Below, piece after piece: positions 1-64,000 of a stretch of 64,000 bases of DNA (position 1 is its first letter; the number at the start of each line of letters is the position of its first letter). Under the pieces are notes generated by a model. That model was not told the DNA's origin, did no database searches, and saw only the letters and a list, made by a program, of their open reading frames with translations. The translations under genes were made by a program, and so were the position numbers. The DNA comes from Phreatobacter sp. (GTDB taxonomy: Bacteria > Pseudomonadota > Alphaproteobacteria > Rhizobiales > Phreatobacteraceae). Location: the NCBI RefSeq assembly GCF_027532945.1, contig NZ_JAPZTZ010000012.1, positions 114,030 through 178,029 on the forward strand. The letters are read 5' to 3'.

Positions 1-1251
1 CGGCGTCGCGACAATGGTGTCGGGCCCTTTCAGGACGACGATGGCGCCGGATCGCTGCGCCGCCGACCGGGCCGACGCCAGCTTCGCCCCTTCGTCATGG
101 GCCCCGAACAGCCGGGCAAATTCCCCGGCATGGGGGGTGAGGACCACCGGCCGCCCAGGCCAGGCCCGGATGCCGGCGAAGAGCTGACCCGAAGCCTCGG
201 CGAAGGCGGTCAGCCCGTCCGCGTCGATCACGGTGGCGGCCCCGCTTGCCAGCGCCTCGGCGACGAGGGCGCGCGTTGCCTCACCCGTGCCGAGCGCCGG
301 CCCGAGGCAGACGGCATTGCGTCGCCGGTCGGCAAGGATGGCGGCAAGGCCCGCCGCGCCCTCCATCCGGTCCAGCATGATGGCGGTGAGATGGGAGGCG
401 TTGACGACGAGCGCCTCCGGCGGAGAGGCCAGCGTCACAAGGCCCGCCCCGGCCCTCAGCGCGCCGCGGGCGGCAAGCCGGGCAGCGCCGGTGCGCATGA
501 TGCCGCCGGAGACAACCACGGCATGGCCGCGATGGTACTTGTGGCCATCGAGGCGCGGGATGGGAAAAGCGTCACCCCACAGCCCCGGCTCGTTGGCGAA
601 ATCGGTCGGACGGATCGTCTCCAGCACCGCATCGGCGATGCCGATATCGGCGACCCGCAGCGTGCCGCAGAGCTCGCGCCCCGGCAGCAGCAGGTGGCCG
701 GGCTTGCGACGGAAGAAGGTCACTGTCTCGTCGGCCCGGATCGCGGCGCCCCGCACCGCCCCGCTCGCCCCGTCCACGCCCGAGGGGATATCGGCCGCGA
801 TCACCCGGCAGGGATGGGCGTTGACGGCTGCGATGACCTCGGCGGTCAACCGGTCGATGGGACGCGACAGGCCGGCGCCATAAAGCGCGTCCACGACCAC
901 GGCGACCCGGCCATGGTCCCACCGTGCCAGCGGCACCGGCGCCCGCCCCCAGGTCTCGGCGGCATCCACCGCATCGGGCGCGCGCGGGTCCGGCGGGCTG
1001 TCCGCAGCGACGGTCACCCGGAAGCCGCGATCACGAAGGACGCGCGCGGCGACATAACCGTCGCCGCCATTGTTTCCCGGCCCGCAAAGCACCACCACGC
1101 CAGCCCCGAGCGGCGTGCCGCGGGCCACCGCATCGGCGATGGCAATACCCGCGCGTTGCATCAGCACGCGGCTGGCCGTGCCGGCAGCGATGGTGAGGCG
1201 GTCAGCCTCGGCCATGGCGGCGGGGGTCAGCAGGGCGGCGTGATGGCGCAT
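1..1251 (-). CDS. nnrD: Bifunctional NAD(P)H-hydrate epimerase / ADP-dependent dehydratase (C-terminus runs off the window)
   Basis: Minus-strand reading from ATG at 1251 gives MRHHAALLTPAAMAEADRLTI..., CGPGNNGGDGYVAARVL (YjeF N motif), ADIPSGVDG, HKYHRGHAVVVSGG, LTPHAGEFARLFG; open at the left edge, so missing from the ORF track. Confidence 0.88.
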   Translation of the reverse strand, partial: MRHHAALLTPAAMAEADRLTIAAGTASRVLMQRAGIAIADAVARGTPLGAGVVVLCGPGNNGGDGYVAARVLRDRGFRVTVAADSPPDPRAPDAVDAAETWGRAPVPLARWDHGRVAVVVDALYGAGLSRPIDRLTAEVIAAVNAHPCRVIAADIPSGVDGASGAVRGAAIRADETVTFFRRKPGHLLLPGRELCGTLRVADIGIADAVLETIRPTDFANEPGLWGDAFPIPRLDGHKYHRGHAVVVSGGIMRTGAARLAARGALRAGAGLVTLASPPEALVVNASHLTAIMLDRMEGAAGLAAILADRRRNAVCLGPALGTGEATRALVAEALASGAATVIDADGLTAFAEASGQLFAGIRAWPGRPVVLTPHAGEFARLFGAHDEGAKLASARSAAQRSGAIVVLKGPDTIVATP

Positions 1252-1505
1252 GAGACCACTGTCGACAGGCCGGTGGCGGTGGTCAACCGCGGCATCGCGC
1301 CTTCGGACTCGGGCAGCCTGCACATCTTTTCGGCAGACATCTGTTAGCGAGTTCCACCCGGCGCAGACCTCCCTCGCCGTGATTGCCTTTCAAATAGGCA
1401 CATTGCTCATAACTTCGGCACATAACGGAACAGCCACCCGGCCCACGCGCGATGGCCGCATCGCTTCGCGTTGATTTCGCGCGGAAATCACGGCTCCGGC
1501 ACTCT

Positions 1506-1521
1506 GGCACGTCTCCTGCTA
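1506..1521 (+). promoter_or_regulatory. Candidate sigma-54 (RpoN) -24/-12 promoter upstream of glnB
   Basis: TGGCAC-N5-CTGCT about 65 bp upstream of the glnB ATG; one mismatch from TGGCAC-N5-TTGCT. Confidence 0.6.
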
Positions 1522-1522
1522 G

Positions 1523-1924
<402 letters not shown>

Positions 1925-1984
1925 TTTCGAAATTCGGCGGGTGGCACCCGCCGCATGCCAACGTGCAAACCAAGAGGAAGCACA

Positions 1985-3394
1985 ATGACGACTGCCAAGG
2001 ATGTCCTGAAAATGATCAAGGAGAACGACGTGAAGTACGTCGATCTCCGCTTCACCGACCCGCGTGGCAAGTGGCAGCACGTCACCTTCGACATCACCAT
2101 GATCGACGAGGAGATCTTCGCCGAGGGCACGATGTTCGACGGCTCCTCGATCGCCGGCTGGAAGGCGATCAACGAGTCGGACATGCTCCTCATGCTCGAC
2201 CCCTCGACCGCGCAGATCGACCCGTTCTTCGCCGAGACCACGATGTCGATCGTCTGCGACATCCTCGAGCCGTCGACCGGCGAGCCCTACAACCGCGACC
2301 CGCGCGGCATCGCCAAGAAGGCCGAGGCCTATCTGAAGTCGACCAAGATCGGTGACACCATCTTCGTCGGCCCCGAGGCCGAGTTCTTCGTGTTCGACGA
2401 CGTGAAGTTTGCCGCCGAGCCCTATCACACCGGCTTCAAGGTCGACTCGTCGGAGCTGCCGACCAACTCCTACACCGACTACGAGGGCGGCAACCTCGGC
2501 CACCGCGTCCGCGTCAAGGGCGGCTACTTCCCCGTGCCCCCGATCGACAGCCTGCAGGACATGCGCGGCGAGATGCTCGCCTCCATGGCCAAGATGGGCG
2601 TGAAGGTCGAGAAGCATCACCATGAGGTCGCTTCCGCCCAGCACGAGCTCGGCATGAAGTTCGACACGCTGACGCACATGGCCGACCAGATGCAGATCTA
2701 CAAGTACTGCATCCATCAGGTCGCCAACATCTACGGCAAGACCGCCACCTTCATGCCGAAGCCGGTCTTCGGCGACAACGGCTCGGGCATGCACGTGCAC
2801 CAGTCGATCTGGAAGGGCGGCAAGCCGCTGTTCGCCGGCAACAAGTATGCCGACCTCAGCCAGGAGTGCCTCTGGTACATCGGCGGCATCATCAAGCACG
2901 CCAAGGCCCTGAACGCCTTCACCAACCCGTCGACCAACTCCTACAAGCGTCTGGTCCCGGGCTATGAGGCGCCGGTCCTGCTGGCCTACTCCGCCCGCAA
3001 CCGCTCGGCTTCCTGCCGTATTCCGTGGACGGCCAACCCGAAGGCCAAGCGCGTCGAGGTTCGCTTCCCCGACCCGACCGCCAACCCCTACCTGGCCTTC
3101 GCCGCCATGCTGATGGCCGGCATCGACGGCATCACCAACAAGATCGATCCGGGCTCGGCCATGGACAAGGATCTCTATGACCTCCCGGCCAAGGAGCTCA
3201 AGAAGATCCCGACCGTCTGTGGTTCGCTCCGCGAGGCGCTCGCCAACCTCGACAAGGATCGCGCCTTCCTCAAGGCCGGTGGCGTCTTCAACGACGACTT
3301 CATCGACAGCTACATCGAGCTGAAGATGACCGAGGTCATGCGTTTCGAGATGACCCCGCACCCGGTCGAGTACGACATGTACTACTCGGTCTGA
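1985..3394 (+). CDS. glnA: Type I glutamine synthetase
   Basis: [53 protein letters not shown], and [15 protein letters not shown], which contains the adenylylation Tyr-region position. Confidence 0.97.
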
Positions 3395-3498
3395 TCCGGT
3401 CGGGCGGGCCTCGCGCCCGCCCCTCCCCGGCTCCCAAAGCGCCGGCAAGACCGATCACGATCTTCCTCCCGCCGCGCTCAGGCGCGGTCACCTTCCCA

Positions 3499-3526
3499 AC
3501 GGGCGCCCTCGGGCGCCCGTTTTTCT
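3499..3526 (+). terminator. Rho-independent terminator downstream of glnA
   Basis: ACGGGCGCC-CTCG-GGCGCCCGT hairpin followed by TTTTCTTTT. Confidence 0.85.
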
Positions 3527-3732
3527 TTTGCGTCGGCCGTCATGCGGCGGCGCGCTGCTGCGACCGCGCCACCAAGGTCGCGATCATCAATCCACACCAC
3601 CATCGTGCGAATATGTCGCACCGCGCGAGATCGCGGACTCCACAACCGTTATCCGTTTGTTAGGGCTGTCCGACCCCTTCTGACCGGGCATTCATAAGGA
3701 GAATTCACCAAGTTTCGCGCCTGAGAGGTCCG

Positions 3733-5436
3733 ATGTCCCTGGGTTCCTTCCGCATCACCACCAAGATCCTGACCATCGCGGTCGCGCTCAACCTGGCCCT
3801 CGTCGGCGTCGGCGCGATCGGCGTGACGTCTCTCCGTCAGCTGTCGTCCGACAGCGCAGCCGCTGCCGAGGTCGTCCGCGTCGTCGTCGCCTCGCCGCGC
3901 ATCAACCAGAACCTGCTCGCCATCAACCGCGCCGAATTCGCGGTCGCCGCCAACCCGTCCCCGGACTTCATCCGGGATGTCGCCGCCGAGATCGCACGCG
4001 AGGCCGATCAGGCGCGTGAGCGCTTCGCCATCATTCGCGGGCTCGCGTTGCCGGCCGTGCAGGATGCCGTGCGCAAGGCCGAGGAGGCCTTCGCCGCCGC
4101 CAAGGCGCGCAGCGACGAGACGCTGGCCCTCGCCCGCCAGGTGCGCGGTGCGCCCACCCAGGAGCAGCGTGAGCGGCTGGCGGCCATGGCGCTCGCCAGC
4201 AAGGAAAGTTCCCACACGGCTCGAGCCCTGCTTGTCGAGACGACCAACCTGATCGTCGCCCATTCCCAGGCAATGGTGGGACAGGTCCGGACCACCGCCG
4301 ATGCCCGGACCACGCTTCTCGCGATCATCATTGCCGCGGCCATCGTCGCCGGCATCGCGCTGGCGCTGCTGATCGGGCAGGTCGGCATCTCCCGTCCCAT
4401 CGGCCGCATCAATGCCGTTCTCGGAGAGCTGGCGAAGGGCAATTTCCAGGTCGCCGCCTATGGCGCTGAGCGGAAGGACGAGGTCGGCGACATTGCCAAG
4501 GCCGCCGAGACCTTCCGGATCAATGGCATGGAGACCGAGCGGATGCGCGCCGAGCAGGAGGCCGCCAAGGCGGCCGAGGCCGAGAAGCAGAAGGCGATGA
4601 TGAACGAGCTCGCCGATCGCTTCGAACAGGCCGTTGGCGGCATCGTCGACATGGTCTCCGCCGCCGCGACCGAAATGCAGGCGACCGCGACCCAGCTCTC
4701 GGCCTCGGCACAGGAGGCCTCGGCCCAGTCAACCTCGGTGGCGAGCGCGGCGGAAGAGGCCGGCGCCAATGTCACCGCCGTCGCCGGTTCGGCCGAGGAG
4801 CTCGGCGCCTCCGTCCAGGAGATCGGCCGGCAGGTCGAGCAATCCGCCACCCTCGCCCACAGCGCAGTTGGTGAGGCCGATGCCACCGGCTCCATCGTCG
4901 CAGAGCTGACGGAGGGAGCCGCCCGCATCGGCGCCATCGTTGAGATGATCTCGACCATCGCCAGCCAGACCAACCTCCTCGCCCTCAATGCCACCATCGA
5001 GGCGGCCAGGGCGGGCGAGGCGGGCAAGGGCTTCGCGGTCGTCGCCTCGGAGGTCAAGGGCCTCGCCTCGCAGACCGCCAAGGCCACCAGCGAGATCGGC
5101 GCCCAGATCGTCGCCATCCAGGAAACGACCAACAAGGCAGTCACGGCCATTGCCGGCATCACCAGCAGCATCCGCGCCATCGACCGGGCCACCACCTCCA
5201 TTGCCTCGGCGGTGGACCAGCAGGGCTCGGCAACGCGAGAGATCGTCGCCTCGGTGAGCCAGGCCTCCACCGGCACCACCGAGGTCTCTTCGGCCATCAC
5301 CTCGGTGGCCCAGGCCGCTGCCGAAACTGGTCACGGCGCGAGCCAGGTGCTCTCCGCCTCCTCCGACCTCGCGCGCCAGGCCGAGCGCCTGTCATCCGAG
5401 GTCCGGCAGTTCCTCGCGACCGTCCGGGCGGCCTGA
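3733..5436 (+). CDS. Methyl-accepting chemotaxis protein
   Basis: N-terminal TM, helical periplasmic region, second TM, HAMP, then MCP hairpin [37 protein letters not shown]. Confidence 0.95.
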
Positions 5437-5463
5437 TCGGGCGTTCTCAGCCCGTGAATGACA

Positions 5464-5488
5464 GAGGGGCGCCATGCGGCGCCCCTTT
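5464..5488. terminator. Hairpin terminator between convergent genes
   Basis: AGGGGCGCC-ATGC-GGCGCCCCT followed by TTCC. Confidence 0.6.
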
Positions 5489-5505
5489 CCGTCTGAGGCC
5501 CCTGG

Positions 5506-6021
5506 TCAGTTCGACAGCCGCGGCAGATTGCGGACGTTGAACCGCTGGCCTGACACTTCCATATCGCCCGGGACCATGCCGCCGATGCAGGCGGCGCCGA
5601 GCCACCGCGCCTGCTGCACCATCAGCGTCTTCTGCGGCGGGGCACCGGCCATCGTCACCGACCCTTCGATCCGCATCGTATAGCCGGCCTGAAAATCCCC
5701 CGACGCCACCGCGACCGACTGGGTGCGCATGCCGCCTATGTCGCAGTCGGTCTCGATCCGATAGGTGTCGCCGACGCGGCGAATGTCGTTGCGTCGGCAC
5801 GACGCTCCCATGCCGCCCATCGCCTGGGCCATCAGCAGCTTTTCAGTCTCTGCGTCAGTGCAGACCCTGGCGAGCATCTCCGGACCACCCTGTCGCCCCT
5901 CGAGCTGCATGCGGATCTCCCACTGCCCGGGGCGTCGGGCCGGCAGGGTATCGCCGGTGGCCTGGGCGAAGGCGTGAGATGTGGGCGAGAGAGCGAGCAG
6001 AAGAATAAAAAGCCGGCGCAT
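5506..6021 (-). CDS. DUF3617-like secreted protein
   Basis: MRRLFILLLALSPTSHAFAQ signal peptide; RRPGQWEIRMQLEG...VCTDAETEKL...YRIETDCDIGG pattern of DUF3617 proteins. Confidence 0.7.
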   Translation of the reverse strand: MRRLFILLLALSPTSHAFAQATGDTLPARRPGQWEIRMQLEGRQGGPEMLARVCTDAETEKLLMAQAMGGMGASCRRNDIRRVGDTYRIETDCDIGGMRTQSVAVASGDFQAGYTMRIEGSVTMAGAPPQKTLMVQQARWLGAACIGGMVPGDMEVSGQRFNVRNLPRLSN

Positions 6022-6178
6022 GGGGGTCTCCCGGGGATGTCGCGATGGACCGCGCACCCCATAGCGCCGTGATGATGTTTCAGCGCCATGTCGCGGATTC
6101 TTCGCAGCCGCAAGCCTTGATCGCGCGGGAGAACGACGAGCGACGGCGAGCACGGCCCCTGGCGATGAGCGCCTGAGC

Positions 6179-6391
6179 TCAGAGGATGAGGAAAGCCCCG
6201 GCCAGCGCCATGGTGATGGCCCAGGCGCCGATGCGCCCGAGCGTCCAGGCCGGATCCGTCTCGTCACCTGGCAGGACGAGGCTCGTCTCTTCCGGATCGA
6301 TGCAGCCGAGGGCAAGGCCGGCGCGCTCCGCAGCACGCATCAGCTTCGCCAAATCCTGTTCGACGGTGACCAGTCCCAATACGCGGTCCAT
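6179..6391 (-). CDS. Small hypothetical protein with a C-terminal TM helix
   Basis: 70-aa ORF MDRVLGLVTVEQDLAKLMRAAERAGLALG...GAWAITMALAGAFLIL; no family recognised. Confidence 0.45.
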   Translation of the reverse strand: MDRVLGLVTVEQDLAKLMRAAERAGLALGCIDPEETSLVLPGDETDPAWTLGRIGAWAITMALAGAFLIL

Positions 6392-6595
6392 GACGCAACT
6401 CCGGAACGCCCCACCCTACTCCGCACGACCATGGACCGTCAGATGTAAACGAGGCCTTTGCGCCGGACGGGTCGCCGCTCCTGCATGCAGCGCATTGCAC
6501 GCAGCTGTGACTTTTGGGTCGCAGGTGACGTAGGGTTGCGTCACCGGGCGGTCACATGGGCGCGCTTCAACTCGCCCAATCCGAAGGAGACAGCC

Positions 6596-8593
6596 ATGAG
6601 CCAGGACATCCGCAACGCTTCCCAGCGCGCCGAAGACGCCGAGGACCGCGGCACCAGCCCGGCGGATGGCCCGACCCTCGGCGACATCGTTGCCGCCCGC
6701 TTCGGCCGGCGCGACCTGATGAAGGGCCTGCTCGGAGTGGGTGCCATCTCGGCGACGCTCGGCCCTGCTGCCCTCGCCTCCGGCACCGCTTCGGCTCAGG
6801 GCGCGGCCGCGGCCTTCGCCTTCCGCGAGCTCGATTCGACCCCGACCGACCGCGCCGAGGTGGCCGAGGGCTACAATGCCGAGGTCCTGATCCGCTGGGG
6901 TGATGCGGTCCTTGCCGATGCCCCGGCCTTCTCGCCCAGGGCCCAGACGGCCACTTCGCAGGCGCGCCAGTTCGGCTACAACAACGACTATCTCGGCTAT
7001 TTCCCGTTGCCGGGCGCGGCAAACCCGTCCGCCCATGGCCTGCTCTGCGTCAATCACGAATATACCAACGAGGAGCTGATGTTCCCCGGCCTCGGCCGGC
7101 AGGACGCCGCGGGCCCGCTCGGCCGCGAGAAGGCCTTCGCCGGGATGACCAAGGAGCTCGCCGCCGTCGAGATGATGGCCCATGGCGGCTCGGTCCTGGA
7201 GGTCCGCCGCGATGGCGAGCGCTGGCAGGTCGTCTCCGGCTCCCGCTATGCCCGCCGCATCACCGCCGAGACGCCGATGGAGATCACCGGCCCCGCCGCG
7301 GGACATCCGCGCCTGCAGACCAGCGCCGACCCGACCGGACGCCGCGTCCTCGGCATGCTCAACAACTGCGCCGGCGGCCGCACGCCCTGGGGCACCTGGC
7401 TGTCCTGCGAGGAGAACATCAACGGCTATTTCTCCGGCCGCCTTGGCGAGGGCCATGCCGAGGCCGCCAACTATCGCCGCATGGGCATTCCCGGCCGCTG
7501 GATGAACTGGGGCGACTACGAGCCCCGCTTCGACCTGTCGAAGGAACCGAACGAGCCGAACCGCTTCGGCTGGGTGGTCGAGATCGATCCGTTCGATCCG
7601 ACCTCCACCCCGAAGAAGCGCACCGCGCTCGGCCGCTTCAAACATGAGGGCGCCGCCGGCATCACCGCCCGCGACGGGCGCTACGTCCTCTATTCCGGCG
7701 ACGACGAGCGCTACGACTACGTCTATCGCTTCGTCACCGAGGGCCGCGTCTCCGGCGATCGCGCCCGGGACATGACCCTGCTCGACTCTGGCACGCTGTC
7801 GGTCGCCCGCTACAATGCCGACGGCACCGGCGACTGGCTGCCGCTGGTCTTCGGCGAGGGTCCGCTGACCCCCGCCAACGGCTTCCAGTCCCAGGCCGAC
7901 GTGGTGATCGAAGCGCGCCGCGCCGCCGACCTGCTCGGTGCCACCCGCATGGACCGCCCGGAGGATGTCGAGGCCAATCCGCGGACCGACAAGGTCTATG
8001 TCATGCTCACCAACAACAACCGCCGCAAGGCGGACGAGGTGAACCCGGCCAATCCGCGCGCCGACAACCGCTTCGGCCACATCGTCGAGATGCTGCCTGA
8101 CGGCCGCGACCACGCCGCCCCGCGCTTCACCTGGGACATCCTGGTCCGCTGCGGCGATCCTTCCATCGCGGCGGTTGGCGCGACCTTCAACAGCCGCACG
8201 ACGAAGGACGGCTGGTTTGGCATGCCCGACAATTGCGCCATCGACGCCGACGGGCGGCTGTGGATCGCAACCGACGGCAATTTCCCGAGCCGAACCGGCC
8301 GCAATGACGGCGTCTGGGCCATGGAGACCGAGGGCGACAACCGCGGCACCTCGAAGCTCTTCTTCAAGTGCCCCTTCGGCGCCGAGCTCTGCGGGCCCGA
8401 ATTCACCCCCGATGGCGAGACCTTCTTCGTCGCGCTTCAGCACCCCGGCGAGACCGACCCGGAAGATCCCAATGCCGCGCCGGCGACCTACGAGAACCCG
8501 GCGACCCGCTGGCCGGATTTCTCGCCCGACATGCCGCCGCGTCCCTCGATCGTCGCCATCACCCGCAAGGGCGGCGGCAAGATCGGCAGCTGA
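6596..8593 (+). CDS. phoX: PhoX-family (DUF839) alkaline phosphatase, Tat-exported
   Basis: Tat-like FGRRDLMKGLLGVGAISATLG; CVNHEYTNEELMFPG; GTWLSCEENINGYF; FKHEGAAGITARDGRYVLYSGDDERYDYVYRFV. Confidence 0.9.
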   Translation: MSQDIRNASQRAEDAEDRGTSPADGPTLGDIVAARFGRRDLMKGLLGVGAISATLGPAALASGTASAQGAAAAFAFRELDSTPTDRAEVAEGYNAEVLIRWGDAVLADAPAFSPRAQTATSQARQFGYNNDYLGYFPLPGAANPSAHGLLCVNHEYTNEELMFPGLGRQDAAGPLGREKAFAGMTKELAAVEMMAHGGSVLEVRRDGERWQVVSGSRYARRITAETPMEITGPAAGHPRLQTSADPTGRRVLGMLNNCAGGRTPWGTWLSCEENINGYFSGRLGEGHAEAANYRRMGIPGRWMNWGDYEPRFDLSKEPNEPNRFGWVVEIDPFDPTSTPKKRTALGRFKHEGAAGITARDGRYVLYSGDDERYDYVYRFVTEGRVSGDRARDMTLLDSGTLSVARYNADGTGDWLPLVFGEGPLTPANGFQSQADVVIEARRAADLLGATRMDRPEDVEANPRTDKVYVMLTNNNRRKADEVNPANPRADNRFGHIVEMLPDGRDHAAPRFTWDILVRCGDPSIAAVGATFNSRTTKDGWFGMPDNCAIDADGRLWIATDGNFPSRTGRNDGVWAMETEGDNRGTSKLFFKCPFGAELCGPEFTPDGETFFVALQHPGETDPEDPNAAPATYENPATRWPDFSPDMPPRPSIVAITRKGGGKIGS

Positions 8594-8602
8594 GGCGTCA
8601 CG

Positions 8603-9424
8603 TCACCGCGCGAGGTCGAGCAGCATCTGCGTCAGCGCGCCGTCGGGCGAGCGCATCGTGTCGAGGATAGAGAAATGGTCGGCCCCGGCGACCGGGACCA
8701 GCGGCCCGGTTGCGCCGGCCCGCTGCCGCGCCGCATGGAAGGCATGGGAATTGGCGACCAGCGCCGGCAGTTCAAGGCCGCCATAGGTGATGCCGAGCGG
8801 CTTCATCACGGCCGGGCGCCGCTGCGGCGACAGGTCGGCGATCTCGTCAGCGGTGAGGCGCAGGTTCTCGTTGAGATAGGTGCCCGCGAGCGGCGCGAGC
8901 TCGAAGATGCCTGATATGGCGAGGCCGGCCGTCACCGCCTCGTGGCTCAGCGCCATGGCGGCGAGATGACCGCCCGCCGACCAGCCCGCAACGATCAGCG
9001 GCCCGGCGACGCCGTGGCGCGGCCCGTCCGCCGCAAGGAGGTCGAGGGCGGCGCTGCATTCGCCGACGATGTCAGCGAGGCTCGCCTCCGGGGCCAGCGT
9101 GTAGCCGGGCATGGCGACCGACCAGCCATGGGCCATGACGCCCTCGCCGAGCACCGCGAACATCTCGCGGCGGTTCCGCATCCAGTAGCCGCCGTGGAAA
9201 TAGACGAGACAGGGCGCGCCCGCCTCGCGCGCGGGATAGAGGTCCACCTTCTGCCGCTCCCCGGGCCCGTAGGGCACGTCCATGGTCGCGGCAAAGCGCT
9301 CGCGGATGACGGCGGATTCGGCGGTCCAGCGGGTGAAGGTGTTGGACCAGCTCGGCACCGCCTGGCCATTGTTGTAGGCGGCGTCGCGCAGGAACTGCGG
9401 GACGGGGCTGACATCGATCGGCAT
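8603..9424 (-). CDS. Alpha/beta hydrolase (kynurenine formamidase-like)
   Basis: VDLYPAREAGAPCLVYFHGGYWMRNRREMFAVLGEG, HGGYW oxyanion motif, GWSAGGHLAAMAL nucleophile elbow. Confidence 0.85.
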   Translation of the reverse strand: MPIDVSPVPQFLRDAAYNNGQAVPSWSNTFTRWTAESAVIRERFAATMDVPYGPGERQKVDLYPAREAGAPCLVYFHGGYWMRNRREMFAVLGEGVMAHGWSVAMPGYTLAPEASLADIVGECSAALDLLAADGPRHGVAGPLIVAGWSAGGHLAAMALSHEAVTAGLAISGIFELAPLAGTYLNENLRLTADEIADLSPQRRPAVMKPLGITYGGLELPALVANSHAFHAARQRAGATGPLVPVAGADHFSILDTMRSPDGALTQMLLDLAR

Positions 9425-9517
9425 GGGCTTCTCCTGCCGCCACTGTGCCACGCCGATCGCCACGCGCCAGCCTTACCGGCGCGGATCATCCCCGCAGCGC
9501 AGCGCTGTCCCAAAGAC

Positions 9518-9547
9518 GAAAAAGCCGGGCGCGAAGCCCGGCTTTTC
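9518..9547 (-). terminator. Rho-independent terminator of rplM-rpsI
   Basis: AAAAGCCGGGC-GCGAA-GCCCGGCTTTT just downstream of the rpsI stop on the minus strand. Confidence 0.8.
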
Positions 9548-9576
9548 CACGAGGATCGGAACAGGTCCGAAGCGGA

Positions 9577-10053
9577 TCAGCGCTTCGAGAACTGGAAGGA
9601 GCGGCGAGCCTTGGCCCGGCCGTACTTCTTGCGCTCGACCACACGGCTGTCGCGGGTGAGGAAGCCTTCCTTCTTCAGCGCGCCACGCAGCTCCGGCTCG
9701 TAATGGGTGAGAGCCTTGGAGATGCCATGGCGCACCGCGCCGGCCTGGCCGGAGAGACCGCCGCCGGCCACCGTGACGACGATGTCGTACTGGGTGTCAC
9801 GGCCGACGAGCACCAGCGGCTGCTTCAGCAGCATCCGCAGCACCGGACGGGCGAAATAGACGTCGAGGGCACGGTCATTGACCGTGATCTTGCCCGAGCC
9901 GGGCTTCACCCAGACGCGGGCGACCGCGTCCTTGCGCTTGCCGGTGGCATAGGCGCGGCCCTGCTTGTCGAGCTTCTGGACGTGACGCGGGGCTTCCGAG
10001 CCACCGGTCTTCAGGGCGCTGAGGCCCTCGAGGGACGAAACGGTCTCAGCCAT
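9577..10053 (-). CDS. rpsI: 30S ribosomal protein S9
   Basis: [33 protein letters not shown] ... ending [24 protein letters not shown]. Confidence 0.97.
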
Positions 10054-10055
10054 TG

Positions 10056-10517
10056 TCAGGCCCTCACGTTCTTCGAGTTCATCGCGCCGACATCGAGCGC
10101 GACGGGCGCCTGGGCCTCGTGCGGGTGCTTGTCACCGCCATAAACGCGCAGGTTCGACATCTGCTTGCGGCCGAGCGGACCGCGCGGGATCATGCGCTCC
10201 ACCGCCTTCTCGACGATGCGCTCCGGGAAACGGCCGTCGCGGATGGTCTTGGCCATGCGCTCCTTGATGCCGCCGGGATAGCCGGTGTGGTGGTAGTAGG
10301 CCTTCTGGTCCCACTTGCGGCCGGTGAAAACCACCTTGTCCGCGTTGATGATGATGACATTGTCACCGCAATCGACATGGGGGGTGTAGGTGGCCTTGTG
10401 CTTGCCGCGCAGGCGCATCGCCACGATCGTCGCAAGACGGCCCACAACAAGGCCCTTCGCGTCGATCAGAACCCACTTCTTGTCGACCTCGGCGGGCTTC
10501 GCCACATAGGTCTTCAT
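10056..10517 (-). CDS. rplM: 50S ribosomal protein L13
   Basis: [57 protein letters not shown]. Confidence 0.97.
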
Positions 10518-10724
10518 GGTCGTGTCTTCCGGAAAAGAGAAATCGGAAGCGACGAGCGGCAGGCCGTTCGACGCGTCGGCAGGGCTATAGAAGAGCGCCC
10601 CGCCGCCGTCAATGTCGATCTACCCATTTTTCATAAGCGAATTCAGAGGCTTATAAAATAGGTATTTTGATACCGGTGTTTTTAGCCCTGAAATGCAAGC
10701 ACTTGGTCGGTTCGCCTCTTCCCC

Positions 10725-11429
10725 TCAGGGGCGCTTGGGGATCTCGAGGCCGCGCTGAACGGCGGGACGCGCCAGGCAACGCTCCAGCCAGGCCGGCACC
10801 GCCTTGAGCTCGCCATAGGCGACGAGATCGCCCGCGCCGTAGAAGCCGATGAGGTTCCGCACCCAGCCGAGCAGCGCCATGTCGGCGATGGTGTAGTCGT
10901 CGCCCATGATGAAGGCGCGGTCGGCAAGGCGCGTCTCCAGCACGCGGATGAGGCGGTGGGATTCGGCGCGGTAGCGCTCCAGCGGTCGCTTGTCCTCCCA
11001 TTCGCGCCCGGCGAATTTGTGGAAGAAACCGAGCTGGCCGAACATCGGGCCGACCGCCGCCATCTGGAAGAAGACCCACTGGATCGTCTCGATGCGCGCC
11101 ACCGGATCGGCGGGCAGGAATTGGCCGGTCTTCTCGGCGAGATAGAGCAGGATCGCGCCGCTCTCGAACAGCCCGATCGGCTTGCCGCCCGGGCCATCGG
11201 GATCGATGATCGCCGGGATCTTGCCGTTGGGGTTGAGCGACAGGAATTCCGGCCCCCAGGTCTCGTTCTGGCCGATATTGATCGTGTGCCGCTCGTAGGG
11301 GAGCCCGGTCTCCTCCAGCATGATCGACACTTTCACGCCGTTCGGTGTCGGCAGCGAATAGAGCTGGATGCGGTCGGGATGGGCGGCCGGCCAGCGGCGC
11401 GTGATGGGGAAGGCGGACAGATCGGACAT
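10725..11429 (-). CDS. Glutathione S-transferase family protein
   Basis: IQLYSLPTPNGVKVSIMLEETGLPYERHTINIG...NPNGKIPAIIDPDGPGGKPIGLFESGAILLYLAEKTGQFLP. Confidence 0.92.
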   Translation of the reverse strand: MSDLSAFPITRRWPAAHPDRIQLYSLPTPNGVKVSIMLEETGLPYERHTINIGQNETWGPEFLSLNPNGKIPAIIDPDGPGGKPIGLFESGAILLYLAEKTGQFLPADPVARIETIQWVFFQMAAVGPMFGQLGFFHKFAGREWEDKRPLERYRAESHRLIRVLETRLADRAFIMGDDYTIADMALLGWVRNLIGFYGAGDLVAYGELKAVPAWLERCLARPAVQRGLEIPKRP

Positions 11430-11646
11430 GAGGGCTCCTCGGGGCCGTCCACGTGACGGCTCGCCACAGATGGGCAGTGAGCCTCGCCGATCAACCGTCC
11501 CAAGCCAAGCGGCCCGTGACGCTCCCGGCGATGTGATGGCCCGCTGATCGGCCGCTCGGCCCAGTTGAGCGCCTGCGCGGGGCGGCGCAGGCTGACCGTC
11601 AGAGCCGGGCAAGCCGGCCCATCGTCGTCAGGAAACGCCCCCGAGG

Positions 11647-13236
11647 ATGCCACCCATGCCCATGGTGACCCCGCCCGCCGGCCATATCGGCCCCTTCGCC
11701 GGGCTCGACGTGCCCTGGCTTCTCGCGATGCGGGCGGACAAGCGCGGCGACCATCCCTTCATCGTCTGGACGCCCTTCGAGCGACCGGCCGTCACCCTCA
11801 CGTATCGGGCCTTCCACAGCTGCGTCGGGGCGCTGGCCGCCGGCCTCGCCCGCCGCGGAATCAAGCCGGGCGAGTTCGTGCTGATCCACCTCGACAATTG
11901 CATTGAGGCGCTGCTTGCCTGGTATGCCTGCGTCGAACTCGGCGCCATCGCGGTGACCACCAACACCCGTTCGGCCGGGCCGGAGATCGCCTATTTCGCC
12001 GAGCATTGCGGCGCGGTGGCCGCGATCACCCAGCCTGCCTATGCCGATCTCGTCGCGGCGAACTGCCCGGCCCTGCGCTGGCTTGCGGTCAGCGACAATG
12101 ACGGCGGCGAGCCGGCTCTTGGCGCCCGCATGCCTGGGACGGCCGAGCGCTTCGACGCCCTCTTCGCCGATGCGGCCGACCGCCCGTCACGCCCTCGCGA
12201 TCCGTTCTGGCCTTGCTCGGTCCAGTACACATCCGGCACGACGGCACGGCCGAAGGCGGTGCTCTGGACCCATGCCAATGCGCTCTGGGGCGCCAAGGTC
12301 AATGCGGCCCACGAGGACCTGAGGCCCGAGGACGTGCATCTCGTCCACCTGCCGCTCTTCCACACCAATGCGCTGGCCTATTCCGTCCTCGCGAGCCTTT
12401 GGGTCGGGGCCACCGCGGTGATCATGCCGCGTTTCTCGGCAAGCCGGTTCTGGGGCATTGCCGCCGAGCACCGCTGCACCTGGACGTCGGTGGTCCCGTT
12501 CTGCACCCGCGCGCTGATGGAGCGCGATATCCCCAAGAGCCACACGTTCCGGCTCTGGGGCAGCGCGGTCTGCGAGCCGCCCACCGATGCGATCTTCGGC
12601 GTGAAGACCATCGGCTGGTGGGGCATGACCGAGACCATCACCCACGGGATCATCGGCGAGGTGACGCAGCCGAACATCCCCATGGCCATCGGCCGGGCCG
12701 CGCCGGAATACGAGATCCGCGTCCTCGACGATGACGGTAGCCCGACGCAGGTCGGCGGCACCGGCCACCTGCGCATCCGCGGCATTCCCGGCCTCACCCT
12801 TTTCAAGGAATACCTGTTCAACTCCAAGGCGATGGCGGAGAGTTTTGATCCAGAGGGTTATTTCATCACTGGCGACCGGGTGAAACTGCTGGAGAACGGC
12901 TTCATCCGCTTCGGCGACCGCGACAAGGACATGCTGAAGGTCGGCGGCGAGAATGTCGCGGCCTCCGAGATCGAGCAGGTCATCGTCCAGGTTCAGGGGG
13001 TGCGCGAGGTGGCCGTCGTGGCGAAGAAGCACCCGATGCTCGACGAGGTGCCGGTCGTTTTCGTCATCCCGCAGGCGGATGCCGCGCCCGACCTTCCCGA
13101 CCGCATCATCACGGCCTGCCGGTCAGCCCTCGCCGACTTCAAGGTGCCGCGCGAGGTGCATCTCGTCGATGACATGCCGCGCTCGACACTCGAGAAGATC
13201 GCCAAGGCGGAGCTCCGGAAGCGGCTGGAGGCGTGA
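11647..13236 (+). CDS. AMP-dependent acyl-CoA synthetase/ligase
   Basis: VQYTSGTTARPKAVLWTHAN, GWWGMTETITHGIIGE, ITGDRVKLLENGFIRFGDRDKDMLKVGGENV. Confidence 0.92.
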   Translation: MPPMPMVTPPAGHIGPFAGLDVPWLLAMRADKRGDHPFIVWTPFERPAVTLTYRAFHSCVGALAAGLARRGIKPGEFVLIHLDNCIEALLAWYACVELGAIAVTTNTRSAGPEIAYFAEHCGAVAAITQPAYADLVAANCPALRWLAVSDNDGGEPALGARMPGTAERFDALFADAADRPSRPRDPFWPCSVQYTSGTTARPKAVLWTHANALWGAKVNAAHEDLRPEDVHLVHLPLFHTNALAYSVLASLWVGATAVIMPRFSASRFWGIAAEHRCTWTSVVPFCTRALMERDIPKSHTFRLWGSAVCEPPTDAIFGVKTIGWWGMTETITHGIIGEVTQPNIPMAIGRAAPEYEIRVLDDDGSPTQVGGTGHLRIRGIPGLTLFKEYLFNSKAMAESFDPEGYFITGDRVKLLENGFIRFGDRDKDMLKVGGENVAASEIEQVIVQVQGVREVAVVAKKHPMLDEVPVVFVIPQADAAPDLPDRIITACRSALADFKVPREVHLVDDMPRSTLEKIAKAELRKRLEA

Positions 13237-13245
13237 TGTCCCCCC

Positions 13246-13689
13246 TCACCGCTCCGGCGGGATCGAATAGGTGCCGGTCGCGTGGGCGACGAGGTCGTCC
13301 ACCTCCCCGTCGGACCAGATGGCCACTTCGCCCACCGCCAGCCGCTTGCCGAGCTTCAGCAGCCGGCATTCCGCGACGAGATCGCGCTGCGCCGGTTTCT
13401 TGAGGAAATTGATGTTGAGATTGGTCGTCACCGCCAGAGCCACCGGGCCGATCGAGGCGAGGATCGCCACATAGAGCCCGGTATCGGCCAGCGTCATCAT
13501 GGTCGGGCCGGAAATGGTCCCGCCGGGCCGGAGTTGCCCGGGGTCGTAGCGGCAACGCATCCGCGCGAATTTCGGCCCCACGGCCTCCACCATGAAGGTC
13601 TTGCCCGGCCCGAAGACCTGCGGGAACTCGGTCGCGAGGAAGGCCTCCATCTCGGGGACCGTCATGCGGGCGGCGGCATCGGTGGGCAT
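13246..13689 (-). CDS. PaaI-family thioesterase (hotdog fold)
   Basis: RPGGTISGPTMMTLADTGLYVAILASIGPVALAVTTNLNINFLKKP. Confidence 0.88.
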   Translation of the reverse strand: MPTDAAARMTVPEMEAFLATEFPQVFGPGKTFMVEAVGPKFARMRCRYDPGQLRPGGTISGPTMMTLADTGLYVAILASIGPVALAVTTNLNINFLKKPAQRDLVAECRLLKLGKRLAVGEVAIWSDGEVDDLVAHATGTYSIPPER

Positions 13690-13795
13690 GGGGCTATCGC
13701 GCTGGCGGGGGACGGACCGCCCTTCGGCGGCCTTGCGAGCGCGACGATAGCGGGCCAAGGTCGCGCCCGCTCCTCTTGCAAAAGGCGGATGCCGC

Positions 13796-14620
13796 TTGTC
13801 TGACGCTCCCTCGCCCGCCCCCACCATCGCCGCGCCGATCCTGCGCCGCGCGGATGCGGATGGCATTGCGACGCTGACCCTTGATGACCCGTCGAGCCGC
13901 AACGCCCTGTCGGAGCGGATGATCGCGAGCCTGTCCGACACGCTTGCCGCCATCGCCGCGGACCGCAGCATCCGCGCCGTGGTGCTCACCGCCGTCGGTC
14001 CCTGTTTCTCATCCGGCCACCATCTCAAGGAGATGAGCGCCCGCCGCGCCGATCCGGACCGCGGCCGCGCCTATTTCGCCGAGATCCTCGGCCGCTGCTC
14101 GGCGATGATGCAGCAGGTCGTCGCCCTGCCCCAGCCGGTCATCGCCGCCGTCCAGGGCCTCGCCACCGCCGCCGGCTGCCAGCTCGTCGCCACTTGCGAC
14201 CTCGCCGTGGCCTCATCCGAGGCGCGGTTCTGCACGCCCGGCGTCCATATCGGCCTGTTCTGCTCGACGCCCATGGTGGCGCTGTCGCGCAACGTAGCGC
14301 GCAAGCACGCCTTGGAGATGCTGCTCCTCGGCGATGCGATCCCCGCCGACGAGGCTTTTCGCATGGGCCTCGTGAACCGCGTCGTAACGGCCGGCACCGA
14401 ACTCGCCGAGGCGACCGCGTTCGCCGCCCGCATCGCCGCCAAGTCGACGCTGACGGTGAAGGTCGGCAAGCGCGCCTTCTCCGATCAGCTGGAAATGGGT
14501 CTCTCCGACGCCTATGCCCATGCCAGCGCCGTGATGGTGGAGAACATGCTCGCCCGCGACGCCGAGGAGGGCATCGCCGCCACCCTCGAAAAGCGCCAGC
14601 CGCGATGGGAAGACCGGTGA
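13796..14620 (+). CDS. Enoyl-CoA hydratase/isomerase family protein
   Basis: VVLTAVGPCFSSGHHLKEMSARR; PQPVIAAVQGLATAAGCQLVATCDLAVASSEARF. Confidence 0.93.
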   Translation: MSDAPSPAPTIAAPILRRADADGIATLTLDDPSSRNALSERMIASLSDTLAAIAADRSIRAVVLTAVGPCFSSGHHLKEMSARRADPDRGRAYFAEILGRCSAMMQQVVALPQPVIAAVQGLATAAGCQLVATCDLAVASSEARFCTPGVHIGLFCSTPMVALSRNVARKHALEMLLLGDAIPADEAFRMGLVNRVVTAGTELAEATAFAARIAAKSTLTVKVGKRAFSDQLEMGLSDAYAHASAVMVENMLARDAEEGIAATLEKRQPRWEDR

Positions 14621-15156
14621 ACCACGACAGCTATTCCGACGCAACGATCCGCGGAATCCTTTCGGACGTGAAGGTCATCGCCATGGTTGGCGCCTCCGCC
14701 AATGCGGTGCGCCCCTCATATTTCGTGCTGAAATACCTGCTCGACCGCGGCTACCGCGTTCATCCGGTCAATCCCGGCCTCGCCGGCCAGGAGATCCTCG
14801 GCTGCCGCGTTTACGCCAGCCTCGCGGACATCCCCGAGCCCGTCGACATGGTGGACATCTTCCGCAATGCGGAGGCCGCCGCGGCCATCGTCGAGGAGGC
14901 CATCGTCCTCCCCCAGCGCCCGAAAGTGATCTGGATGCAGCTCGGCGTGCGCAACGACGACGCCGCGGCCCGCGCGGAGGACGCCGGCATGACCGTCGTC
15001 ATGAACCGCTGTCCGAAGATCGAGCTCGGACGCCTCTCCTCGGAGATCGCCTGGATGGGCGTCAATTCCCGCACCATCTCGGCCAAGCGCGCGCCGCAAC
15101 TGAAGGCTGGAAAGTTCCAGAAGCTCGGCCTCAGGACCACCTTCCAGCGCGACTGA
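14617..15156 (+). CDS. CoA-binding protein
   Basis: VKVIAMVGASANAVRPSYFVLKYLLDRGYRVHPVNPGLAGQEILGCRVYASLADIP; GTG start overlaps the preceding stop (GTGA). Confidence 0.88.
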   Translation: MNHDSYSDATIRGILSDVKVIAMVGASANAVRPSYFVLKYLLDRGYRVHPVNPGLAGQEILGCRVYASLADIPEPVDMVDIFRNAEAAAAIVEEAIVLPQRPKVIWMQLGVRNDDAAARAEDAGMTVVMNRCPKIELGRLSSEIAWMGVNSRTISAKRAPQLKAGKFQKLGLRTTFQRD

Positions 15157-15307
15157 AGCGGGCTGTCGCGGAGCCCGCCGCCGACGGAACAGGCCCGCTG
15201 TCTCGACACGAAAATAGAAAATCCTGTTTCATTGACCCGCCAGATGGCGGCGCGATAGACAGAAATTCTACGAAATGCCGGCGGAGAGCCGGTCAGGAGG
15301 AAAGACC

Positions 15308-16591
15308 ATGGCTGATCGCGCACCCGGCTTCGCCACCCTCGCCGTCCATGCCGGCGCCCAGCCCGATCCGACCACCGGCGCAAGGGCGACGCCGATCTAC
15401 CAGACGACCTCCTTCGTCTTCGACGATGTCGACCACGCCGCCTCGCTCTTCGGCCTGCAGGCCTTCGGCAACATCTACACCCGCATCGGCAACCCGACGA
15501 ACGCCGTGCTGGAGGAGCGTGTCGCCGCACTCGAGGGCGGCACGGCGGCGCTCGGCGTCGCTTCCGGCCATGCGGCCGAGTTCCTTGTCTTCCACGCCCT
15601 GCTGCAGCCCGGCGACGAGTTCGTCGCCTCGAAGAAGCTCTATGGCGGCTCGATCAACCAGTTCAATCATTCCTACAAGAGCTTCGACTGGCGCGTGGTC
15701 TGGGCCGACCAGGACGATCTCGCGGCCTTCGAGGCGGCAGTGACGCCGAAGACCAAGGCGATCTTCATCGAGAGCATCGCCAACCCCGCCGGCAACATCA
15801 CCGACATTGCCGGCATCTCCGCCATCGCCAAGCGCCATGGCATCCCGCTCATCGTCGACAACACGCTGGCGACCCCCTACCTCATCCGCCCCTTCGAGCA
15901 CGGCGCCGACATCGTCGTGCATTCCGCCACCAAGTTCCTCGGCGGCCACGGCAATTCGATCGGCGGCGTCATCGTCGACGGCGGCTCCTTCGACTGGGTG
16001 AAGTCCGGCCGCTATCCCTTCCTCACCGCGCCCCGCCCCGAATATGGCGGCATCGTCCTCGCCGAGACTTTTGGCAATTTCGCCTTCGCCATTGCGGTGC
16101 GCGTGCTTGGCCTGCGCGACCTCGGGCCGGCGCTCTCGCCCTTCAACGCGTTCCAGATCCTCACGGGGATCGAGACCCTGCCGCTGCGCATGGAGCGGCA
16201 CTCCGCCAATGCAATGAAGGTGGCGGAGTTCCTGTCGACCCACCCGAAGGTCGCCTGGGTGTCCTATCCGGGCCTTCCCGGCGACAAGGGCCATGCGCTC
16301 GCCAAGAAGTACACGCCGAAAGGCGCCGGCGCAGTCTTCACCTTCGGCCTCAAGGGCGGCTATGCGGCGGGTGTGAAGCTCGTGTCGGAGGTGGCGCTCT
16401 TCTCCCACCTCGCCAATGTCGGCGACACCCGTTCGCTGATCATCCACCCGGCCTCGACGACCCACCGCCAGCTTTCCGACGAGCAGAAGACGGTGGCCGG
16501 CGCGGGGCCCGAGGTCGTGCGCGTGTCGGTCGGCATCGAGGATGTCGCCGACATCATCGCCGATCTGGACAAGGCGCTGGCGGCGGTGTGA
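15308..16591 (+). CDS. metY: O-acetylhomoserine sulfhydrylase / aminocarboxypropyltransferase
   Basis: [47 protein letters not shown]-Lys region [16 protein letters not shown]. Confidence 0.92.
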
Positions 16592-16625
16592 GGCCGTCTG
16601 GCCCCCTGACGCGCCATCTCGGCGT

Positions 16626-16714
16626 CGTCATGCCCGCCCTTGTGGCGGGCATCCACGACTTGACCACCGCCTGAAGAGAATTCGTGGATGCCCGGGCCAA
16701 GCCCGGGCATGACG
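16626..16714. repeat. Intergenic palindromic repeat (nested hairpins)
   Basis: CGTCATGCCCGCCCTTGTGGCGGGCATCCACG ... CGTGGATGCCCGGGCCAAGCCCGGGCATGACG: outer arms and both inner hairpins are inverted repeats. Confidence 0.85.
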
Positions 16715-16757
16715 GAGAGGTGAGTGCTGTCCGATCGCGGTGGCCCCGAGCCCCGCC

Positions 16758-17843
16758 CTACTCCGCCGGCACGGCCCGCCCAGCCGGCACCGCCTGCAGC
16801 CGCGGCGCGCGGGTCAGCGCGAAGACATGCGACAGTGCGTGGCCCAGCACCAGCACGGCGAAGCCCTGGTGCAGGAGGCCGGCCCAGAGCGGCACGACCA
16901 GAACCAGCGTCACCACGCCAATGACAGCCTGCGCCGTTACCAGCCCGAGCAGCACCGTCGCGCCCTTCGCATATACCGTGCCGCGCGCCGACAGCATGTG
17001 CCAGACCGCCAGGGCCAGCAGCCCATAGGCGACGAGGCGATGGTTGAACTGCACCAGCGCCAGCGAGTCGATGAAGGCTTCGCCGATGGTGGCCTTGTCG
17101 AAGAGCACGGCCATGGGCGGGATGATCGCGCCATCCATCAGCGGCCAGTCGTTGAAGCGCATGCCCGCCTTGTTGCCGGCGACCAGCGCGCCGAGCGCGA
17201 TCTGCAGCGCGAGAACGGCCAGCACGGCGATGCCGCCGCGGCGGACGATATCCGGCACCGGCTCGCGGCGTCGCTCCGGCATGAGACGCAGCGCCGTCCA
17301 GACCAGCAACGCGAAGATCAGGCAGGCCAGCGACAGGTGGACCATCAGCTTCAGCGGCGCGACATAGACCATGCCGGGCTTGAGACCGGAGGCCACCATC
17401 AGCCAGCCGACGAAGCCCTGAAGCGCCATGAGCAGGCCGATGCCGAAAGTGCCGGCGGCGAGCCGCGCCGACATGAAGCCCCGCGCCGCAAAGAAGATCC
17501 ACGGCAGCAGCATGGCGGCCCCGACGAGCCGTCCAAGGAAGCGATGGCCCCATTCCCACCAGTAGATGAACTGGAAATCGCCAAGGCTCATGCCCCTGTT
17601 GATCGCCTGGTACTGCGGGCTCGCCCGGTACTTGTCGAATTCGAGCGCCCAGTCGGCCGCCGAGAGTGGCGGGATGGAACCCGTCACCGGCTTCCATTCG
17701 GTGATGGAGAGGCCGGAATCCGTCAGCCGCGTCGCGCCGCCCACGATCACCATGGCGAAGACCAGCGCGGCCACGCAAAGCAGCCAGATGCGCACGGCGC
17801 GGTGGGCGGCGGGAGCGCTCGAAACGGTCGCGGGCGCCGTCAT
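16758..17843 (-). CDS. ctaA: COX15/CtaA family heme A synthase
   Basis: VIVGGATRLTDSGLSITEWKPVTGSIPPL, INRGMSLGDFQFIYWWEWGHRFLGRLVG, FNHRLVAYGLLAL. Confidence 0.93.
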   Translation of the reverse strand: MTAPATVSSAPAAHRAVRIWLLCVAALVFAMVIVGGATRLTDSGLSITEWKPVTGSIPPLSAADWALEFDKYRASPQYQAINRGMSLGDFQFIYWWEWGHRFLGRLVGAAMLLPWIFFAARGFMSARLAAGTFGIGLLMALQGFVGWLMVASGLKPGMVYVAPLKLMVHLSLACLIFALLVWTALRLMPERRREPVPDIVRRGGIAVLAVLALQIALGALVAGNKAGMRFNDWPLMDGAIIPPMAVLFDKATIGEAFIDSLALVQFNHRLVAYGLLALAVWHMLSARGTVYAKGATVLLGLVTAQAVIGVVTLVLVVPLWAGLLHQGFAVLVLGHALSHVFALTRAPRLQAVPAGRAVPAE

Positions 17844-17936
17844 GCGGCGATCCTCCGGCTTGTGAACTTTCGTAAGGGCGAGATATAGCCCTGCCCCACC
17901 GCCCGGCAAGGCGGCAACCGGACACGGTCATCACGC

Positions 17937-18158
17937 ATGCGTCAGCGCACCCGCAAGTTCTTCGGCACGATCCTCCTGCTGGTCTGGGTGACCTTCTACG
18001 CCCTGATCGTGATGGCGATCATGCACAATGCCGTCCGCCGCTTCGGCCCCATCGGCGAGCCGCTCTTCTATGCCGCCGCCGGCGTCGCCTGGATCCCCGT
18101 GGCCATGCTGGTCATCTGGTGGATGGGCCGGCCCGACCCCGAGGAGGACGAGGCCTGA
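17937..18158 (+). CDS. Small two-TM membrane protein (hypothetical)
   Basis: 73-aa ORF divergent from ctaA: KFFGTILLLVWVTFYALIVMAI...LFYAAAGVAWIPVAMLVIWWMGRP. Confidence 0.65.
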   Translation: MRQRTRKFFGTILLLVWVTFYALIVMAIMHNAVRRFGPIGEPLFYAAAGVAWIPVAMLVIWWMGRPDPEEDEA

Positions 18159-18198
18159 TGGCCACTCCAACGATCTTCAACGCGACGGGGTCGCCGCC

Positions 18199-18612
18199 TC
18201 AGAGCAGGCCGAGCTCGGCCAGTTCCTTGGCGAGTTCCGGCGGCAGGTCCTTGGTCGCGCCCGAAGAAAGGTCGGCCGGCGCGTCCTTCGGATCAAGGTA
18301 GCGCCAGCCCTGGAACGGGCCCTTTCGGCGCGGCTGCACCGGGTGGATCACCGGTTCGAGGACGAGATCGCAGCGCGACACGCCCTCGCCGTCGGTGAAG
18401 GGGCGGATCTCGATGAGGCGCTGGCGGCACTGGATGACGCCCTTGATGACCCAGTAGAGCGAGCCCTCGCCGACGATCTCGTCACCGCGCTTCGGCTGCA
18501 TCCGCGTCGTGTGGATCTGCTCGCCAAAGGTCTTGATGCGCCAGTCCACCCATTCCTGGAGGTCTTCGACCGAGTCGGCGCCGACGCAGAGCTTGATGAG
18601 ATGGAGGGTCAT
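18199..18612 (-). CDS. DUF1489 family protein
   Basis: MTLHLIKLCVGADSVEDLQEWVDWR...TTRMQPKRGDEIVGEGSLYWVIKGVIQCRQRL. Confidence 0.85.
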   Translation of the reverse strand: MTLHLIKLCVGADSVEDLQEWVDWRIKTFGEQIHTTRMQPKRGDEIVGEGSLYWVIKGVIQCRQRLIEIRPFTDGEGVSRCDLVLEPVIHPVQPRRKGPFQGWRYLDPKDAPADLSSGATKDLPPELAKELAELGLL

Positions 18613-18659
18613 GCCTCCCTATCTAGCGCGGCCCCCGGCCACCCCCAAGGGCCGGGCCT

Positions 18660-19034
18660 TCAACGGTTGGGGACAAGCGGCGCGGGACGCAGGGCGAGCG
18701 CCATGCACAGGTCGGTGCGCCAGAACGGCCCGTCGCGCCGGGCGGCGATGACGACGCGCTGGGTGACCTGCAAGGGGATGCCGCAGGAGGCGGGGCTGGC
18801 GGGCGTCAGCAGGGTCAGCGAGGTGACGTCCGGGCCCTTTTCGAGGCGGGTGACGTCGATCGTAGCCTGCAACTGGCCGCGCGCGAGGGTGACCACGGCG
18901 ACGGTGCCCTCGAAGACGATATCGGCGCGCTGGATGATCTCGGCGCGGGAGAAATTGAAGCACTGGCAGGCGGCTGCGGGTGTCGCGGCGAGGAGGAAGG
19001 CCGCGAGGGCGAGGAAAGCGGTACGGATGCGCTG
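18660..19034 (-). CDS. Secreted Cys-containing protein, NTR/TIMP-like (start uncertain)
   Basis: Signal peptide RTAFLALAAFLLAATPAAA then CQCFNFSRAEIIQRADIVFEGTV...SPASCGIPL, like the mature N-terminus of netrin-like domains. Confidence 0.5.
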   Translation of the reverse strand, partial: QRIRTAFLALAAFLLAATPAAACQCFNFSRAEIIQRADIVFEGTVAVVTLARGQLQATIDVTRLEKGPDVTSLTLLTPASPASCGIPLQVTQRVVIAARRDGPFWRTDLCMALALRPAPLVPNR

Positions 19035-19054
19035 AACAGGCTGCAAGAAGGCAA

Positions 19055-19247
19055 GTGCATCCTTCGAGGCTCGGCTATCGCCTCGCACCTCAGGATGAGG
19101 AATGGGGAGACCTGCATGGCGGTCGAGTGCCGCGTCAGCCCAGCCGCATATCGACCGTCCTGCCACCCACAACCTCCTCATCCTGAGGTGCGAGCCCACG
19201 GGCGATGCGTGAGCATCGTCCGATGGCGAGCCTCGAAGAACGCACTT
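19055..19247. repeat. Large intergenic inverted repeat, copy A (family shared with 33643-33820)
   Basis: Left GTGCATCCTTCGAGGCTCGGCTATCGCCTCGCACCTCAGGATGAGG; right CCTCATCCTGAGGTGCGAGC...GCGAGCCTCGAAGAACGCAC. Confidence 0.85.
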
Positions 19248-19300
19248 CAGTGCTGCAGCAAGACCTCCGAGGGAAAGCATAGCGTCTTGTGCGATCCCTA

Positions 19301-21349
19301 TCACGCCGCCTTGTCCTGCGCCGCCTCGATGGCCGCGACAGGCGCGCCCTCTGCCACCTGCTCGCCGGCGGTGACCGAGACCGAGGTCACGACGCCGTCG
19401 CTCGGGGCGAGCAGCGTGTGCTCCATCTTCATCGCCTCGATGACCGCGACCCGGTCGCCCTTGGCAACCTGCTGGCCCGGTTCGACGAAGACCTGCACGA
19501 CCTTGCCATGCATCGGCGCCTTCACCGACCCGCCGCCGTCGAGATGGTCAAGGTCGACGTCGAGCGGGTCGAAGGCGCGGACCTCGGTCTGCCGGCCGTT
19601 GCGAATGACGAAGACGCGGCCCGGGACACTCACAATCTGTACGTCGGGCGGGTAGTGGCGCGGGTCGTTGGCGTGAACGAAGGTCTCAAGGTAGCCAGTA
19701 TAGCCCCGCCATTGCCGCAGTATGGAAACGCGCTCGCCGTCGACCTCAACAACCGGCAAGCCCTCTACGAAATGGACGAGACCAAGAACCCTTTCACCGT
19801 CGACGACTATGTCGATGCGCTGGGCCGGACGCGTTTCTGACAGCGCGAACCCATCAGCTGACATGATGCTCCAGGGTGAGAGACCATCAGTGTGGCTTGG
19901 ATTTCGCCACAGGCGTTGCATCTGTCGCTGGACGATCGTCAGCCCTCCCACCGCCGCCGCCTTCGCATCCATCGGCTGCGGTACGGCCCCCAGCGCCTCG
20001 ACGTTCCGGTCGATGAACCCCGTGTCGAAATCCCCGGCCCTGAAACCCTCCGCCTCCGTCAACGCCTTCAAAAACGTCACGTTGGTGCGCGGACCCGCCA
20101 CCACGGTTCCCGCCAGCGCCGCGCCCAGCCGGTCCAGCGCCTCGTCGCGCGTCGCGCCATGGGCGATCACCTTGGCGATCATTGGGTCGTAATAGGGCGA
20201 GACCTCAGCCCCCTCTTCCACACCCGTATCGATGCGCACGCCTTCCGCCTTGCCGAACTCCAGCGCGTGCAGCGTGCCAGTCGACGGAAGAAACCCCTTC
20301 TCCGGGTCCTCGGCATAGAGCCGCGCCTCGACGGCATGGCCGTGGATGGCGAGGTTCTCCTGCATCAGCGGCAGCGGTTCGCCCGCCGCGACCCGGAGCT
20401 GCCACTCCACCAGATCCTGCCCGGTGATCGCCTCGGTCACCGGATGCTCCACCTGCAGGCGGGTGTTCATCTCCATGAACCAGAACTTGGTGGGATCGAG
20501 CCCGTTGGACCCGTCGGCGATGAACTCCACCGTCCCCGCGCCGACATAGCCGACCGCCCGCGCCGCCTCGACCGCCGCACGGCCCATGGCCTCGCGCATC
20601 GCCTCGGGCATGCCGGGGGCCGGGGCCTCCTCGATGACCTTCTGGTGGCGGCGCTGCAGCGAGCAGTCACGCTCGAAGAGGTGGACGACGTTGCCTTGGG
20701 CATCGCCGAACACCTGGATCTCGATATGCCGGGGCGAGAGCACGTATTTCTCGATCAGCACCCGCGGATCGCCGAACGCGCCTTGCGCCTCGCGCTGCGC
20801 CGAGGCCAGCGCCTCGTCGAAATCCATGGCCTTGTCGACGCGCTTCATGCCCTTGCCGCCGCCGCCGGCGACCGCCTTGATGAGCACGGGATAGCCGACC
20901 TCGTAGGCCTTCTCCTTGAGGAATTTCGGGTCCTGGTTGGCGCCGTGATAGCCTGGCACGACCGGCACGCCGGCCTTCTGCATCAGCGCCTTCGCGCCGT
21001 CCTTGAGGCCCATGGCGCGGATGGCCGAGGCGGGCGGCCCGACGAAAACGATACCGGCGGCCTCGCAGGCCTCGGCGAATTCAGCGCGCTCGGAGAGGAA
21101 GCCGTAGCCCGGATGGATGGCCTCGGCCTTGGCCTGTTTCGCCACCGCGATGATTATCTCGATGACGAGATAGCTCTCGCGCGCCGCCGCCGGGCCGATC
21201 GGATAGGCCTCATCCGCCATGCGCACATGCATCGCCCCGGCATCGGCCTCGGAATAGACGGCGATGGTCCTCAAGCCCAGCCGCTTGGCGGTCTTCATGA
21301 CGCGGACGGCGATCTCGCCGCGATTGGCGATGAGGACGGAGGAGAACAT
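19301..21349 (-). CDS. mccA: 3-methylcrotonyl-CoA (acetyl/propionyl-type) carboxylase alpha subunit
   Basis: Biotin carboxylase MFSSVLIANRGEIAVRVMKTAKRLG, AVAGGGGKGMK, EMNTRLQVEHPVTEAITGQDLVEWQL; biotinyl site VIEAMKMEHTL. Confidence 0.9.
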   Translation of the reverse strand: MFSSVLIANRGEIAVRVMKTAKRLGLRTIAVYSEADAGAMHVRMADEAYPIGPAAARESYLVIEIIIAVAKQAKAEAIHPGYGFLSERAEFAEACEAAGIVFVGPPASAIRAMGLKDGAKALMQKAGVPVVPGYHGANQDPKFLKEKAYEVGYPVLIKAVAGGGGKGMKRVDKAMDFDEALASAQREAQGAFGDPRVLIEKYVLSPRHIEIQVFGDAQGNVVHLFERDCSLQRRHQKVIEEAPAPGMPEAMREAMGRAAVEAARAVGYVGAGTVEFIADGSNGLDPTKFWFMEMNTRLQVEHPVTEAITGQDLVEWQLRVAAGEPLPLMQENLAIHGHAVEARLYAEDPEKGFLPSTGTLHALEFGKAEGVRIDTGVEEGAEVSPYYDPMIAKVIAHGATRDEALDRLGAALAGTVVAGPRTNVTFLKALTEAEGFRAGDFDTGFIDRNVEALGAVPQPMDAKAAAVGGLTIVQRQMQRLWRNPSHTDGLSPWSIMSADGFALSETRPAQRIDIVVDGERVLGLVHFVEGLPVVEVDGERVSILRQWRGYTGYLETFVHANDPRHYPPDVQIVSVPGRVFVIRNGRQTEVRAFDPLDVDLDHLDGGGSVKAPMHGKVVQVFVEPGQQVAKGDRVAVIEAMKMEHTLLAPSDGVVTSVSVTAGEQVAEGAPVAAIEAAQDKAA

Positions 21350-21513
21350 GCACGCCTCGGCTGGACTGCGGGGCGCCGACTTTACCCTGTTCGCCCTGCG
21401 ATTCCAGCGGTCCGAAGGGGCGAGCGCCGCGCATGGCCTCTCTTCCCCCTGCCGCCTTGCACGCGCCATGAAGCGGCGAGACAAGGAACGCGCCCCCGCC
21501 GGAACCGCATGCC

Positions 21514-22911
21514 ATGACCGACCTCGCCGACCTGTCCGCCGCCGCCCTCTCCCGCGCCTTCCGGGCGAAGCGGCTCTCGCCGGTGGAGGTGACCCGCGCC
21601 GTCCTCGCCCGCATCGAGGCCTCGGAGCCCGCGATCAACGCCATGTACATCGTCTCGGCCGAGAGCGCTCTGAAGGCGGCGAAGGCCGCCGAGCGCCGCT
21701 GGTCCAAGGGCAAACCGCTCTCACGCCTCGACGGCGTGCCGGTGACGGTGAAGGAGAATATCGGCACGGCTGGCGACCCCGCCCCTATCGGGGTGCCCAT
21801 TGCCGACATGACGCCGCGGGCGGAGGACACGCCCGTGCCCGCGCGCCTGCGCGAGGCCGGCTGCGTCATAATCGGCAAGACCACCATGCCCGACTACGGC
21901 ATGATGTCCTCGGGTTTGTCATCGCTACACGGCGTCACCCGCAATCCCTGGGACCTCTCGAAGAACCCGGCCGGTTCGTCGTCCGGGGCAGGCGCAGCGG
22001 CCGCCGCCGGCTTCGGCCCGCTGCACATCGGCACCGATATCGGCGGCTCGATCCGCCTGCCCGCCGCCCATTGCGGCCTGTTCGGTCTGAAACCCTCCTA
22101 TGGCCGCGTGCCGATCCACCCGCCCTATCCCGGCCGCGTCGCCGGCCCCATGACCCGCACCGTCGAGGACGGCGCGCTGCTGATGGAGGTGATCTCCGGG
22201 GCCGATCCGCGTGACTATGCCAGCCTGCCGCCGGGCCCGACCGATTTTGCGCGCGGCCTCAAGGGCCTGTCGCTCAAGGGCCTGCGCATCGGCGTCTTCA
22301 CCGCCATGCAGGCGGGACTGCCGGCCGATCCCGCCATCATCCGGGCGGTGAAGGCGGCGGCCAAGGCGCTTGCCGCCGAAGGCGCCATCGTCACGCCCAT
22401 CGAGGGCTATCTCACCCACGACATGCTGGACGGCATCTGCCGCTTCTTCGAAGCCCGCTCCTATGGCGATGTGGCAAAGCTGAAGGCGGCCGACAAGAAG
22501 CAGATCCTGCCCTACATCGTGGAATGGGCGACCTGGCGCGCCCGCAAGTTCACCGGCGAGGACGTGATGAGCGGCTTCCTCGCCATGCAGGCCATGCGCG
22601 AGGCGGCGACCAGGGCCATCCAGCCCTTCGATTTTCTCATCTCGCCCTGCACCTGCCCGGTGAACTATCCGGCCGAGGCCCATTCGCCGACCGATGATCC
22701 GCACCGCGCGCTCGACCACATCCCCTTCACCGTGGCGCAGAATTTCTCCGAGCAGCCAGCAGCAAGCGTCAACTGGAGTTACGACCGGAAGGGCTTCCCC
22801 ATCGGCGTGCAGGTCACCGGCCATCGCTTCGATGACCGCGGGGTGATGCGGCTCTGTGCGGCGCTGGAAGGGCTGCGGCCGGAGCAGAAGGCATGGCCGG
22901 TGGTCACCTAG
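21514..22911 (+). CDS. Amidase signature family amidase
   Basis: LDGVPVTVKENIGTAGDPAP; NPAGSSSGAGAAAAAGFGPLHIGTDIGGSIRLPAAHCGLFGLKPSYGRVP. Confidence 0.93.
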   Translation: MTDLADLSAAALSRAFRAKRLSPVEVTRAVLARIEASEPAINAMYIVSAESALKAAKAAERRWSKGKPLSRLDGVPVTVKENIGTAGDPAPIGVPIADMTPRAEDTPVPARLREAGCVIIGKTTMPDYGMMSSGLSSLHGVTRNPWDLSKNPAGSSSGAGAAAAAGFGPLHIGTDIGGSIRLPAAHCGLFGLKPSYGRVPIHPPYPGRVAGPMTRTVEDGALLMEVISGADPRDYASLPPGPTDFARGLKGLSLKGLRIGVFTAMQAGLPADPAIIRAVKAAAKALAAEGAIVTPIEGYLTHDMLDGICRFFEARSYGDVAKLKAADKKQILPYIVEWATWRARKFTGEDVMSGFLAMQAMREAATRAIQPFDFLISPCTCPVNYPAEAHSPTDDPHRALDHIPFTVAQNFSEQPAASVNWSYDRKGFPIGVQVTGHRFDDRGVMRLCAALEGLRPEQKAWPVVT

Positions 22912-23645
22912 ATCGGCGCCACGCCCACCGTCATCCCGCCGCACACGTAGAGCACCTGCCCCGTCACGAAGCCCGCGCCATCGGACAGGAAGAAATCCGC
23001 GGCATGGGCGATGTCCTCGGGCTGGCCGAGCCGCTGCACCGGCACGCCGCGGATGATCGCCTGGGTGCGCGGCGAATTGTGCGGGTTCGCTGATTTGAAC
23101 AGCTCGGTCTCGATCGGCCCCGGCCCGATGGCATTCACGGTGATGCCGTGCGGCGCGAGCTCCAGCGCCCAGGTGCGGGTGAGGCCGATCACCCCCGCCT
23201 TGGTGGCGGAATAGGCGGTCCGCAGCTCCTTGCCGAGGGCGGCGCGGCTGGAAATGGTGACGATCCGCCCCCTCACCGCCACCTTCATGCCGGGCAGGAC
23301 GGCCTGGGCGGCCAGGATGCAGGCGCGCAGGTTGATCGCCACGACCTTGTCGAAATCCTCCATCGTCGTCTCCTCCAGCGAGGCGGGAGCGGCGATGCCG
23401 GCATTGTTGACGAGCCAGAGGATCGAATTCTCGGCGGTGATGGCGGCAAGCGCGGCCTGCGTGGCGGCAAGGTCGGTGAGGTCGCAGGCGACGTGACGGG
23501 CGGGCGAGCCGGCAGCGGGGGGTTCGCGATCAAGGCTGACGACGGGAATGCCGCGCGCGGCGAGCCGCCGGACGATCGCCGCGCCGATGCCGCGGGAGCC
23601 GCCGGTCACCAGGGCGGCGGGAGGAAGGGTGTCGGTCATCATCAT
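22908..23645 (-). CDS. SDR family NAD(P)-dependent oxidoreductase
   Basis: ALVTGGSRGIGAAIVRRLAARGIP; WLVNNAGIAAP; YSATKAGVIGLTRTWALELAPHGITVNAIGPGPIETELF. Confidence 0.92.
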   Translation of the reverse strand: MMMTDTLPPAALVTGGSRGIGAAIVRRLAARGIPVVSLDREPPAAGSPARHVACDLTDLAATQAALAAITAENSILWLVNNAGIAAPASLEETTMEDFDKVVAINLRACILAAQAVLPGMKVAVRGRIVTISSRAALGKELRTAYSATKAGVIGLTRTWALELAPHGITVNAIGPGPIETELFKSANPHNSPRTQAIIRGVPVQRLGQPEDIAHAADFFLSDGAGFVTGQVLYVCGGMTVGVAPI

Positions 23646-25252
23646 CACATCCGGAACACGCCGAACTTCGTCTCCGGCACCGGCGCATTGAGACAGGCGC
23701 TCAGCGCCAGCGACAGCACCCGCCGCGTTTCGCTCGGCAGGATGATGCCGTCGTCCCAGAGGCGTGCGGTGGCGTAGTAGGGATGGCCCTCGGCCTCGTA
23801 ATTCGCCCGGATCGGCGCCTTGAAGGCCTCTTCCTCCTCGGCGCTCCAGTCCTTTCCGTCGGCCTCGAAATTCTCGCGCTTCACCGTCGCCAACACGCTC
23901 GCGGCCTGCTCGCCGCCCATGACGGAGATGCGCGAATTCGGCCAGGTGAAGAGGAAGCGCGGCGAATAGGCCCTCCCGCACATGCCGTAATTGCCGGCGC
24001 CGTAGCTGCCACCGACCAGCAGCGTGATCTTCGGCACCTGCGCGCAGGCAACCGCCGTGACCAGCTTCGCGCCGTCCTTGGCGATGCCGCCGGCCTCGAA
24101 CTGCCGGCCGACCATGAAACCCGTGATATTCTGCAGGAACAGCAGCGGAATGCGCCGCTGGCAGCACAGCTCGATGAAATGGGCGCCCTTCATGGCGCTC
24201 TCGGAGAAGAGGATGCCGTTATTGGCGATGATGCCGACGGGCATGCCGTGCAGCCGCGCGAAGCCGGTCACCAGCGTCGTGCCGTAGAGCGCCTTGAACT
24301 CGTCGAACTCCGACCCGTCCACCAGCCGCGCGATGACCTCGCGGATGTCGTACTGGGTCTTGAGATTGGTCGGAACCAGCGCCTCGAGCTCGGCCAGGTC
24401 GTGCTTCGGCTCGCGCGGCTCGGAGAGCGCGATGTCGATGTTTTTGACCGAATTGACGTTGGCGACGATGCGCCGGGCAATGGCCAGCGCATGGGTGTCA
24501 TCGACGGCATAGTGGTCGGCGACGCCCGACTGCCGCGCATGGACGTCCGCGCCGCCGAGATCCTCGGCCGTGACGATCTCGCCCGTCGCGGCGCGCACCA
24601 GCGGCGGGCCGCCGAGGAAGATCGTGCCCTGCCGGCGCACGATCACCGTCTCGTCCGACATGGCCGGCACATAGGCGCCGCCCGCGGTGCAGGACCCCAT
24701 GACCACGGCGATCTGCGGGATCCGCGCCGCCGAAAGATTGGCCTGGTTGTAGAAGATGCGGCCGAAATGCTCGCGGTCGGGGAAGACCTCGGTCTGGTGC
24801 GGCAGGTTGGCGCCGCCGGAATCAACGAGATAGACGCAGGGCAGCCGGTTCTGCAGCGCGATCTCCTGGGCGCGCAGGTGCTTCTTCACCGTCATCGGGT
24901 AGTAGGTGCCACCCTTGATGGTGGAATCATTGGCGACGATCATCACCTCGCGGCCCTCGACCCGGCCGATGCCGGTGATGACGCCAGCGCCGTGGATCGG
25001 CTCGCCATACATGCCGTTGGCGGCGAGCTGCGACAGTTCAAGGAAGGGCGAGCCGGGGTCGAGCAGGCCCATAACGCGGTCGCGCGGCAGCAACTTGCCG
25101 CGGGCGACATGGCGCTGCCGGCTCTTTTCGTTGCCGCCGAGGGCGGCCTCGGCGCGTTTCGTCTGGAGATCCTCGGCGAGAGCCCGCCACGCCTCCGCAT
25201 TGGCGCGGGCTTCCGGTGCGGCGGGATTGAAGGCGCTTTTCAGGATGGCCAA
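23645..25252 (-). CDS. mccB: Methylcrotonoyl-CoA carboxylase beta subunit
   Basis: Carboxyltransferase: [87 protein letters not shown]. Confidence 0.92.
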
Positions 25253-25349
25253 GGCGACAGGGCTCCGGCGGATCTGGGGCGCCTTGGTTAGCGCGGCAGG
25301 GCCGGCCTGTCATCCGGGCGGAGCGGCGGAGGGCCCGCCGCCCCGAAGG

Positions 25350-26123
25350 TCACGGAATAATCGGCTCCATATGCGCGGCGCGGACGATGGCCGCGGCCTC
25401 CGGCGTGCGCATCAGGGCGAGGAAGGCGCGGGCCGCCTCGCCTTGCGCCGCGCCGGCCGACAGGCCCGCCGAATAGGTGGTGGTCAGCTGGATCTCGGCC
25501 GGCAGCGGCCCGATCATGCGGACGCCCTGCACCGGCATGATCTCGCTGATCTGGTGGAACACCACGTCCGCCTCACCGCGCACCACGCGCTCGGCGACAT
25601 AGCCGCCCATCTGCGGCCGGGCCCGCGCCGCCAGTTCGTCCTTCAGGCCGAGGCGTTCGGCAAGCTGGACGAAATAGATGCCGCTGGTGCCGCCGCCCGC
25701 CGGATCGACATAGGCGACGCCCTTGGAGGCGAGGATGAGCCGGCGAATGTCGTCGACGGTGGCGATGGGCGGCACCGGCGCGCCCTCCTTGATGCCAATG
25801 CCGATGCCGGTGCGGGCGAGGTCATAGCGCGACCCCGGCACGACCTTGGCCGAAGCGATCAGGGCGTCGATGACGACCGGCGTCGCCACGATGACATCGG
25901 CCGCCTCCCCTGCCTCGATTCGCCGGCGCACGCCGCCCGCCGTATCCGCGACCAGCGAGACGCTGTGGCCGCTACGCGCCTGGAACAGGTCGGCGAGTCG
26001 CTGAGAGACCTCCTTCGAGGCACCGGTGGCGAGCACTTTCAGCTCAGCCGCGAATGCTGCTCCAGGGACGATTGTCAATCCCAGAGTAACCAAGAGCGCA
26101 GAAAACCAGGAGCGGCGAAACAT
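25350..26123 (-). CDS. Periplasmic substrate-binding protein, ModA-like
   Basis: Signal peptide, then ELKVLATGASKEVSQRLADLFQARSGHSVSLV...ADVIVATPVVIDALIASAKVVPGSRYDLARTGIGIGIKEGA. Confidence 0.8.
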   Translation of the reverse strand: MFRRSWFSALLVTLGLTIVPGAAFAAELKVLATGASKEVSQRLADLFQARSGHSVSLVADTAGGVRRRIEAGEAADVIVATPVVIDALIASAKVVPGSRYDLARTGIGIGIKEGAPVPPIATVDDIRRLILASKGVAYVDPAGGGTSGIYFVQLAERLGLKDELAARARPQMGGYVAERVVRGEADVVFHQISEIMPVQGVRMIGPLPAEIQLTTTYSAGLSAGAAQGEAARAFLALMRTPEAAAIVRAAHMEPIIP

Positions 26124-26265
26124 CCAAAATCACTCGATCGGAAACCGGTCGTTTGTCGAACAATGCCAAGGGTTTTCTGGGACTGCAATCCAACGCCCGA
26201 CGACCGTGTCGCGCCGGGTTGCATATACAAATTGTTTCCCGTTATAATCTTTCTCTGAGAATAAA

Positions 26266-26799
26266 ATGAGGCTTTCTGTGACCGCCCCCATCTTTCGCTC
26301 CAGCGCTCATGCATCACCGAGCGAAGCGCTCAAACCCCTTGCAGAACTTGTTCTGAAAAGCCGAGATGCATCCTTTTCTCATACGATACTAGGTAATCCG
26401 ACCAACCTGATTCTCGCGGTCGGGACTGTCCAGTTGGTCCTAGTTCCGATGGCTCGGCGAGATAACGCCCGCTTCCGCGTTTTGGAAGACATTGAGCAGG
26501 GGCGGCTGTCCGCCGGGCGTCCGGTGATCCTTGTTAACATGAAACGAGGTCTCAGGATCGAAGCCGAGAACGGGGAGGCGCTCTCCGCTAACCGTTGCAT
26601 CTACGCCGTATCCCCGCAAGAGACCCTCCGATTGAACGATCCCGCGGAAATAGCCCGATCCATCCCGCAGACTGAACCACTTCTCCTGAATGGACGGCCT
26701 GCGCCGGCTCCTCCGAAGAGGCCAGCGCCCACGGAAGCCAAGCCCGGCAGAACAACGCCCCCTGTCCCGCAAACCGACAAGCCTTCATCAACACGATAG
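26266..26799 (+). CDS. Hypothetical protein, 177 aa, Pro-rich C-terminal tail
   Basis: ORF in the AT-rich segment starting MRLSVTAPIFRSSAHASPSEALKPLAELVLKSRDASFSHT and ending PAPAPPKRPAPTEAKPGRTTPPVPQTD; no family recognised. Confidence 0.6.
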   Translation: MRLSVTAPIFRSSAHASPSEALKPLAELVLKSRDASFSHTILGNPTNLILAVGTVQLVLVPMARRDNARFRVLEDIEQGRLSAGRPVILVNMKRGLRIEAENGEALSANRCIYAVSPQETLRLNDPAEIARSIPQTEPLLLNGRPAPAPPKRPAPTEAKPGRTTPPVPQTDKPSSTR

Positions 26800-26834
26800 A
26801 CAACCTTGATCCCGGGAAGTACCCGCAGGAGCCT

Positions 26835-27461
26835 ATGATGTCAGATGGGACGATATTTTCAGACTACTGGGGCGCCAAATTCAACGTCACGAAATGGCGA
26901 CGCTATCATTCTGAACGTGTCGCCCATTACGAACGCCTGGACCGTTGGGTTGCATTCTTGTCGATTTTTCTAGGGTCAGCCGCGATAGCTAATCTCGCCG
27001 GTTGGTTCAACCATCTATCAGGATACCAGTTTGTGCTGGCCGGCCTGATCGCCGTGATGAACGCCGCAAAACTTGTTTTTGAATTTTCACGGAATGCGCA
27101 GATACATCGCGACATGCACCGCGAGATGACAGCGCTATGCATTGAAATATACAAAAACAACACTCCCTCGGATGACAATATCCGATCCTGGGAGGCGAGC
27201 ATGATCGACATCAATGCACGAATGTACAAAATATTCTGGGCTGCGGAGGCGCATGCATACAATCAAACGGTGGTCGAATTTTACGAAAATTTTGCCCCTC
27301 CGATCAAAATCAGCGGCTATAAATTTAAATTCCGAAACTTGCTCACATTCTCAAACGACAATTTCGTCGCGGATTGGTCCCTAGCCGACAAACATCTGCG
27401 TCCGACTTATCCTGCGCCGGAGACAAGTACCGCCGACGCACCACCACGCAAAGCCGGATAA
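26835..27461 (+). CDS. Two-TM protein, SLATT-like
   Basis: KWRRYHSERVAHYERLDRWVAFLSIFLGSAAIANLAGWF / YQFVLAGLIAVMNAAKLVFEFSRNAQIHRDMHREMTALCIEIYK: basic/aromatic amphipathic helix, two TMs, then helix with R-x-H-R-x-M-H-R. Confidence 0.65.
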   Translation: MMSDGTIFSDYWGAKFNVTKWRRYHSERVAHYERLDRWVAFLSIFLGSAAIANLAGWFNHLSGYQFVLAGLIAVMNAAKLVFEFSRNAQIHRDMHREMTALCIEIYKNNTPSDDNIRSWEASMIDINARMYKIFWAAEAHAYNQTVVEFYENFAPPIKISGYKFKFRNLLTFSNDNFVADWSLADKHLRPTYPAPETSTADAPPRKAG

Positions 27462-27504
27462 TACGGCCTTGCTGTGTTAGTCGAGGACACGGTCCAGCCT
27501 CGCC

Positions 27505-27918
27505 TCAGCCTTTCGGCTTCGGCGCCCACTCCTCCACCGGACCGCCGGTCTTCTTCCAGGCGCCGAACCCGCCCTCGACATGGGCGACGGGCTTCAGGCC
27601 CATGTCCTGCGCGGTCTTGGCGGCCAGCGCCGAGCGCAGCCCACCGGCGCAGAAGAAGACGAAGGTCTTGTCCTCCTGGAACACCGGCTTGGCATAGGGG
27701 CTTTCCGGGTCGATCCAGAATTCCAGCATGCCGCGGGTGCAGTGGAAGGCACCGGGCACCTTGCCGTCGCGCTCCAGCTCGCGCGGGTCGCGAATGTCCA
27801 CGAAGACCACGTCGTCGCGGCCATGGAGGGCCTTGGCCTCCTCGATGGTCAGCGTCTTCACCTCGGCATTGGCCTGGTCGATCAGCGCCTTGTAGCCCCG
27901 CGTGATGGTCTGCGGCAT
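27505..27918 (-). CDS. Rhodanese-like domain protein
   Basis: LHGRDDVVFVDIRDPRELERDGKVPGAFHCTRGMLEFWI...FVFFCAGGLRSALAAKTAQDMGLKPVAHVEGGFGAWKK. Confidence 0.92.
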   Translation of the reverse strand: MPQTITRGYKALIDQANAEVKTLTIEEAKALHGRDDVVFVDIRDPRELERDGKVPGAFHCTRGMLEFWIDPESPYAKPVFQEDKTFVFFCAGGLRSALAAKTAQDMGLKPVAHVEGGFGAWKKTGGPVEEWAPKPKG

Positions 27919-28026
27919 GCGATCCTCCTGTCAGGGGCGGGAGCCTAGCCCATCGCCCGCCGCCGGGACACCCGCCGGACGGCGGGTGACTCGACGCCGC
28001 CCCGCCGGCCTTGCTACGCCTGTCCG

Positions 28027-28704
28027 ATGCTGGACCTCACCCTCTTCGACGCTTTCGCCTTCGCCTATTTCGTCGCGGCCTGGGGCACCTATGCCTGGCT
28101 GGTGGAGATCTGGAGCGGCGGCAAGACCGGTCTTACCGCCTCCATGGCCATCTACCGACAGCGCTGGATGGAGGAGATGACGGTGCGCCCCAACCGCATC
28201 GTCGACACCCAGATCAACATGACGCTGCAACAGGGCTCGTCCTTCTTCGCCTCGACCTCGCTCCTGGCGGTCGGCGCCTGCCTCGGTCTCCTCAACGCCT
28301 CCGACCGCGCCGTGGAGGTTGTCCAGGCTCTCTCTTTCGGCCATGCCGGCACGCGCCAGCTCTGGGAGATCAAGCTCGCCGGCCTCACCGTCGTCTTCGT
28401 CTATGCCTTCTTCAAGTTCGGCTGGGCCTACCGGCTGTTCAACTACTGCGCCATCCTCATCGGCGCGACGCCGGAGGGCGACCGGCGCACCTCCGACGAG
28501 GCCAAGGCCATGGCCGAGCGCGCGGCGCGGATGAACACCATCGCCGCCGCCCATTTCAACCGGGGTCAGCGCGCCTTCTTCTTCGCCCTCGGCTATCTCG
28601 GGTGGTTCGCGGGGCCGGTGGTCTTCGTCGTCGCGACAACGGCCGTTTTCGCCGTGCTCTACCGACGGCAGTTCCATTCGGAGAGCCGGCAGGCGGTGAT
28701 CTAG
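28027..28704 (+). CDS. DUF599 family membrane protein
   Basis: MLDLTLFDAFAFAYFVAAWGTYAWLVE...MAIYRQRWMEEMTVRPNRIVDTQINMTLQQGSSFFASTSLLAVGA. Confidence 0.85.
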   Translation: MLDLTLFDAFAFAYFVAAWGTYAWLVEIWSGGKTGLTASMAIYRQRWMEEMTVRPNRIVDTQINMTLQQGSSFFASTSLLAVGACLGLLNASDRAVEVVQALSFGHAGTRQLWEIKLAGLTVVFVYAFFKFGWAYRLFNYCAILIGATPEGDRRTSDEAKAMAERAARMNTIAAAHFNRGQRAFFFALGYLGWFAGPVVFVVATTAVFAVLYRRQFHSESRQAVI

Positions 28705-30692
28705 CTCCTCCGGCGCGGGTCCGGATGGCCGTCGAGGCGCATCTGGAAGAGGAAATAGGTCGGCGAGCAATAGCCCAGCCCGGCGACGCGGCCCACATCG
28801 GGCAGGTCCGACGGCAAGGCTTGGCACATGAAGTCCTCGCGGCAGAGGCGCTCCGCCGAACAGGTCGCCCGCATGCCCCGCACGATGGAACCGCCGAGGC
28901 AGTTGGCGAAATCATTGGTGGCGACGCAGATGTCGAAGGCGCGCCCGCCGGCGAAGCCGCAAATCTCGTTCGGCGGCGTCTGCCCTGGCCGGAAGCCCAC
29001 GAAGCGCCGGTCCGCCTCGTCGCACTGGCGATAGGCGAGGCCGGCCGGCGCACCGCCCACCGGCGGCCGGCAGGTATGGTCGCGGGCATTGATTCGGGCG
29101 GCGCGGCTGTTGACCTGGCCGGTAACGGCGAAACGGTCGAGCCACGGGCGGATCGGATCCGTGGCGATGCGGCCGGTGAGGCAGGCCTGACCGGAGTACT
29201 CGTCGCGCTTGTCGTTGAGCACGCACTGGCCGAAGGACACGCCCAGCGCGGCATTCTCCGCGAGCTCCTGGCAGGTGGCGCGCCCCTCGCAGGTGAAGCC
29301 CGCCGCGACATGGCGGCGTTGTGAGTCGGGCAGGCAGGCCTGCCCGAGCGAGGCCCGCTGAAAGAGGGGAACGCCCTCCCCGCCCCAGCGCGCCGGCGGG
29401 CTGAGCGGCAGCGGCCGGTAGCGGTTCGGCTCGCGCCCGGCGGCGACAGCCTCGGCATAGGCGGCGCGGCGCGGCCGTTCCGCGTGCAAATGCGGCGAAT
29501 AGCCAATGAGCACGCGGTTCACCGGCGAGGCATCGGGCGCATCCTCGCCGATGAGATGGAAGCCGGCGGTCGCGCCGGACTGGTGGCAGCCCTGGCAGGT
29601 GCCGGCATCGAGCCGCTCGATGAAGCCGGCGGGGCTGGCCGCCGTGGTCATGCTGGCAAAGGCGAGGCCGGCAAAGGCCTGTCCGTCGCGGCCGAAGGCC
29701 TGCGCGAAGGGCCGGTTGGCGAGCCTTGCCGAGCCATAGGTCGAGAAGGAGATGGCCTTGGTGGCAAGGAAACGTTCGGGAAGGAGCACCACGCCGCGGT
29801 CGATCTCGCCTGACCGTTCGGTCAGGAACCGGGCGAGATCGTCGCGCAGCGCCGCATCGGCCTTCAGGCGCGCGGCATCGGGCGTATTCTCCAGCGGCTT
29901 CTCGATGATGCCGGCATCGGTGACGCCGAAGACACGCATGAGATAGGCCGCCTGCCCGCCAAACGTCGTCTCCTGGCCTGAGGGGAAGCGGACCACCTGC
30001 GCATTGATCTCGACCTGCTTCGGCCGGCCGGTCGCCCCCGCCAGCACAGTGGTGGCAAGCCAGGCGGCGCGCGCCTCCGGCGTCGGGAGATCAGCAGGGA
30101 CCCGCGTGGCGCGGGCGAGTGACGCACAGCCCCCCTCGCCCGGTCGCAGGTCATGGACGACATTGACCGAGAAGGGCATGCGGGAGGCATAGGTGCGGCC
30201 GGCCCGCTGGAAGCGGTAGCCGAGCCGATAGACCAGCCGCACCTCGCCGCAGGTCTCCGCCTGCCGGGGGGCTGGAGCGAAATCGCGCCGGTCGAGCCGC
30301 AGGACCACGCCGACGAGGCCGAACTTGGCCGTCGGCGCGCTCATCCAGGAGGTCTCGAAGACGCGGCCGACATTGCCGTCGGTGATCTCGTATAGCTTGC
30401 GGCCCGTCGCCTCCATGTCGCGGCGCAACTCCGCGACATCGGCGATGACGGTTGTGGTGAGCTGGCGATAGGCGGGGCTTGCCTCGTGCAGCGCAGCGTT
30501 GCTCGCTGCATCTCCCCTGCCGAAGGTGGCGCCGAAGCCGAAGCCGCGCCGCTCCAGCAGGCCAAGGGTGGCCGGCTCCAGCGTATCGAGGAAGGGTTGG
30601 CCCGCCGCCATGCCGCCGGCGGCCTTGGCCGGCGCGAGACCTACGAGGGCGGTGAGAAGAACCAGGGCGGCGGAGACGGCACGGTGCGGCAT
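28701..30692 (-). CDS. Large secreted protein with one c-type heme motif (hypothetical cytochrome)
   Basis: Signal peptide MPHRAVSAALVLLTALVGLAPAKAA; single CQGCH heme site (GTCQGCHQSGATAGFHLIGED); Cys-rich C-terminal half. Confidence 0.7.
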   Translation of the reverse strand: MPHRAVSAALVLLTALVGLAPAKAAGGMAAGQPFLDTLEPATLGLLERRGFGFGATFGRGDAASNAALHEASPAYRQLTTTVIADVAELRRDMEATGRKLYEITDGNVGRVFETSWMSAPTAKFGLVGVVLRLDRRDFAPAPRQAETCGEVRLVYRLGYRFQRAGRTYASRMPFSVNVVHDLRPGEGGCASLARATRVPADLPTPEARAAWLATTVLAGATGRPKQVEINAQVVRFPSGQETTFGGQAAYLMRVFGVTDAGIIEKPLENTPDAARLKADAALRDDLARFLTERSGEIDRGVVLLPERFLATKAISFSTYGSARLANRPFAQAFGRDGQAFAGLAFASMTTAASPAGFIERLDAGTCQGCHQSGATAGFHLIGEDAPDASPVNRVLIGYSPHLHAERPRRAAYAEAVAAGREPNRYRPLPLSPPARWGGEGVPLFQRASLGQACLPDSQRRHVAAGFTCEGRATCQELAENAALGVSFGQCVLNDKRDEYSGQACLTGRIATDPIRPWLDRFAVTGQVNSRAARINARDHTCRPPVGGAPAGLAYRQCDEADRRFVGFRPGQTPPNEICGFAGGRAFDICVATNDFANCLGGSIVRGMRATCSAERLCREDFMCQALPSDLPDVGRVAGLGYCSPTYFLFQMRLDGHPDPRRRS

Positions 30693-30774
30693 GGCGCAAC
30701 CCTGCCACCGCGAGGTTTCCACTCCGTGGCGGCGCTCCCTCGACGGCGTTGCCGCGCTGGTGCATGAGAGGCCC

Positions 30775-31041
30775 ATGAGTGCCCCCGATTCAGACCTCGA
30801 AGCCGCCATCCTGACGCTCGCCGCGGCGCGCGGGCCGGACAAGTCCATCTGCCCGTCGGAAGCGGCGAAACAGGTGGGCACCGATCGTGGCATCGACTGG
30901 CACGGCCTGATGCAGCCCGTCCGCCGCACCGCCGTGCGCCTCGCCATGGAGGGAAGGCTCGTCATCCTGCGCAAGGGCAAGCCGGTGGACCCCGCGGATT
31001 TCCGCGGCGTCTATCGCCTCACCCTGCCGCGACAGGACTGA
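30775..31041 (+). CDS. DUF3253 domain protein
   Basis: LEAAILTLAAARGPDKSICPSEAAKQVG...WHGLMQPVRRTAVRLAMEGRLVILRKGKPVDPADFRGVYRL. Confidence 0.85.
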   Translation: MSAPDSDLEAAILTLAAARGPDKSICPSEAAKQVGTDRGIDWHGLMQPVRRTAVRLAMEGRLVILRKGKPVDPADFRGVYRLTLPRQD

Positions 31042-31045
31042 GGCC

Positions 31046-31864
31046 TCAGGGCGCGGGAAACAGCGCGTCCGTGCGCCCGCCGACCCGATAGGCGAGAAGG
31101 CCGACCCATTCGCGCGCCATGCGGTCCGTGAGGTCGAGCCCGCGGCTCATGGGCAGGGTCGGCCGGGTCAGCTCGCGATCCGTGCCGCGCGTCTCGAAAT
31201 CGGTGGGATAGGCGATGACCGGCCAGCCCGCTTGCCGGAAGATGCCGAAGGAGCGCGGCATGTGCCAGGCGGAGGTAACGAGCAGCCAGCGCTCGCCCGG
31301 TTGCGGCTTCACCAACGCCTTGGTGAGCACCGCGTTCTCGTAGGTGTTGCGGCTCTCCCGCTCCAGCGTCAGACGCTCCGGCGCAAGGCCGAGCTGGCGG
31401 AACAGCGCGAGGGCCGCGCCGGCCTCGTCGAGGCCACTGGTGCGGAAAACCTCCGCCGATCCGCCGGTGAAAACGATCCGCGCATCGGGGAACCGCCGGG
31501 CGAGCGCCACCGCCTCCGTCATCCGCCCCGGGGCCGCGCCGATGGTCGGCTGTCCCCGCGCGGCGCTGGTGAGCTGGTCCATCGAGCCGCCGAGCACAAT
31601 GATGCCGGTCGGTGCCGCCATGTCGGCGGGAGGCTGCGGGAAACGATCCTCCAGCGGCCGGGCGAGCCAGGTCCCGAGCGGAGCGATGCCGCAGATGAGG
31701 AGCCCGAGCGCGCCGAGGACGACCAGCCGCCGCCCTCCCCGCGCCCAGCGGGTGAAGAGCAGCAGCGCGCCGAGAACGATGAGCGAAGTCAACAGGTTCG
31801 ACGGCGCCGCGAACCACCAGAGCAACTTCGACAGGTAGAAGAAGAGGTGGTTCGCCAGGCTCAT
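31046..31864 (-). CDS. YdcF family (DUF218) protein
   Basis: [86 protein letters not shown]. Confidence 0.88.
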
Positions 31865-33033
31865 GCCGTCTTCTGGAACAGCTCGCGGCCGATCAGCATG
31901 CGGCGGATCTCGGAAGTGCCGGCGCCGATCTCGTAGAGCTTGGCATCGCGCAGCAGGCGGCCCGTCGGATAATCGTTGATATAGCCATTGCCGCCGAGCA
32001 GCTGGATCGCATCCAGCGCCATCTTGGTGGCATTCTCCGCGGCGTAGAGGATGGCGCCCGCGGCGTCCTCGCGGGTGGTCTGGCCGCGATCGCAGGCCTT
32101 GGCCACCGCATAGACATAGGCGCGGGCGGCGTTCATCGACACATACATGTCGGCAAGCTTGCCCTGGACGAGCTGGAACTCGCCGATGGCCTGGCCGAAC
32201 TGCTTGCGCTCGTGGACATAGGGCATGACCACGTCCATGCAGGCCTGCATGATGCCGAGCGGGCCGGCGGCCAGCACGGCGCGCTCGTAATCGAGCCCGC
32301 TCATCAGCACGTTGACGCCGCGGCCGACCTCACCGAGCACGTTCTCCTCGGGCACCTCGCAATCCTCGAAGACGAGTTCGCCGGTATGGGAGCCGCGCAT
32401 GCCGAGCTTGTCGAGCTTCTGGGCGCAAGAGAAACCCTTGAAGCCCTTCTCGATGAGGAAGGCGGTCATGCCGCGCGCGCCCGCCGCCGGATCGGTCTTG
32501 GCATAGACGACCAGCACATCGGCATCGGGGCCGTTGGTGATCCACATCTTCGTGCCGTTGAGCACGTAGCGATCGCCCTTCTTCTCTGCCCGCAGCTTCA
32601 TCGACACGACGTCGGAGCCGGCGCCGGGCTCGGACATGGCCAGCGCCCCGACATGCTCGCCGCTGATCAGCTTCGGCAGGTAGCGCCGCTTCTGCGCCTC
32701 CGAGCCGTTCTTGCGGATCTGGTTGACGCAGAGATTGGAATGGGCGCCGTAGGACAGGCCGACCGAGGCCGAGGCCCGCGAGATCTCCTCCACGGCGATG
32801 CAGTGCTCAAGGTAGCCGAGGCCCGAACCGCCATACTCTTCCTCGACGGTGATGCCGAGAAGGCCGAGGCCGCCCATCTTCTCCCAGAGGTCCATCGGGA
32901 ACTGGTCGGTCCGGTCGATCTCCGCCGCGCGCGGGGCGATCTCCTCCTGCGAGAAGGCGAAGACCGTGTCGCGCAGCATGTCGGCGGTCTCGCCGAGATC
33001 GAAGTCGAAGGGGCGCGGCGCGTTCCTCAGCAT
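31861..33033 (-). CDS. ivd: Isovaleryl-CoA dehydrogenase (acyl-CoA dehydrogenase family)
   Basis: [100 protein letters not shown]. Confidence 0.9.
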
Positions 33034-33131
33034 GGGGTCATCCTCGGGTGCGGCCCTTCGTCCGGGCCGGGGCCATGGTTATAGAAGCGGCATTGGACCA
33101 TGTCATGATCGCCGAGAGGCAGGGTGAAGCG

Positions 33132-33617
33132 ATGACGCAGCAGAACGGGGCGAGCGACTATGCCGAGCGGCCAAACCGCTGGCCGTTGCCGCCGGTCATT
33201 TTCGGCCTGTCGCTGGCGCTGGGCTTCGGGCTCGACAGCCTGGCGCGGGTCGCCCTGCCCGCCCCCGGTATCGCCAAGCTCCTCGGCGCACTGGCCCTCG
33301 GCGCCGGCCTTGCGCTGGTGCTCTGGTCGAGTTCGACCCTGTCGCGCGCGCGGACCGCCATCTTGCCGCACCACCCCGCGACGCGGCTGGTGACGTCAGG
33401 CCCCTTCGCCTGGAGCCGCAACCCCATCTATCTCGGCGAACTCTGCCTCATCGCCGGGTTCGGCGGAGTCGAGGGCTCGCTCGCCTATCTCGTGGCGGCG
33501 GCCGTCTTCATCATGGCCATGACCCATTTCGCCATCCGCCGCGAGGAGGCCCACCTTGCCGCCCGCTTCGGTGCGGAATGGGAGGCCTATGCGGCGCGCG
33601 TGCGGCGATGGGTGTGA
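33132..33617 (+). CDS. Isoprenylcysteine carboxyl methyltransferase family membrane protein
   Basis: LVTSGPFAWSRNPIYLGELCLIAGFG...THFAIRREEAHLAARFGAEWEAYAARVRRWV. Confidence 0.9.
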   Translation: MTQQNGASDYAERPNRWPLPPVIFGLSLALGFGLDSLARVALPAPGIAKLLGALALGAGLALVLWSSSTLSRARTAILPHHPATRLVTSGPFAWSRNPIYLGELCLIAGFGGVEGSLAYLVAAAVFIMAMTHFAIRREEAHLAARFGAEWEAYAARVRRWV

Positions 33618-33642
33618 TGCGATCGTCCCTGCATTGAGGAAG

Positions 33643-33820
33643 TGCGTCCTTCGAGGCTCGCTCACTTCGCTCTCTCGCACCTCAGGATGAGGACGGTCGA
33701 GACCAGCATTCCGCTTGGCTGAAGCCTATCGATCGCGCGTCAGACGACGCCGATGCAGGGCACCGACCTCCCTCACCCTGAGGTGCGAGAGAGCGAAGCG
33801 AGCGAGCCTCGAAGGACGCA
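33643..33820. repeat. Large intergenic inverted repeat, copy B: 50-nt arms, 78-nt spacer
   Basis: Arm 33643-33692 TGCGTCCTTCGAGGCTCGCTCACTTCGCTCTCTCGCACCTCAGGATGAGG vs reverse complement of 33771-33820: 48/50 identical. Confidence 0.92.
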
Positions 33821-33847
33821 GTTGTTCAATGCAGGGCTGCGAGGAAC

Positions 33848-34837
33848 CTAGAACGGCGGCCGCGAGGCCGGCACGGGTGCCGTGCCCATGGCAGGCGTCT
33901 CCGCGGTCGGCACGGCGGCCGCCGGAACGCTGGTCGTCGCCGTCGGCACTTGCTGGGGCTGCGCCTCGGCAGCGGCAACCGTCACGGCCGGCGAGGTGGG
34001 TGCCTGCGGCGCGGGGGCCGAGGCCACAGCCGTGGCGCCATGGTGGTGGTGGCGATGGCGGAAGCCGGTCTGGGCGAGCTGCTGCCACTGGTGGGGGGTC
34101 CCGGCAAAGACGTTGCGATCGACCGGCGTGTTGATGCCAGCCACACGCCCGGTGGCGGTGATCTGCCAGAAGGCCCAGCGGCGGCCGGGATAGCGCTCGT
34201 GCGGCACCGCGGCGACCGACCTCACCCAGAACGGATATTCGGCGAACTCGCCGCTGGCGAGGACCTCGCGGTGGAACTTGATGTCGGCATAGATGATCGG
34301 CTTCTTGCCGTAATGGCGCTCCATGGCGTGCAGGAACTCGCGCATCTTCGCCTGGGCGACCGGGACCGGCACCCGCCGCGGGCAGGTGGGCGACTGGAAG
34401 TTCCATTCCACGTCAAGCACCGGCGGCAGCGCGTCCGGCTCGACGGGCACATTGCGCTTGAACCAGGCGATCTGGTCGGCCATAGGCCGGCACCAATAGG
34501 TGAAGTGGTAGGCCCCGCGCGGGATGCCGGCGCGCCGCGCCCCTTCCCAGTTCTCGCGGAAACGGCTGTCGAGCAGGTCTCCGCCCTCGGTCGCCTTGAT
34601 GAAGGCGAAGGAGACACCGGCCGCCCTCACCTGCTGCCAGTCGATCGTGCCCTGGTACTTCGACACGTCGATGCCGTGCACAGGATGGGCGTGGTGGCCG
34701 ACCGTGTGGGTGACTGTCGGGAAAGGATGATCGCCGGTCGCCGAGGCCGAGACCTCGGCGGTCGGTACGCTGCCGCAGGCGGCGAGCTGGAGCCCCAGGA
34801 GGGTCACGGCGGCGAGAAGGATCGGGCGTCGCGTCAT
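33848..34837 (-). CDS. Glycoside hydrolase family 25 (lysozyme) lipoprotein
   Basis: Lipobox LQLAAC; HGIDVSKYQGTIDWQQVRAAGVSFAFIKATEGGDLLDSRFRENW, GAYHFTYWCRPMADQI, LPPVLDVEWNF. Confidence 0.92.
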   Translation of the reverse strand: MTRRPILLAAVTLLGLQLAACGSVPTAEVSASATGDHPFPTVTHTVGHHAHPVHGIDVSKYQGTIDWQQVRAAGVSFAFIKATEGGDLLDSRFRENWEGARRAGIPRGAYHFTYWCRPMADQIAWFKRNVPVEPDALPPVLDVEWNFQSPTCPRRVPVPVAQAKMREFLHAMERHYGKKPIIYADIKFHREVLASGEFAEYPFWVRSVAAVPHERYPGRRWAFWQITATGRVAGINTPVDRNVFAGTPHQWQQLAQTGFRHRHHHHGATAVASAPAPQAPTSPAVTVAAAEAQPQQVPTATTSVPAAAVPTAETPAMGTAPVPASRPPF

Positions 34838-34892
34838 CGTCGGGGCTCTGGCGGGGAAATGCGGCCGCGCTGGGGCGGCCGCCGAACCATCC

Positions 34893-35612
34893 TTATGCTT
34901 TACGACCGGTTTCTTTTTCGTAGCGCGCCTTGGTCTCGGCGTTGGGCGGATAGAGGCCCGGCAGAGGCAGGCCCTTCTCGACCTCGCCCATGAGCCAGCC
35001 CTCGAGATGCTCCTGCGCTTCCGCCGCCTCGAGCACGGCGTCGACCATGTCCTGCGGGATGAGCACGGCGCCGTCGCCATCGCAGACCACGATGTCGTTC
35101 GGGAAGACGGCGACGCCACCGCAGCCGATCGGCTCCTGCCAGTTGATGAAGGTCAGAGCCGCAACCGAGGCCGGGGCGGCCGCGCCCGAACACCAGACCG
35201 GCAGCTTGGTGCCGCGGACGCCATCGGCGTCACGCACCACGCCGTCGGTGACAAGGGCGGCGACGCCGCGCTTCGCCATGCGCGCGCAGAGGATGTCGCC
35301 GAAAATGCCCGCCTCCTTGGAGCCCATGGCATCGACCACGGCGATGACGCCCTCGGGCATCGCCTCGATGGCGCCACGGGTGGAGATCGGGTTCGACCAG
35401 CTGGCGGGGGTCGCGAGATCCTCGCGCGCCGGCACGAAGCGCAGGGTGAAGGCGCGACCGACCGTGCGCTTGCCGGCATGGGAGAAGGGCTGCGTGCCCG
35501 CCATCCAGATCTTCCGCAGGCCCTTCTTGAGGAGCACCGTCGTCAGGGTCGCGGTGGTGATAGTCTCGAGCTTGGCCTTCACGGCGGGATCGAGCGGCAG
35601 AACGGCGGTCAT
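34893..35612 (-). CDS. RraA family protein (ribonuclease-regulator / aldolase-like)
   Basis: VIAVVDAMGSKEAGIFGDILCARMAKRGVAALVTDGVVRDADGVRGTKLPVWCSG; IGCGGVAVFPNDIVVCDGDGAVLIP. Confidence 0.88.
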   Translation of the reverse strand: MTAVLPLDPAVKAKLETITTATLTTVLLKKGLRKIWMAGTQPFSHAGKRTVGRAFTLRFVPAREDLATPASWSNPISTRGAIEAMPEGVIAVVDAMGSKEAGIFGDILCARMAKRGVAALVTDGVVRDADGVRGTKLPVWCSGAAAPASVAALTFINWQEPIGCGGVAVFPNDIVVCDGDGAVLIPQDMVDAVLEAAEAQEHLEGWLMGEVEKGLPLPGLYPPNAETKARYEKETGRKA

Positions 35613-35745
35613 GGACAAGGACTCTGGGTAAAGGTTCGAGGGCGCCGAACCTGCCCGAGCCCGGCCCGCCTGTCGAGCGCCGAGGCCATGCATTCGTGAG
35701 CCACGACACATCCGCTGAGACCGGAGGACGGCCGGCCGGCGCGCC

Positions 35746-37311
35746 TCAACCGGTGGCGGCAAGCCCGGTCTGCGGCGCGCGAGTGACGGCATAGCGCCGG
35801 TCGAACTCGTCCACGGGCATGGGCCGGGCCAGATGATAGCCCTGCATCAGTCCGCAACCCGCCGCACGCAGGAACCGCGCCTGTTCAGCGGTCTCGACGC
35901 CCTCGGCGACGACCTTGAGCCCGAGGGCGCGGCCTAGATTGACGACGCAGTGGAGGATGGTCGCCGCCTCGACGCCGCTGTCGAGGTCAGCGACGAAGCT
36001 GCGATCGACCTTGAGGGCATCGAGGTTGAAGCGCCGCAGATAGCTGAGCGAGGAAAAGCCCGTTCCGAAGTCGTCGAGAGCGATCTTCACCCCAAGCGCC
36101 CGGAGTTCGTGCGTCACGGCGCGGGCATGTTCGGTGTCCTCGATCATGACGCCTTCGGTGATCTCGAGCACGAGCCGCTCCGGCGGCAGTCCGCTGTCGG
36201 CGAGCGCCGCCTTCACCTGGGCGATGAAGTCGCTGCGACGGAACTGGGTCGGCGACACGTTGACCGAAACGAACAGCTCCTCCCACCGCACCGCCGCCCG
36301 ACAGGCGAGCCGCAGGATGGTCGCGCCGAGGCGGTGGATCAGGCCGCAGCTCTCGGCCAGCGGCACGAATTCCGACGGGCCGACGCGACCGCGATAGGGA
36401 TGGTTCCAGCGGGCGAGTGCCTCGGCGCCCTTCATGGTGACACCGTCGGTGCCGAAGATCGGCTGCAGGTCGATATCGATTTCGCCGTTGATCAGGGCCC
36501 CGCGCAGCTCCCGCTCCTGGTAGCGCCGCTGGGATTCATCGCGATCCATGTCGGGATGGAAGGGCACCGCGCAATTCTTGCCGCGGGCCTTGGCGAGATA
36601 GAGCGCCCGGTCTGCGCGCCGCATCATGTCATCGCGCGTTGTGCCGCGCTCCTGGGTGGCGCAGAAGCCGATGGAGACGCCGATCGTGAGCACGTTGCCG
36701 TCGTAGGGGATGGGCTTGCGCACCTCGGCGATGATCAGCCGGCAGGCCGCCGTGATGTCGGTTGCCTCCGGCGCGCCCTCGATGAGCACTGCGAACTCGT
36801 CACCGCCCAGGCGGCCGATGGCGACATCGGGACCACAGATGAACCGCATGCGCCGCGCCACCTCGGCGAGAACCGCGTCGCCAGCGTGGTGGCCGTAGGT
36901 ATCATTGATCTCCTTGAAGAGATCGAGGTCGAGCAGCAGCAACGTGGCGCCGCCGCGGCGGTCGATGGTGTCGAGGACTTGCTCGAAGCTGCGGCAGAAG
37001 GCGGCCCGGTCGGCGAGGCCCGTCAGGCCGTCAATGCCCGGGGGCAGGAGGAAGCGCGCGCCGGCAATGACCTCGCGCTGCGACACGCGCAGCCGGACGA
37101 GGAGCGCCAGCGTCACAACTGCCGCAATGCCGGCACAGGCTGCGAGCTGGCCGACCCACGAGCCGTCGGCACCCACGACCAGCCGGACCGGATACCAGGC
37201 GTGGATCGCAAGCACGGCGATCGCGACGACCAGCGAAACGACGCCGGCTGCCACGGCCCAGATCTGGCCACTCAACGCCGCATCGGCACGGCGCTTGACT
37301 GAAATCGACAT
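35746..37311 (-). CDS. Bifunctional diguanylate cyclase/phosphodiesterase (GGDEF-EAL)
   Basis: N-terminal TMs; RLGGDEFAVLIEGA (intact GGDEF); AEALARWNHPYRG, DDFGTGFSSLSYLRRFNLDALKVDRSFV (EAL). Confidence 0.95.
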   Translation of the reverse strand: MSISVKRRADAALSGQIWAVAAGVVSLVVAIAVLAIHAWYPVRLVVGADGSWVGQLAACAGIAAVVTLALLVRLRVSQREVIAGARFLLPPGIDGLTGLADRAAFCRSFEQVLDTIDRRGGATLLLLDLDLFKEINDTYGHHAGDAVLAEVARRMRFICGPDVAIGRLGGDEFAVLIEGAPEATDITAACRLIIAEVRKPIPYDGNVLTIGVSIGFCATQERGTTRDDMMRRADRALYLAKARGKNCAVPFHPDMDRDESQRRYQERELRGALINGEIDIDLQPIFGTDGVTMKGAEALARWNHPYRGRVGPSEFVPLAESCGLIHRLGATILRLACRAAVRWEELFVSVNVSPTQFRRSDFIAQVKAALADSGLPPERLVLEITEGVMIEDTEHARAVTHELRALGVKIALDDFGTGFSSLSYLRRFNLDALKVDRSFVADLDSGVEAATILHCVVNLGRALGLKVVAEGVETAEQARFLRAAGCGLMQGYHLARPMPVDEFDRRYAVTRAPQTGLAATG

Positions 37312-37459
37312 TCCGGACCCCCGCCGGTACGCATGCACGACGCCGGCAACTTATGGGGCATGATTTAAGATTGCGTTGGCACTCCGGCCGCGCAATTCCC
37401 AGACAAAACGCGGAATATTCTTCTGTTTAGCCGACTAGATTCACGCCTTTACTGGGCGT

Positions 37460-38872
37460 CTAAAGCTTGAACCACCAGGTCGCAATAGTGAGAAAGCTGA
37501 GGAAACCCGTGACATCCGTGACGGTCGTCACGAAAGGACCCGATGAAATCGCCGGATCCACCCGTAATCGGTCGAGCAGCAGCGGGATCAAAACGCCGCC
37601 CAGCGATCCCGCGACAAGATTGCAGACCAGGGCGAGGCCGATCACCACGCCGATATTGGCATTGGTGAACCAGAAGCTCGCCACCGCGCCGGTGATGAGA
37701 GCGAAGGCGATGCCATTGAGGAAACCGACCGCCACCTCGCGGCGGACGATCCGGAAGGCGTTGCGGGGGCCGAGCTCACGCGTGGCGAGGGCGCGGACCG
37801 CCACCGTCATAGTCTGGGTCGCGGCGTTGCCGCCCTGGCTCGCGACGATGGGGGCAAGCACGGCCAGCGCCACCATCTCGGCGAGCTGGACCTCGAAGGA
37901 CTTGAGGACAGTCGTGGCGAGAAAGGCGGTGATCAGATTGATGAACAGCCAGCGGAACCGCCCCTTGGCCGTCGTCCAGACGCTGTCGGAGATCTCCTCG
38001 TCCGCCTTGACGCCACCGAGCTGCTTGATGTCGGCATCCGCCTCCTCCTCGATGACGTCGACGATGTCGTCGACGGTGAGGACGCCGACGAGGCGGTTGC
38101 CCTCGTCGACCACCGGGGCGGAGAGCAGGTTGTAGCGCTCGAACATGAACGCCACGTCCTCCTGGTCCTCGCTCGCGGTAACGGTGCGCGTCTCCTCCTC
38201 GAGGATGTCGGTGACCGCCACCGGGCGCTGGGCGCGCAGCAGCCTGTCGAGGCGGACATGCCCCTGAATATGATAGCCTGGGTCCACGACGAAGATTTCG
38301 GTGAAGTCTTCGGGCAGATCAGCGGAGTCCCGCAGGTGGTCGATCACCTGCCCCACCGTCCAAAAGGGCGGCACGGCGATGAACTCGTCCTTCATGCGCC
38401 GGCCGGCCGAGCCTTCCGGATAGTCGAAGGCGCGGCGAAGGGCGAAGCGGTCGCTGGCCGGCAGCTTGTCGAGGATCTCGCTGCGCTCGGCCTCGTCGAG
38501 GTCCTCGAGGATCGCCACGGCATCATCGGTCTCGAGCTCGGCGATGCCTTCGGCGACCTGCTCGGGCTCCATCTCCTCGAGGATCTCGACGCGGATGGTC
38601 TCGTCGACCTCGGTGAGCGCGGTGAAGTCGAAATCAGCGCCGAGAAGCTCGACGAGCCGATTGCGGTCGTCGGGATCGAGCTGGGCGAGAAGTGCACCGA
38701 CATCGGCTTCGTGCGCTTCGGAGACGAGCGTCTTCAGGCTCTCCGCATCGCCCTCGACGAGCATGGCGCAGACAACGTCCACGACCGCCGGCAGGAGTTC
38801 GCCTTCATCGTCGCGCCAGTCCCTGTCGCGCCATTCCAGCGCACGGGCGAGAGGCGGCTGGGTCTCGACCAT
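37460..38872 (-). CDS. mgtE: Magnesium transporter MgtE
   Basis: N-domain helices, CBS pair (VDEGNRLVGVLTVDDIVDVIEEEADADI), TM region LAPIVASQGGNAATQTMTVAVRALATRE. Confidence 0.93.
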   Translation of the reverse strand: MVETQPPLARALEWRDRDWRDDEGELLPAVVDVVCAMLVEGDAESLKTLVSEAHEADVGALLAQLDPDDRNRLVELLGADFDFTALTEVDETIRVEILEEMEPEQVAEGIAELETDDAVAILEDLDEAERSEILDKLPASDRFALRRAFDYPEGSAGRRMKDEFIAVPPFWTVGQVIDHLRDSADLPEDFTEIFVVDPGYHIQGHVRLDRLLRAQRPVAVTDILEEETRTVTASEDQEDVAFMFERYNLLSAPVVDEGNRLVGVLTVDDIVDVIEEEADADIKQLGGVKADEEISDSVWTTAKGRFRWLFINLITAFLATTVLKSFEVQLAEMVALAVLAPIVASQGGNAATQTMTVAVRALATRELGPRNAFRIVRREVAVGFLNGIAFALITGAVASFWFTNANIGVVIGLALVCNLVAGSLGGVLIPLLLDRLRVDPAISSGPFVTTVTDVTGFLSFLTIATWWFKL

Positions 38873-38999
38873 GGCGGGCCTCCCGGGCGATGCGCGACGA
38901 GCCATAAGGGATAGGACGTTCTTGGATGCGGCGCAGCGATTTGGCAAGCCGGAGGGCCTAGCATCACGCCGACCTGAACCACCGGGACACCAGCCCAGC

Positions 39000-39764
39000 A
39001 TGACCCAGCTTCGGCCGTCGCGCCGCCTCATCCTCGGCTCGGCCCTTGCGACCGCCCTGCCCGGGCTCGCCCGTGCCGCCTGCGGCCTGGAGGCACTCGG
39101 CACGGCCCGCGTGCTCGAGGTGCGCACCACGGGTGCGCTGAGGGTCGGCCGCCGAAGCTATCCCGCGACCCTGCCGCTCGCCCCCGGCGAGGTGGTTCTG
39201 ACCTTCGACGACGGCCCCCATCCCGGCACGACCGAGCCGATCCTCGACAGCCTCGCCCGCGAATGCGTCAAGGCGACCTTCTTCATGATCGGCCGCCAGG
39301 CCGCGGCCCACCCTGCCCTCGCCCGCCGGGTGCTGGCGGCGGGCCACACGGTCGGTCACCACTCCAACACCCACCCGATGACGCTGGCGCAGCTGCCGCA
39401 GGCCACCGCCGAGGCAGACATCGAAGCCGGTTTCCGTGCCGTCGACACCGCGCTCTACGGCGCCTATGCGGGCCGGCCGCGCACGCCCTTCTTCCGCTAC
39501 CCCGGGTTTGGCGATTCCACTGCGCTCAATCAGGGGCTCGCCGCCCGCGACATCGGCATTTTCGGCGCGGACCTCTGGGCCAGCGACTGGAATGACATGG
39601 CGCCCGACCAGCAGCTTGCCCTGGTGATGCGCCGCCTCGCCCAGAGCCGCGGCGGCATCCTCCTGTTCCACGACACCCGGCCCCAGACCGCGGCGATGCT
39701 CCCGGCCTGCCTCAGGGCCATGAAGGCCGCCGGCTACCGGGTCGTCCACATCATCCCGGCCTGA
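39000..39764 (+). CDS. Polysaccharide deacetylase family protein
   Basis: EVVLTFDDGPHPGTTEPILDSLARECVKATFFMIGRQAAAHPALARRVLAAGHTVGHHSNTHPMTL. Confidence 0.93.
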   Translation: MTQLRPSRRLILGSALATALPGLARAACGLEALGTARVLEVRTTGALRVGRRSYPATLPLAPGEVVLTFDDGPHPGTTEPILDSLARECVKATFFMIGRQAAAHPALARRVLAAGHTVGHHSNTHPMTLAQLPQATAEADIEAGFRAVDTALYGAYAGRPRTPFFRYPGFGDSTALNQGLAARDIGIFGADLWASDWNDMAPDQQLALVMRRLAQSRGGILLFHDTRPQTAAMLPACLRAMKAAGYRVVHIIPA

Positions 39765-39771
39765 TGCGAGA

Positions 39772-39799
39772 AAAGCCCCGGCGCCAAGGCCGGGGCTTT
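39772..39799. terminator. Hairpin terminator between convergent genes
   Basis: AAAGCCCCGG-N8-CCGGGGCTTT between deacetylase and ABC substrate-binding genes. Confidence 0.7.
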
Positions 39800-39821
39800 G
39801 ATGCGTCCGGTGTCAGGCGGC

Positions 39822-41414
39822 TCAGCCCCTGCGCTCGATGTTCCACATCACTGGGAAGCCGAAATCGATGACGCCCGCGAGTTCGCTGCGCCACACCGCC
39901 GGGCTCTGGAACTGGCCGGCGATGGGGAAGGTCGCGTTCTCCAGCGCGAACTTCTGCAGCTGTTCGGCCAGCACCTTGCGCTTGGCCGGGTCGCTCTCGG
40001 CCTCGAACTGCTCGAGCACCGGCTTCATCGGATCGACGCAATAGCCCCAGGGCTGGTTGCCCGTGCAGTTGAAGCCGACGCCGAGATTCGACAGCGGGTC
40101 CGACATGTCGAAGCCGGTATAGACCACCGGAATGACGCTCCAGCCACCCTGGTCCAGCGGGTTCTTCTGCACCCAACGCTGGGCGATGGCCGACCATTCC
40201 AGGCCCTGGACATCGAGATTGAAGCCCGCCTGCTTCATCCGGTCGATCAGCACGCTGCCGAAGGGATTGAGAAGAGAGCTGTCGAGGGGATGCAGCAGGA
40301 CGATCTTCTCGTTCTTGTAGCCGCCCTCGGCGAGCAGCGCCTTGGCCTTGGCGATGCTGGTCTGGGCGAGCTCGGCGCTGCCGCCGGTGTTCTCGTAGGG
40401 CGCGCCGCACATGAACATCGAGGTGCAGTCGGGCTTGCCGAGTTCGCCGCCGAAACCGGCACCGGCCAGAACCTCGCCGCGGTCGAGGCACTGCTGGATG
40501 GCCCGGCGGACGAAGACATTGTCCATCGGCGTCTGGAAGTGGTTGATCGACACCGCATACATCAGGTTCGCCCGTCCGCCCGCCTGGGCGAAGGTGAGAT
40601 TGCGATCGCGGCGCATCCGCGGGATCAGGTCCACCGGCGCATATTCGAGATAGTCCACCTCGCCGCGGGTGAGCGCCGCATAGCGCAGCGCAATGTCCGG
40701 CATGGTCAACATTTCCATGCGCGCGATCTTGGCGATCTTGCCGCCGGCAAGGCCATCGGCCGGCTCGTTGCGAGGGACATACTGGTCGAACTTGCGGAAG
40801 GTCGCGCGGTCACCCGGCACCCATTCGCTGCGCTGGAAGACGTAAGGACCCGAACCGACGATCTCGGAGACCTGCTGGGTCGGCGGCGTCGCATTGGCGA
40901 TGCGCGCCGGCATCATGACCGGCACATGGACCGAGGGCTTGCCGAGAGCGTCGATAACGCCGCCGAAGGGCCGCTTCAGCTTGAGGATGAACCCGTCCTC
41001 GCCATTGGCGACGAGTTCGCCGGTCGCGGCCATCAGCCGGCGGCCGATGGAGTCGCGGCTGCCCCAGCGCTTCAGCGAGGCGATGACGTCCTCGGACGTG
41101 ACCTTGGCGCCGTCGTGGAAGCGCAGGCCCGCGCGCAGCTTGAAGGTCCAGGTGAGGCGGTCGGCGCTGACCACCCAGCCTTCCAGCATCTGCGGTTTGT
41201 ACTCGCCCTTCCCGTCCAGCGAGACGAGCGTGTCGAAGACCATGTAGCCGAAATTGCGCGTCACAAAGGACGGGCTGGCGATCGGGTCGAGGTTCTGCAG
41301 GCCGACATTGACGACGAAGCGCAGCGGCCTCTCGGCGCCCTGGCCGAAGCCGATGCGGGGGGCGGCGATGAGCGCGGCGGCAGCGGCAAGGCCCTGGCGG
41401 CGGGTAATGCGCAT
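39822..41414 (-). CDS. ABC transporter substrate-binding protein, peptide/nickel (family 5)
   Basis: Signal peptide; LTWTFKLRAGLRFHDGAKVTSEDVIASLKRW...GSGPYVFQRSEWVPGDRATFRKFDQY. Confidence 0.92.
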   Translation of the reverse strand: MRITRRQGLAAAAALIAAPRIGFGQGAERPLRFVVNVGLQNLDPIASPSFVTRNFGYMVFDTLVSLDGKGEYKPQMLEGWVVSADRLTWTFKLRAGLRFHDGAKVTSEDVIASLKRWGSRDSIGRRLMAATGELVANGEDGFILKLKRPFGGVIDALGKPSVHVPVMMPARIANATPPTQQVSEIVGSGPYVFQRSEWVPGDRATFRKFDQYVPRNEPADGLAGGKIAKIARMEMLTMPDIALRYAALTRGEVDYLEYAPVDLIPRMRRDRNLTFAQAGGRANLMYAVSINHFQTPMDNVFVRRAIQQCLDRGEVLAGAGFGGELGKPDCTSMFMCGAPYENTGGSAELAQTSIAKAKALLAEGGYKNEKIVLLHPLDSSLLNPFGSVLIDRMKQAGFNLDVQGLEWSAIAQRWVQKNPLDQGGWSVIPVVYTGFDMSDPLSNLGVGFNCTGNQPWGYCVDPMKPVLEQFEAESDPAKRKVLAEQLQKFALENATFPIAGQFQSPAVWRSELAGVIDFGFPVMWNIERRG

Positions 41415-41626
41415 GGGAGGCTCCTCGGCGGTCGGCGGCAGGTGACGGTGCCGGGGCGAGCCGACATTCCCGTCCCGACCCGTCGAGAGTAGGAAAAACC
41501 TTTCCCCTGAGGCATGCGAAGTTGGAAAGACCGCTACGCGTTAGCGAACCGGCCGCATTGATGCGCGATACGGATAGCTCAACCAAGGCGCGGTCCTGAC
41601 TGGGCAGATGAGCTGCAGCGGTTGCG

Positions 41627-41868
41627 TCAGGCCGCCTGACCGTTGAGACTTGCCAATGTCTCGGCCAGCACGCCGATGCGCTCGCGACTGGTGCCATTGA
41701 GCGCCGAGATCTCGGCCGACGAGGTCGCCGAGCGCGAGGCCAGGGTCTTCACCTCCTGCCCCACCACGGCAAAGCCCTTGGAGGCTTCGCCGGTCCGCGC
41801 CGACTTGATCGTGACTTTGAGGGCGAGCAGGTCGGTCTGCTTGGCGATGGCCTCGATGGTCGCCAAGC
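41627..41868 (-). pseudogene. Remnant of methyl-accepting chemotaxis protein signalling domain
   Basis: [68 protein letters not shown] hairpin without HAMP or sensor, degenerate at [14 protein letters not shown]. Confidence 0.8.
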
Positions 41869-41874
41869 GTCGCG

Positions 41875-42456
41875 TCAGTGCAGGGCACGAACCGCGATGT
41901 AGCCGGGAGCCAGCCAGACCAGGGCCCAGAGCAGCGACGAGAACCAGTTGGCCACCTGGAACCGGACGGGACCCATGGCCATGACGCCCGCCATCATCGG
42001 AACGATGCCGCGCAGCGGCCCGATGAACTTCGCGGCGAAAAGGCCGAGCGCGCCCCAGGCATGGACGAAGCGCTGGCCGCGCACCACGAGGTCGGGATAG
42101 CGGCCGAGCGGCCAGAGCTTCGTGGCGCGGTCCTTGAACACGTAGCCGACGGCGTAGGAGGCCCATTCACCGAGCGCCGCACCGATGGTCGCCGCCGCCA
42201 CCACCGCCCAAGGGTTGGCATCGCCGAGGCCGACCAGCGCGCCGATGCCCATCAGGATCACCGAGGCCGGGATGAACAGCGACAGGAAGACGATGGACTC
42301 GCAGAAGGATATCAGACCGACCACGGGCACGATGAGCATGGCGTGCTGGCGGGTGAGCGCCTCGATGTCGGCGATGAGCGTCGTAAAGGACAAGTCCGCG
42401 ACTCCGGAGTAAAGGCTGCCGGGGCCGACAGCGGGCCGGGTCGCGCGGTTGGGCAC
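41875..42456 (-). CDS. DedA family membrane protein
   Basis: [30 protein letters not shown]...[18 protein letters not shown]...[40 protein letters not shown]. Confidence 0.88.
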
Positions 42457-42739
42457 CCGCCACGGCCGAACTCAGGTGAAAGCCTGACCGAAGCCTATGT
42501 CATCCGCAAGGCGAACCGGTGTCATCAACTGCGGTCTAGCGCCGCACCACCATACCATGGACATCTCGGCGGGGGCCCGCTAACGGGCGCGCCGCGTCTC
42601 GTGGCAACCGCCGCCGCGAGGTGCCCCGGAGCCAGGAGCTTTTGCGCTCCCGAGACTTCGCGCGCCCCTCACCCGCTGATCATCGCGCAGTGCGGGCGAC
42701 CTGAGGCCTGTCCCGGCAGGACGAAGCCGTCTTTGGCTT

Positions 42740-43486
42740 TCAAACGCTCGAATAGCCGGTGATGGTCGTCGAAAAGCCGCGCCCGTCGATCCCTGTCGAG
42801 GTCTCCATCCGGCTCTGGAGCTGCGCGACCAGCGCGGAGATGATTCCCGATCCGAATCCTGCCGGCGCGCCTCCCGGCGCCGCCACCTTGCCGCGGCCGT
42901 CATCGGCAACCGTCAGCCTCCACTGATGGCCATCGACCTGATAGGTGACCCGGATCCGCCCTTTTTGCCCGTCCGATCCGAAAGCGTGTTTGAGCGCGTT
43001 GATGACCAGTTCCGTCACGATCAACCCAAGATCCGTCGCTGTTCTCGGGGAAACATTTGCCGGATCGGAATGGACCTCGATGGTCGTCTGGCTCGCGGTA
43101 TAGACAAGCGAGGCGGTCAGGTTCTCGCACAGCGTCGTCAGATAGGGACACAGGTCGAAGCTGTCGCTCTCGCCGGGCACCTGGAGCTGGCGCTGTACGG
43201 TCGCGACCGCCAGGATTCGCCGATGGGCGTCCTCAAGGTGGCGCCGCGCTTCCTGCGAGTGGACGGTGCGCGCATCGAGAACGAGGATGCTGGCAATCAG
43301 CTGAAGGCTGTTGCCAATCCGGTGATGCACCTCGCGCAGCAGGGTCTCGTTGTAGTGAAGCAGAAGCGCCATCCGTTGAGCGTCATGGTCGTGGCTCTTC
43401 GAACGCAGCTCCTGGAACGAGCGGAGCCTTGTCCTCGGCGGCAGACTGCTGAGAAACTTTGGAACGGTCACATAGCTCGTGGTCAT
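42740..43486 (-). CDS. Sensor histidine kinase, HisKA_2/HWE-like, no recognisable sensor domain
   Basis: LLREVHHRIGNSLQLIASILVLDARTVHSQEARRHLEDAHRRILAVATVQRQL; LIVTELVINALKHAFGSDGQKGRIRV (N box), VADDGRG (G box). Confidence 0.88.
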   Translation of the reverse strand: MTTSYVTVPKFLSSLPPRTRLRSFQELRSKSHDHDAQRMALLLHYNETLLREVHHRIGNSLQLIASILVLDARTVHSQEARRHLEDAHRRILAVATVQRQLQVPGESDSFDLCPYLTTLCENLTASLVYTASQTTIEVHSDPANVSPRTATDLGLIVTELVINALKHAFGSDGQKGRIRVTYQVDGHQWRLTVADDGRGKVAAPGGAPAGFGSGIISALVAQLQSRMETSTGIDGRGFSTTITGYSSV

Positions 43487-43623
43487 AGAAATACCCCTGG
43501 AAAGGATCGATCGTAAAAGAGCAGTGCCTTTGGCTGGCAGCGTTGCCGACCTCCTGTGGGCCTTCGGGGTTGACGCATCGCCGGTCGATGCAACGCCATA
43601 ATGAGGGGGAGGTGCGCTCTATC

Positions 43624-43642
43624 GCTGTTCAAAAGTGATCAG
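43624..43642 (+). repeat. 19-bp direct repeat, left copy
   Basis: GCTGTTCAAAAGTGATCAG; 18/19 identical to 45011-45029, same orientation. Confidence 0.6.
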
Positions 43643-43721
43643 CCGGGTGGGGCACGGAGTCAGGGGGAAACCCTGACAAACATGCCCTTCCGACGACCGG
43701 CAGCGCGATTGCCATCGGGCT

Positions 43722-44312
43722 CTAGTCGCTTTGCCCGAACGACCGCACGACGGTCAGACCAGGCCCGTCCTGGGGCCCGGGCCGTGGCGAATGAACGGCG
43801 GCGCCATCGCGCTTGCCCACCGCGACAGCCGCGATAGCGGCCATCAGGCCCGCCGAGGGTCTTGCCAGCTTCAGGAGCGCGGCGGCGGCCACGGCATCGG
43901 CCTTCTTGACGTAGTCACCGTCAAAGACACCGTCGACACTGACGCTCCAGATCCCGTTGCGTTCATGGACCTCAACGCAGGACGCGTCCCTGCGTGGGGC
44001 GGGTGCCGGACGGGGACGGCCGGCCTCTCCAGGGGCTGAAGGCGGGTTGGTCGCGGCGGCGGCCCGTGTCTCCGGCAACAGCATGACGGCCCGGATGAAC
44101 TCTTCGGCATAGTCATCGACGCCGCGATAGTCGTGCTAGGGTCGGCCCATGCTCATGGGATCCACAAAGGTATCCCGGAGGTGATCGAGGAACTGGGGTT
44201 CGGTCTGGGCCAGATAGGCGATCACCGCCTGCAAGACACGCTCGTGGGCAAGCACGCGCCGCTCCAGATCGGTTGTGTCCGACGAATTCGAACCGCTGGG
44301 TCCAGTGGGCAC
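43722..44312 (-). pseudogene. Hypothetical gene interrupted by one in-frame TAG (codon at 44136-44138)
   Basis: Continuous minus-strand frame VPTGPSGSNSSDTTDLERRVLAHERVLQAVIAYLAQTEPQFLDHLRDTFVDPMSMGRP*HDYRGVDDYAEEFIRAVMLLPETR...VEVHERNGIWSVSVDGVFDGDYVKKADAVAAAALLK. Confidence 0.7.
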
Positions 44313-44414
44313 ATCAAGCTCCTTGGTGCCGTCTCACGGCGGTGGACACCGGACCTCGCGCGGTCTCCGACGGGCGAGACGAACACCGACAGCACCGGCC
44401 GCGCCGTGAAAGCC

Positions 44415-44744
44415 TCAAGGGCGCAGGGCCCTGCGCGGACTGATCCCCGGCTTGCGGCCTCGCCGGACTGGCTTGCTGCCAACGGTCTTCAGCAACAGTT
44501 CGGGCAATTCGAATGTTCGGCCACGCAGTTCGCAGACGACCTCGCCGTTGATGGCATAGCCCTGCACGATCATCTCCGAACCACCCGAGCGGACCTGGAC
44601 CACGTCGCCCACCGTGTAGGCACGTTTATGGGCCCGGATGGGGCCCGTTCGGCGTATGGGGTCCGCAGAGGTTGTCGCAGCGGCCGCGACGGCGGGCGTT
44701 GGCGGAGAACTCCCGATTGATGGGGTCCGGACAAGAACGGGCAT
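44415..44744 (-). CDS. DUF2158 (YodC)-like small protein
   Basis: AYTVGDVVQVRSGGSEMIVQGYAINGEVVCELRGRTFELPELLL. Confidence 0.65.
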   Translation of the reverse strand: MPVLVRTPSIGSSPPTPAVAAAATTSADPIRRTGPIRAHKRAYTVGDVVQVRSGGSEMIVQGYAINGEVVCELRGRTFELPELLLKTVGSKPVRRGRKPGISPRRALRP

Positions 44745-44820
44745 GGTGGTGCTCCCTGGTTGATGGCGCGGGCAAACGCGACGGACGGCCGGAGCGGGGG
44801 CAAGCTCAGGCTAGGTTGGT

Positions 44821-44883
44821 CACGGGCCAAGACCCCTCACGGGCCAAGACCCGCCACGGGCCAAGACCCGCCACGGGCCAGAC
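44821..44883. repeat. Tandem repeat, 17-bp unit, about 3.7 copies
   Basis: CACGGGCCAAGACCCCT / CACGGGCCAAGACCCGC / CACGGGCCAAGACCCGC / CACGGGCCAGAC. Confidence 0.9.
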
Positions 44884-45010
44884 TGGACACACAACATGCC
44901 TTGCGCGGATGCGCTGGCGTCCGAGCAGGGCTCGTGTCCGCGACAGGTCTGGATGAGCGGTCGCGTCGGTCTGATCTTGGCCGAGACGGTAGATCAGGCC
45001 GGCCTCGCGG

Positions 45011-45029
45011 GCTGTTCAAAATTGATCAG
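45011..45029 (+). repeat. 19-bp direct repeat, right copy (overlaps the crp-like stop codon)
   Basis: GCTGTTCAAAATTGATCAG; see 43624-43642. Confidence 0.6.
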
Positions 45030-45795
45030 AAGAGGCCCGCTTCGTCTTTCGGCTGATATGCGGCTGGTCGTGCAGCACGGCATTCAGCAGCGAGCTGTGG
45101 ACCTCGATCCCGCCATTATAGGAGATGAAGCCGAGCTTGCGGAATTTGTTCATGAAATAACTGACCCGGGCCCGTGTCGTACCAATCATCTGGGCGAGGG
45201 TTTCCTGGCTGATCTTGGCGATCACCGGTTCGGGCTCGCTGTCCTTGCCGAAATTGGCAAGGAGCAGCAGAAGCCGGGCAAGGCGCTTCTCGCTGGAATT
45301 GAACAACTGGTCGATCAGATCCGCCTCGACGCGGACGGCGCGCCCGAGAAGATGGGCGATGAACATCTCGGAGAATGCCGGCTGGTCGTGGATCAACCTG
45401 ACGATGGTCGACTTGTCGATGCGTGAGATCGTGGCTTCCGACATGGCCATGGCCGTGGCGATGCGTTTCGACTGACCGGCAAGCCCACCTTCTCCAAAGA
45501 AGTCTTTGGGGCCGAGAAGCGCCACCACCGCTTCCTTGCCCTGTTCGGAGACAACCGCGATCTTCACCTTGCCCTTGTGAATGTAGAACACGGCATTCGC
45601 CGGGTCTCCCTGGGCAAAGATAACGTCTCCTGCCGCATAGGTTGCATCGCTCCGACCTTTGCCAACGGGTCCAGAAACGTCTTCGAGTCGAATACTGACG
45701 TGGGCTTGCGCGGCATGGACGTCCCTTTGGACTCCCGCAGCTGTCGCCGCGGGCTGATGCCTTCCCCAACGCGCGAGAGTAGAGAAATACCTCAT
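45016..45795 (-). CDS. Crp/Fnr family transcriptional regulator
   Basis: YAAGDVIFAQGDPANAVFYIHKGKVKIAVVSEQGKEAVVALLGPKDFFGEGGLAGQSKRIATAMA...KISQETLAQMIGTTRARVSYFMNKFRKLGFISYNGGIEVHSSLLNAVL. Confidence 0.9.
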   Translation of the reverse strand: MRYFSTLARWGRHQPAATAAGVQRDVHAAQAHVSIRLEDVSGPVGKGRSDATYAAGDVIFAQGDPANAVFYIHKGKVKIAVVSEQGKEAVVALLGPKDFFGEGGLAGQSKRIATAMAMSEATISRIDKSTIVRLIHDQPAFSEMFIAHLLGRAVRVEADLIDQLFNSSEKRLARLLLLLANFGKDSEPEPVIAKISQETLAQMIGTTRARVSYFMNKFRKLGFISYNGGIEVHSSLLNAVLHDQPHISRKTKRASSDQF

Positions 45796-46182
45796 TGTCG
45801 GCAAATATCTGTTCCACGTGCTCGTCGTCGGAAACTTCGACCAGCGGACTTCGCCCTTGCGAACGCCCCCTTTCGCGACGGAAATCGATGCCCTTGACGG
45901 CAATACGGAGCCGATTCCGGGCAAAACCGCGCAATCCTCGCCCGCGATGATCCTGCCGCAGGTGTGGCATGCAACTCTCGCGAAGCCCGCAGCAACGGGG
46001 CCGTCGCGCTGCGCTCGTGCTACCCTGACGAGGTGTTCGGTGCCACCTGGAAGCGGCACAGTTCGTGCTCCACATGGGGGAGAAGGACGCGGGGTGATCG
46101 GCCATGCGACCTTCATCGACGACGACCCGGCGCCGTGTTGGCGCCGTGAGGCACAGGGAGCCGCAGGCATGAGGACCGACGC

Positions 46183-47568
46183 GTGACCTTCCGCCAGACC
46201 ATCGGCCAGAGGACCCACCTCTTCCGCGACCTCAAGGACCTGATGGCCAAGGCGACGCCGCTGCGCTCCGGGGACCAGCTCGCCGGCATCGCCGCGACCT
46301 CCGCCGAGGAGATGGTGGCGGCGCGGATGACCCTCGCCGACCAGCCGCTGAAGCTGTTCCTCAGTGAGCCGCTGGTCCCCTACGAGACCGACGAGGTCAC
46401 CCGCCTCATCCTCGACCGTCACGATGCAGCGGCCTTCGCGCCCATCGCCCATTTCACCGTCGGGGGTTTTCGCGACTGGCTTCTCTCCGAGGCGGCGACG
46501 ACGGAGCGGCTTGCTGCCATCGCCCCCGGCGTGACGCCGGAAATGGCGGCGGCCGTCTCCAAGGTCATGCGCAACCAGGACCTCATCGCGGTGGCGCGCA
46601 AGTGCCGGGTCGTGACGCGCTTCCGCAACACGATCGGCCTGCCCGGCACCATGGCGGTCAGGCTCCAGCCGAACCATCCGACCGATGATGCCCGCGGCAT
46701 CGCCGCCTCCATCGCCGACGGCCTGCTGCACGGGACGGGCGATGCCACGATCGGCATCAATCCGGCCTCGGACAGCCTGCCGGTCCTCGGCGACCTCCTG
46801 AAGCTGCTGGATGAGCTCATCGCCCGCTTCGACATCCCGACGCAGGGCTGCGTGCTGACCCACGTCACCTCGTCGATCCAGCTGATCGAGCGCGGCGCGC
46901 CGGTCGATCTCGTCTTCCAGTCCATCGCCGGCACGCAGGACGCCAACACCTCCTTCGGCATCGACCTCGCCGTGCTGCAGGAGGGGCTGGAGGCCGGCCG
47001 CTCGCTGAAGCGCGGCACACTCGGCGACAACGTCATGTATTTCGAGACCGGCCAGGGCTCGGCGCTCTCCGCCGGCGCCCATCACGGCGTCGACCAGCAG
47101 ACACTGGAGGCGCGGGCCTATGCGGTGGCGCGGGCCTATGAGCCGCTGCTGGTCAACACCGTCGTCGGCTTCATCGGCCCGGAATATCTCTATGACGGCA
47201 AGCAGATCATCCGCGCCGGCCTCGAGGACCATTTCTGCGGCAAGCTGATGGGCGTGCCGCTCGGCTGCGACGTCTGCTACACCAACCATGCCGAGGCCGA
47301 TCAGGACGACATGGACACGCTGTTGACGTTGCTCGGCGCGGCCGGCGTCACCTACATCATGGGCGTGCCGGGGGCGGACGACGTGATGCTCAACTACCAG
47401 TCCACCTCGTTCCACGACCAGCTCTACATCCGCGACGTCCTCGGCCTGAAGCGCGCGCCGGAATTCGAAACCTGGCTTCAGGCGCAAGGGATCACCGGGC
47501 TGGACGGGCGCCTGCTGCCGCAGGGCGGCGCACCACTCCTCGCCCACCTCACGGGGCTTGCCGCATGA
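46183..47568 (+). CDS. eutB: Ethanolamine ammonia-lyase large subunit
   Basis: TLGDNVMYFETGQGSALSAGAHHGVDQQTLEARAYAVARAYEPLLVNTVVGFIGPEYLYDGKQIIRAGLEDHFCGKLMGVPLGCDVCYTNHAEADQDDMD. Confidence 0.95.
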   Translation: MTFRQTIGQRTHLFRDLKDLMAKATPLRSGDQLAGIAATSAEEMVAARMTLADQPLKLFLSEPLVPYETDEVTRLILDRHDAAAFAPIAHFTVGGFRDWLLSEAATTERLAAIAPGVTPEMAAAVSKVMRNQDLIAVARKCRVVTRFRNTIGLPGTMAVRLQPNHPTDDARGIAASIADGLLHGTGDATIGINPASDSLPVLGDLLKLLDELIARFDIPTQGCVLTHVTSSIQLIERGAPVDLVFQSIAGTQDANTSFGIDLAVLQEGLEAGRSLKRGTLGDNVMYFETGQGSALSAGAHHGVDQQTLEARAYAVARAYEPLLVNTVVGFIGPEYLYDGKQIIRAGLEDHFCGKLMGVPLGCDVCYTNHAEADQDDMDTLLTLLGAAGVTYIMGVPGADDVMLNYQSTSFHDQLYIRDVLGLKRAPEFETWLQAQGITGLDGRLLPQGGAPLLAHLTGLAA

Positions 47569-48341
47569 GCCGCGGGATCTGGCAGCAGCTCGCCGCCCTC
47601 ACCCCGGCCCGCATCGGCCTCGGGCGCACCGGCTCGGCCCAGACGACGGCGGAGACGCTGCGCTTCGCCCTGGCCCATGCCACGGCACGGGACGCAGTCC
47701 ACACGCCCTTCGATGCCGACAAGGTCGCCTCCGATATCGCGGCCCTTGGCCTGGCGACGCTCGTTGCCGACAGTGCAGCGGACAGCCGCCAGACCTACCT
47801 GCTCAGGCCCGATCTCGGCCGGCGGCTGTCGGCCGAAGCGCGGGACCGGCTTGCCGCCGCGGCCGCAGCCCCCATCGACCTCGCCCTCGTCGTCGGCGAC
47901 GGCCTGTCGTCCAGCGCGGTCCATGCCCATGCGAGCGCCATGGTCTCAGCCCTGCTGCCCCACATCCGCCGGGAGGGCTGGAGCCTTGGCCCCGTCGTGG
48001 TGGCGCGGCAGGCGCGGGTCGCGCTCGGCGACGAGGTCGGAGAAATCCTCAATGCCCGGCTGGTGCTGGTGCTCATCGGCGAGCGGCCCGGCCTCTCCAG
48101 CCCCGACAGCCTCGGGCTCTACCTCACCCATGCGCCGCGCCAGGGGCGCAACGATGGCGAGCGCAACTGCATCTCCAACATCCACGGGGCCGGCCTGTCG
48201 CCGGACATCGCCGCCTTCAAGGCCGCCTGGCTGATGCGCGAGGCTCTCGCCCGGCGGCTCACGGGTGTCGCGCTGAAGGACGAGAGCGACCGGACGCTGG
48301 AGGCCGCCGAACGCCCCTTCACGCTTCAACGCCCTGGGTGA
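47565..48341 (+). CDS. eutC: Ethanolamine ammonia-lyase small subunit
   Basis: ARIGLGRTGSAQTTAETLRFALAHATARDAVHTPFD; VVGDGLSSSAVHAHA; RNCISNIHGAGLSPDIAAFKAAWLMREALARRLTGVALKDES; overlaps the eutB stop. Confidence 0.95.
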   Translation: MSRGIWQQLAALTPARIGLGRTGSAQTTAETLRFALAHATARDAVHTPFDADKVASDIAALGLATLVADSAADSRQTYLLRPDLGRRLSAEARDRLAAAAAAPIDLALVVGDGLSSSAVHAHASAMVSALLPHIRREGWSLGPVVVARQARVALGDEVGEILNARLVLVLIGERPGLSSPDSLGLYLTHAPRQGRNDGERNCISNIHGAGLSPDIAAFKAAWLMREALARRLTGVALKDESDRTLEAAERPFTLQRPG

Positions 48342-48569
48342 CCTCTGTCAGGCTTTTCGGCAACAGCAGCGGTCGCGTGGGTCGGCCGCAGACAACAAAA
48401 GGCCCGCGGAATGATCCACGGGCCCGTGAAGTTTGGATATCGGCAGTCACCTAGTGGGGGCTGACTGCTTCGACCATGGGATGATGCTCATCCGGACAGC
48501 GCGCATCAACAGAAAGTATAAAACCGATCCGCGCACTTTGTCGCATCCGGCTAGACCCATGCGCGCCCC

Positions 48570-49193
48570 TCAGGGGAGCGCCTGAGATGCCGGGAGCGAA
48601 CTGGCAAGGGCGCGCCGATCCAGGAGAGTGCTGGCCTCTGCCGCCATGTTCACCATCATGCCCCGCATGTGATTGAGCACGACATCCCGATCGAGCTTCA
48701 TCAGGTCGGGGTGAATGGGAACAAGCGCGAAGATCTCGTCGAACGTCGCCTTGCAGATGTCCTGCGGTGCCTTGGGCTCCGCCAGCGCAGCGCGGCGAAG
48801 GCTCGTCTCGACCCCGTCTCCCTGTTCGCGCCACCAGTCCGGATCAACGCCGGCGGGGCACGGATAGCGGCTGAGGACATTGCGCCCGACTGCGACCAGC
48901 GCATCAAGCAGTGCCGGCTCCTGACCCACGGCGGCCCCGCGCAGATGGCCGTCGACGAGTTCGAGCACGTTGGACAGGCTCAACGGAAAGGCCCGCCACC
49001 GCCCCTCTTCGATGGCGTCCTTGAAGGACTGCTCGCGAAACAGTTTTTCCGCAAGAATTCCGGCCCGCGCACGGCTGTATTCATACATGGAGCGATTGAC
49101 GAGAAAGGCCGCCCGCGCGTCGACGAAGTCTTCGAGGCCTGACCATGACGCGACCGTCTTCTTGCGGCCGAGGATGGCGTCGAGCAGTCCCAT
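48570..49193 (-). CDS. Conserved-looking hypothetical protein, 207 aa
   Basis: MGLLDAILGRKKTVASWSGLEDFVDARAAFLVNRSMYEYSRARAGILAEKLF...; no family named. Confidence 0.7.
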   Translation of the reverse strand: MGLLDAILGRKKTVASWSGLEDFVDARAAFLVNRSMYEYSRARAGILAEKLFREQSFKDAIEEGRWRAFPLSLSNVLELVDGHLRGAAVGQEPALLDALVAVGRNVLSRYPCPAGVDPDWWREQGDGVETSLRRAALAEPKAPQDICKATFDEIFALVPIHPDLMKLDRDVVLNHMRGMMVNMAAEASTLLDRRALASSLPASQALP

Positions 49194-49631
49194 GGCATTC
49201 TCCCCCTGTCGCGCCGACTATAGCAGCCGTCCCCGCCATGCGCACCGGACGCGGCCGACCACAGCCTTGAGCAGGCAAAATGACGCAGTCCGCGGCGTTT
49301 TGACGCTGCCGCAGACTCGGTCAATGCCCCCATGCGCTGCCATTCGCCGCAGCCTCATTCGACTTTCGTAGCATTGTGGGCGGTAAGTGGGCGTTTACCG
49401 TTTCCACCGTCGAGCGCCCGTCATTTTGCTTTGCATTTTTGTGCAGAGCAGCAATGTCGAGCGAAAACACTTGGTATGCCGCGCCCGTTCGCCAACTCAT
49501 CTTGGCCACGGGCGTATGGCGCTGCGTCGACAAACGTGCCGGAGAGCACGCCGTCGGGCGCTCGGGAGGTGAATCGCATGAGGCCGCCGTTCGGCGGTCG
49601 CAATGCCCGAGGGGCACAAGGAGGGTATAGC

Positions 49632-49916
49632 ATGGCGCAAGCGCCCGACGATCCAGCGCAGAAGCCCGATGACGTGGGCTATTGGAAGGCCACACAGAAA
49701 CTGACGTTCACGGCCGTGGGCATCTGGGCCTTCTTTTCGTTCTTCGTGCACTTTTTCGCACCCGCACTGAACGGCATTTCCATTCCGATCCTGAAATTCC
49801 CGCTTGGCTACTACATGGCTGCGCAGGGCTCTCTCATCGTATTCGTCGTCCTCATCTTCTGGTTCTGCAATCAGCAGGAAAAGATCGATGAGGAATTCGG
49901 CGTGTCTGAAGACTGA
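49632..49916 (+). CDS. DUF4212 protein (symporter small subunit)
   Basis: YWKATQKLTFTAVGIWAFFSFFVHFFAPALNGISIPILKFPLGYYMAAQGSLIVFVVLIFWFCNQQEKID. Confidence 0.88.
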   Translation: MAQAPDDPAQKPDDVGYWKATQKLTFTAVGIWAFFSFFVHFFAPALNGISIPILKFPLGYYMAAQGSLIVFVVLIFWFCNQQEKIDEEFGVSED

Positions 49917-49931
49917 GGCGGAGGGCGAACA

Positions 49932-51986
49932 ATGTCAGTTGAACAGGCTGGCGGCCGCGATTTTCTCTCTAATCTCGGTCGTGTCTACTCTCTCTACACC
50001 TTCTCGTTCCTCGGCTGCGTTATCGTGCTCGCGGTCCTGGAACAGGTCGGCATGCCCAAGCCCTGGATCGGCTACGCCTTCGTCGCCCTGACGATCGGCG
50101 TTTATGCCGCCATCGGCATCCTCTCGCGCACCGCGGAGGTCTCCGAGTACTATGTCGCGGGCCGCAAGGTGCCGGCCATGTACAACGGCATGGCCACGGC
50201 GGCCGACTGGATGTCGGCGGCCTCCTTCATCGGCATGGCCGGCTCGCTCTACCTGCTCGGCTATAACGGCCTCGCCTTCATCCTGGGCTGGACCGGTGGC
50301 TTCGTGCTGGTGGCGACGCTGATCGCGCCGTTCCTGCGCAAGTTCGGCGCCTACACGATCCCGGACTTCTTCTCCTTCCGCTACGGCGGCAAGGTGGCGC
50401 GGACCCTGGCGATCATCGTGCTGATGAGCTGTTCCTTCACCTATGTGGTGGCGCAGATCGTCGGCACGGGCCTCATCGGTGCCCGCCTCCTGAACATGGA
50501 TTACGTCGTCGCCGTCTATGTCGGCCTCGTCGGCATCCTCGTCTGCTCCATGCTCGGCGGCATGCGCGCGGTGACCTGGACCCAGGTGGCCCAGTACATC
50601 GTGCTGATCATCGCCTACCTCATCCCGGTGGTGATCCTGTCGGCGCAGCAATATGGCATCCCGATCCCGCAGCTCACCTATGGCGACGTGCTCGCGAAGA
50701 TCGCCGCCAAGGAAGCCGCGCTGCGGGCGGCCGGCGACGTGGTCGTTCCCGCGGTTGGCTACATCAACCCGTCCTTCGGCAACCCGGCCCTCTCGGGTGC
50801 GGCGCTGTGGGTCGAGTACGTCAACTATTTCGGCCTCATCCTCTGCCTCATGGTCGGCACGGCGTCCCTGCCGCACGTCCTCATGCGCTTCTTCACCACC
50901 CCCTCGGTGCGTGAAGCCCGCAAGTCAGTCGGCTGGTCGCTGCTGTTCATCTTCATCCTGTACTTCACGGCGCCGGCCTATGCCGCCTTCGCGAAGATGG
51001 AGGTGTACAACAACGTCGTCGGCCAGAACCTCGCGACGCTGTTCTCCGCCGACAACCTCAGCTGGATCCGCTCCTACGGTCGCGTGGGCCTGATCCAGAT
51101 CTGCGGTGTCGACGCGACCACGCTGGAGGCAGTCCGCACGGCCTGCGCCCGCGTGATGCAGCACACCGGGGACGTGGCGTCGTTCAACCCGACGATCCAG
51201 CTGCGCCACTTCGGCATCCAGGCGGACGCCATCGTGATCTCCACCCCGGAGATCGCCGGCCTGCCCTACGTGATCGCCGGTCTCGTGGCGGCCGGTGGCC
51301 TCGCGGCGGCTCTGTCCACCGCCGACGGTCTGCTGCTCGCCATGGCGAACGCCCTGTCGCATGACGTCTACTACAAGATGATCGACCAGAACGCCTCGAC
51401 CGAGAAGCGCCTGGTGGTCGCCCGTGTCCTGCTGATCGTGGTCGCCATCGCGGCGGCTTATGTGGCCTCGTTCCGACCTGCCGACATCGTCGCCATGGTC
51501 GCCTGGGCCTTCTCGCTGGCGGCGGCCGGCTTCTTCCCCGCGCTGGTTCTCGGCATCTGGTGGAAGAAGGCGACGACGCAGGGCGCGATCTGGGGCATCG
51601 TCGTGGGCTTCGGCATCACGCTCTACTACCTCGTCGGCACCCGCTACTACGCGCCCGCCTTCTACGAGACCTGGAAGGGTCTCTCGATCGCGACCGCCGC
51701 GCAGTTCCAGGCCTATGAGGCGGCCAAGGCGGCCTATGCGGCGGCGGCAACGCCGGCCAACTGGGTCGTCCTCGACCGTACGGCGCAGGTCGTCGCCAAC
51801 TGGTGGGGCGTCCGTGGCATCTCGTCAGGTGTCTTCGGCCTTCCGCTGGGCTTCCTGGTGATCTGGGCGGTGTCCAAGTTCACCGAGGAGCCGTCGCAGG
51901 AGATGCAGAACTTCATCGACGAGATCCGTCGCCCGAAGGGTGGCGTCGTGATGGAGGACAAGGCTGCCAGCGCCATCGGACATTGA
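49932..51986 (+). CDS. Sodium:solute symporter, ActP/acetate permease-like
   Basis: VSEYYVAGRKVPAMYNGMATAADWMSAASFIGMAGSLYLLGYNGLAFILGWTGGFVLVATLIAPFLRKFGAYTIPDFFSFRYG; ALSTADGLLLAMANALSHDVY. Confidence 0.92.
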   Translation: MSVEQAGGRDFLSNLGRVYSLYTFSFLGCVIVLAVLEQVGMPKPWIGYAFVALTIGVYAAIGILSRTAEVSEYYVAGRKVPAMYNGMATAADWMSAASFIGMAGSLYLLGYNGLAFILGWTGGFVLVATLIAPFLRKFGAYTIPDFFSFRYGGKVARTLAIIVLMSCSFTYVVAQIVGTGLIGARLLNMDYVVAVYVGLVGILVCSMLGGMRAVTWTQVAQYIVLIIAYLIPVVILSAQQYGIPIPQLTYGDVLAKIAAKEAALRAAGDVVVPAVGYINPSFGNPALSGAALWVEYVNYFGLILCLMVGTASLPHVLMRFFTTPSVREARKSVGWSLLFIFILYFTAPAYAAFAKMEVYNNVVGQNLATLFSADNLSWIRSYGRVGLIQICGVDATTLEAVRTACARVMQHTGDVASFNPTIQLRHFGIQADAIVISTPEIAGLPYVIAGLVAAGGLAAALSTADGLLLAMANALSHDVYYKMIDQNASTEKRLVVARVLLIVVAIAAAYVASFRPADIVAMVAWAFSLAAAGFFPALVLGIWWKKATTQGAIWGIVVGFGITLYYLVGTRYYAPAFYETWKGLSIATAAQFQAYEAAKAAYAAAATPANWVVLDRTAQVVANWWGVRGISSGVFGLPLGFLVIWAVSKFTEEPSQEMQNFIDEIRRPKGGVVMEDKAASAIGH

Positions 51987-52138
51987 CGGCGCACCATCCC
52001 ACAGCATCGGAACGGGGGCCCGACGGGTCCCCGTTTCTCGTCCCGGCCTTCCGGTCCGCTTGACGCAAGGGCGGGGATCGGCGGACGGTCAGCAGCCGGC
52101 AGGACGCAACGCCGTTCCTGCGATCGCGGAGACTTCAC

Positions 52139-52450
52139 GTGGACGCCGCCTCATCCTTCTTCCAGTACTGGTACTTCCACGTGCCGAACTATGTCCTGGC
52201 GCTGGTCATGTACGCCTGCCTCGGGCGCTTCGTCCTCGGCCTCTTCGTTCCCCCGACCTGGGACAACTACATCTGGCGCGGCTTCGTCTGGACGTCAGAC
52301 CTCGCGGTTCGGCCGGTCCAGGTGATCACCCCCTCGGCGGTGCCGCTGCAGGTGGTCATCCTCTTCGCGGTCCTATGGACCCTTGCCATCCGGATCTTCC
52401 TGTTCTTCGAGATGGCCCGCTGGGGCCTCGCACCGCGGATCGGAGGCTGA
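52139..52450 (+). CDS. Small membrane protein downstream of the symporter (GTG start)
   Basis: FQYWYFHVPNYVLALVMYACLGRFVLGLFVPPTWDNYIWRGFVWTSDLAVRPVQVITPSAVPLQVVILFAVLWTLAIRIFLFF. Confidence 0.75.
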   Translation: MDAASSFFQYWYFHVPNYVLALVMYACLGRFVLGLFVPPTWDNYIWRGFVWTSDLAVRPVQVITPSAVPLQVVILFAVLWTLAIRIFLFFEMARWGLAPRIGG

Positions 52451-52455
52451 TCGCC

Positions 52456-52815
52456 ATGGCTAGCAACCCGCCCGACAATCAGGACGCCCCCGTGGTTCTC
52501 GCCGAGCCCTTCCTGTTCGGCATCCTCGGCCTCGGCATCGTCAACGGCATCTTCTCGCCGTTCACCGGCTTCGTCTTCCTCGTGAACGCGTTCTGGTATC
52601 CCTCGACCTTCCTGCCGGTCTCCGCCCCCTTCATCCTGTTGTTTGCCAGCCTCATCACCTCGACCCTCACGATCATGCTGGCGGGGGTGCCCGCGGCGAT
52701 CTACGAGCGGCTCGCCAATGGTGGGCGGACCAACACCATGTCGCTGTGGATCTGGGTGTCGACGCTGGCGATCCTGTCCATGCCGGCGGTGCTCCGGGCT
52801 TTCAGCGCGCTGTGA
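52456..52815 (+). CDS. Small membrane protein downstream of the symporter
   Basis: LAEPFLFGILGLGIVNGIFSPFTGFVFLVNAFWYPSTFLPVSAPFILLFASLITSTLTIMLAGVPAAIYERL; 5 nt after the previous stop. Confidence 0.75.
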   Translation: MASNPPDNQDAPVVLAEPFLFGILGLGIVNGIFSPFTGFVFLVNAFWYPSTFLPVSAPFILLFASLITSTLTIMLAGVPAAIYERLANGGRTNTMSLWIWVSTLAILSMPAVLRAFSAL

Positions 52816-52950
52816 CGAGCGCCACACGGCGAACTGCGTGGCACTCGAATCCGCTCTTCAACAGCCTGTGAGGCGGCGTCCTCCCTCTCGATCCCCTCAG
52901 AGCATCTGCTAGCCTGTGCGTCATTCCGCCACGGGCTCGGAGGCGCTTGC

Positions 52951-53322
52951 ATGTTTCCGCAGGTTCGACAGGCCGCACTCATCTCCACCGCCAGGGCATG
53001 CGGGTTTGCGACGCTCGGTATCGTCATGACGATGCTCGGGCTGGCCTATGACCCCGTCACGTCTCTCAAGCTGGGCGGCGGCTCCTACCTTCTCACCGCG
53101 CTCATCCTGATCCTGAAAGCCTGGCGGGCTCCGGGCCAGCCGTTCCGCAGCACCGAGGTCTGGATGATCCTCGATGAGAAACAGCGGCCGCAGGGCGACG
53201 TCGCGCAATGGGCGATCGGAAGGGCCCGCGCCGAAGCCTTTTACCGCTTCGCCTATCTGTGCACCTCTACAGCAATGCTGCTCCTGAGCCTCGCCCTGCT
53301 CTGGCGGCTCGTCGGGCCCTGA
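52951..53322 (+). CDS. Hypothetical membrane protein, 123 aa
   Basis: GFATLGIVMTMLGLAYDPVTSLKLGGGSYLLTALILILKAWRAP...YLCTSTAMLLLSLALLWRLV. Confidence 0.65.
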   Translation: MFPQVRQAALISTARACGFATLGIVMTMLGLAYDPVTSLKLGGGSYLLTALILILKAWRAPGQPFRSTEVWMILDEKQRPQGDVAQWAIGRARAEAFYRFAYLCTSTAMLLLSLALLWRLVGP

Positions 53323-53572
53323 GGCGCCGGCCAAGCCGCGCCTGCTCAGGGGGGGGTCCCGGAGAGGGCCAGTGGCGTCGCGTGGGTAGGAAGCGGTGAC
53401 GCGGGATGGCGGCGGAAGCAGAAGTGGTCTTTTGCTTCTCCGCAAGATGCATGGCTCAAAGGTGCGAACGATTGGGAGCCTTTGACGCGTTCACGGGACT
53501 GTCCCCGGCGCGCTTTCCGTCGCACCCCTAAGAGCCCACGTGCCGGCGCATGGCGCCTTGGTGACGCGCGCT

Positions 53573-54103
53573 TCACTCGGGATCATCGAGAATTCCCAGC
53601 GGCATGAGCTCCGGCTCGTGATGCTGGCGGCAGTAGAACACGTCGAACCTCCGGGTCTCGCCGGTCGTGCGGTTCAGCGATTCGATGTCGAGCGTTCGCC
53701 CGTCGCTGCGCATCATGATCACCTGCCGCACCCTGATGACCGGCGGAGGTTCAGCGCCGGTCCAGATGCGGCAGCTCAATTCCAGCTCCCACCGCGGCAG
53801 GGCCCCCTGCCGTGAGAGCACGCGGCACCCCGTCGCTTTGCGCGCGACGGTCTCGTGCGGGAATTCCGCCGTCCTCCGGCCGTAGCTGATCATGAGATTG
53901 TTGGACGCGCGGCAGGTCGTGAAGTAGCCCCATAACCCGACATAGTTTCGCCGTTGCGGCGGCCCGTTGGACGTGGCGTCGGCGAGCACCGGCCCAACCG
54001 GGCCGAGCGTCGCGGCGACAAGGGCCCCGAGGGCGATGAGGCCGCGCCTCAGCCGGGACCGGCGCGCATCGGCGCCTGCACATGCAGCATCCCGGCCGGT
54101 CAT
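53573..54103 (-). CDS. Secreted hypothetical protein
   Basis: RRGLIALGALVAATLGPVGPVLADA signal region; WGYFTTCRASNNLMISYGRRTAEFPHETVARKATGCRV. Confidence 0.55.
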   Translation of the reverse strand: MTGRDAACAGADARRSRLRRGLIALGALVAATLGPVGPVLADATSNGPPQRRNYVGLWGYFTTCRASNNLMISYGRRTAEFPHETVARKATGCRVLSRQGALPRWELELSCRIWTGAEPPPVIRVRQVIMMRSDGRTLDIESLNRTTGETRRFDVFYCRQHHEPELMPLGILDDPE

Positions 54104-54666
54104 GCGCGGGCCGCCCGTGGGCCGGTGCGAAACCATGCCCGTGCGACATCGCCATGAACCATGAAACCGGCAAAGCCGATCGAGAAGACGAGTGGCGCGA
54201 TGAGGGCCGGGATCATGCCGAGGAAGGTCAGCACCGGAAGCGATCCGGAAAAGCTCATGAGGGGCATCACGATCGTGCTGGCATTGACCGAGAGCGCCCA
54301 CAGGATGGCGAGACCTGCGAGGATGCGAGGCCCCCAAGCCGCGCGGAAGGCGAAGGCGATCAGAAATACGATCGAAAAGACAAAGATCAGGACCGACGGG
54401 ATCGCCACCACCACCATGAGCGGCCTTGGCGGAGACAGGACAGCGACAATCGCGGTCAGGACAAGCCAGCCCAGTTTCAGCACGTTGCCGATGGTCAGGG
54501 CTCCGTTCTGATGAAGGACGATCAATGTCCCGACCGGCGGGATGAGGACCAGTACGGCGCATATGGCCGCCATCGCGGACAGGATGAAGCCCGGTCTGGC
54601 ATGTGGCCACCTGTCCGCAGGCCCGTCGCGATGGGGAAGCGGCACCATGTCAGCGATCCATCGCAA
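54100..54666 (-). CDS. Multi-TM hypothetical membrane protein
   Basis: Repeated hydrophobic spans AAICAVLVLIPPVGTLIVL, VLKLGWLVLTAIVAVL, LMVVVAIPSVLIFVFSIVFLIAFAF; overlaps the next gene start. Confidence 0.6.
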   Translation of the reverse strand: MRWIADMVPLPHRDGPADRWPHARPGFILSAMAAICAVLVLIPPVGTLIVLHQNGALTIGNVLKLGWLVLTAIVAVLSPPRPLMVVVAIPSVLIFVFSIVFLIAFAFRAAWGPRILAGLAILWALSVNASTIVMPLMSFSGSLPVLTFLGMIPALIAPLVFSIGFAGFMVHGDVARAWFRTGPRAARA

Positions 54667-55135
54667 AGAAGCGCAGTTCGATCGCCCGCCGCGCGGTCGT
54701 GTCCATCATGCACTGGGCGGCCAGCCAGCGGGCCATCGACCCACCGGCATAATGCACCCGGAAGAACGCGCATTTGCGATCGCGGTAGGTGATCCAGGCT
54801 CGCTGGACCTGCTGCAGTTCATGACGGGCCGCCCCTTGCGGGCCATCCCGGAAGTATCGGTTCAGCAGCACATCCCAGGCGCGATATTCATCGTGATAGC
54901 AGCGCTCCATCCCCACCGTCGTCTGGTTTTCGGCGTGCTTGAGGCAGGCCGCGCTGAACCGGCCGATACAGGCATAGCCTTGGGTCAGCAGGGGACGCTT
55001 GTCGGCGAGGCAGGTCTCGATCCCCTCGACAAAGCCGACCCAGCCAGCCTCCTCCTCGTCGCGCTGCTGGGCGAGAGCGGGACATCCGAGAGCGATGAGC
55101 ATCAGCATCACGGGGATAGCGTGGAGAACCTTCAT
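54650..55135 (-). CDS. LprI-like (DUF1311) secreted protein
   Basis: Signal peptide; CLKHAENQTTVGMERCYHDEYRAWDVLLNRYFRD...LQQVQRAWITYRDRKCAFFRVHYAGGSMARWLAAQCMMDTTARRAIEL. Confidence 0.8.
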   Translation of the reverse strand: MKVLHAIPVMLMLIALGCPALAQQRDEEEAGWVGFVEGIETCLADKRPLLTQGYACIGRFSAACLKHAENQTTVGMERCYHDEYRAWDVLLNRYFRDGPQGAARHELQQVQRAWITYRDRKCAFFRVHYAGGSMARWLAAQCMMDTTARRAIELRFFAMDR

Positions 55136-55146
55136 GCCGAACGTCC

Positions 55147-56487
55147 TCAGCAAGGGGGGTGGAAGGATGCAGCGGTGGCCGGAACGCCTTCGCGCGCGGG
55201 CATGATCAACTGGCGTGAGTAGGTTCTCGCCCAATGGCCACTGATGGTTCCCGCGCAGCTGAGGCTCCGGCGTTCTTCCGCCAACTCGAAGGATCGGCCG
55301 GTCCAGCCCCACAGGCGCTGGATCAAGCACGGTGTGTCGGCGCCGGGCGGAACGGGCTCCCGCCACAATTCCCGAACGCGCCCGGTTTCGGCATCGAACT
55401 CCGGCAATGTCAGCAATCCGGCCTGCCCGGAGGGCCTTTCGGGCTGAGCACCGGGAAACTCGACGGGGCGGGCCGAGCCATCATCGTCCTCGATGACGAA
55501 GTAGGTCCGGGGAAGCCCCTGCTGGGAGTTGCAGGGCGTGACCCAGAGGATGCGATCGGGGCGTTGGCGATCACCCAGGAGCCTGTATCCGACGGTGGGG
55601 TCGAGGCCAGGAGAGCCGCATAGGGCTCGCCGCAGCCGAAGCGCCTCCGGCGAAGGGGCAATGGTCGCGGGGAGTTTCGGCAAGGGCGCGGTCACCAAGG
55701 CCTGAGGCGCCACAGTTGGAGGCGGGGATGCGGATGCTTCCGAACCTTTCTCCCGCAGGGCCGAGACGGTGCCCGACCGTGCCTGCGCGCGGTCGATCAT
55801 CGACAAGGCCTCGCCGATGCCCTGCACGGAGAGGCGCTCCACCACCGCCCCCGCGCGCGTCACCACATGAAGCTGCGTGTCGTCGTTGAGGCCGCCGAGC
55901 AGGGCGTCGACCATCGGAACGGGAACCTGCCAGTGATCCGATCCGCGAAAGCGCATCGCCACATCCGGCACCGGCATTGCCGCCCCGACGATGCGCAGCA
56001 ATCGGTCGTCCTGCGTCGCCGTCATGAGATTGGCCCGAAGCGTGCGCAGCGTGACGAAGACCTGCGGTCGCGCGTCCGGCTCCGCCCGCCGCTGGATGCA
56101 GATCCGCGACATGCCGAAGGGCGAAGGCTGGGCGACACGCAGCTGTGTAAGCTGCGAGGCGTTCACAAGAGAGCAGGTCGCGCCATTGTCACAGGAAACG
56201 ACCCATTCGCCGATCTCCTTCAGGGTGAACGCCGAAGCGGGCGCACATGCTATCGAGAGAGCCACCAGGGACATCCGCAGCCGGATATCAAGATGGTGCC
56301 GAGCTTCTGCGCGCCGAAGGAGGACAAGCACGCCGAACGCACATGCGACCATCCGCCCGATCATGATTGCGACGCCGAAGAGAGCATGTGCTCGGCCGCC
56401 CCACTGCCGTCGCGATGATGGGCCCGGGCGGCCAAAGACCTCATTTGGCGACGAGGCATGGGATCGATCCTTTCGGTCGGCCGACAT
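55147..56487 (-). CDS. DUF1176-like secreted protein (true start may be internal, near 56274)
   Basis: FTLKEIGEWVVSCDNGATCSLVNASQL...RICIQRRAEPDARPQVFVTL; C-terminal W-x-W/Cys region. Confidence 0.65.
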   Translation of the reverse strand: MSADRKDRSHASSPNEVFGRPGPSSRRQWGGRAHALFGVAIMIGRMVACAFGVLVLLRRAEARHHLDIRLRMSLVALSIACAPASAFTLKEIGEWVVSCDNGATCSLVNASQLTQLRVAQPSPFGMSRICIQRRAEPDARPQVFVTLRTLRANLMTATQDDRLLRIVGAAMPVPDVAMRFRGSDHWQVPVPMVDALLGGLNDDTQLHVVTRAGAVVERLSVQGIGEALSMIDRAQARSGTVSALREKGSEASASPPPTVAPQALVTAPLPKLPATIAPSPEALRLRRALCGSPGLDPTVGYRLLGDRQRPDRILWVTPCNSQQGLPRTYFVIEDDDGSARPVEFPGAQPERPSGQAGLLTLPEFDAETGRVRELWREPVPPGADTPCLIQRLWGWTGRSFELAEERRSLSCAGTISGHWARTYSRQLIMPAREGVPATAASFHPPC

Positions 56488-56631
56488 GGTGGCCCGGCGT
56501 CAAGATGTCGTCTCCCTCATCGCCTCGGGACTGTGCGCTGGCGCACGCGGCGACCTGGTTCATTGTGCTGGTGTCGATGTCTTGCTGATCGCGGCCGATC
56601 TGGTCCGCCCGGCCCTCGTGGAGACTGCAAC

Positions 56632-56892
56632 ATGACCTTCGCTTCGCACGTTCGCCCCGCCGCCCTCGCCGCGGCAGCACTCTTCACCCTGCTGGCCGTC
56701 TCGCCTGCCAGCGCCTATGCCGTCATCTGCAAGAGCGGCCGCTACGACGTCGACTCCCGGGACGAGGCGCAGTTGAGGATCGCCTTCGGCACCAGCTACT
56801 GCACGATCCGGCGGTTCAGCTACCGGTCGGATGCCGAGAACTTCTCGCGCAACAACAACATGCGCCCGGGCACCGCATGCTCGTGCCGATAG
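56632..56892 (+). CDS. Small secreted Cys-containing protein
   Basis: Signal peptide AALAAAALFTLLAVSPASAYA; VICKSGRYDVDSRDEAQLRIAFGTSYCTIRRFSYRSDAENFSRNNNMRPGTACSCR. Confidence 0.55.
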   Translation: MTFASHVRPAALAAAALFTLLAVSPASAYAVICKSGRYDVDSRDEAQLRIAFGTSYCTIRRFSYRSDAENFSRNNNMRPGTACSCR

Positions 56893-56960
56893 GAGCAGGC
56901 TCCGCCGGGTGATGGCGCGGGCAAGCCGTCGGGTCCGGGAGCGGGCGCGCTGACCGCTCC

Positions 56961-57668
56961 CTACCCCAGTTCCTGCATCTTCTGGGCGATCCGCTGACGC
57001 AACGCCTCCGGATCGGGAAGGATGAGCCCTCCCCGCGCCTTCTGCATCAGGCCGTCCTGCTCCATGGCCCGCAGTTCGCGGGTGATCTGCTCGCGTCGAC
57101 ACCCGATGCGTGCAGCCAGCACGTGATGATAAGGCGGCGGGGAGACGATCCGCGCCTGGGAACCGCGGGCGCGCTGGATCGAGAGCCGGATGAGCTCGGC
57201 GTAGAGGTTGTGGCGAATGTCGAGGACAGCATGTTCGAGCAGGCGCGCATTGAGGTCGCGGACACGCCGGGCGAGCAGCACCATGACCCGCTCCGACACC
57301 TGGGCAGAGGCCTTGAGGATCTCGCGAAACAGCGCCGCCCCCACGATGCAAATGGTCGTCCGGGTCAGGGCGGTCACGTTCGCTGACCTTGGCTCGCCGT
57401 CAATGGCGGCGAGCTCCCCGAAAAACTCGCCCTCCCGAAGATCCGCGAGAATGAACTCGCGTCCGCCCGTCGTACGCAGCTGGATGCGGACGTCGCCTGC
57501 GATGATGAAATAGACATCGCTGGACGGATCATCGAAATCGATGATCGTCTGGCCCTCGTCGACCTTCTTCCAGACGCAACGGTGGTCGAAGCGCGAGAGG
57601 TCGAGGTCGCTGATGCCCTGGAAAATGCCGACCTGCGCGATCGATGCCATGCCCGTGTCCCGCTTCAT
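56961..57668 (-). CDS. Crp/Fnr regulator with a canonical cyclic-nucleotide-binding cassette
   Basis: EFFGELAAIDGEPRSANVTALT matches the GE-L-A-(x)n-PR-S/T/A-A phosphate-binding cassette; C-terminal HTH YHHVLAARIGCRREQITRELRAMEQDGLM. Confidence 0.88.
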   Translation of the reverse strand: MKRDTGMASIAQVGIFQGISDLDLSRFDHRCVWKKVDEGQTIIDFDDPSSDVYFIIAGDVRIQLRTTGGREFILADLREGEFFGELAAIDGEPRSANVTALTRTTICIVGAALFREILKASAQVSERVMVLLARRVRDLNARLLEHAVLDIRHNLYAELIRLSIQRARGSQARIVSPPPYHHVLAARIGCRREQITRELRAMEQDGLMQKARGGLILPDPEALRQRIAQKMQELG

Positions 57669-57821
57669 CGGCGCCCCAGGATCGAGCGGCGGCCGCTCGG
57701 CGGCAATCGCGTGCAATATCCGCGACGCATTCTTTGCCAAAGTGGGGTGCAAACTGGCAAGACCACGCGAGGATGACGCATCCGTGCTCGCAAGGGCACC
57801 GGCCGACTGCCCGTGGACGCC

Positions 57822-59761
57822 ATGAGACAGCCCCTCAAGCGCAAGATCACCGCCATTATGGCGGCGGACATCGCCGAATACACCCGGATCACCGCCGAGG
57901 ACGAGGACGAAACGCTCTCTCGGCTCCACGCCTATCGTCAGGTCTTCGACGATCTGGTGGTGCGGGCAGGCGGCCGCGTCTTCAACAGCGCTGGCGACAA
58001 CGTCATGTGCGAATTTCCCAGCGCGGTCGAGGCGACGCGCTGCGCGATCGACATCCAGGAATCCTTCCGCACCCGCAATCTCTCCTATCCCGCCCATCGG
58101 CAGATGCATTTCCGCATCGGGATATCGATCGGTGACGTCGTCGAGCGCGATGGGGACCTGCTGGGCGATGTCGTCAACATCGCGGCACGGCTGCAGGCGC
58201 TTGCCGAGCCGGGGTCCATCTGCGTCTCCCGCAGCGTGCAGGAGGCCGTCGCCAACAAGACCTCCGTGCCCTCGCTCGACATGGGCCATCGCGAGGTGAA
58301 GAACCTCCCCTATCCGGTGCATGTCTTCAGGATCGATGTGAGGCGGCCGGCCGGCCAGCCTGCCGCAGGACCCAAGGCGGCCGGCCATGCACCGGCGCCC
58401 CGCCGATCGGTGCATTTGTGGGTGCTAGCCGGGATCGCTGTCATCGCCGTCGGCGGCGGACTGGTATGGCTGAACAGACCCCGCGCGCCTGTCGGGACGG
58501 AAGCGCAGCCCCCAGCCATCGCCTCGTCGGGCCGCGGCGAGAGCAGGTCCGGGACCGACACGCCGGGCATGGCACAGGTGCCGCCTGAACGCCCAATCGC
58601 GTCCGAACCCGATGGTCTCACCCCGAGCCCAGCTGGATTGGCCGAGCGCTACCAGAGCGCCCGGCGGCTGGAGGAACAGGGCAATGTTGGCGCGGCCCGC
58701 CGCGAATATGCCGCCCTCATTCGGCTTGGGACGGAGGTCATCGACCCGGCGCTCCGCCTTGCGTCCCTCATCAGGGCGCAGGAGGGCCGGGATGCGGCGC
58801 CTGACGCGGCGGCGGAACTTGCCGGAGGACATGCGCGACCGGTTGCGCTGATCCAGGCCCTCACGCGCGACGGCGCTGAACGCCTGCGACGGCTGGAGGA
58901 GATCGCAGCGGCGGATCCCGAGTTCACGCCCATCCATTACCTCATCGCAGCGGAGCTATCGGGCGCACGGCCTGAAGGCCGGACGCTGGCCGAGAAGCGC
59001 CGCGAACGCGCCGCCCTCGAGCGCTTTGACGCGGCGAGCCGGGATGGCGCGCTGGAGCGCTACGTCATCGACCCTGCGACACGGGTGTCGTGGATGGAGC
59101 GGGCCAGGGACCGCAGGGCTTGCTGGCAGGCCTCTTCGCCGAGGGCCGCGACCGCCTTTCCATCGCCTTCACGCCCACCACGTCCGGCTGGGTCGGCACC
59201 ATCGCCCTGCCCGAACCTGCCACGACGATCGAATATCGGTTCGGCGGATCCGGATCGTTTCAGTCGACCGGCCTCCTGCAGATCACCGAGCCGCGGACGG
59301 GGCGGCCGATGCCGAAGCCGAGCATCGCGTTTGCCCACAGGCGCGACGCCGTGGATATCGCCCTGCGCTATGTCGATGCCGAAGGCGTGGCCTCGCCGGT
59401 CACCACCATCGCATTCGAGCCTGCGGCAGCCCTGCAGCGCGGCATGAGGGACATCCTCCAGGGTATCGCGCCCTCATGGGCCGTCTTCGGCACGGATCAG
59501 AACAGCGACCGGATCTACCTGACGGCGCTCATCAGCTATCGCTGCGCGATCGAGAAGGTCGAGATCGGTGTCGATGGCCAGGCACCGGGGACACCCTTCC
59601 CGCTGCCGCCCTGCGACCCCAGCCAGCCCTTCGGCGTTCCCGCCGGAGCGCGCCATTTCCTGGGTCTTGCTCCCTCGGTCGGGAGCGTCACGATCAGGCT
59701 GACCTTCGTCGGGGGAGACGTGTCCCAGGTCGCAACCTTCGCCCGCCCGACCCGTCGCTAG
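57822..59761 (+). pseudogene. Class III adenylate/guanylate cyclase, TM-anchored, C-terminal half in the -1 frame (frame disruption about 59030-59180)
   Basis: AIMAADIAEYTRITAEDEDETL, FNSAGDNVMCEF, FRIGISIGDVVERDGDLLGDVVNIAARLQ; TM VHLWVLAGIAVIAVGGGLVWL; sensible C-terminus continues in the 59090..59761 frame. Confidence 0.75.
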
Positions 59762-59910
59762 CCTCGGAAGGGGCGATCCATCGAGGCCTCCGGCCTGTGT
59801 GCGAGCGCACATCCTCGGGGCTGTCCGAAGCCGCATCTTCGAAGCAAGGGGGGAGGACCGGCGAGCCGGCTGGCGGTCCACGACGACGATCCGCTCCGCC
59901 AGGACAGCCT

Positions 59911-60198
59911 ATGGGATGGCCGGTGAAGGTCCGCAAGACGGCAGTGACCGTGACCGTTCTCGCTGCGGCCTGCCTGGCCCTCACCCTTGGCGCGTCCGTC
60001 ATGGGCGACGAGCGGGGGCTTGCCCTGAGCCTTCGCTGCTGGCTCGGCCCTCCCGTGGCGGTCTGTCACGACTTGGCGCGGGAGCGGGAAAACCGAGCCC
60101 TCCAGGCGGTGGAGAAGGAGTTGCGCGATCTGAACAGGCTCGCACCACCCGCCTGCGTCGATCCGGCCTCGGACACCACCATGCCCTGCCCACGGTGA
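59911..60198 (+). CDS. Small secreted/anchored hypothetical protein
   Basis: MGWPVKVRKTAVTVTVLAAACLALTLGASVMGDERGLALSLRCWLGPPVAVCHDLARERENRALQAVEKELRDLNRL. Confidence 0.5.
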   Translation: MGWPVKVRKTAVTVTVLAAACLALTLGASVMGDERGLALSLRCWLGPPVAVCHDLARERENRALQAVEKELRDLNRLAPPACVDPASDTTMPCPR

Positions 60199-60271
60199 GG
60201 GCCGACGAGGTGAATGGTCTCGACGGACCAGACCGCGATCCCCGACATGCGTTTCGGGCCTCGACCTTGGC

Positions 60272-61003
60272 TCAAGGGTCGCCATAGGTGACGGCCACGG
60301 CCATGTCGACAAGACGAACACCATCGGCCGGTGACCGCGATGGATCGATCAATGTCACGATCCGGCGGCGGGTCACGATCCGCTGGGGATAGCCGTCATA
60401 GACAAAGGAGAAGGTCCGGGTCGCGTGGTTGGCGGAGGCCCCTTCAGGGACTTCGGTCGTGCAGAACCCCGTTCGTTGTTCGGCCGCGCCGAACTCGTCG
60501 ATAGCGCTGGGCAGCAGGACCCAACCGAGACAGGGATAAATCGGAGCCGTGAAGGCGGGGCCGAGCGCCGGGATCGGACAGTGACGGTCGCAATGCAGCC
60601 ATAGGCCGTCCTGTGGCACATAGCCGACCCAGGGTAATTCGGCTCTGATGGCCGCGCCGTACCGGGTGATCACGAAACGCAGTTCATCGATGAGTGTCGT
60701 CTGGTGGGCGTGGTTGTCCTGGTTGAGGTCATAGCCCCAGGCCATCAGACCCTGATGGTCGACGAAACGAACAAGATCGGCCTCGCTATCCACCCGCGTG
60801 ACAAAGGCGATGGCGAAGCTTGAGGGGTCCTGCCGGACGAAGACACTGTCGCCGGCCCGAGGAGCAAAGGGGCCCGACGACAACGCGGCGAGGCTCTGTT
60901 GCCGGAAGCCGCAGCCCTGCAGCGCGCGACCGAGGGCGAGCGGCAGCTCCGCCGGCGCGGAGCCCGCGGGACCTGTCCGGCCGCCCGAACGCCTGGAGCC
61001 CAC
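60272..61003 (-). CDS. Hypothetical protein
   Basis: ALQGCGFRQQSLAALSSGPFAPRAGDSVFVRQDPSSFAIAFVTRVDSEADLVRFVDHQGLMAWGYDLNQDNHAHQTTLIDELRFVITRYGAAIRAE. Confidence 0.6.
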   Translation of the reverse strand: MGSRRSGGRTGPAGSAPAELPLALGRALQGCGFRQQSLAALSSGPFAPRAGDSVFVRQDPSSFAIAFVTRVDSEADLVRFVDHQGLMAWGYDLNQDNHAHQTTLIDELRFVITRYGAAIRAELPWVGYVPQDGLWLHCDRHCPIPALGPAFTAPIYPCLGWVLLPSAIDEFGAAEQRTGFCTTEVPEGASANHATRTFSFVYDGYPQRIVTRRRIVTLIDPSRSPADGVRLVDMAVAVTYGDP

Positions 61004-61187
61004 CCGATTCCTCCTGAAACCATGGAGCGGATTCCAACCGCTCTAGGCCCTGGCGCCGACCCGGCCTGTGCGCAAGCGCACACCCTGCCCTCGCCGACAG
61101 CACTAAACCCGCCGAGACCGCCAGAGGATCTTCGACGCAGCGACATGCGGGTAGGCCCGGCGACACCCGGCAGGGAGGAAACAGACG

Positions 61188-61730
61188 GTGCAGGACCTGA
61201 TCCAGATCGCTCGCAATTCATGGATCGTGATGCTCGCGGCCCTCGGCATCGTGGTGGGCCTCGGCATGGTCGGCTACGGCATGGTATCGGGGCCGCCCGC
61301 GCGCAGCAGCCTTCAGGTCGTGGAGGGCACGATCACCGAGGCGTCACGGGTGACCCGGCGGAGCCGTCGGACGGGATCGACCTCTTCCTACTACGAGATG
61401 ACACTGAAGCCGCGGCTGAGCGCGACCGAGCTGAAGCTGCGCGTTCCCACCATCGAGATGGCGGAGTCAGACGTGCGCTCGCTGATCGGCGGGCCGGTCC
61501 GGGCGGAATTCGACTCCGAGCAGGATGTCTATGTGCTGAGCAGCGGTAACCGCGAGGTTCTGACCTATGCGAACACGCTCGAACGCCGGAATCTGAACCT
61601 GCGCCAGTACCATGTCGATGGCATCGCGCTGATGATCGCCGGCGCCGTCGCCCTCGCGATCGGCTTGATCCTTGGATACCGCAAAAGGCGGCGCGAGATG
61701 GCCGATAGCGCGACCGTGGTGTCACGCTAG
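61188..61730 (+). CDS. Hypothetical membrane protein
   Basis: N-terminal TM (WIVMLAALGIVVGLGMVGYGMV), soluble middle, C-terminal TM plus basic tail (LILGYRKRRREM). Confidence 0.65.
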   Translation: MQDLIQIARNSWIVMLAALGIVVGLGMVGYGMVSGPPARSSLQVVEGTITEASRVTRRSRRTGSTSSYYEMTLKPRLSATELKLRVPTIEMAESDVRSLIGGPVRAEFDSEQDVYVLSSGNREVLTYANTLERRNLNLRQYHVDGIALMIAGAVALAIGLILGYRKRRREMADSATVVSR

Positions 61731-61821
61731 GGCGTTTGCCTGGGCGACCGGGTACCGCCGACCCTTCGGAAGCCGGGTCGCGCGACCCACCCTGACGATC
61801 GACAATCAGAGGCAGACACAT

Positions 61822-62226
61822 TTGGCTCCCGCCCCTCCTCTCCCGATAGCCAACCGGTGGACAGGTCTGTCGAACAGCCTCCGCGTCCGCTGCGCGCGCA
61901 GCGTCAATCGTGCCGAGACCGCCCGCGCTCTCGAAGCGCTGCTGCGCGAGATCGGGCCTCCCCTGGCCTATGACGTGTTCGACCGGTCCTTCGATCTTGG
62001 TGAGCCTGGAACCCCCGGCGCGCCGAGCTATCCGGACATCACAATCGTGATCGGCGATGCCGAGCATGACCTCTTCTTCGTCGCACAGCGAGAACGCGGA
62101 GCGCTGGGCCGCGTGTCCGTCCATGAGTCGATCCACGATGCCGCGGACGACTTCATGCGGCGAGCAACCGACGCCGTCGGCCCTTGGAGTTCGGCCCGGA
62201 TTGTCGTTTTCGGCAGCCCTCCGTGA
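61822..62226 (+). CDS. Hypothetical protein (TTG start proposed, uncertain)
   Basis: ARSVNRAETARALEALLREIGPPLAYDVFDRSFDLGEPGTPGAPSYPDITIVIGDAEHDLFFVAQRERG. Confidence 0.45.
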   Translation: MAPAPPLPIANRWTGLSNSLRVRCARSVNRAETARALEALLREIGPPLAYDVFDRSFDLGEPGTPGAPSYPDITIVIGDAEHDLFFVAQRERGALGRVSVHESIHDAADDFMRRATDAVGPWSSARIVVFGSPP

Positions 62227-62441
62227 CTTGAAGCGGGCCCCTGGCTCGATCGAACAGCTGGTTGTGGGGCGATCGCCAATGACCCCTGGGCGGCGCGAAC
62301 CAGACGCCGTCCCGGTCGAACCCGGCGAGCCCGCCATAGACATGGTGCGACGGGTGTAAGCCGTTAATAGGCTTCAGAAAAACGCCGGATACTTCCAGCG
62401 CGTCAAAATCTGGGCATCTCTCTTGCTCGAAGGGAGAGGCC

Positions 62442-62936
62442 TTGGCCATGAAGATCGTTATCATTGGAGTGGCCGTCGCCGCGGCCGCGTTCGGGCTGGC
62501 GTTGATGGTGGGACTGCTGCTGCCTGAAACCCGGACAGGCTCTGCGCAACGCCTCATGCGTGCCACACCGGACACGATCCTCTCGGTGATCACGGACGTC
62601 GCGGCCCAGCCCGACTGGAGATCGGACGTCAGAGCGATCGAGGCCGAGGGGGATGCCTGGGTTGAAGTGACGCGCTCAAGTGACCGGATCCGGTTCGAAT
62701 GGACCGAGCGCACGGCGACGACACTCGCGCTACGTTTCAGGTCGGACAGGGGCGTTGTGGGAACATGGCGCGCTCGACTTGTCCCGGAGACAGTGGGGAC
62801 GCGCTTGGCGGTCGAGGAGCGGGCGAGCATCCGTGGCCCTCTTGGCCGCCTCATCGCCGCCTTGCTTTTTGATCCGAACACCTTTTCAGAGCGGTATCTC
62901 GATGAACTGGCCCAACGGCTGGAGAAGGTCTCGTGA
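62442..62936 (+). CDS. SRPBCC-like membrane-anchored protein
   Basis: TM VIIGVAVAAAAFGLALMVGLLL; ATPDTILSVITDVAAQPDWRSDVRAIEAEGDAWVEVTRSSDRIRFEWTERTATTLALRF. Confidence 0.75.
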   Translation: MAMKIVIIGVAVAAAAFGLALMVGLLLPETRTGSAQRLMRATPDTILSVITDVAAQPDWRSDVRAIEAEGDAWVEVTRSSDRIRFEWTERTATTLALRFRSDRGVVGTWRARLVPETVGTRLAVEERASIRGPLGRLIAALLFDPNTFSERYLDELAQRLEKVS

Positions 62937-63358
62937 GACAGGCAAAGGGAAAGCCGAAGGTCGACTGGTACAAGCGTTTCAACAACGCCCGGGAGCCCCA
63001 TGTGGTCACGCTTAGCGCGAACTTCGCGGGCGTTAAGGCGGGCTCGACCATGTTGATCTCGTCGCCGGCCCAGATCGCGTCGTACCTCGCCTCCATCCCC
63101 CAGGGGGAAACGCGGACGATTGCTCGCATGAGGAGCGACCTTGCGAGACGATCCAGGGCAGATGCGATGTGCCCTGTCACAACCGCCATCTATCTGAGAG
63201 TCGTCGCCGAGGTCGCCCTGCAAGATCTCACGCAGGGCAAGGGCATGGATGCCGTTGCTCCATTCTGGCGACTTGTTACCCCTGACTCGAAGGTCGCCCA
63301 GGGGTTGTCCTGCGGTCCCGAAGGAGTCGAGCATCTTGCTCGGCTGGACGCAATCTAG
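62933..63358 (+). CDS. Small MGMT-superfamily-like protein
   Basis: ISSPAQIASYLASIPQGETRTIARMRSDLARRSRADAMCPVTTAIYLRVVAEVA...PFWRLVTPDSKV: IPxGxTxTIxxxRxxLA...CPVTT resembles the alkyltransferase C-terminal domain; overlaps the previous stop. Confidence 0.6.
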   Translation: MRQAKGKPKVDWYKRFNNAREPHVVTLSANFAGVKAGSTMLISSPAQIASYLASIPQGETRTIARMRSDLARRSRADAMCPVTTAIYLRVVAEVALQDLTQGKGMDAVAPFWRLVTPDSKVAQGLSCGPEGVEHLARLDAI

Positions 63359-63382
63359 CGCGAAACGTGAATACGCTGCCGT

Positions 63383-63452
63383 TCGCCGCGACCCCATCCC
63401 CTGCTGACCGAGGGCCGGCTCCTCATGGCCCTCACTGTGCCCGGCAAGGCCC
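63383..63452 (+). repeat. About 70-bp direct repeat, copy 1 (signal-peptide-encoding)
   Basis: TCGCCGCGACCCCATCCCCTGCTGACCGAGGGCCGGCTCCTCATGGCCCTCACTGTGCCCGGCAAGGCCCA. Confidence 0.85.
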
Positions 63453-63788
63453 ACGCCGGCGAGGCGGTCGGGGAGCCCTGCATCCTGCCCGCCTATGGCG
63501 CGGCGCCGCCGCCCGCTTCGGTGGACGAGGCCGACGAGGACGCCACGATCAGCCATAGCGACCTCTTCGGCTTCTGCCATTCGCGTTCGACAGCGCGAGG
63601 TATCAAGCCCATTCGGTGGGACGACCGTGGTCAGCGGTTAGAATCCATCAGGCTTGACGCATCCACAGAGGGCGCCGCCTTGCGCCGGCGCGTCAACCCG
63701 AGCACCGTGGCCATCCGCCCCCGCCTCAGCGGTGACGGCCGCCAGCTTGCATGGTCTCGAGATGGTGATGCCGCACCAAAGCCGCCGA

Positions 63789-63859
63789 TCGCCGCGACCC
63801 CATCCCCTCTCGGCCGGGGTCCTGCTCCTTATGGCCCTCACTCTGCCCGGCAACGCCCA
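63789..63859 (+). repeat. About 70-bp direct repeat, copy 2
   Basis: TCGCCGCGACCCCATCCCCTCTCGGCCGGGGTCCTGCTCCTTATGGCCCTCACTCTGCCCGGCAACGCCCA. Confidence 0.85.
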
Positions 63860-63860
63860 G

Positions 63861-64000
63861 TGTCAATCGGCGCGGAAGCGGGACCCCGTATAGGCGCGCA
63901 ATCGGGACCCCTTTGTTTGAGGCGCACGATCAGCCCGTCGGAGCTGGTCGGGGTTGCGCAGACGGGCTGATCGGTTTGGGTTTGGTGTGATTGGCTGAGG
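63861..64000. mobile_element. Probable terminal sequence of an IS21-type insertion sequence (rest beyond window)
   Basis: TGTCAATC start, then two 19-bp internal repeats GGCGCGGAAGCGGGACCCC and GGCGCGCAATCGGGACCCC 24 bp apart, resembling transposase-binding repeats at IS21 ends. Confidence 0.5.

Follow-up and report, generated by a model that had tools for sequence, protein, structure and literature searches.

A SLATT-like two-gene cassette in Phreatobacter and its prophage-borne relatives with a small proline-rich partner

Prophage exclusion genes of the RexA/RexB and SieA/SieB types are repressor-linked and include a membrane protein. Small proteins with two transmembrane (2TM) helices are typical of exclusion proteins, such as SieA and SieB. 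SLATT proteins are thought to respond to nucleotide or nucleic-acid signals from a partner enzyme. They are predicted to be pore-forming effectors (PMC7159879), and TIR-SLATT pairs occur in phages of Firmicutes (PMC9503650). In DRT10, composed of a reverse transcriptase, an ncRNA and a SLATT protein, defence against phages depends on the SLATT gene (PMC12632851).

We analysed a stretch of 64,000 nucleotides from Phreatobacter sp., here called the window, which contains two adjacent genes, ORF1 and ORF2. ORF2 shares the layout of the SLATT 2TM effectors, in which a long N-terminal helix is followed by two TM helices and a helical tail in the cytoplasm, but it scores under the SLATT cut-offs, and its family has a proline-rich partner in place of the enzyme-type one. 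With TIR-SLATT pairs and DRT10 the family of ORF2 shares the presence of a SLATT protein within phage or antiphage operons. There, however, an enzyme that produces a nucleotide or DNA signal or product serves as partner, whereas in the ORF2 family the partner is a small disordered protein, and only the copy on a Rhizobium plasmid has a TIR-like gene nearby. The likeness to RexA/RexB and SieA/SieB lies in the linkage to a repressor and the presence of a membrane protein; the type of partner differs. No description of a proline-rich ORF paired with a 2TM gene was found in the open-access literature. SLATT effectors are known, and a SLATT-like protein with a constant proline-rich microprotein partner in prophages appears to be new.

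A horizontally acquired cassette in place of a GST gene

ORF and Pfam checks confirmed the two ORFs reported by the first-pass annotation, on the same strand and 35 nt apart (Table 1). Their neighbours are a gene for a solute-binding protein of the ModA type (PF13531, E=1.8e-36) on one side and a rhodanese gene (PF00581, E=1.1e-17) on the other. The sharp drop in composition described there was also found, with 53% GC between the modA-like and rhodanese genes against 65-72% (around 69%) in the surrounding DNA. The lowest-GC kilobase of the window is 26001-27000, with 55.8%, followed by 27001-28000, with 59.4%. GC3 is 0.60 in ORF1 and 0.56 in ORF2, while the flanking genes reach 0.85 and 0.91.

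Two other segments of the window, 45001-46000 and 49001-50000, have 59.6% GC, which is below the window average and near the value of 27001-28000. These are possibly further acquired pieces.

In the nearest same-genus genome (G006), DNA similarity ends at 26027 and restarts at 27505, being 86% to the left of the insert and 93% to the right. A glutathione S-transferase (GST) gene is present between the modA-like and rhodanese genes in 7 same-genus genomes (L102-L108). The window genome has no close copy of it; its sole GST elsewhere is a paralog, 42% identical. Given the low GC3 and a position where relatives keep their GST gene, the cassette is foreign DNA, acquired horizontally as had been proposed. 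Its left limit lies inside the modA-like gene, within a 5' end that is weakly conserved. No att sites, tRNA or direct repeats were found at the site, Rfam gave no match to a structured RNA there, and there is no recognisable prophage around the window copy.

Table 1. Features of the acquired cassette, in window positions.
Feature	Positions	Strand	Basis
Acquired cassette, replacing the GST gene of relatives	26028..27504		No similarity to same-genus genomes
Perfect -10-like hexamer TATAAT	26243..26248	+	Sequence; 17 nt before the ORF1 ATG
ORF1, orphan of 177 aa and probable enlarged partner	26266..26799	+	ORF call, codon-position GC
C-terminal 45 residues of ORF1, a proline-rich tail (29% Pro)	26662..26796	+	Composition
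Ribosome-binding site of ORF2, AGGAG	26827..26831	+	Sequence
ORF2, 208 aa, SLATT-like 2TM protein, PHROG 11791	26835..27461	+	ORF call, profile match, model
TM helix 1 of ORF2, residues 38-57	26946..27005	+	Hydropathy, model
TM helix 2 of ORF2, residues 64-84	27024..27086	+	Hydropathy, model

ORF2 and the PHROG 11791 family

ORF2 matches PHROG 11791, a phage protein family without described function or partner, with E=5.3e-21 (residues 11-174 on positions 10-170 of a profile of 173). All 14 aligned members, that is ORF2 and 13 homologs, match this profile over nearly their full length, and 12 of the 14 also match NCBIfam SLATT_4 weakly. The SLATT families compared were Pfam SLATT_1, SLATT_4 and SLATT_6, and NCBIfam NF033632. 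In Pfam, ORF2 gave only sub-threshold matches to SLATT_6 and SLATT_1 (E around 0.04; 14.1 and 14.4 bits against cut-offs of 27.1 and 26.3), and in NCBIfam SLATT it scored 15.6 against a cut-off of 55. Profile-profile comparison with small SLATT_1 and SLATT_4 sets was not significant, and PADLOC had no match for ORF1 or ORF2.

The AlphaFold model of ORF2, built with 39 sequences, reaches a pLDDT of 84.7 and a pTM of 0.77. It has a helix at residues 10-56, whose second half is TM1, then TM2 at around 64-82 and three more helices at 84-107, 113-128 and 135-148. The layout for which the protein had first been called SLATT-like, with long helices before and after the two TM segments, is thus present in the model. 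A 2TM hairpin with cytoplasmic helices is seen by hydropathy, in the model and by Foldseek. Against viral models, Foldseek returned giant-virus proteins named SLATT, several with probability 1.00, at E values of 5e-3 and weaker. The fold search against the PDB returned helical noise only. The predicted fold of ORF2 is SLATT-like, in keeping with the Foldseek matches and the weak SLATT_4 signal of its homologs. Its placement in the named SLATT families stays below every cut-off, and the family it belongs to is PHROG 11791.

The motif DEPP is nearly invariant in this family and missing from ORF2. ORF2 also has a long branch in the tree, in which the L024 row is void; the chromosomal copy in the window is a divergent member.

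Distant ORF2 homologs were found in 11 other genomes among 398 sampled in the order, and none in the 11 same-genus genomes; a scan of genome contigs with ORF2 gave no relative. Pseudomonas phage TC7 carries a further homolog, as do plasmids of Rhizobium, Klebsiella and Salinivibrio, and 46 loci were gathered by two IMG/VR scans.

Repressor context and the small proline-rich partner

ORF2 relatives are usually found in the repressor region of temperate phages, and often a CI/S24-type repressor is close by. Of 15 Pseudomonas-type prophages, 14 have a co-directional repressor-like gene whose end lies a few tens of nt upstream of the small ORF that precedes the 2TM gene. The repressors of three of these prophages were confirmed as S24-type by Pfam. 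The N-termini of the repressors vary from prophage to prophage; the module is constant. L020, L023, L052, L053, L063 and L074 likewise have S24-type genes no more than a few kb from the module, and the module of phage TC7 is counted among the repressor-linked copies as well. Such a context is the setting of an immunity module expressed in lysogeny.

The first-pass annotation had named SMODS/SLOG contexts as those of SLATT effectors, a setting that these neighbourhoods do not bear out. For the cassette itself it had seen no SMODS, SLOG or reverse-transcriptase partner. Profile scans in the window, which covered the cassette ORFs and the immediate neighbour genes, found none of these and no TIR partner. 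The neighbours are the ModA-type and rhodanese genes, and not the adjoining nucleotide-producing or nucleotide-sensing gene that marks SMODS, SLOG and CBASS-type systems.

On plasmid pRSpC104f of Rhizobium sp. C104 (L015, 4023-6573), ThsB-TIR-like, caspase and RyR-like genes are followed in a row by a 42-aa proline-rich ORF and the SLATT-like 2TM gene, the last two being unlisted in the record. The arrangement resembles a multi-gene conflict operon.

Almost all loci have a short ORF upstream of the 2TM gene and on the same strand, which ends at around -57 to +24 nt from the 2TM start. Three sequence types were found. The type of Pseudomonas-type prophages reads ...GPNTISESRPVPPPPRRDP, that of most other loci has GPRQP repeats and a tail such as PPPPKK, and the third type reads ...SHGNQPPPKxxKK.

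An ORF of low hydrophobicity ends near the 2TM start in 48 of 51 dereplicated loci, compared with 10% of random positions. By eye, a partner is recognisable in about 49 of the 51 non-redundant loci, the exceptions being L019 and L024. The automatic test chose another frame in a few loci (e.g. L053, L064 and L071), where the true partner is present too. For L024 a wrong frame was used, which voids its row in the partner tests as in the tree. When scored for proline, 46 of 59 loci are at or above the 95% quantile of the null. Within the 240 nt that precede the 2TM gene, the density of the GxRQP motif is around 95 times that in the rest of these contigs. The partner is a disordered, mostly proline-rich and near-constant feature of the family.

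Where tested, the small ORF is under purifying selection: across 13 prophages of the Pseudomonas type its pN is 0.26 against a pS of 0.77 (0.19 and 0.79 for the 2TM gene). Most copies have a GGAG-type ribosome site, and both other frames contain stops. Four partners compared with PHROGs had no match, and no such small ORF was found at eight ordinary SLATT loci. One ordinary SLATT control, L116 (591-1959), has a SLATT_4 domain gene right behind an ORF resembling a SMODS-type nucleotidyltransferase.

None of the three records examined (TC7, the Klebsiella plasmid and the Rhizobium plasmid) annotates the small ORF, the gene tables of the plasmids being incomplete. In TC7 (L017, 5799-6498), this ORF has 52 aa and is covered by the annotated TC7_041, whose start is probably placed 28 codons too early. 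L022 has a tandem pair of similar small proline-rich ORFs ahead of a single 2TM gene, at 7931-8083 and 8179-8337 on the minus strand, with tails LTPAPVRPDKGGEPDD and NNPAPVRPDPSE, as if the partner had been duplicated.

As for ORF1, its start is uncertain. The ATG at 26266 has no good ribosome site, and an alternative GTG at 26278 has GAGG upstream. The TATAAT hexamer is a weak promoter candidate, with no good -35 hexamer and no report from the promoter scan. Codon-position GC is compatible with coding from around residue 45 onward. Searches of plasmids, phages, IMG/VR, GTDB contigs, the 398 genomes of the order, Pfam, PADLOC, PHROGs and the PDB gave no ORF1 homologues, or chance matches only. 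A single-sequence AlphaFold model was uninformative (pLDDT 40) and was set aside.

The pairing proposed at first reading thus holds for the family in one form: it is the small proline-rich protein that accompanies the 2TM gene, and the 177-aa protein has no relatives to co-occur with it. ORF1 ends shortly before ORF2, as the family partners end near the 2TM start, yet it is far longer and has no detectable homology to the small partner ORFs. We consider it their probable enlarged counterpart, on account of its position just before ORF2 and its proline-rich tail, and not of homology. A precedent in L025 (7729-8673, minus strand) favours this assignment, where an enlarged ORF of around 315 aa with a Pro/Gly-rich tail is found upstream of the 2TM gene; it has no similarity to ORF1. 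A by-eye hint in RFAIAKEASHAIL that the L025 protein is a degenerate ImmA/IrrE-type zincin had no support from Pfam and was dropped.

Possible roles in phage exclusion and abortive infection

The explanation we favour, with about even confidence, is that the window cassette is a divergent chromosomal copy of an often phage-borne module for exclusion or abortive infection, made up of a SLATT-fold membrane permeabiliser and a proline-rich partner by which it is restrained or gated. The ORF2-type protein would form a SLATT-fold hairpin of two TM helices with a cytoplasmic helical head. The disordered proline-rich protein, translated just before it and extended in the window copy by an N-terminal domain, would bind this head, and either hold the pore shut or couple it to an infection signal. 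Once released, the 2TM protein would permeabilise the inner membrane. In lysogens, expression alongside the repressor would let the module stop or abort infections by competing phages. The analysis shows the arrangement of two genes and its conservation, the repressor context in phages, the resemblance in fold and the horizontal transfer, whereas the pore, the restraint by the partner, the action against phages and the equivalence of ORF1 to the partner are inferred.

This explanation is favoured by the membership in PHROG 11791, the SLATT-named Foldseek matches, the near-constant partner, the enlarged partner in L025 and the linkage to repressors. It is also favoured by the ThsB-TIR-like, caspase and RyR-like genes adjoining the Rhizobium copy, and by the need of DRT10 for its SLATT gene (PMC12632851). 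Against this explanation count the scores of ORF2 below the SLATT cut-offs, the null profile-profile comparison, the missing DEPP motif, the lack of homology between ORF1 and the partners, and the lack of a recognisable prophage at the window.

The strongest alternative, which we regard as unlikely, is superinfection exclusion without killing. The 2TM protein would alter the inner membrane and bar the entry of phage DNA in the manner of Sie proteins; its proline-rich partner would serve as an assembly or targeting factor and not as a restraint. Small 2TM proteins fit this picture, and a location behind the repressor in temperate phages suits either kind of immunity; the SLATT-like fold, however, points to predicted pore-forming effectors (PMC7159879), and one relative sits beside TIR-like and caspase genes.

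It is improbable that the window cassette is a decaying or chance pairing, in which ORF1 would be an unrelated orphan or would encode no protein at all, and ORF2 would be a relic. The absence of ORF1 homologs in any collection searched, its uninformative model, the long branch of ORF2 and the loss of DEPP would agree with decay. Both frames are nevertheless intact, the codon-position GC of ORF1 fits coding over most of its length, its proline-rich tail ends just before ORF2 as in the family, and L025 offers another enlarged partner.

Least probable is a toxin-antitoxin pair for prophage or plasmid maintenance, with a labile proline-rich antitoxin, a membrane toxin and defence as a secondary effect: the first gene is small and disordered, the second is adjacent or overlapping, and both phages and plasmids carry them, but the small protein has no DNA-binding domain and its gene, behind the repressor in prophages, shows no sign of autoregulation.

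Returning to the gated permeabiliser, a broader form of it can be put forward only tentatively. The module may represent an undescribed and widespread class of prophage immunity. A proline-rich microprotein, absent from annotations and produced together with the CI repressor, would gate a SLATT-fold pore directly, with protein contact taking the place of a signal made of nucleotides or DNA. The copy in the window would then be a chromosomal derivative whose microprotein has an added domain.

A place behind the repressor in a phage usually means immunity against other phages, and here the constant partner of the SLATT-like protein is a tiny disordered proline-rich protein alone. If confirmed, this would give a function to PHROG 11791 and reveal a conserved microprotein missed by annotation. 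It would also describe a simple two-component system, present in many Pseudomonas-type prophages, for the holding and release of SLATT membrane effectors.
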